Source: a virus. Taken from it: a stretch of 20,582 nucleotides of DNA. The position numbers and the translations under genes were made by a program. Below, piece after piece: positions 1 to 20,582 of this stretch; the stretch's first letter is position 1, and each line of letters starts with the position of its first letter. The stretch covers positions 1-20,582 of the IMG/VR virus record IMGVR_UViG_3300049728_000070; one strand, given 5' to 3'. The notes beneath the pieces are model-generated. The model did not search any database. It had not been told where the DNA came from and worked only from the letters and a program-made list of their open reading frames with translations.

Positions 1-318
1 TCTACTAACCCTGGATGCCTCAACAAACGCGCTGAGATGGCCTTAGAGGCCAAGAAATGGCTCAAGGCAGGGGGCAGTATCCCCGACGACAAAAAGATGT
101 ACAACGAGCTCGCTACGATTGAAACGGTGCCGCGCTCGGATGGTGTGATCCAGTTGGAGAGCAAGAAGGACATGAAGGCCCGCAAGCTGCCCTCCCCGGG
201 ACGGTTCGATTCCTGGATCCTGTCCTTCGCTCACCTGGTCATTAAGAAGCTCGGCGGGCACTCCCCGCTCGACATGCAGGACAACAACCACGAGTCGGAA
301 TACAACCCGCTGGCCTGA
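1..318 (+). CDS. terL: Terminase large subunit, C-terminal end (partial)
   Basis: The 5' end is cut by the window; 105 residues are read in frame from base 1 to the TGA at 316-318. The visible part matches the end of the RNase H-like nuclease domain of phage large terminases: an N-K-R-A-E-M start, a W-L-K-x-G-G-x-I-P-D-D segment, then Q-L-E-S-K-K-D-M-K-A-R and the S-P-x-R-x-D-S-W-I-L-S-F-A motif. In the family the last motif normally reads SPDxADAL and carries a metal-binding Asp, which is kept here (codon 208-210); the preceding Asp is Gly. The enzyme cuts concatemeric DNA and drives it into the prohead. Its place upstream of the portal gene is usual, except for the cassette in between. The ATPase domain lies outside the window. 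Confidence 0.9.
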   Translation, partial: STNPGCLNKRAEMALEAKKWLKAGGSIPDDKKMYNELATIETVPRSDGVIQLESKKDMKARKLPSPGRFDSWILSFAHLVIKKLGGHSPLDMQDNNHESEYNPLA

Positions 319-329
319 GAAAATAAATC

Positions 330-358
330 TTGTCACTGAGTAAAAAACAGAGTACATA
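330..358 (+). promoter_or_regulatory. Candidate sigma70-type promoter upstream of the accessory cassette
   Basis: In the 99-base gap after the terminase gene, TTGTCA (330-335) resembles a -35 box with one mismatch to TTGACA. It is followed after exactly 17 bases by TACATA (353-358), a weak -10 box. The spacer is A-rich, unlike the GC-rich surroundings. Transcription would start near 365 and serve the ATP-grasp gene at 418. The -10 match is poor, so this is only a candidate. Confidence 0.35.
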
Positions 359-386
359 AGCTGCTCATTGAAGCTTTGGCAGCAAC

Positions 387-403
387 ACCGTCGCGATGAC
401 GGT
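387..403 (+). promoter_or_regulatory. Small perfect inverted repeat in the leader of the ATP-grasp gene
   Basis: ACCGTC (387-392) and GACGGT (398-403) form a perfect 6-bp stem with a 5-base loop. The stem ends four bases before the Shine-Dalgarno sequence AAGGA (407-411) of the gene at 418. It could act as a small translational hairpin or an operator half-site pair, or be chance. Confidence 0.3.
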
Positions 404-417
404 ACGAAGGACGATCC

Positions 418-1662
418 ATGGACCTCTCCAAGAAGAAGGCTTTCGTGTACGACTACGGCGTTTTTATGCCGATCGCTATGCGTCTCGCCGAAGATTTTGG
501 GGAGGTTTTTTATTTTGTGCCCTGGAAGGGAACGTACTGCACGCGTGACCGCTTCACGATCGGCGAGGGCGTGCCGGGGCTGACCCGCGTCGACTCGTTC
601 GAGGATTACATCGACCAGGCCGACGTGTTCGTCTTTCCGGATGTGGGCGACGGTGACAAGCAGGTGATGCTGCGCGGCCTCGGCAAGCGCGTCTTTGGCA
701 CCGGCTATGCTGAGCTGTTAGAACAAGACCGGATGCTCTTCAAGGGCGTCCTCAAGAAGCAGAAGCTCCCCGTCGGCCCGTACAAGACCTTCAAAGGCAC
801 CGACGCCCTGTCCGACTTCCTGCGCAAGGAGCCCGGCACCTGCTACATCAAAGTCAGCACGTTCCGCGGCAACTGCGAGACGGCCCGCTTCGACACCTAC
901 CTCGCCTTCATCCCCACTCTCGACCGCTGGGCCAAGTCCCTGGGCGCGTACCGCTTCCAGATGGAGTTCATCGTCGACTTCCCGATCGAGGGGCAGGAGG
1001 GCGGCTCCGACTTCTTCCTTTCCAACGGTGAGTACTTGCCGATCGGGACCTACGGCTATGAGGTGAAGGACCACGGCTACATCTCCAAAGCCATGAAGAT
1101 GACCGATATGCCGGACGCGATCACCTACGTCAACGACCGCATGGCGCCGGTGTACCGCGAATACGGCATCTGTGGCGCCGCGTCCTCTGAAGAGCGGATC
1201 ACCAAGGAGCTGGTGCCGTACTTCACCGACATGTGCGCTCGCTTCGGTTCCCCTCCTGCTGAGCTGATTTGCCGTCTCTACAAGAACTTCTCGCAGATCG
1301 TCTGGGCCGTTTCCGGTGGCGAGATGATCACCCCCGAGCCGGTCGCTGAGTATGCGGCCGAGGTGATGATCAGCTGCGAGGCGGCGCGTGACGGCTGGGT
1401 ACCGCTGGACTATCCGGAGAAGCTCCGCAAGAACGTGCTGCTCAGGAACCTGTGCTGCCTCGATGGCCAGTTTTTCCACATCCCACAGGACAGCTGCACG
1501 TCCCTGGGTGCGGCCGTCGGCTACGGCAAGACGAGAGAGGCGGCACAAGAACAGGCGCTGAAGTTCGCCGGCGAGTTCGGGCACGACTTCGACTTTGCCG
1601 TCTTTGACAAGGTGGCTGAATATCTGGAAGAGGCCAAGGAATACGGCCTGGGAGAGTTTTAG
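418..1662 (+). CDS. PurD-like ATP-grasp superfamily ligase
   Basis: This 414-residue protein resembles the ATP-grasp ligases, closest in style to phosphoribosylamine-glycine ligase (PurD). An N-terminal Rossmann-like region (about 1-95) ends in a V-F-G-T-G segment. An ATP-grasp core follows: the P-V-G-P-Y stretch (118-122), the likely ATP-binding Lys145 in YIKVS, a Gly-containing loop at 148-155, and the metal-site motif at 268-280, PYFTDMCARFGSP. The C-terminal part (365-400) resembles the PurD tail, with VGYGKTREAA. Known members couple ATP hydrolysis to amide-bond formation through an acyl-phosphate. The usual E-x-N-x-R metal motif reads D271-M-C273-A-R275 here, so the second ligand is changed and the substrate is unlikely to be that of PurD. 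AAGGA (407-411) six bases upstream supports the start. Phage ATP-grasp proteins of this kind are often labelled phosphoribosylamine-glycine ligase; true purine synthesis is doubtful. It is followed directly (TAGATG) by the next gene. Confidence 0.75.
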   Translation: MDLSKKKAFVYDYGVFMPIAMRLAEDFGEVFYFVPWKGTYCTRDRFTIGEGVPGLTRVDSFEDYIDQADVFVFPDVGDGDKQVMLRGLGKRVFGTGYAELLEQDRMLFKGVLKKQKLPVGPYKTFKGTDALSDFLRKEPGTCYIKVSTFRGNCETARFDTYLAFIPTLDRWAKSLGAYRFQMEFIVDFPIEGQEGGSDFFLSNGEYLPIGTYGYEVKDHGYISKAMKMTDMPDAITYVNDRMAPVYREYGICGAASSEERITKELVPYFTDMCARFGSPPAELICRLYKNFSQIVWAVSGGEMITPEPVAEYAAEVMISCEAARDGWVPLDYPEKLRKNVLLRNLCCLDGQFFHIPQDSCTSLGAAVGYGKTREAAQEQALKFAGEFGHDFDFAVFDKVAEYLEEAKEYGLGEF

Positions 1663-1896
1663 ATGGGGAACATGGGGCACAGTGGCTACAGACCTAACAG
1701 AGGATGGTTCGCGGAGCTGATCGACCCTTCGCCTATGTCGGCAAGGTGCAAGGTACACAGGTCGCCGCCACACCATGAGCCCAAACCTATCGCCGACGTC
1801 ACACCGTCGCACATCCTGAGAGACCAGCTGCTGCAGGTTAAGGTCGAGATGGCCGTACTCCGGCAGAGGCTGGAAAAGTTAGAGGGGCAAAAATGA
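1663..1896 (+). CDS. Small hypothetical protein with C-terminal coiled coil
   Basis: This 77-residue protein is not recognised. The first 45 residues are rich in Pro, His, Arg and Ser with no clear fold. The last 30 (from the I-L-R-D-Q-L-L stretch onward) form a probable amphipathic helix or coiled coil, with leucines and valines at heptad-like spacing and a charged L-E-K-L-E end. Its ATG follows the stop codon of the ATP-grasp gene immediately, and its TGA overlaps the ATG of the half-MFS gene (ATGA at 1893-1896), so all three are probably translated together. No signal peptide or membrane helix is seen. It might be an adaptor between its two neighbours, but that is inference only. Confidence 0.55.
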   Translation: MGNMGHSGYRPNRGWFAELIDPSPMSARCKVHRSPPHHEPKPIADVTPSHILRDQLLQVKVEMAVLRQRLEKLEGQK

Positions 1897-2450
1897 ACAA
1901 GCTGGCCAAGTGGTTACTGTACGCCTCATTCCTCGGCACCTTCGCTGAGGGCATGCTCTCCCCGATCTACGCCGTCTTCACCGAGAAGATCGGCGGTTCG
2001 ATGGTTGATGCCGGGATGGGGTATGCCGTCTTCAGTATCGCAACCGGGATCGCCGTGATGCTGATCGGCAAGACTGACTTCTTCGACCGGCACAGCAAGT
2101 GGTTCTTGTTTTGGGGTTTCCTCTGCGCTGGCCTCTGCGACCTGCTCTACATCGGCGTGAGCAACAAGTGGGAGTTCTTCGCGGTCCAGGTGATCCTCGG
2201 GGTTTCCCTCGGGATAGCCAACCCGGCGTGGGATGCGCTCTACTGTGACGACGAGGAAGATGGCAAGAGCTCTGCCGGCAAGTGGTCTTTCTGGACCGGT
2301 GGGATTTCCTTCGTGTGCGGCCTGTCCGCGCTCTTCGGTAGCCTCCTGGTGAAGTACTTCGGGTTCAACACCATGTTCGTCCTGATGTTTCTCTTCGACC
2401 TGATATCGGTCTCCTACTGCTACCGGATCGCGAGGCGCACGGATGGATAA
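1893..2450 (+). CDS. Half-size MFS-like permease with six membrane helices
   Basis: The 185-residue protein has about six hydrophobic helices: roughly 7-29, 40-60, 70-89, 94-116, 132-153 and 158-178. It looks like the N-terminal six-helix half of a major facilitator superfamily transporter. The loop between helices 2 and 3 holds a motif A-like stretch, G59-K-T-D62-F-F-D65-R66, and an acidic loop (D119-D123) follows helix 4. MFS proteins usually have 12 helices and 400 or more residues. Here the frame closes after six with a normal basic end (ARRTDG) and overlaps the next gene, so it looks designed as a half rather than truncated. Two copies might assemble into a full transporter in the host inner membrane. 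The substrate is unknown. The SD-like AGAGGGG is just upstream and the start overlaps the preceding stop. Confidence 0.7.
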   Translation: MNKLAKWLLYASFLGTFAEGMLSPIYAVFTEKIGGSMVDAGMGYAVFSIATGIAVMLIGKTDFFDRHSKWFLFWGFLCAGLCDLLYIGVSNKWEFFAVQVILGVSLGIANPAWDALYCDDEEDGKSSAGKWSFWTGGISFVCGLSALFGSLLVKYFGFNTMFVLMFLFDLISVSYCYRIARRTDG

Positions 2451-2601
2451 GAGGGGCGTCACCGAAGCAATCAGAAGCCGGGAGAAGTTGCAGGCCGCCT
2501 GCCACCACGAGCCCTACATCTCCCCGCCGAAGTATCCAGGCGGGCCCACGGTCAAGGAATGCAGGAAGTGCGGGCAGCAAACATTCATCAAGGGGGGATA
2601 A
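2443..2601 (+). CDS. Small zinc-ribbon-like protein, 52 residues
   Basis: This short frame starts at an ATG overlapping the last eight bases of the half-MFS gene and ends at TAA 2599-2601. The protein is basic and has C20-H21-H22, then after 17 residues C40-R-K-C43-G. The pattern suits a small treble-clef or zinc-ribbon site with Cys/His ligands, common among tiny phage proteins that bind nucleic acid or act as adaptors. The fit into the gap between two better-supported genes and the C-x2-C knuckle support it as real. No more precise function can be given. Confidence 0.55.
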   Translation: MDKRGVTEAIRSREKLQAACHHEPYISPPKYPGGPTVKECRKCGQQTFIKGG

Positions 2602-2604
2602 GAC

Positions 2605-2802
2605 ATGTGTTTTGGAGGTGGAGGACCATCAGCACCACCAACGCCAATCCCGGCGCCTCAGCAGTCTGACCCTTCCGTTACCGCTGCCGGTGACGCTGAG
2701 CGCAAGAGGAAGCGCGCACTGGCAAGCAACACCAACCTCACCGGACCGCAGGGCGTAGTAACGCCGGTGGCTGGCACTGGCAAGACCTTACTGGGAAACT
2801 GA
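2605..2802 (+). CDS. Small conserved portal-adjacent phage protein
   Basis: The 65-residue product starts M-C-F-G-G-G-G, followed by a Pro/Ala-rich linker, a basic K-R-K-R segment (33-37) and a C-terminal L-T-G-P-Q-G-V ... G-K-T-L-L-G motif. I recognise this pattern, a glycine-rich cysteine start with an LTGPQG-like and TLLG-like ending, from small uncharacterised proteins encoded just before the portal in many podoviruses and siphoviruses. An AGGGGG ribosome site lies about eight bases upstream. The stop TGA is one base before the portal ATG, so the two are probably translationally coupled. The role is unknown; a minor head or connector part is possible. No membrane helix is seen. Confidence 0.6.
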   Translation: MCFGGGGPSAPPTPIPAPQQSDPSVTAAGDAERKRKRALASNTNLTGPQGVVTPVAGTGKTLLGN

Positions 2803-2803
2803 T

Positions 2804-4483
2804 ATGGGCGCTGAAACGAAAAGACAGAGGTTTGATGCACGGCTGCAGGCGCTCTCAAGCGACCTGACGAACTTCATTCCTCACTGGCGTGACATCACCG
2901 ATTACATCAGCCCCCGGACGGCGCGCTACATCACCATCGACTACAGCAAGGGCTCGAAGCAGAACGAGAAGATCATCGACAACACGGCGACCATCTCGGT
3001 CCGCACGCTCAAGAGCGGCATGATGGCCGGCATCACCTCACCGGCGCGCCCCTGGTTCAACCTCCTGCCGCCCAGCTCTGGTGTGGACGAATCCTACGCC
3101 GTCAAAACGTGGCTCTACGACGTCGTGATGCTGATGAATCAGATCTTCCTCAAGTCGAACCTCTACGACATCCTGCCGATGGTTTACGCCTGTCTGGCGC
3201 TGTATGGCACCGCCGCGATGATGATCGAAGAGGATGACGAGGACATCATCCGTTGCATTCAGTTCCCTAACGGGCAGTGGATGATTTCGCTCAACGCTAA
3301 GTTGAAAGTCGATTCGATGTACCGCACCTTCTCGATGTCCTGCCGGCAACTGGTGCAGCAGTTCGGTTTGGAAAACTGCTCGCAGGCTGTCCAGTCCATG
3401 TACGAATCCCCCACGGGCGGCACGCGGGATACGATGGTGGAAGTCGTGCACCTGATCGAGCCGAACGACGAGCACGACCCGAGCAAGTTCGCCTCGAAGC
3501 ACAAGCCCTTCCGCTCCGTCTACTATGAGCGCGGGGGGAGCGAACCCGACAAGTTCCTACGCGAGTCCGGCTATGACGAGTTCCCGGTGCAGGCCCCTCG
3601 GTGGGACCTCCTGGGCGAAGACGTGTACGGCTACTCCCCGGCCATGGACGCCCTGGGCGACATCAAGATGCTGCAGCTGCAGCAGCGCCGCAAGCTCCAG
3701 GCGGGCGACAAGATGGTCAACCCGCCGATGATCGCGGACGCATCCTTGAGGCAACAGAAAACCTCCACGCTTCCTGGTGGGGTCACCTACATCGACGGGC
3801 TGAGCGCACAGGCCCACCCCGGCTTCCGGTCCGCCTACGACGTCAACTTCAACGTCGATCACGCCCGCCAGGATATTTTGGAGACACAGGCCCGCATCAA
3901 GAAGACCTTCTTCGAGGACCTGATGCTGATGTTCTCCGGGCGCGATCAATCGATCATCAACCCCTCGGAGATCGCGGAGCGCAGCCAAGAGAAGGTCATG
4001 GTCCTGGGACCGGTCATGGAGCGCCTCAACAAGGAGCTGCTCAACCTGATCATCGACCGCACCTTCGCGATCATGAACCGCAAGGGCATCCTCCCCCCGG
4101 CGCCCCCCGAGCTGCAGGGGCAGCAGCTGCGCGTTGACTACACCTCCGTCATGGCTCAGGCGCTTAAGCTGTCAGGGTCGAGCAATATGGACCAGGTGAT
4201 TAACCTCATCGGCGGCCTGGCGAAGCTGAAGCCGGAAGCGATCGATAAGCTGAACGTGGACGAGACCATCGACGCCTATGCCAACATGCACGGCGTGCCG
4301 CCCAAGATGATCTACTCCGAGGACCAGGTGAAGCAGCTGCGCGCGGTACGTGCCAAACAGCAGCAAATGGCGCAGATGGCGCAGATGGCCAAACCGATGA
4401 ACGACATGAGCAAGGCAGCAAAGAACATGGGCGAGACGGACACCGACGGCGGCATGCTGGCCAAGATGGCGGGCGGCCAATAA
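2804..4483 (+). CDS. Portal (head-to-tail connector) protein
   Basis: The 559-residue protein matches the podovirus head-tail connector family (T7 gp8 type, usually 500-560 residues). The opening has the family's R-F-x-x-R-L-x-A-L-x-x-x ... W-R-D-I-T-D-Y-I-x-P-R pattern (9-37). Later come the N-D-x-x-x-x-I-S-V-R-T-L-K-S-G-M-M-A-G-I-T-S-P-like segment (about 60-80), the F-P-N-G-Q-W region (155-160) and the E-I-A-E-R-S-Q-E-K helix (about 387-396) near the crown. The last 60 residues are Gln/Met-rich with repeated M-A-Q-M. Twelve copies form the ring through which DNA is packaged and ejected and to which scaffold and tail adaptor bind. The ATG follows the previous TGA by one base. No strong Shine-Dalgarno is seen, so translation is probably coupled. 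Confidence 0.93.
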   Translation: MGAETKRQRFDARLQALSSDLTNFIPHWRDITDYISPRTARYITIDYSKGSKQNEKIIDNTATISVRTLKSGMMAGITSPARPWFNLLPPSSGVDESYAVKTWLYDVVMLMNQIFLKSNLYDILPMVYACLALYGTAAMMIEEDDEDIIRCIQFPNGQWMISLNAKLKVDSMYRTFSMSCRQLVQQFGLENCSQAVQSMYESPTGGTRDTMVEVVHLIEPNDEHDPSKFASKHKPFRSVYYERGGSEPDKFLRESGYDEFPVQAPRWDLLGEDVYGYSPAMDALGDIKMLQLQQRRKLQAGDKMVNPPMIADASLRQQKTSTLPGGVTYIDGLSAQAHPGFRSAYDVNFNVDHARQDILETQARIKKTFFEDLMLMFSGRDQSIINPSEIAERSQEKVMVLGPVMERLNKELLNLIIDRTFAIMNRKGILPPAPPELQGQQLRVDYTSVMAQALKLSGSSNMDQVINLIGGLAKLKPEAIDKLNVDETIDAYANMHGVPPKMIYSEDQVKQLRAVRAKQQQMAQMAQMAKPMNDMSKAAKNMGETDTDGGMLAKMAGGQ

Positions 4484-4494
4484 GGAGACTTTCG

Positions 4495-4968
4495 ATGAAA
4501 ACGATTTTAACATTACTGATGGTGCTGGCATTCGCGACGGTGAGTTCCGCTGCCGTCTTCACCCCTCTCATTTCCGTCCCTGTCTCCGACCCTAGCGGCT
4601 CGATTGGCGTCTACGCTACGGCCTCCGCCATTCTGGGCGGCGAGCTGTCCTATTCCAGTGATGCCGTGACCACGGTGCAGCAGATCAAGGCCACGCAGGG
4701 CCAGATTTACACGCTGTACGTGCTCAACACCACAGCGGCCACGGCTTACCTGCAGGTGTTCTGCAAGCCTTCTGCGAGTGTCACCCTGGGGAGCACGGCG
4801 CCGACCGCGTTCTACAACCTGGGGCCCAACACCGGGGCGCTGGCGGCTATGACCATCTCCTACCCGACCGGCTTGTGTTCGGGGGGGACTGGCTTGGCGA
4901 TCGCGGGAACTACGACCTCGGCGGGTTCAACTGGCGCAGCGCTCAGTATCACGGCGACCTACCAGTAA
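4495..4968 (+). CDS. Beta-rich phage protein with N-terminal signal peptide
   Basis: The 157-residue protein starts with Lys2, a hydrophobic core (residues 4-14) and a V-S-S-A site, so signal peptidase could cut after Ala19. The rest is Thr/Ala/Ser/Gly-rich and beta-like. It has Y-V-L-N-T-T (75-80), a V-T-L-G-S-T-A-P segment (96-103) and a final G-L-A-I-A-G-T-T-T-S-A-G-S-T (133-146). This NT ... VTLG.T.P ... GL.IA.TTT layout is familiar from small phage proteins encoded near head genes, often of unknown role. Two cysteines (C90, C128) could pair outside the cytoplasm. AAGGAG lies just upstream of the ATG. The stop overlaps the next start (TAATG). The signal peptide is odd in a head operon: the protein may be exported, perhaps acting at the cell surface, or the N-terminus may be an unprocessed helix. 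Confidence 0.65.
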   Translation: MKTILTLLMVLAFATVSSAAVFTPLISVPVSDPSGSIGVYATASAILGGELSYSSDAVTTVQQIKATQGQIYTLYVLNTTAATAYLQVFCKPSASVTLGSTAPTAFYNLGPNTGALAAMTISYPTGLCSGGTGLAIAGTTTSAGSTGAALSITATYQ

Positions 4969-5264
4969 TGACCAACGCCGAAACGCTCCAGGTACGTGAC
5001 GAGCAGGACACCAAAAAACTTCTCAAGTCGAAAGAGGGCCAGCGCTTCATCTGGCGCTACCTGTCGGCGGCGGGGATCTTCCGGCCCTCCTTCTCGAACG
5101 ATCCGCTCGTCATGGCCTACAACGAGGGGAAGCGGAATCTCGGACTGATACTGCTGGCCGAAGTAATGGCACTCGACCCTGATGCCTACATCAGGATGAC
5201 CAAGATGGAAAAGGAGGACAACGATGCACGCTCACAAGATGTCGAAGTTGACCCGATGGCTTAG
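4968..5264 (+). CDS. Bbp19-like phage head-module protein
   Basis: The 98-residue protein matches the family named after Bordetella phage BPP-1 Bbp19: L-L-K-S-K-E-G-Q-R-F-I-W-R-Y-L (18-32), G-I-F-R-P-S-F (36-42), then A-Y-N-E-G-K-R-N-L-G-L-I-L-L (50-63) and a late Y-I-R-M-T-K-M-E-K-E segment. The ATG overlaps the stop of the gene before (TAATG), which fixes the start, although the frame stays open upstream to 4875. Its 3' end overlaps the scaffold gene by 41 bases and carries that gene's ribosome site. The family sits between portal and scaffold and has no proven function; an assembly factor is likely. No membrane or signal segment is seen. Confidence 0.75.
   Translation: MTNAETLQVRDEQDTKKLLKSKEGQRFIWRYLSAAGIFRPSFSNDPLVMAYNEGKRNLGLILLAEVMALDPDAYIRMTKMEKEDNDARSQDVEVDPMA
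5211..5217 (+). promoter_or_regulatory. Strong ribosome binding site of the scaffold gene
   Basis: AAGGAGG lies inside the end of the Bbp19-like gene, six bases before the ATG at 5224. It decides the scaffold start against the later in-frame ATG at 5239 and points to high independent translation. Confidence 0.7.
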
Positions 5265-6000
5265 GTTCTTACTGCTGTTCCCCGTGATGCTCTTCATGGG
5301 CGTCGAGGGTGACGTTTTGGGCGGGGACGGTGACGGCGGAGGGGATGGCGGAGACGGCACCATCCTGGGTGGTGACGGCGGGGATGGAGGTGGTGACGGC
5401 GGCCAGACCGCTGAGCAAATCGCCGCAACCGAGGCAGCAGCAGCAACCGCTGAAGCCGCCCGCTTTGCAGCCCTCACTCCTGAAGAGCAGACCGCAGAGA
5501 CCGCGGCGAAGGCGGCAGCTGACTTGGAGAAGGCCGGGGCACCCGAAGCCTACACCGACTTCACCATGCCGGAAGGCGTCCAGGCTGACCAGGCTCTCCT
5601 GGATCAGTTCAAGCCCCTGGCGAAAGAGCTGAACCTCTCGCAGGCTCAGGCCCAGAAGCTGGTAGATCTGCAGACGCAGGCAGTCGCCAACATGGACAAA
5701 GCCAAGGGCGAAGCATGGAAGGAGATCACTGACCAGTGGCGGGCTGACTGCCTGGCAGACAAGGAAGTAGGTGGGACCAACTTCAAGGCCAACGTGGAGA
5801 TCGGCAACAGAGCGCTCAACACCTTCGCCACCCCTGAGCTGGTAGCGGACCTGAAGAAGTTCGGCTTCGCCAACCACCCAGGCATGTTCAAAATGTTCAC
5901 CAAGATCGGTAAGGCCATGAGCGAGGACAAGGTGGTAATCCCCGGGGCAGGCGTGACCAAGCAGAGCATCGAGGACAGCCTGTACGGCACCAAGGCATAA
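5224..6000 (+). CDS. Capsid assembly scaffolding protein
   Basis: The 258-residue protein lies just before the major capsid gene, where the scaffold belongs. From residue 61 it is acidic, Ala/Gln/Glu-rich and mostly helical, typical of podovirus scaffolds: an alanine helix at 64-105, then the Y-T-D-F-x-M-P-E-G segment (110-118), and L-L-D-Q-F-K-P-L-A-K-E-L-N-L-S-Q-A-Q-A-Q-K-L (125-146), a stretch I know from phage scaffold-type proteins. It should guide capsid assembly and then leave. Two features are odd: a basic, hydrophobic N-terminus (residues 8-27) that looks like a membrane anchor or signal, and a Gly/Asp-only stretch (about 30-60). The start is set by AAGGAGG at 5211-5217. If the ATG at 5239 were used, the hydrophobic segment would still be present. 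Confidence 0.82.
   Translation: MHAHKMSKLTRWLRFLLLFPVMLFMGVEGDVLGGDGDGGGDGGDGTILGGDGGDGGGDGGQTAEQIAATEAAAATAEAARFAALTPEEQTAETAAKAAADLEKAGAPEAYTDFTMPEGVQADQALLDQFKPLAKELNLSQAQAQKLVDLQTQAVANMDKAKGEAWKEITDQWRADCLADKEVGGTNFKANVEIGNRALNTFATPELVADLKKFGFANHPGMFKMFTKIGKAMSEDKVVIPGAGVTKQSIEDSLYGTKA
5316..5403 (+). repeat. Low-complexity Gly/Asp-coding repeat
   Basis: Reiterated GGCGG, GGTGAC and GGGGATGG units encode a linker of almost only Gly and Asp (scaffold residues 31-60), interrupted by T-I-L. The repeats are imperfect. It separates the hydrophobic N-terminus from the helical scaffold body. It could serve as a flexible or cation-binding linker and is a likely place for repeat-length changes. 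Confidence 0.6.
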
Positions 6001-6041
6001 TACGCAGCGCAGCAAACGCTTTCACATATAGCCGCCAAGGG

Positions 6042-6092
6042 ACCGTCGTGAGACAGGACCGCAACTTTTACCATGCACCGTCGGGAGACAGG
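6042..6092 (+). repeat. Near-perfect direct repeat in the leader of the capsid gene
   Basis: A 16-base element starting ACCGTC and ending GAGACAGG occurs at 6042-6057 and again at 6077-6092 with one mismatch (T or G at its eighth base). The copies are 35 bases apart, in the 111-base gap between scaffold and major capsid genes, which is the longest gap in the window. It could be a protein-binding or RNA-processing site or a local duplication. Confidence 0.5.
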
Positions 6093-6096
6093 TGCG

Positions 6097-6103
6097 AAAG
6101 GAG
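6097..6103 (+). promoter_or_regulatory. Ribosome binding site of the major capsid gene
   Basis: AAAGGAG lies eight bases before the ATG at 6112. It favours that start over the in-frame ATG at 6073, which has no comparable site. Confidence 0.65.
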
Positions 6104-6111
6104 ATTGGACC

Positions 6112-7104
6112 ATGGCAATTCTGGGTACCAACAATCCCACCCTGGTGGACATCGCCAACAGTATGGACCCCAACGGGTCCGTAGCATCTGTTGCCGAAGT
6201 CCTCAACCAGACCAACGCGATTCTGGAAGATATGCCCTTCTTCGAATCGAACCTGCCGACCGGCCACCGCTCCATCATCCGTACCGGTCTGCCTACCGCC
6301 ACCTGGCGCAAGTTCTACCAGGGCGTTCCGCCGTCCAAGAGCACCAGGGCGCCCGTCGTTGATTCCGTGGGTATGCTGGAAGCCCGCAACGAGATCGACA
6401 AAGACGAGTGCGAACTGAACGGCAACACCAACGCTTTCCGCCTCACCGAAGCTTTCGCCGAAGTCGAGGGCATGAATCAGCTCATGGCCACCACCGTCTT
6501 CTACGGCGACACCACCCAGAACCCCGAGCAGTTCCACGGCCTGGTACCTCGCTACAACGCCATCGCCTCCAGCCCGATCATGAAGCAGAACATCATCGAC
6601 GGCGGCGGCACCGGCTCCGTCAACACCTCTGTGTGGCTTGTCGTGTGGGGCCCGCAGACCATCTTCGGCATTTTTCCGAAAGGATCCAAGGCCGGTCTCG
6701 TCCACGAGGACCTCGGCCTGATCGACTCCTTCGACTCCAACAACTACCGGTTCCGCTCCTACGCCGACCGCTGGCAGTGGAAGTGCGGCATCGTCGTGAA
6801 GGACTGGAGATACGCGGTTCGTATCTGCAACATAGACGTTACCAACCTCGTGAACCAGACGAGCGCCGCCGACCTCATCTCCCTGATGATCCGCGCCGAG
6901 GCCCGCATTCCTTACCTCACCATGGGCCGTCCGGTGTTCTACTGCTCCCGCACTGTGCGCGAGATGCTGAACATCCAGGCGCTCAATAAGAGCAACTACG
7001 CTCTGTCCATCAGCGAGGCAGCCGGCCAGTTCAAGACCACCTTCATGGGCATCCCGATCAAGACCGTCGATGCGCTGCTCCTGACCGAGGCGCGGGTAGT
7101 TTAA
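6112..7104 (+). CDS. Major capsid protein, BPP-1-like (HK97 fold expected)
   Basis: The 330-residue product begins MAILGTNNPTLVDIANSMDP and has the pattern of the podovirus capsid group that includes BPP-1: a V-L-N-Q-T-N-x-I-L-E-D-M-P-F-F-E-S-N segment (30-46), G-x-R-S-I-I-R-T-G-L-P (51-62) and W-R-K-F-Y-Q-G-V-P-P-S-K-S (65-77). Later there is Y-G-D-T-T-x-N-P-E-Q-F-x-G-L (about 129-142), as expected for the A-domain region, and a C-terminal F-M-G-I-P-I-K-T-V-D-A-L (313-324). An HK97 fold is known for this group. The start at 6112 is chosen because of AAAGGAG at 6097-6103. An own leader with a direct repeat upstream and a terminator-like hairpin downstream suit the most abundant protein of the particle. 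No protease gene is seen, so maturation without proteolysis is likely. Confidence 0.88.
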   Translation: MAILGTNNPTLVDIANSMDPNGSVASVAEVLNQTNAILEDMPFFESNLPTGHRSIIRTGLPTATWRKFYQGVPPSKSTRAPVVDSVGMLEARNEIDKDECELNGNTNAFRLTEAFAEVEGMNQLMATTVFYGDTTQNPEQFHGLVPRYNAIASSPIMKQNIIDGGGTGSVNTSVWLVVWGPQTIFGIFPKGSKAGLVHEDLGLIDSFDSNNYRFRSYADRWQWKCGIVVKDWRYAVRICNIDVTNLVNQTSAADLISLMIRAEARIPYLTMGRPVFYCSRTVREMLNIQALNKSNYALSISEAAGQFKTTFMGIPIKTVDALLLTEARVV

Positions 7105-7111
7105 CCCTAGC

Positions 7112-7137
7112 GGCAGGCGCCCCGAGCGGGGCCTGCC
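7112..7137 (+). terminator. Terminator-like hairpin after the major capsid gene
   Basis: GGCAG (7112-7116) pairs with CTGCC (7133-7137), and GCCCC (7119-7123) pairs with GGGGC (7128-7132). The loop has four bases and there is a two-base bulge on the left arm. The tail after it (TAATCTCTTC) is only moderately T-rich, so it may be a partial terminator or a 3' RNA stabiliser. Confidence 0.6.
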
Positions 7138-7161
7138 TAATCTCTTCAAAAGGAGCAGACC

Positions 7162-7599
7162 ATGCTTATTGACTACCTCAACCAGTTCGCCACGAACCAG
7201 GCGGTTACCGTGTCGGCCTTTTCCACCAACCTGATCGACCTGGGCATGTCCAGGGACATCGGCGCCGGCAAAGAGCTTTACCTTGTCGTGCAGGTGCACC
7301 AGACCATGACCAGTGCTTTCACCATTGCCGCATCCCTTCAGACATCTGCCACCAATAACGGCACCAACCTCAGCGGCACCATTACCACGCTGATGACCAT
7401 GGCCACCATCCCGGCTCTGTCGGTTGCTGGCACGATGCAGATTGCCAAACTCCCCCCCGGCATGGTGGGCGGCTATAAGCAGTTCCTGCAGCTGTACTGG
7501 ACTACTTCGGGCACCCTTACTGCCGGCACCTTCTCCGCATTCCTCACCCCTGACGCTCAGAACTGGCAGGGCTACGCTTCCGGCTTCTCGATCCAGTAA
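7162..7599 (+). CDS. Capsid cement/decoration protein, Bbp16-like
   Basis: The 145-residue protein follows the capsid gene, as the cement protein Bbp16 does in BPP-1. It has the family look: F-A-T-N-Q-A-V-T-V-S-A-F-S-T-N-L-I-D-L-G (9-28), then D-I-G-A-G-K-E-L-Y-L-V-V-Q-V (32-45), a Thr/Ala/Gly-rich beta-type middle, and G-G-Y-K-Q-F-L-Q-L-Y-W-T-T-S-G-T-L-T-A-G (103-122). In BPP-1 the protein joins capsid subunits at the outer surface as an all-beta fold. AAAAGGAG (7147-7154) precedes the ATG by seven bases. Hairpins on both sides isolate this gene, which should allow its level to be tuned relative to the capsid protein. Confidence 0.78.
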   Translation: MLIDYLNQFATNQAVTVSAFSTNLIDLGMSRDIGAGKELYLVVQVHQTMTSAFTIAASLQTSATNNGTNLSGTITTLMTMATIPALSVAGTMQIAKLPPGMVGGYKQFLQLYWTTSGTLTAGTFSAFLTPDAQNWQGYASGFSIQ

Positions 7600-7619
7600 C
7601 CGGAAACGCCACACCAACC

Positions 7620-7641
7620 GGCTGGGGCTTCGGCCCCGGCC
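7620..7641 (+). terminator. Terminator hairpin with TTCG loop after the cement gene
   Basis: A nine-base stem (7620-7628 with 7633-7641, including one G-U pair) closes a TTCG tetraloop, an unusually stable loop. It is followed by CTTCCTTC-type pyrimidines. It is a good intrinsic terminator candidate, perhaps leaky because tail genes follow in the same direction. Confidence 0.72.
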
Positions 7642-7670
7642 TTCCTTCAAACGATTAAGGGAGTCCCGAT

Positions 7671-8153
7671 ATGAAGTGCATCGCAGACGAAAAAGGGTAC
7701 GGCGGGCCGGGTGTCGGCATTGTCCAGGCAGGGCAGCAGTTCGACTGGGACGGCCCCGAGTGTCCCGGATGGGCGAGCGAAGTTGTAGGCACAGCAGGTT
7801 CCGGTACCTTGGCGCCCCCCGCCGACGAGATGACCAAGGATGAAATTGCCGCCAAGCTCGATGAGATGACCATCGGCTACAACCCCCGCGACAAGAAGGC
7901 CCTGCTCTACGCCATCCTGCAGGCTGAGCTTGCCAACCCGGGCGACGGTGAAACGCTGTCGGCCATTCAGCAGGTGCAGGACTTCAAAACCCTGTACACC
8001 TTTCAGACGGAGGGGCGCAGTGCCAACATCGACAACGCGATCAACCGGCGCGGGATGGAGTTGGTCAAGCAGGCCGCCGACGCTGCAGAGCCTCCGCTCA
8101 ATGCCTCTGTCGACCTGAGCGGTGCACCCAGCAACACTACGCTCGGAGGGTAG
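7671..8153 (+). CDS. Phage protein with HeH/LEM-type helix-turn-helix segment
   Basis: This is a 160-residue protein. The first 35 residues (Q-A-G-Q-Q-F-D-W near 19-26, P-G-W-A at 32-35) look like a small beta unit often found in phage accessory head or tail proteins. Residues 54-84 match the HeH/LEM pattern: M-T-K-D-E-I-A-A-K-L-D-E-M, then Y-N-P-R-D-K-K-A-L-L. Related short modules occur in SAP and Rho N-terminal domains and can bind nucleic acid or proteins. The rest is helical (95-140) with a low-complexity end. AAGGGAG (7657-7663) supports the start. It lies between cement and tail genes, so a head-completion role is reasonable but unproven. Confidence 0.6.
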   Translation: MKCIADEKGYGGPGVGIVQAGQQFDWDGPECPGWASEVVGTAGSGTLAPPADEMTKDEIAAKLDEMTIGYNPRDKKALLYAILQAELANPGDGETLSAIQQVQDFKTLYTFQTEGRSANIDNAINRRGMELVKQAADAAEPPLNASVDLSGAPSNTTLGG

Positions 8154-8156
8154 GTC

Positions 8157-8396
8157 ATGCCAAACATGAACGCTTACCCGATCATGTGGAAGGAGTACGG
8201 GATCACCGACGAAGACACCAAGGGCGAGGTGCACTACTTCGGCTGGCTCAACATCAAGGGCGGCTGGTACATCCGCGAGTTCACTCCGTCCACCGGTGCG
8301 CACCGCTATAAGTTCGGCTTCGGCGATTACCCGCAGGTCTGGAAAGCACGGGCCTTCCACAGTTACAAGTACGTGACAGAAGTCCATCAGGGGTAA
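8157..8396 (+). CDS. Small conserved phage protein of unknown function
   Basis: The 79-residue protein has many aromatic residues: W-K-E-Y-G (11-15), Y-F-G-W-L (27-31), K-G-G-W-Y-I-R-E-F (34-42), R-Y-K-F-G-F-G-D-Y-P-Q-V-W (50-62) and a final Y-K-Y-V. Small proteins with a GGWYI and RY..G..DY..W pattern occur between head and tail genes of podoviruses, and I have seen no assigned role for them. It is probably beta-rich and soluble. The ATG is three bases after the previous stop and the TAA two bases before the tail adaptor gene, so it is part of one translation unit. Confidence 0.6.
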   Translation: MPNMNAYPIMWKEYGITDEDTKGEVHYFGWLNIKGGWYIREFTPSTGAHRYKFGFGDYPQVWKARAFHSYKYVTEVHQG

Positions 8397-8398
8397 CT

Positions 8399-9055
8399 AT
8401 GGCACGCTCAGCCGTCCAAATATGCAACACAGCCCTGGCACGGATCGGGGTGAGCCAGTTCATCCAGGATATCAAAGAGAACAGCGCGCAGGGCATCGTC
8501 TGCAACCAGTTCTACCAGGATTGCCTTGAACAGGTGCTGGCTGACCACCCTTGGAAGTTCGCGACCAGGTACGCGGCCCTGCAGCTGACCGGCACGCCGA
8601 ACTCGGACTATTCCAACCTGTATGCCTACCCGAACGACTGCCTGTTCGCGCGGCAGCTGTACAACGACACCACCATCATGAGCCTGACCTCGAACGGGAT
8701 CTACATCGACAGTTGGGACCTGTACGCGATCCTGCCGTTCATCCCGATCATTCCCTTCACCGTCATTGAGGACGAGGTGAACGGCGGGCTTCTCCTTGCC
8801 ACCGACCTGGACACGCCGACGCTGGTTTACACGGCGCGCATCGCTAACCCCAACCTCTTCACCCCCGGCTTTGCCAGCGCACTAGCCTGGAAGCTCGCGA
8901 GCGAGATCGCCGCGCCGCTCACCGGCAAGCTGGAATACGGTAAGGCTGCTGATGACGCCTACAACAAGGCCATGAGCACGGCACAGGCCCGCGACCTCAA
9001 CGAGGGCCACGAGAACGATCAGCGCGAGTCTGAGCTGATAATTGTGAGGCTGTAA
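8399..9055 (+). CDS. Tail adaptor (tail tubular protein A, T7 gp11-like)
   Basis: The 218-residue protein has the adaptor pattern: A-V-Q-I-C-N-T-A-L-A-R-I-G (5-17), then F-Y-Q-D-C-L-E-Q-V-L-A-D-H-P-W-K-F-A-T-R (38-57) and a Y-P-N-D-C-L-F-A-R segment (77-85). A final helix follows with A-L-A-W-K-L-A-S-E-I-A-A-P-L-T-G (about 160-175). T7 gp11 and P22 gp4 relatives form a ring under the portal and hold the nozzle and, in many phages, the fibres. The length is near that of gp11 (196). The TAA overlaps the next gene's start (TAAATG), so adaptor and nozzle are coupled. Confidence 0.87.
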   Translation: MARSAVQICNTALARIGVSQFIQDIKENSAQGIVCNQFYQDCLEQVLADHPWKFATRYAALQLTGTPNSDYSNLYAYPNDCLFARQLYNDTTIMSLTSNGIYIDSWDLYAILPFIPIIPFTVIEDEVNGGLLLATDLDTPTLVYTARIANPNLFTPGFASALAWKLASEIAAPLTGKLEYGKAADDAYNKAMSTAQARDLNEGHENDQRESELIIVRL

Positions 9056-11470
9056 ATGGATCTGCAACAGCCGAGCTTCACCAGCGGGGAACTTTCCCCA
9101 AGCCTGTACGGGCGCGTCGACCTGGAGCGGTACTTCACTGGCCTCGCCATCTGCCGCAACTTCATCGTCATGAAATACGGCGGCGTGCAGAACAGGCCGG
9201 GGACCAAGTTCATCAGCGAGGTGAACGACTCCACGCACCTGGCAAGGCTGATCCCCTTCCAGTTCTCCGACACCCAGACCTACGTGCTGGAGTTTGGCAA
9301 CTACACCATGCGGGCATTCAGGAATGGGGTGCTTGTGACCCCTACGCCGGTCGTCACCCTGTGGGCCGATACCGACCTGTTCCTCCTGAAATTCACCCAG
9401 AGCAATGATGTGGTGACCGTCTGCCACCCGGACTATCCGGTGCAGCAGATTTCCCGCTACAGCGACAGCAGCTGGACCGTGACGCCGTTCAACAACATCA
9501 ACGGGCCTTTTCTCGACCTGAACGTCAACCAGGGCAACACGGTCTATGCAAGCGCCTCAACCGGGACCGTCACCCTCACGGCGAACTTCGCCCTGTTCGA
9601 TTCCACGCACCTCGGGCAGCTGATCTACCTCGGACAGAATCCGGACTCGACCACGCCCGCCTGGCAGGTGCAGACCGCCACGGCCGTTAACGACATCGTG
9701 CGCGCCGGCTCGAACTACTACCAGGCGCAGACGGCTGGAACGACCGGGACCGTTGAGCCTGACGTGCTCGAAGGCGTGGTGAATGACGGCACCCCCGGCA
9801 TCACGTGGGCCTACCTGCATTCGGGGTCCGGTATTGCGCTGATCGCCGGTGTCACCGACTCGATGCACGCGACGGCCACGGTGCTCACGTTCCTCCCTGA
9901 ACTGCTGGTGTCGTCAGTTGTCGCGAAGTCAATCGCAGGTCTCGTGCCGAGTCCCGACGGCGTGCAACCCGTAGTCGTCAACATTCTGGCTCACTACTTT
10001 CTCACCGGGGCGTCGGTTACGATTGCAGGGGTAACCGGGACCACGGGCGTGAATGGAACGTCGACGATCACGGTGATTGACGCTAACCATTTCTCCCTGA
10101 ACGGTAGCACCGACACGAGGGCCTACACGGGCGGCGGGACGGCAACGAACAATGCAGCCGCTACGCCTACCTACAACTGGGCGTTTGAGGCCTGGGGGAG
10201 CACTGAGGGCTATCCTTGCACCACCGGCTTCTATCAGCAGCGGCAATGCTTCGGCGGCATGGCCGGTCACCCCTCCACCATCGAGATGAGCCGCACCGCA
10301 GGCTATACCGACTTCGGCGTGAGTAACCCGATTGTCGATGATGACGCGCTGACCGTGGAAGTCTTCGCCAACAAGAACGTGCAGATCAGGCACATCCTGG
10401 AGCTGTCCTATCTCGTCGTGCTCACCTCGGGCGGCATCTGGGCCATGTTCGGCGGGTCCAATGGTGACGGCGTGGTTACCCCGTCAACCGTGCAGCTCAA
10501 GTCGCAGAGCATCAACTCTGTCTCCAACGTCCCCCCGCTGCGCGTCGATCATGTCGCGCTGTTCGTCCAGGACAAGGGCGCGCAGGTCCGCTCGCTGATG
10601 TACTCCTATGTCGATAACAACTTCATCGGGCAGGACGTCACGCTGAGCGCCGGTCACCTCTTCGCCGGGTACACGCTGGTGGACTGGTGCTACCAGGAAA
10701 CCCCGAACTCTATCATCTGGGCTGTGCGGAGCGATGGCGCTCTCCTGGGGTTCACCTTCGTCCCGGATCAGCAGATCACCGCCTGGCACCGCCACGACAC
10801 CCCCGGCAACGTCGAGTCATGCATCTGCATCACCGAGAACAATGAGGACGTGGTTTACCTCCTGGTTAACCGGACCATTAGCGGCGTGCAGCGCAGATAC
10901 ATCGAGCGCATGGATACGCGGGACTGGTCGAATCCGGTCACCGCTCCCAACCCCTCGCTTGCGTGGTTCGTTGATTGCGGGCAGTCCTATTCCGGCGCTC
11001 CTGCAACGGTCATCTCCGGACTTGACTACCTGGACGGGCAGACGGTTTCCATTCTCGCCGACGGGTTCGTGCACCCGCAGCAGGTTGTCATTGGCGGCAG
11101 TATCACGCTCAACTGGGCGGCGTCCAATGTGGTTGTCGGCCTCCCGATCACCGCTGATCTTCAGACACTGGAACTCACGACGAAGCAGGACGGCGGCATG
11201 CTGCAGAAGAACAAGATCGTCAGTCGGGTGTCGCTGCTGCTCAACGAGACGCTTTCCGTTAATTACGGCCCGGACGCCGCGCACCTGCTGAGCCATAAGC
11301 AGCGCACGATTGAGAACTACAACGAGCCGATCAACCCGCTCTCGGGGATCATGACCGATTCCCTCCTTACCAACTGGGGCAAGACTGCGCAGATCTTCAT
11401 CAGGCAGTCGGACCCTTTACCGATAACGATCCTCGCGATCATGCCGGAGGTAACCAGTGGCGGGAACTGA
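9056..11470 (+). CDS. Tail nozzle (tail tubular protein B, T7 gp12-like)
   Basis: The 804-residue protein is close in length to T7 gp12 (794). The start has the family hallmark: Q-Q-P-S-F-T-S-G-E-L-S-P-S-L-Y-G-R-V-D-L (4-23), then R-N-F-I-V-M-K-Y-G-G-V-Q-N-R-P-G-T-K-F (34-52). Six copies form the tube tip and the DNA gate. Two additions are visible in the N-terminal half: about 205-262, a V-R-A-G-S-N-Y-Y-Q-A-Q module ending D-G-T-P-G-I-T-W-A-Y-L, which looks like a small beta binding module; and about 305-365, a T-G-A-S-V-T-I-A-G-V-T-G-T ... F-S-L-N-G-S ... Y-T-G-G-G-T module familiar from many phage surface proteins. They may face outward. The end overlaps the next gene by 14 bases. Confidence 0.88.
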   Translation: MDLQQPSFTSGELSPSLYGRVDLERYFTGLAICRNFIVMKYGGVQNRPGTKFISEVNDSTHLARLIPFQFSDTQTYVLEFGNYTMRAFRNGVLVTPTPVVTLWADTDLFLLKFTQSNDVVTVCHPDYPVQQISRYSDSSWTVTPFNNINGPFLDLNVNQGNTVYASASTGTVTLTANFALFDSTHLGQLIYLGQNPDSTTPAWQVQTATAVNDIVRAGSNYYQAQTAGTTGTVEPDVLEGVVNDGTPGITWAYLHSGSGIALIAGVTDSMHATATVLTFLPELLVSSVVAKSIAGLVPSPDGVQPVVVNILAHYFLTGASVTIAGVTGTTGVNGTSTITVIDANHFSLNGSTDTRAYTGGGTATNNAAATPTYNWAFEAWGSTEGYPCTTGFYQQRQCFGGMAGHPSTIEMSRTAGYTDFGVSNPIVDDDALTVEVFANKNVQIRHILELSYLVVLTSGGIWAMFGGSNGDGVVTPSTVQLKSQSINSVSNVPPLRVDHVALFVQDKGAQVRSLMYSYVDNNFIGQDVTLSAGHLFAGYTLVDWCYQETPNSIIWAVRSDGALLGFTFVPDQQITAWHRHDTPGNVESCICITENNEDVVYLLVNRTISGVQRRYIERMDTRDWSNPVTAPNPSLAWFVDCGQSYSGAPATVISGLDYLDGQTVSILADGFVHPQQVVIGGSITLNWAASNVVVGLPITADLQTLELTTKQDGGMLQKNKIVSRVSLLLNETLSVNYGPDAAHLLSHKQRTIENYNEPINPLSGIMTDSLLTNWGKTAQIFIRQSDPLPITILAIMPEVTSGGN
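11446..11450 (+). promoter_or_regulatory. Ribosome binding site for the GTG start at 11457
   Basis: GGAGG within the end of the nozzle gene lies six bases before GTG 11457. It supports this non-ATG start over later ATG codons in the frame. Confidence 0.6.
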
Positions 11471-11846
11471 TGAATGCCTATTCCAGCGGGAGCTGCCGGA
11501 GGTGCAGCTATGCCGCCAAGAGCGCAGCATGGCAAGCATGGAGTCTGCGGTTAAGACCATCGCTAAAGCGGTGGACGAGATCAAGGACGGGCAGAAGGAA
11601 AATAATAAGCTGATGCGGGACATCGCCGTCCAGGGCACCAAGGTTGACGCGCTGGTGAAAGCTCTGGATGTGGAGGTGGCCGACAGGAAGCATGTCAATG
11701 ACATCCTCTTCACACGGGTTCAAGCACTCGAACAAGCCCCCGTGCAGGCCGCCAATAACAGGCAGTCAGGTCTCTGGGGTAATGTGGCAGCCGCCATCAT
11801 TGGTGCTCTCATGGCGCTCATCATCCTTTTTGCGGGGAAAAAATGA
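11457..11846 (+). CDS. Coiled-coil protein with C-terminal membrane helix (XhlA/holin-like)
   Basis: The frame begins with GTG and encodes 129 residues. A long charged helix runs from about 25 to 95 with heptad-like hydrophobic spacing, and one membrane helix lies near the end (about 106-126: W-G-N-V-A-A-A-I-I-G-A-L-M-A-L-I-I-L-F), closing with G-K-K. This layout, cytoplasmic coiled coil plus tail anchor, is seen in XhlA-type lysis proteins and in other small phage membrane proteins. A holin or superinfection role is possible. The position among structural genes rather than beside an endolysin (none is seen in the window) leaves a membrane anchor for ejection open too. It overlaps the nozzle gene by 14 bases, and its TGA overlaps the next ATG. 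Confidence 0.6.
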   Translation: MAGTDECLFQRELPEVQLCRQERSMASMESAVKTIAKAVDEIKDGQKENNKLMRDIAVQGTKVDALVKALDVEVADRKHVNDILFTRVQALEQAPVQAANNRQSGLWGNVAAAIIGALMALIILFAGKK

Positions 11847-12301
11847 AACTATGGATAGCGGAAGCCAGAGGGACCCACATCCCGGCTATTGCGGCGAATG
11901 CGCGGCAGGCTGACCGGGACGAGATGGAAGCCTTTGCGGGGCTGAGCGTCAAGGAAGCTCTGGAGGTGTCGCTTGCAAACTCCACCAGGGCATGGACCGT
12001 GTTCGTCGGCGATGAGGCGGCTTGCATGTGCGGGGTCACCCCGATGCCGCTCAGGGTCGGGCGCCCCTGGATGATCGGCACCAATGTCATCGACAAGTAC
12101 CAGCTGCCCCTCCTTCGCGCCTGCAGGCCGGTGGTGCAGGAAATGCGGCAGGGTTTTACGCTCCTGGAGAACTTCGTGGACGCGCGCAACACCCGGGCAC
12201 TCCGGTGGCTCAAGTGGCTGGGGTTCGAGGTCGATGTCTTCGCTGTTCCCGCAGGAGTGTCCGGCATGCCGTTTTACCGGTTTGAGATGGAGGGGAGATG
12301 A
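11843..12301 (+). CDS. T7 gp13-like protein with GNAT acetyltransferase fold
   Basis: The 152-residue protein matches the T7 gp13-type family (DUF2833), which has a GNAT-like fold. A central beta/alpha pattern (T-R-A-W-T-V-F-V-G-D-E-A-A-C-M-C-G-V, 48-65) leads to W-M-I-G-T (76-80), and the characteristic GNAT C-terminal signature follows: F-V-D-A-R-N-T-R-A-L-R-W-L-K-W-L-G-F-E-V (111-130). The classical acetyl-CoA loop Q/R-x-x-G-x-G/A is not evident, so catalysis is uncertain. T7 gp13 is needed for virion assembly of internal proteins but its activity is unclear. The start shares four bases with the previous stop, and its TGA overlaps the cupin start. Confidence 0.75.
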   Translation: MKLWIAEARGTHIPAIAANARQADRDEMEAFAGLSVKEALEVSLANSTRAWTVFVGDEAACMCGVTPMPLRVGRPWMIGTNVIDKYQLPLLRACRPVVQEMRQGFTLLENFVDARNTRALRWLKWLGFEVDVFAVPAGVSGMPFYRFEMEGR

Positions 12302-12750
12302 ACGAGCCAACAACAGCAATAGAGGACTTCGCCGGGAAGATAACAGCATCCGAGAACTTCATCGGGAGCCTTGAACAGCTCACCATCGAGGTGGAGCACT
12401 CCTTTGGGGAAGGACTGTACCGCAGGAAGGCGACCGCGCCGAAAGATTCAGTCATCATCTCCATGGTCCATCTGCACGACAACTTCGCTTTCATCATGAC
12501 AGGTGAGGTGACGGTGATCTCCGAAGATGGCCCGCAGAGGATCAAGGCGCCTGCCGCCTTCCTCACCAAGGCCGGAACCAAGCGGATGATTATAGCCCAC
12601 GAGGAATCAATCTGGTACACCGTCCACGCCTTGCCGGCAGAGCTAGGTGAGCACTCAAAAATAGAAGACGTAGAGGATTATATTGCTTGTGGCACGCTGG
12701 CCGATTACGACCGGTGGCTCCTTGCAGAACAGTTGAAGCTGGAGGCTTGA
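12298..12750 (+). CDS. Phage cupin-fold protein
   Basis: The 150-residue protein reads like a single cupin barrel: V-H-L-H-D-N-F-A-F-I-M-T-G-E-V-T-V-I (57-74), S-E-D-G-P-Q-R-I-K-A-P (75-85), then a T-K-A-G-T-K-R segment (90-96), H101 in I-A-H-E and W-Y-T-V-H110. H58, H60 and H101 are possible metal ligands. The turn normally reads G-(x)5-H-x-H-(x)3-4-E-(x)6-G, and part of it is recognisable. Similar cupins are common between gp13-like and gp14-like genes of podoviruses; no role is established. A late I-E-D-V-E-D-Y-I stretch (122-129) is also typical. It starts within an ATGA overlap. Confidence 0.68.
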   Translation: MNEPTTAIEDFAGKITASENFIGSLEQLTIEVEHSFGEGLYRRKATAPKDSVIISMVHLHDNFAFIMTGEVTVISEDGPQRIKAPAAFLTKAGTKRMIIAHEESIWYTVHALPAELGEHSKIEDVEDYIACGTLADYDRWLLAEQLKLEA

Positions 12751-12751
12751 T

Positions 12752-13234
12752 ATGTCAGTAGCATGGGTAGCGGCAGGGATAGCGATAGTCGGGGCAAGCT
12801 TAACCGCGACCGGCATGGTCGAGCAGGGTCAAACGCAGAAGAAGGCCGCTGACTACAACGCCGCAGTTGAGAAGAACTCGGCCAAGGACGCCCTGCAGCG
12901 CGGTGCAGACTCCGCGGCCCAGAACGACCAGAAGACGCGCCGGCTGATGGCAACCCAGAACGCGACCATGGGGGCTAACGGCCTGGTGACAACCTCAGGG
13001 ACGCCGCTGGATATCCTGACTAGTACGGCAGGGATGGGCGAACTTGATTCGCTCAGGTTGCTGAATAACTCCTCTCGCGAGGCGTCAGGGCTCACCTCTC
13101 AAGCCGCCATCACCCAGTACCAGGGCGACCAGGCACAGACAGCGGGCTACATCGGTGCAGCCGGGACAGTCCTGGGCGGCGCTTCAAGCGCATACTTCGG
13201 CGGTCAGAAGGCGGGCTCGTGGGGTAAGCAGTAA
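12752..13234 (+). CDS. Internal virion (ejection) protein, T7 gp14-like
   Basis: The 160-residue protein has one hydrophobic N-terminal helix (about 3-22), then a helical Ala/Gln-rich middle (27-70) and A-T-M-G-A-N-G-L-V-T-T-S-G-T-P-L-D-I-L (70-89), the hallmark of gp14-type proteins. A Gly/Ala-rich second hydrophobic segment (Y-I-G-A-A-G-T-V-L-G-G-A-S-S-A-Y-F-G-G, about 133-151) follows. T7 gp14 leaves the virion first and forms the outer-membrane part of the DNA channel. The order (14-like, 15-like, large 16-like) follows T7. Its TAA overlaps the next ATG (TAATG at 13232-13236). Confidence 0.8.
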   Translation: MSVAWVAAGIAIVGASLTATGMVEQGQTQKKAADYNAAVEKNSAKDALQRGADSAAQNDQKTRRLMATQNATMGANGLVTTSGTPLDILTSTAGMGELDSLRLLNNSSREASGLTSQAAITQYQGDQAQTAGYIGAAGTVLGGASSAYFGGQKAGSWGKQ

Positions 13235-15012
13235 TGGCTACAGTTCCAACATACCAACCCGATCAGGTAGGCACCGCGCCCATGGGCCGCCCGCAGATGT
13301 CCGGCAACAGTCCTGCGGCGGGAGCCCTTGAGGGACTCGGGCAGGCCGTGCAGGGCGTCAGCCAGGACGTTTTCGAAGTGCTGGAAGAGAACAAGCGCAA
13401 GGCTGACGCAACGAATGTGATGGGTATCCAAGTCTCGCTAAATAGACAGACGGGGGGTTTGCAAAATGCAGCCCTTGCGCGAAAGGGGCACGATGCCCTG
13501 GACAACAAAAGCCAGTACGATGCTTTCGACAAAATTTACAGCGAGCACCAGAGCCAGCTAAAGAATGACACCCAGCGATTTATGTTCAACCAGCAAACAG
13601 CGAACGACAGAAATCAGTTTGCCCTCGCACTTGAGCGGCATGCTGGGGAGCAGGGGCAGATACTGAGCGTCGATAACGCCACCGCCTTGGTTGACACTGA
13701 CAAACAGAAGCTCTCCACGCTCTACAGGGACCCGGCAGCATTCGAACAGCAGCTAAAGCAGACGCAGGCGCACACCCTCGACAAGCTCCACATGCAAGGG
13801 ATTATACCGTCAGACCCTGTTGCAGTTAAGGCACTTTTTGATGTGAAGTCTGATGCTCACTTGATCCGGATCAAGCCGCTAATACTAGAAAACCCGGCAG
13901 AGGCCAAGCACTACTTTGAAGTCCACCAGGATGAGATTGAGCCAAAGGAAAGGGACACCATTCAGAAGTCAATCGAGCTTGCGAACGCAAAGGGCAAGGG
14001 TAACGACTTGGCCTTCGAACTTCTGCAGAAGCTCAAAGATGGCGCAGATGTCACAACTGTCATTGAGGAGGGGCGGAAGAGGCTAGGCGGGGACAACGAA
14101 GCTTTCGAGCACTTTCAGACCGAAGTCAAGCAGCTACATGGTGACATCAAGGCAGCTAAGGTCGAAAAGATAGACACCCTTTCTAACTCCATGTACGGGC
14201 AGGCCATAGACTTTGAAGCCAAAAACAAGCACCCAATGAGCCCCGATGAGTTCATGAAAACACAGGAGTTCCAGGCCGCCCACAACGACCCAGAGGCACA
14301 AAAGGCAGCAAGGGCCGCGCTTGATAAGGTAACGACCGCCTACAGGTCATGGCAGGGCGACGAGCGAAAGATTGCAACCGAGATACGCCGGAACAACCTG
14401 GAAGGGGCGAGGTTACTCAAGGAAGAGCGCAAGGAGGGGCAGGACAAGGAGCTTGCCGAGTTGTACCTCAACCCCGACGCGGTTGCTTCCATGACGGACG
14501 GCCAGCTGAAAGACAGGTATCACAACTTAGGCCATACCAATTTTATCAAGGCCGTTGAGTTTAAGAAGTCCATGGCGAGCCCTGAAAAGCTGGCAGAGGC
14601 CAAGCTCGACGTGAACGACTTCCACTACACCTTGAACAAGATTGGCATTGACCCTAAAACCAAAAGTGTGGCCACGCAGGCCAAGATAACCGCCATCCAT
14701 ACAAGGTTTAACGATCTCGTAGCGGAGGCCCAGAAAACAGAGGGTAGGCAGTTGCGCCGGGATGAAAAGAAGAAGCTGATGCTCCAGGCTGCGACCATTG
14801 TGCCCGTGAAGACGAAGCAGTCCTTCCTCGGCATCCCTATGGGCGAAACCACCGAAGACAAGATGATGTCAGACGTTGAGTTCAAGGGCAACATCAAGGT
14901 GGCCGGGAAGGACCGCCAAGACATTGTTGCCGACTTTAAATCTCACTTTCGCCGAGCACCTACAGAGAATGAAATCATCGATGCCTACATCGCTAAGACG
15001 AGGCCAGAATAA
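13234..15012 (+). CDS. Internal virion protein, position and style of T7 gp15
   Basis: The 592-residue product is almost all helical and highly charged, with no signal or membrane segment. The first 60 residues, G-N-S-P-A-A-G-A-L-E-G-L-G-Q-A-V-Q-G-V-S-Q-D-V-F-E (spread over 24-50), resemble the start of podovirus ejection proteins. The region R-K-G-H-D-A-L (83-89) near the N-terminus matches a K-G-x-x-A-like pattern of such proteins. Its place between the gp14-like and giant proteins fits gp15, which lines the periplasmic channel. The direct sequence evidence is weaker than for neighbours. By eye the DNA is less GC-rich, with more ATA, CTA and AAA codons than the genes on either side. The stop overlaps the next start (TAATG at 15010-15014). 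Confidence 0.7.
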   Translation: MATVPTYQPDQVGTAPMGRPQMSGNSPAAGALEGLGQAVQGVSQDVFEVLEENKRKADATNVMGIQVSLNRQTGGLQNAALARKGHDALDNKSQYDAFDKIYSEHQSQLKNDTQRFMFNQQTANDRNQFALALERHAGEQGQILSVDNATALVDTDKQKLSTLYRDPAAFEQQLKQTQAHTLDKLHMQGIIPSDPVAVKALFDVKSDAHLIRIKPLILENPAEAKHYFEVHQDEIEPKERDTIQKSIELANAKGKGNDLAFELLQKLKDGADVTTVIEEGRKRLGGDNEAFEHFQTEVKQLHGDIKAAKVEKIDTLSNSMYGQAIDFEAKNKHPMSPDEFMKTQEFQAAHNDPEAQKAARAALDKVTTAYRSWQGDERKIATEIRRNNLEGARLLKEERKEGQDKELAELYLNPDAVASMTDGQLKDRYHNLGHTNFIKAVEFKKSMASPEKLAEAKLDVNDFHYTLNKIGIDPKTKSVATQAKITAIHTRFNDLVAEAQKTEGRQLRRDEKKKLMLQAATIVPVKTKQSFLGIPMGETTEDKMMSDVEFKGNIKVAGKDRQDIVADFKSHFRRAPTENEIIDAYIAKTRPE

Positions 15013-18000
15013 TGGGTGACAAAGCCTATCAGGAATATCTAGGGGGAGTTCAGGATAAGGAAACCACGCTGCGCACCACGATGCTGCAGGCACAGAAGGT
15101 GAACCCTGATCAGCACGTCAAAAACGTCAAGCTCGGGCAGCAGGCCGGTATGATCCCTGAAGCCGTGGCGGCTATGCCGGATGAGGCTCAAGAGCGCGCC
15201 ATGCTCAACTCACCGCCGATGCAGTCGATGTTCCAGCACTCACCCGCCACCGCGAAGTACCTGAGCAATCCGGATAACGCCGCCGTCTCTCACGATGACG
15301 TCGAAAAGATGGCCGAGTTGGAGCGCGTAGGGCGGCAGGGGTTCGGCAGGCAAAAGCCCGGCTCCACCATGAGCATTGCGACCGATCAGGACCGGCAGCA
15401 GGCCGCAGACATCGGAGAGCGTGGAGGCCTGAAAGATTCTGCCGTTGACAGGGCCGTGCGGGGTTTCATGCCTCGCCTAGCTCAGAAGGTGGGGGGGCTT
15501 GAACAGATGATAGGGGAGGCCCCGGTCAACACTCCCTCGCTCTTTGGGGTGCAACTGCGCGGCGCACTTGCCGAACAGGGCCGGTCTCTCGTGGTAGGGT
15601 CAAAGCCGGACGCCGAAGCGACGCAGGCGCGGGGCCTCGGCGCGGAGATCCTGCAGGGAGTCGTGGACATGGCTCCAGCTATCGTGCTGGCTCCTTTCAC
15701 TGGAGGGGCGAGCGTTCTCGCTGATATGGGGCTTGGGGGCGCTGGGTCGAAGTACGCCGCCAACAGATCAGCAGGAAAGCCGCAAGGCGCATCCGCCATA
15801 TCGGCAGGGGCAGCAGGCGCGCTCTATGCCGCGACAGGGGAACTCCCCGTCGGCCAACTGATGAAGCCGGGATACAGCCTCTTCAAGCGCACCATCATGA
15901 CCACTCTCGCCAACACCCTGGGGATGGACGTTGCGGAGGCCGGGAGCCTCCTGGTGGACAAGGCCACCGTCAACCCCGAGATGACGCTCAAGGATGCCCT
16001 CTCCGACCTTGCGGAGACCTCAGCCATGGGCGTTGCACAGGGCGTGGCCATGCCGATCCTCTCGCACCCGATGGAGATGCTGCACGAGAAGGTCACCGGG
16101 ATGAAGCGGGGGCCGGATGCGGTTGACCCGGTAGCGAAGGCGCAGCAGCACGCGGATACCCTGGAGCAGATGGGCGCGACCGTGCAGGAGTCGAAGACCC
16201 ACGGCCGCATGCCGGAGAAGGTAGCCGAGCACATAGCCGAAATCAAGAAGGCGCACGGCGGCGAGGTCGATAACGCCTATGTCTCGGTGGAAAAATGGAA
16301 TGAGCTTTTCCAGAAGGCGGGCATGGACCCGGCCCAAGTTGCGGAGTCGGTGCTATCCGATCCCCGCCGCTACACCGAGGCGCTCCACACCGGCAGCGAC
16401 ATTGCCATTCCCCTGGAAGAGTTCGTTACCAAGCTTTCCGGGATGGACCAGTACAAGGAGCTGATCCAGGACACGCGCATGGGCCAGGGTGACATGACGC
16501 CGCGGGAAGCTCAGGAGTTCAAGCAGACCGAGAAAGAGCGCGCCACCGAAGTCTTGAACCAGGTCGACAAGGCCAGTAAAGCCGAAGAGCCCGCCCGCAA
16601 GGTCTACGAGGACGTGAAGCGTCAGCTTATCGAGGCCGGGGGAGATCCGAAGAACGCAGAGAAGGAGGCGAGTCTTTACCGCTCGGCTTTCCGCACCCTG
16701 GGGGAGCGCGCCGGCGTGGATCCCCTGGAGCTTTACAACCAGTACCGTTTGCAAATCAACAGGGAAGGAGTGAACGCAGGTGATTCAGAACAGGGAAAAG
16801 CCCCGCAAGAAACCCAAGTGACGCAGCTGCGCCCCTCGGTGAAGGTGGACGGCAAGCAGCTCGATGGGGAACCGGGGAGCGACCACCTTGCAACCCGTAA
16901 GGCGGCCGGGTTTGAGCCGGGGGATGGGGATGCAGGTTTCGTCGCCGCAGACGGCAAGTGGATGTCTCGCAAGGAGGCAAAAGCCTGGGTAAAGAAGAAC
17001 CAGCCGGAAGTCTTCAAGAAGCTCCCCAAGGGCGAGATGCACAGCCAGCCGTATGCTGATGCGGTCGAGAAGGCAGGGCAGACCCTCAACCAACCCGGTG
17101 ACGCCCTGGGCAAGATCAACATCGGCCCCGATGGCATCAACATCAGCCTCCTGGAGAAGGCGAACCTCTCGACCTTCCTGCACGAGACCGGCCATTTTTA
17201 CTACAAGGTGTTGTCCGACCTTGCGGCACCCGAGAGCGCGCCGGCGCAGATCAAGGACGACTTCCAGAAGCTCCTTGATTGGTTCGGCGCTAAGGACCGC
17301 AGCCAGGTCACCACGGAGCACCAGGAGCAGCTTGCACGCGGCTTTGAGCAATACCTGATGGAGGGCAAGGCCCCTTCCGCTGAGCTGCGCCCCGCCTTCC
17401 AGCGCATTAAGAACTGGATGAAGAACGTCTACAAGGAACTGCGCAACCTCAACGTGAACCTGACGGACGATGTGCGCGGCGTCTTCGACCGGCTGCTCGC
17501 GAGCGATGATGAGATAGCGCAGGCAGAGCAGCTGCAGGGCTACAAGCCCCTCTTCGCGACCGCTGAAAAGGCCGGGATGACTGAGGCGGAATTCGACGCC
17601 TACCGAAAGGATGCGGAGAAGGCGCACGACGCGGCCAGTTCCAAACTGGAAGCCGAGGCGATCAAGGACATCACCCGGGAACAGAAAAAGATGTGGCGGG
17701 AGGAAAAGTCCAAGGTCCAGGAAGAGGTGACCGCTGAGATGCAGGCCGACCCTGCACAGCAGGCGATTCAGCAGCTCACCAAGGGTAAAGATTTCGAGGG
17801 CAAGGAGACGCCCGTCAAGATGGACCGTCAGGCACTGGTGGATGCTTACGGCGAGCCCTTCCTGAAGAGGTTGCCGAAGGGGAGTGCGGCCGAGTTTGTC
17901 TACGCGGCCGAGGGTGGCTTGCATCCGGACATCGTTGCCGAGCAGTTCGGCTTTGGGTCCGGTGACGAGATGCTCAAGCGCATGATCGCGGCCCCGCGCA

Positions 18001-20582
18001 TGAGCAAGGAGGTGGGGGCTGAGACCAACCGGCGCATGAAGGAGCGCCACGGCGATTTACTGACCGACGGCAGCATCAAGGAGAAGGCCCTCAAGGCCGT
18101 GCACGGTGATGAGCAGGGCAAGGTACTGCGCGCCGAGCTGCAGGCGATCCGGCGCAAGGCGAAGGAGGTTAAGCCCTTTACCAAAGTCGAGAAGGACGCG
18201 GCGAAGGCGGCGGCTAAGCAGGCCGACAAGGAGCGCGAGTACAACGCCCGATGGAAGGAAGCAGAGCAGAAGCTTGCCGTCGCCATCGAGCGCGGTGCCA
18301 AGCAGGAAGAGATTGACCGCATGAAGGCCGAAGCCAAGGCGGCACAGGAGACGGCGAAGGCGGCGAAGAAGTTGATGGAAGCTACCATTCCCGGCAACAA
18401 GGAGAAGGAGAACGCGCCCCCCCTGGAATTCTTCAAGGAGCTGTCCCGCCTGGTGATCGGGGAGAAGGCCCCGCGCGACATCGAGCCGCACACCTATTCC
18501 CGCGCCGAAGCCAAGGCCGGCAGGGAAGCTTTTGACGCCGCAGCCAGGGGATCCTATGCCGAGGCAGGGGAGGCGAAACAAAAGCAGATCCTGAACCATT
18601 ACCTCTACACCGAAGCACGCCGCGCTAAGGACGATGCAGAGAAGATCGTCAAGTACATGGCGAGCGTCGACACCTCGAAGGCGCTGGGCAAGGTAGGCCT
18701 CGCCTCACAGGAGATGCAGGGCCAGGTACGCGCCATCCTGGGCCGCTACGAGTTCAAGAAAATCTCGCTCGCTTCCCTGGACCGCGAGAAGACGCTGCAG
18801 CAGTATCTCGATGACATGCGGGAATCCTACGACCGGGACATCCCCATTGACCCGAGAGTGCTGGACGAGCAGCACAAGGTGAATTATCAGGAGGTCTCCA
18901 TTGACGAGCTGCGCGCGGCTTACGACGCGGTGCGCGCCCTGGTCCACACGGCGGCCGAGATCAACAAGGTCACCAAGGACGGCGAAAAGATCCTGCTCGA
19001 TGAAGCGATCGACGGCATGATCGAACGCGCCGATACCTCGATACCGAAGAAGCGCAAGCAGTACCTTTCCGACTCCTCCAAGGGGAAACCGGGGAGCTGG
19101 GAGCGATTCAAGAACGTCACCAACGAAAACATCATGAACTTCCTCGACAGCCCTTCCCGGGTGGAGTTCATCATGGAGCACCTCGACGGTGGCAAGCAGG
19201 GGCCCTGGCATGATTTCCTCTGGAACAAGTACCTCGAGGCGAACAATGCTAAGAACGAGCTCAAAGAGCAGCTGCTCCCCCAGCTCAAGGACATCCTGGA
19301 TGACATGCCGGCAGATCGGAAGTCGCGGCTCTACGAGAGTAAGCATATCGATTCCCTCGGCACCAAGCTGACGCACCTGGAGATGATCAGCGCCGCGCTC
19401 AACGTGGGGAATGAAAGCAACCAGGACAAGCTCATGCGGGGCGGGATCCAGGTGGGGCAGTTCAAGTCGGAGATTCACCGGGAGGCTCTTGACGAGATCC
19501 TCGGCCACCTGGACAAAGCGGATTGGGACATGGTGCAGGGACTGTGGAATACCGTCAATTCCTTCTGGCCCGCAATCGAGGCGCTAGAGAAACGCTGGAC
19601 CGGGATTGCTCCGGAGAAGGTGCAGGCACGCAAGGTGGTGACACCCTTTGGTGAGTACGACGGCGGGTACTGGCCGGTGGCCTACGATTCGCGCACCAGC
19701 TCCTTCGGGGAGAAGCAGGCGCAGAGTTCCAAAGTCGATCAGGCGTTCGGCCCGGACTTCACCAGGGCGAGCACGCGCACTGGGCACACCAACGAGAGGA
19801 CGGAAGCCGCGGCGCCGCTGAAGCTCGATTTTAGGGCGGTGATGACGAAGCACCTCGACAACGTGATTACCGACCTGACGCATCGGGAGTTCGTAGACCA
19901 GTTCAACCGGATCATCCGCAACCCGAAGCTCAAGGAGGCACTCATCAACTCCATGGGTGAGCAGGGATACGCCAATATGCGCGGGTGGGGAAAGAGCATC
20001 GTCAACGCCGACAACTATGCTGACGCTTCAGTAGTTGGTGCAGAAAAGATGTGGAGGGCGGCAAAAACAAATATGACTGTCGCGGCGTTAGGCCTTAACG
20101 CCGGTGCAGCCATTGCTGACGTTGGCATTGTCCCGATCATCTCTATGGCGCGCGGGGTTGGCCTTGCCGACTTCGCTAAAGGGGCCGCACAGTTCATCAA
20201 GCACCCTAAGGAGACCATCGAGTTCATGCACGAGAAGAGCCCCGCCATGCGCCACCACGGCATGGAGATTGACCAAAGCATCACGCAGACCATGGATTAC
20301 CTCTCAGGGCAGGACACGCACCTTGCGCAGGTCAAACGGTTTTCAATGGGGATGCGCTCCTGGATCTATAACATTGGCACGACTGCGGGGTGGATGGCCT
20401 CGTACAAACAGGAGATGAGTAAGGGGACCGATGAGAAGTCCGCAGTCCGGATCGCCGACAAGACCGTGCGGATGACACAGCATGCCGGGGATGTTGGCAG
20501 CTTGTCCGCCTTGGAGCGCCACCCGTTTTTCAAGCACTTCATGATGTTCTCTGGCCCAGTGGTGATCGCCTACAACAACATG
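15012..20582 (+). CDS. Giant ejection/polyvalent-type protein with zinc-peptidase motif (partial)
   Basis: The frame stays open from ATG 15012 to the window edge, 1,857 residues, so the 3' end is missing. In order: a helical start; a Gly/Ala-rich hydrophobic region (about 210-300), a possible membrane-active part; charged helices; the motif L-H-E-T-G-H-F-Y at 723-730, with H724, E725 and H728 as an HExxH zincin site; and an E-Q-L-A-R-G-F-E stretch (772-779) about 45 residues later that may supply the third ligand. Coiled-coil stretches follow (about 880-920 and 1040-1120). A C-terminal part near 1680-1720 has N-M-T-V-A-A-L-G-L-N-A-G-A and then G-V-G-L-A-D-F-A-K, a pattern shared by giant phage polyvalent proteins. 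By position it replaces T7 gp16, but I see no lytic transglycosylase signature. It probably enters the cell with the DNA; what the peptidase cuts is unknown. Confidence 0.8.
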   Translation, partial: MGDKAYQEYLGGVQDKETTLRTTMLQAQKVNPDQHVKNVKLGQQAGMIPEAVAAMPDEAQERAMLNSPPMQSMFQHSPATAKYLSNPDNAAVSHDDVEKMAELERVGRQGFGRQKPGSTMSIATDQDRQQAADIGERGGLKDSAVDRAVRGFMPRLAQKVGGLEQMIGEAPVNTPSLFGVQLRGALAEQGRSLVVGSKPDAEATQARGLGAEILQGVVDMAPAIVLAPFTGGASVLADMGLGGAGSKYAANRSAGKPQGASAISAGAAGALYAATGELPVGQLMKPGYSLFKRTIMTTLANTLGMDVAEAGSLLVDKATVNPEMTLKDALSDLAETSAMGVAQGVAMPILSHPMEMLHEKVTGMKRGPDAVDPVAKAQQHADTLEQMGATVQESKTHGRMPEKVAEHIAEIKKAHGGEVDNAYVSVEKWNELFQKAGMDPAQVAESVLSDPRRYTEALHTGSDIAIPLEEFVTKLSGMDQYKELIQDTRMGQGDMTPREAQEFKQTEKERATEVLNQVDKASKAEEPARKVYEDVKRQLIEAGGDPKNAEKEASLYRSAFRTLGERAGVDPLELYNQYRLQINREGVNAGDSEQGKAPQETQVTQLRPSVKVDGKQLDGEPGSDHLATRKAAGFEPGDGDAGFVAADGKWMSRKEAKAWVKKNQPEVFKKLPKGEMHSQPYADAVEKAGQTLNQPGDALGKINIGPDGINISLLEKANLSTFLHETGHFYYKVLSDLAAPESAPAQIKDDFQKLLDWFGAKDRSQVTTEHQEQLARGFEQYLMEGKAPSAELRPAFQRIKNWMKNVYKELRNLNVNLTDDVRGVFDRLLASDDEIAQAEQLQGYKPLFATAEKAGMTEAEFDAYRKDAEKAHDAASSKLEAEAIKDITREQKKMWREEKSKVQEEVTAEMQADPAQQAIQQLTKGKDFEGKETPVKMDRQALVDAYGEPFLKRLPKGSAAEFVYAAEGGLHPDIVAEQFGFGSGDEMLKRMIAAPRMSKEVGAETNRRMKERHGDLLTDGSIKEKALKAVHGDEQGKVLRAELQAIRRKAKEVKPFTKVEKDAAKAAAKQADKEREYNARWKEAEQKLAVAIERGAKQEEIDRMKAEAKAAQETAKAAKKLMEATIPGNKEKENAPPLEFFKELSRLVIGEKAPRDIEPHTYSRAEAKAGREAFDAAARGSYAEAGEAKQKQILNHYLYTEARRAKDDAEKIVKYMASVDTSKALGKVGLASQEMQGQVRAILGRYEFKKISLASLDREKTLQQYLDDMRESYDRDIPIDPRVLDEQHKVNYQEVSIDELRAAYDAVRALVHTAAEINKVTKDGEKILLDEAIDGMIERADTSIPKKRKQYLSDSSKGKPGSWERFKNVTNENIMNFLDSPSRVEFIMEHLDGGKQGPWHDFLWNKYLEANNAKNELKEQLLPQLKDILDDMPADRKSRLYESKHIDSLGTKLTHLEMISAALNVGNESNQDKLMRGGIQVGQFKSEIHREALDEILGHLDKADWDMVQGLWNTVNSFWPAIEALEKRWTGIAPEKVQARKVVTPFGEYDGGYWPVAYDSRTSSFGEKQAQSSKVDQAFGPDFTRASTRTGHTNERTEAAAPLKLDFRAVMTKHLDNVITDLTHREFVDQFNRIIRNPKLKEALINSMGEQGYANMRGWGKSIVNADNYADASVVGAEKMWRAAKTNMTVAALGLNAGAAIADVGIVPIISMARGVGLADFAKGAAQFIKHPKETIEFMHEKSPAMRHHGMEIDQSITQTMDYLSGQDTHLAQVKRFSMGMRSWIYNIGTTAGWMASYKQEMSKGTDEKSAVRIADKTVRMTQHAGDVGSLSALERHPFFKHFMMFSGPVVIAYNNM

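Follow-up and report, generated by a model that had tools for sequence, protein, structure and literature searches.

Enzymes of the ATP-grasp superfamily mostly ligate a carboxylate to an amine or a thiol (PMC8141765). A ligase that works in sequence with a decarboxylase is the tyramine-glutamate ligase MfnD, which acts in methanofuran synthesis after the tyrosine decarboxylase MfnA, the amine made by the first enzyme being ligated to glutamate by the second (PMC8141765). Caudate phages carry ATP-grasp enzymes as well, the R2K peptide ligases, which form a divergent clade of sporadic occurrence and unknown target and are predicted to modify proteins (PMC4431377, PMC7824862). Phages also encode homologues of SpeD (AdoMet decarboxylase), which can use ornithine or arginine as the substrate for decarboxylation (PMC9992855, PMC10407285); neither of these texts uses the term ATP-grasp. 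Our literature searches on ATP-grasp or PurD-type ligases with AdoMet decarboxylases or MFS proteins found no report of such gene pairs. Here we describe a phage cassette that encodes a PurD-like ATP-grasp protein together with half of an MFS permease.

Results

A Four-Gene Cassette between terL and the Portal Gene

The window, by which we mean the whole stretch of DNA analyzed, is a 20,582-bp IMG/VR record (G000) from an epsilon15-like podovirus. Genomes of the epsilon15 group are about 40 kb, so the record is a partial genome. Its portal, or head-tail connector, gene (2804–4483, + strand) matches PF12236 (E = 3e-152), its product is at most 49% identical to those of epsilon15-group phages, and the surrounding gene order resembles that of epsilon15. 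The window start truncates terL, leaving the C-terminal end of the gene (37–318, +). This stretch is continuous with the terL ORF (2–1261) of a second contig, L001, which matches epsilon15 terL, and the complete terL-cassette-portal junction is present in that contig. The two sequences differ at six nucleotides in the overlapping terL stretch and at none in the cassette, so the pair offers no differences within the cassette from which selection could be measured.

Four ORFs on the same (+) strand make up the cassette: a 414-aa PurD-like ATP-grasp ligase (418–1662), a 77-aa protein with a possible C-terminal coiled coil, for which no relatives were found (1663–1896), a 185-aa half-permease (1893–2450), and a 52-aa possible zinc-ribbon protein (2443–2601). 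Their successive junctions are a TAG stop abutting an ATG start, an ATGA overlap, and an 8-nt overlap, in agreement with the original prediction of four tightly coupled genes between terL and portal. For the two small proteins, the labels coiled-coil and zinc-ribbon are plausible on visual inspection only; the second protein carries the pattern CHH...CxxC (C20-H21...C41xxC44), and its best PHROG match is phrog_27296 (E = 0.006). A gp3-like small protein (2605–2802, +; phrog_831, E = 5e-15), which is normally encoded 5' of portal, marks the boundary of the cargo. In overall GC content and in GC by codon position, the ATP-grasp and MFS genes agree with the portal, capsid, and tail genes. Because the composition of these larger cassette genes is the phage's own, neither a recent foreign insertion nor an assembly chimera is suggested.

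The insertion site itself is ordinary. In 71 loci carrying both terL and portal, the gap between the two measures from 231 to 5,322 bp, and the cargo found there in relatives was read by eye as GNAT-like, cupin-like, tail- or tail-fibre-like, or small structural genes. This variability, together with the unrelated nature of the cargo, indicates that the gap is a common cargo site. The expectation that such phages normally have nothing of the kind here was therefore too strong as regards the site, yet it holds for the contents: none of 50 records had an ATP-grasp gene in the gap, and no half-MFS gene was found there. The leader (319–417, +) contains a GAAGGA ribosome-binding site and the small hairpin ACCGTC-GCGAT-GACGGT that had been noticed in front of the cassette, but it folds no better than shuffled sequences (z = -0.92), and a search of it for a sigma-70-like promoter, which had also been proposed, gave no match. 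The original prediction thus overstated the oddity of both the insertion site and the promoter and hairpin. Elsewhere in the window, 3' of the tail genes, lie a 152-aa protein that resembles GNAT enzymes by eye (11843–12301) and a 150-aa cupin-like protein (12298–12750). Proteins resembling this pair occupy the terL-portal gap in L009, L014, and L020, with weak or absent Pfam support.

An Unlisted Family of Viral ATP-Grasp Proteins

The ATP-grasp protein had no match among Pfam, PHROGs, or NCBIfam models. Single-sequence searches of these collections, of phages, of plasmids, and of IMG/VR recovered no relative except in the near-identical contig L001, and tblastn against 50,697 phage genomes gave nothing relevant even at E = 10. 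A phmmer search of the PDB did identify PurD (E = 2e-4), with collinear stretches at residues 89–211 and 260–403. Relatives were uncovered by scanning IMG/VR with a degenerate DNA pattern for D...RFGSPP.E, which gave 23 matches; besides L001, 21 of the other 22 were full or partial relatives (phmmer E values from 1e-43 to 1e-83). A second pattern combined with an alignment scan raised the total to at least 70 distinct virus proteins in IMG/VR, which form 66 clusters at 90%. These counts are lower bounds, since the gene caller missed several members (L137, L144, L163, L166, L168, L172, and L173) that were recovered by tblastn.

The window protein shares full-length similarity and the R..SPP.E signature with this family and scores 515 bits with the family profile (A1), which its own sequence helped to build. 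A Pfam scan of 21 members returned no strong match of any kind, and tblastn with three members against the 50,697 sequenced phages gave no real match. No member turned up in two scans that covered 84,980 bacterial and archaeal genomes; the patterns used were narrow (RFGSPP only), so the description "virus-only" is provisional. The enzyme thus belongs to a previously unlisted viral family that is confined to viruses in the scans made. The original prediction missed this large family and, with it, the SpeD homologue that recurs as its partner (see below).

Some members differ in architecture or surroundings. The ATP-grasp proteins of L179 (5391–6980) and L156 (476–2071) have an N-terminal extension of about 110 residues that is absent from the window enzyme. 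In L129 (5704–6888), a 172-kb virus contig, a transposon protein that is TnpB-like by eye lies directly upstream and overlaps the called ATP-grasp start.

Fold and Active Site of the ATP-Grasp Protein

The family profile identified PurD in a PDB profile search (E = 7e-13), and the two are collinear over about 400 aa. AlphaFold gave a confident model when supplied with a 21-row alignment (pLDDT 92.5; 34 from the single sequence). The best 15 matches of this model in a PDB fold search were GAR synthetases without exception, and biotin carboxylases, PurT, and PurK came next; the match to solved ATP-grasp enzymes reached E = 1e-22. Sequence search, family profile, and fold therefore all bear out the PurD-like ATP-grasp assignment.

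Sixty aligned members, including the window protein, share an invariant set of residues: E102, K145, R150, E215, K217, E258, R260, D271, R275, S278-P279-P280, E282, and G301. At one further position the window enzyme has D187 where the family has a 95%-conserved Glu. The fold, the nucleotide-binding Lys (K145), and the acidic metal ligands that define the superfamily are all present, with residue roles taken from the alignment. Loss of the nucleotide site had been named as grounds for abandoning the original proposal for the cassette; by alignment and by fold, the nucleotide and metal site is intact. D271 aligns with the Glu of IEFN in E. coli PurD; no acidic residue of PurD corresponds to E258. 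In PurK, PurT, and biotin carboxylase enzymes, acidic residues on successive strands provide two Mg ligands, and by analogy E258 could be the second such ligand, with E258 and D271 mirroring the pair. These enzymes are the next-best fold matches; they differ from the viral family in acting on other substrates and in giving no above-threshold sequence match in the PDB profile search.

What the family shares with PurD is the overall fold, the collinearity, the ATP-grasp Lys, and the metal acid; what is changed is the acceptor site. The NGGREHA phosphoribosylamine loop is missing, the window reading DYGVFM and the family D-x-G-x-F, with D12-x-G14 conserved. The PurD motif IEFNxRFGDPETQ is likewise replaced, by FTDMCARFGSPPAE in the window and by (I)D...R..SPP.E across the family; where PurD has IEFNCRFGDPETQ, the family has (I)D...RFGSPP.E, so that FNCRFGDPETQ becomes RFGSPPxE. 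E258 and the E.K pair at 215/217 are additional invariant features. A retained nucleotide site with a changed acceptor site points to a ligase of the PurD fold type that is not a GAR synthetase, and the exchange of the NGGREHA loop for D12-x-G14 indicates a substrate different from that of purine synthesis. A viral PurD that raises purine synthesis is accordingly the least probable reading that we considered. No solved family is closer than PurD in either sequence or fold, but identity in the fold alignments is 13–18%, both PurD motifs are replaced, and no other purine gene was noticed when the neighbors of family members were read by eye.

The layout of the protein also bears on whether it might, like RimK or the phage R2K ligases, append amino acids to a protein of the host or of the virion. 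Family members often lie among structural or tail-like genes, and R2K enzymes, with which we compare the family by description, are phage-borne and sporadically distributed as it is, and are predicted to modify proteins (PMC4431377, PMC7824862). Against this, nothing of the PurD layout is missing from the predicted fold, which has both the N-terminal and the C-terminal domain of an enzyme that ligates small molecules; fold matches to other viral ATP-grasp proteins are weak (TMq up to 0.48), and SpeD as a recurrent partner fits a small-molecule substrate. We consider protein modification unlikely.

Genes That Recur beside the Family

Neighboring genes of 66 family representatives were clustered. 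The top cluster comprises 21 loci, mostly directly upstream of the ATP-grasp gene (16 entries at position -1), and its members match PF02675 (AdoMet_dc) with E values down to 1e-17, the same family as the described phage SpeD proteins. By whole-record search, a SpeD homologue was present in 19 of 50 family records and in none of 50 epsilon15-like controls (Fisher p = 5e-7, a value that is indicative only, because the controls are a single phage group with shorter records and related members are not independent). The homologues keep the pyruvoyl-forming Ser and the catalytic Cys; unlike the described enzymes, most have Asp at the position of His68 (numbering as in PMC10407285). Those that adjoin the ATP-grasp gene in L086, L087, L103, L118, L138, L141, L145, L165, and others are a candidate substrate-shifted subgroup.

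This association does not extend to the window. Neither PF02675 nor a local SpeD profile had a match in L001 or in the window record, the latter being incomplete, and no SpeD homologue was found among the nine members of the window's subclade; all SpeD-paired members are in the other clade. The recurrence of a SpeD-like partner suggests an amine substrate class, and its absence from the window's clade means that the polyamine argument holds for the wider family and bears only indirectly on the window phage.

The second recurrent neighbor is a protein of about 120 aa with a HELxE motif, found at 13 loci (including L114, L117, L126, L139, L156, L159, and L161) and at none of the control loci; it has no clear Pfam family (best E = 0.03). 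A multi-helix protein matching the Wzy_C O-antigen ligase domain (E = 7e-11 in L145) is encoded four to five genes upstream of the ATP-grasp gene in L136, L140, L145, L146, L177, and L182. In single viruses, genes that appear by eye to encode a PAPS-reductase-like (L104, 5519–6379), an acyltransferase-like (L106, 1536–2438), and a glycosyltransferase-like protein (L125, 6232–7008) lie beside the ATP-grasp gene, hinting at varied metabolic partners. One record, Limnohabitans phage DC33 (L083, PQ492659.1), is filed under Inoviridae, yet its genome measures 39 kb and encodes a homologue of tailed-phage portals; its taxonomy looks wrong.

The Half-MFS Protein and Its Pairing with the ATP-Grasp Protein

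The halves of MFS permeases are parallel repeats, and standalone halves are unusual. The 185-aa protein of the window matches MFS_1 (PF07690) with E = 8e-15 and 55 bits (cut-off 33.4). The match spans only model positions 2–167 of 347 and so identifies the protein as an N-terminal MFS half; it also shows six hydropathy peaks, and the earlier description of a six-helix half was correct. At this length, and with a single MFS match in the record, the twelve helices or two repeats of a complete permease are not present in one chain. The protein therefore resembles the N-terminal repeat of an MFS_1 permease and differs in standing alone.

A homologue was found in one other virus, L179 (IMGVR 3300037156_000024), where a 189-aa half-MFS protein, 66% identical to that of the window, begins 28 bp past the ATP-grasp gene. 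It is the only half-MFS homologue among the neighbors of 70 family members, and a wider scan for half-MFS genes yielded, besides L001 and the L179 record, only a membrane protein of 395 aa in L184 that is unrelated. Between the window and L179 the half-MFS genes show a saturated pS of 0.99 and a pN of 0.235, values that indicate purifying selection on the standalone half. The end points of the two proteins also lie no more than a few residues apart. Selection and a shared end point argue against a truncated wreck. Decay of a once full-length permease to the present half would account for a match to the N-terminal half of MFS_1 only and for the rarity of standalone halves, but the near-identical extent in two viruses despite saturated synonymous change, and the lack of a detectable C-terminal half in either the window or the L179 record, make decay very improbable.

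Co-occurrence of the two genes is rare and consistent, so that rare co-occurrence, the other finding that had been named as counting against the original proposal, is borne out in part. Of 50 records that carry the family, PF07690 was detected in two, L001 and that of L179; both times it is a half-MFS 3' of the ATP-grasp gene, and these records have no other MFS protein. The L179 ATP-grasp protein is 31% identical to the window enzyme. Its virus has a GC content of 49% (60% for the window phage) and a different gene neighborhood, and the 24-kb record contains no portal that matches PF12236; the virus thus appears to be unrelated. On the tree, the window enzyme groups with L124 and L129 (100/95) within the nine-member clade (98/92, midpoint root), which also holds L179 and its near relative L156, which lacks an MFS gene. 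The window and L179 proteins are not sisters in this clade; two changes in MFS presence are required, and the two cases fit independent gains or losses.

These observations can be set against the view that the ATP-grasp and half-MFS genes are unrelated accessory genes (morons) that sit side by side in a cargo site and do not cooperate. The varied and unrelated cargo of the terL-portal gap is as this view would have it, as are the absence of MFS from 48 of 50 family records and the 77-aa gene, which parts the ATP-grasp and half-MFS genes in the window and not in L179. It accounts less well for the co-directional, overlapping genes of the window cassette, for the lack of MFS proteins elsewhere in the family records searched, and for the finding that a virus of other gene context and GC content has the same rare half-MFS immediately 3' of its ATP-grasp gene. 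The last point favors a genuine link. With only two independent occurrences, coupling of the two proteins is plausible, and we regard uncoupled cargo as rather unlikely.

Discussion

The best explanation of the locus, to which we assign a probability of roughly 45%, is that a PurD-derived carboxylate-amine ligase acts on a small amine or amino acid and that a dimeric half-MFS protein moves its substrate or product. The cassette would then be an accessory metabolic cassette of the late region, expressed late in infection. Mg-ATP, held by K145, E258, and D271, would activate a carboxylate as an acyl-phosphate, which would then be joined to an amine. For most family members, one substrate may be a small basic amine or amino acid, as the recurrent SpeD-like (AdoMet decarboxylase-like) partner suggests. 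In the window phage and one other virus, a dimer of the half-MFS protein may carry substrate or product across the inner membrane. The original suggestion that the pair makes and moves a small ligated compound thus remains the best reading, as yet an unproven one, with the pair recurring once, in L179. Of its rivals, the most probable is unlinked cargo; protein modification comes next, then decay of the half-MFS, and last purine synthesis.

A decarboxylase followed by a ligase would have a cellular precedent in MfnA and MfnD, in which the amine product of one enzyme is the substrate of the other (PMC8141765); the resemblance to SpeD plus ATP-grasp is one of logic, since that decarboxylase and that ligase are different enzymes and are cellular. 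More broadly, and more tentatively than for the window cassette, the family might consist of virus-only ATP-grasp amide ligases that, in the course of infection, make and move an amine conjugate with interchangeable partners, a SpeD-derived decarboxylase in many viruses and a dimeric half-MFS transporter in a few. This would be a small-molecule pathway encoded by phages, of which no cellular counterpart has been described.

At least 70 distinct viral proteins now constitute a family of enzymes whose fold is predicted with confidence and whose active site is strictly conserved; it includes the window enzyme, which Pfam, PHROGs, and NCBIfam leave unrecognized. The pairing of this family with AdoMet decarboxylase homologues provides a concrete and testable substrate class, and the pairing with a half-MFS protein brings to light a rare case of a half-transporter that stands alone and is under selection. 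If the proposed ligation is correct, it would add a new reaction to the effects of phages on host amine and polyamine metabolism.
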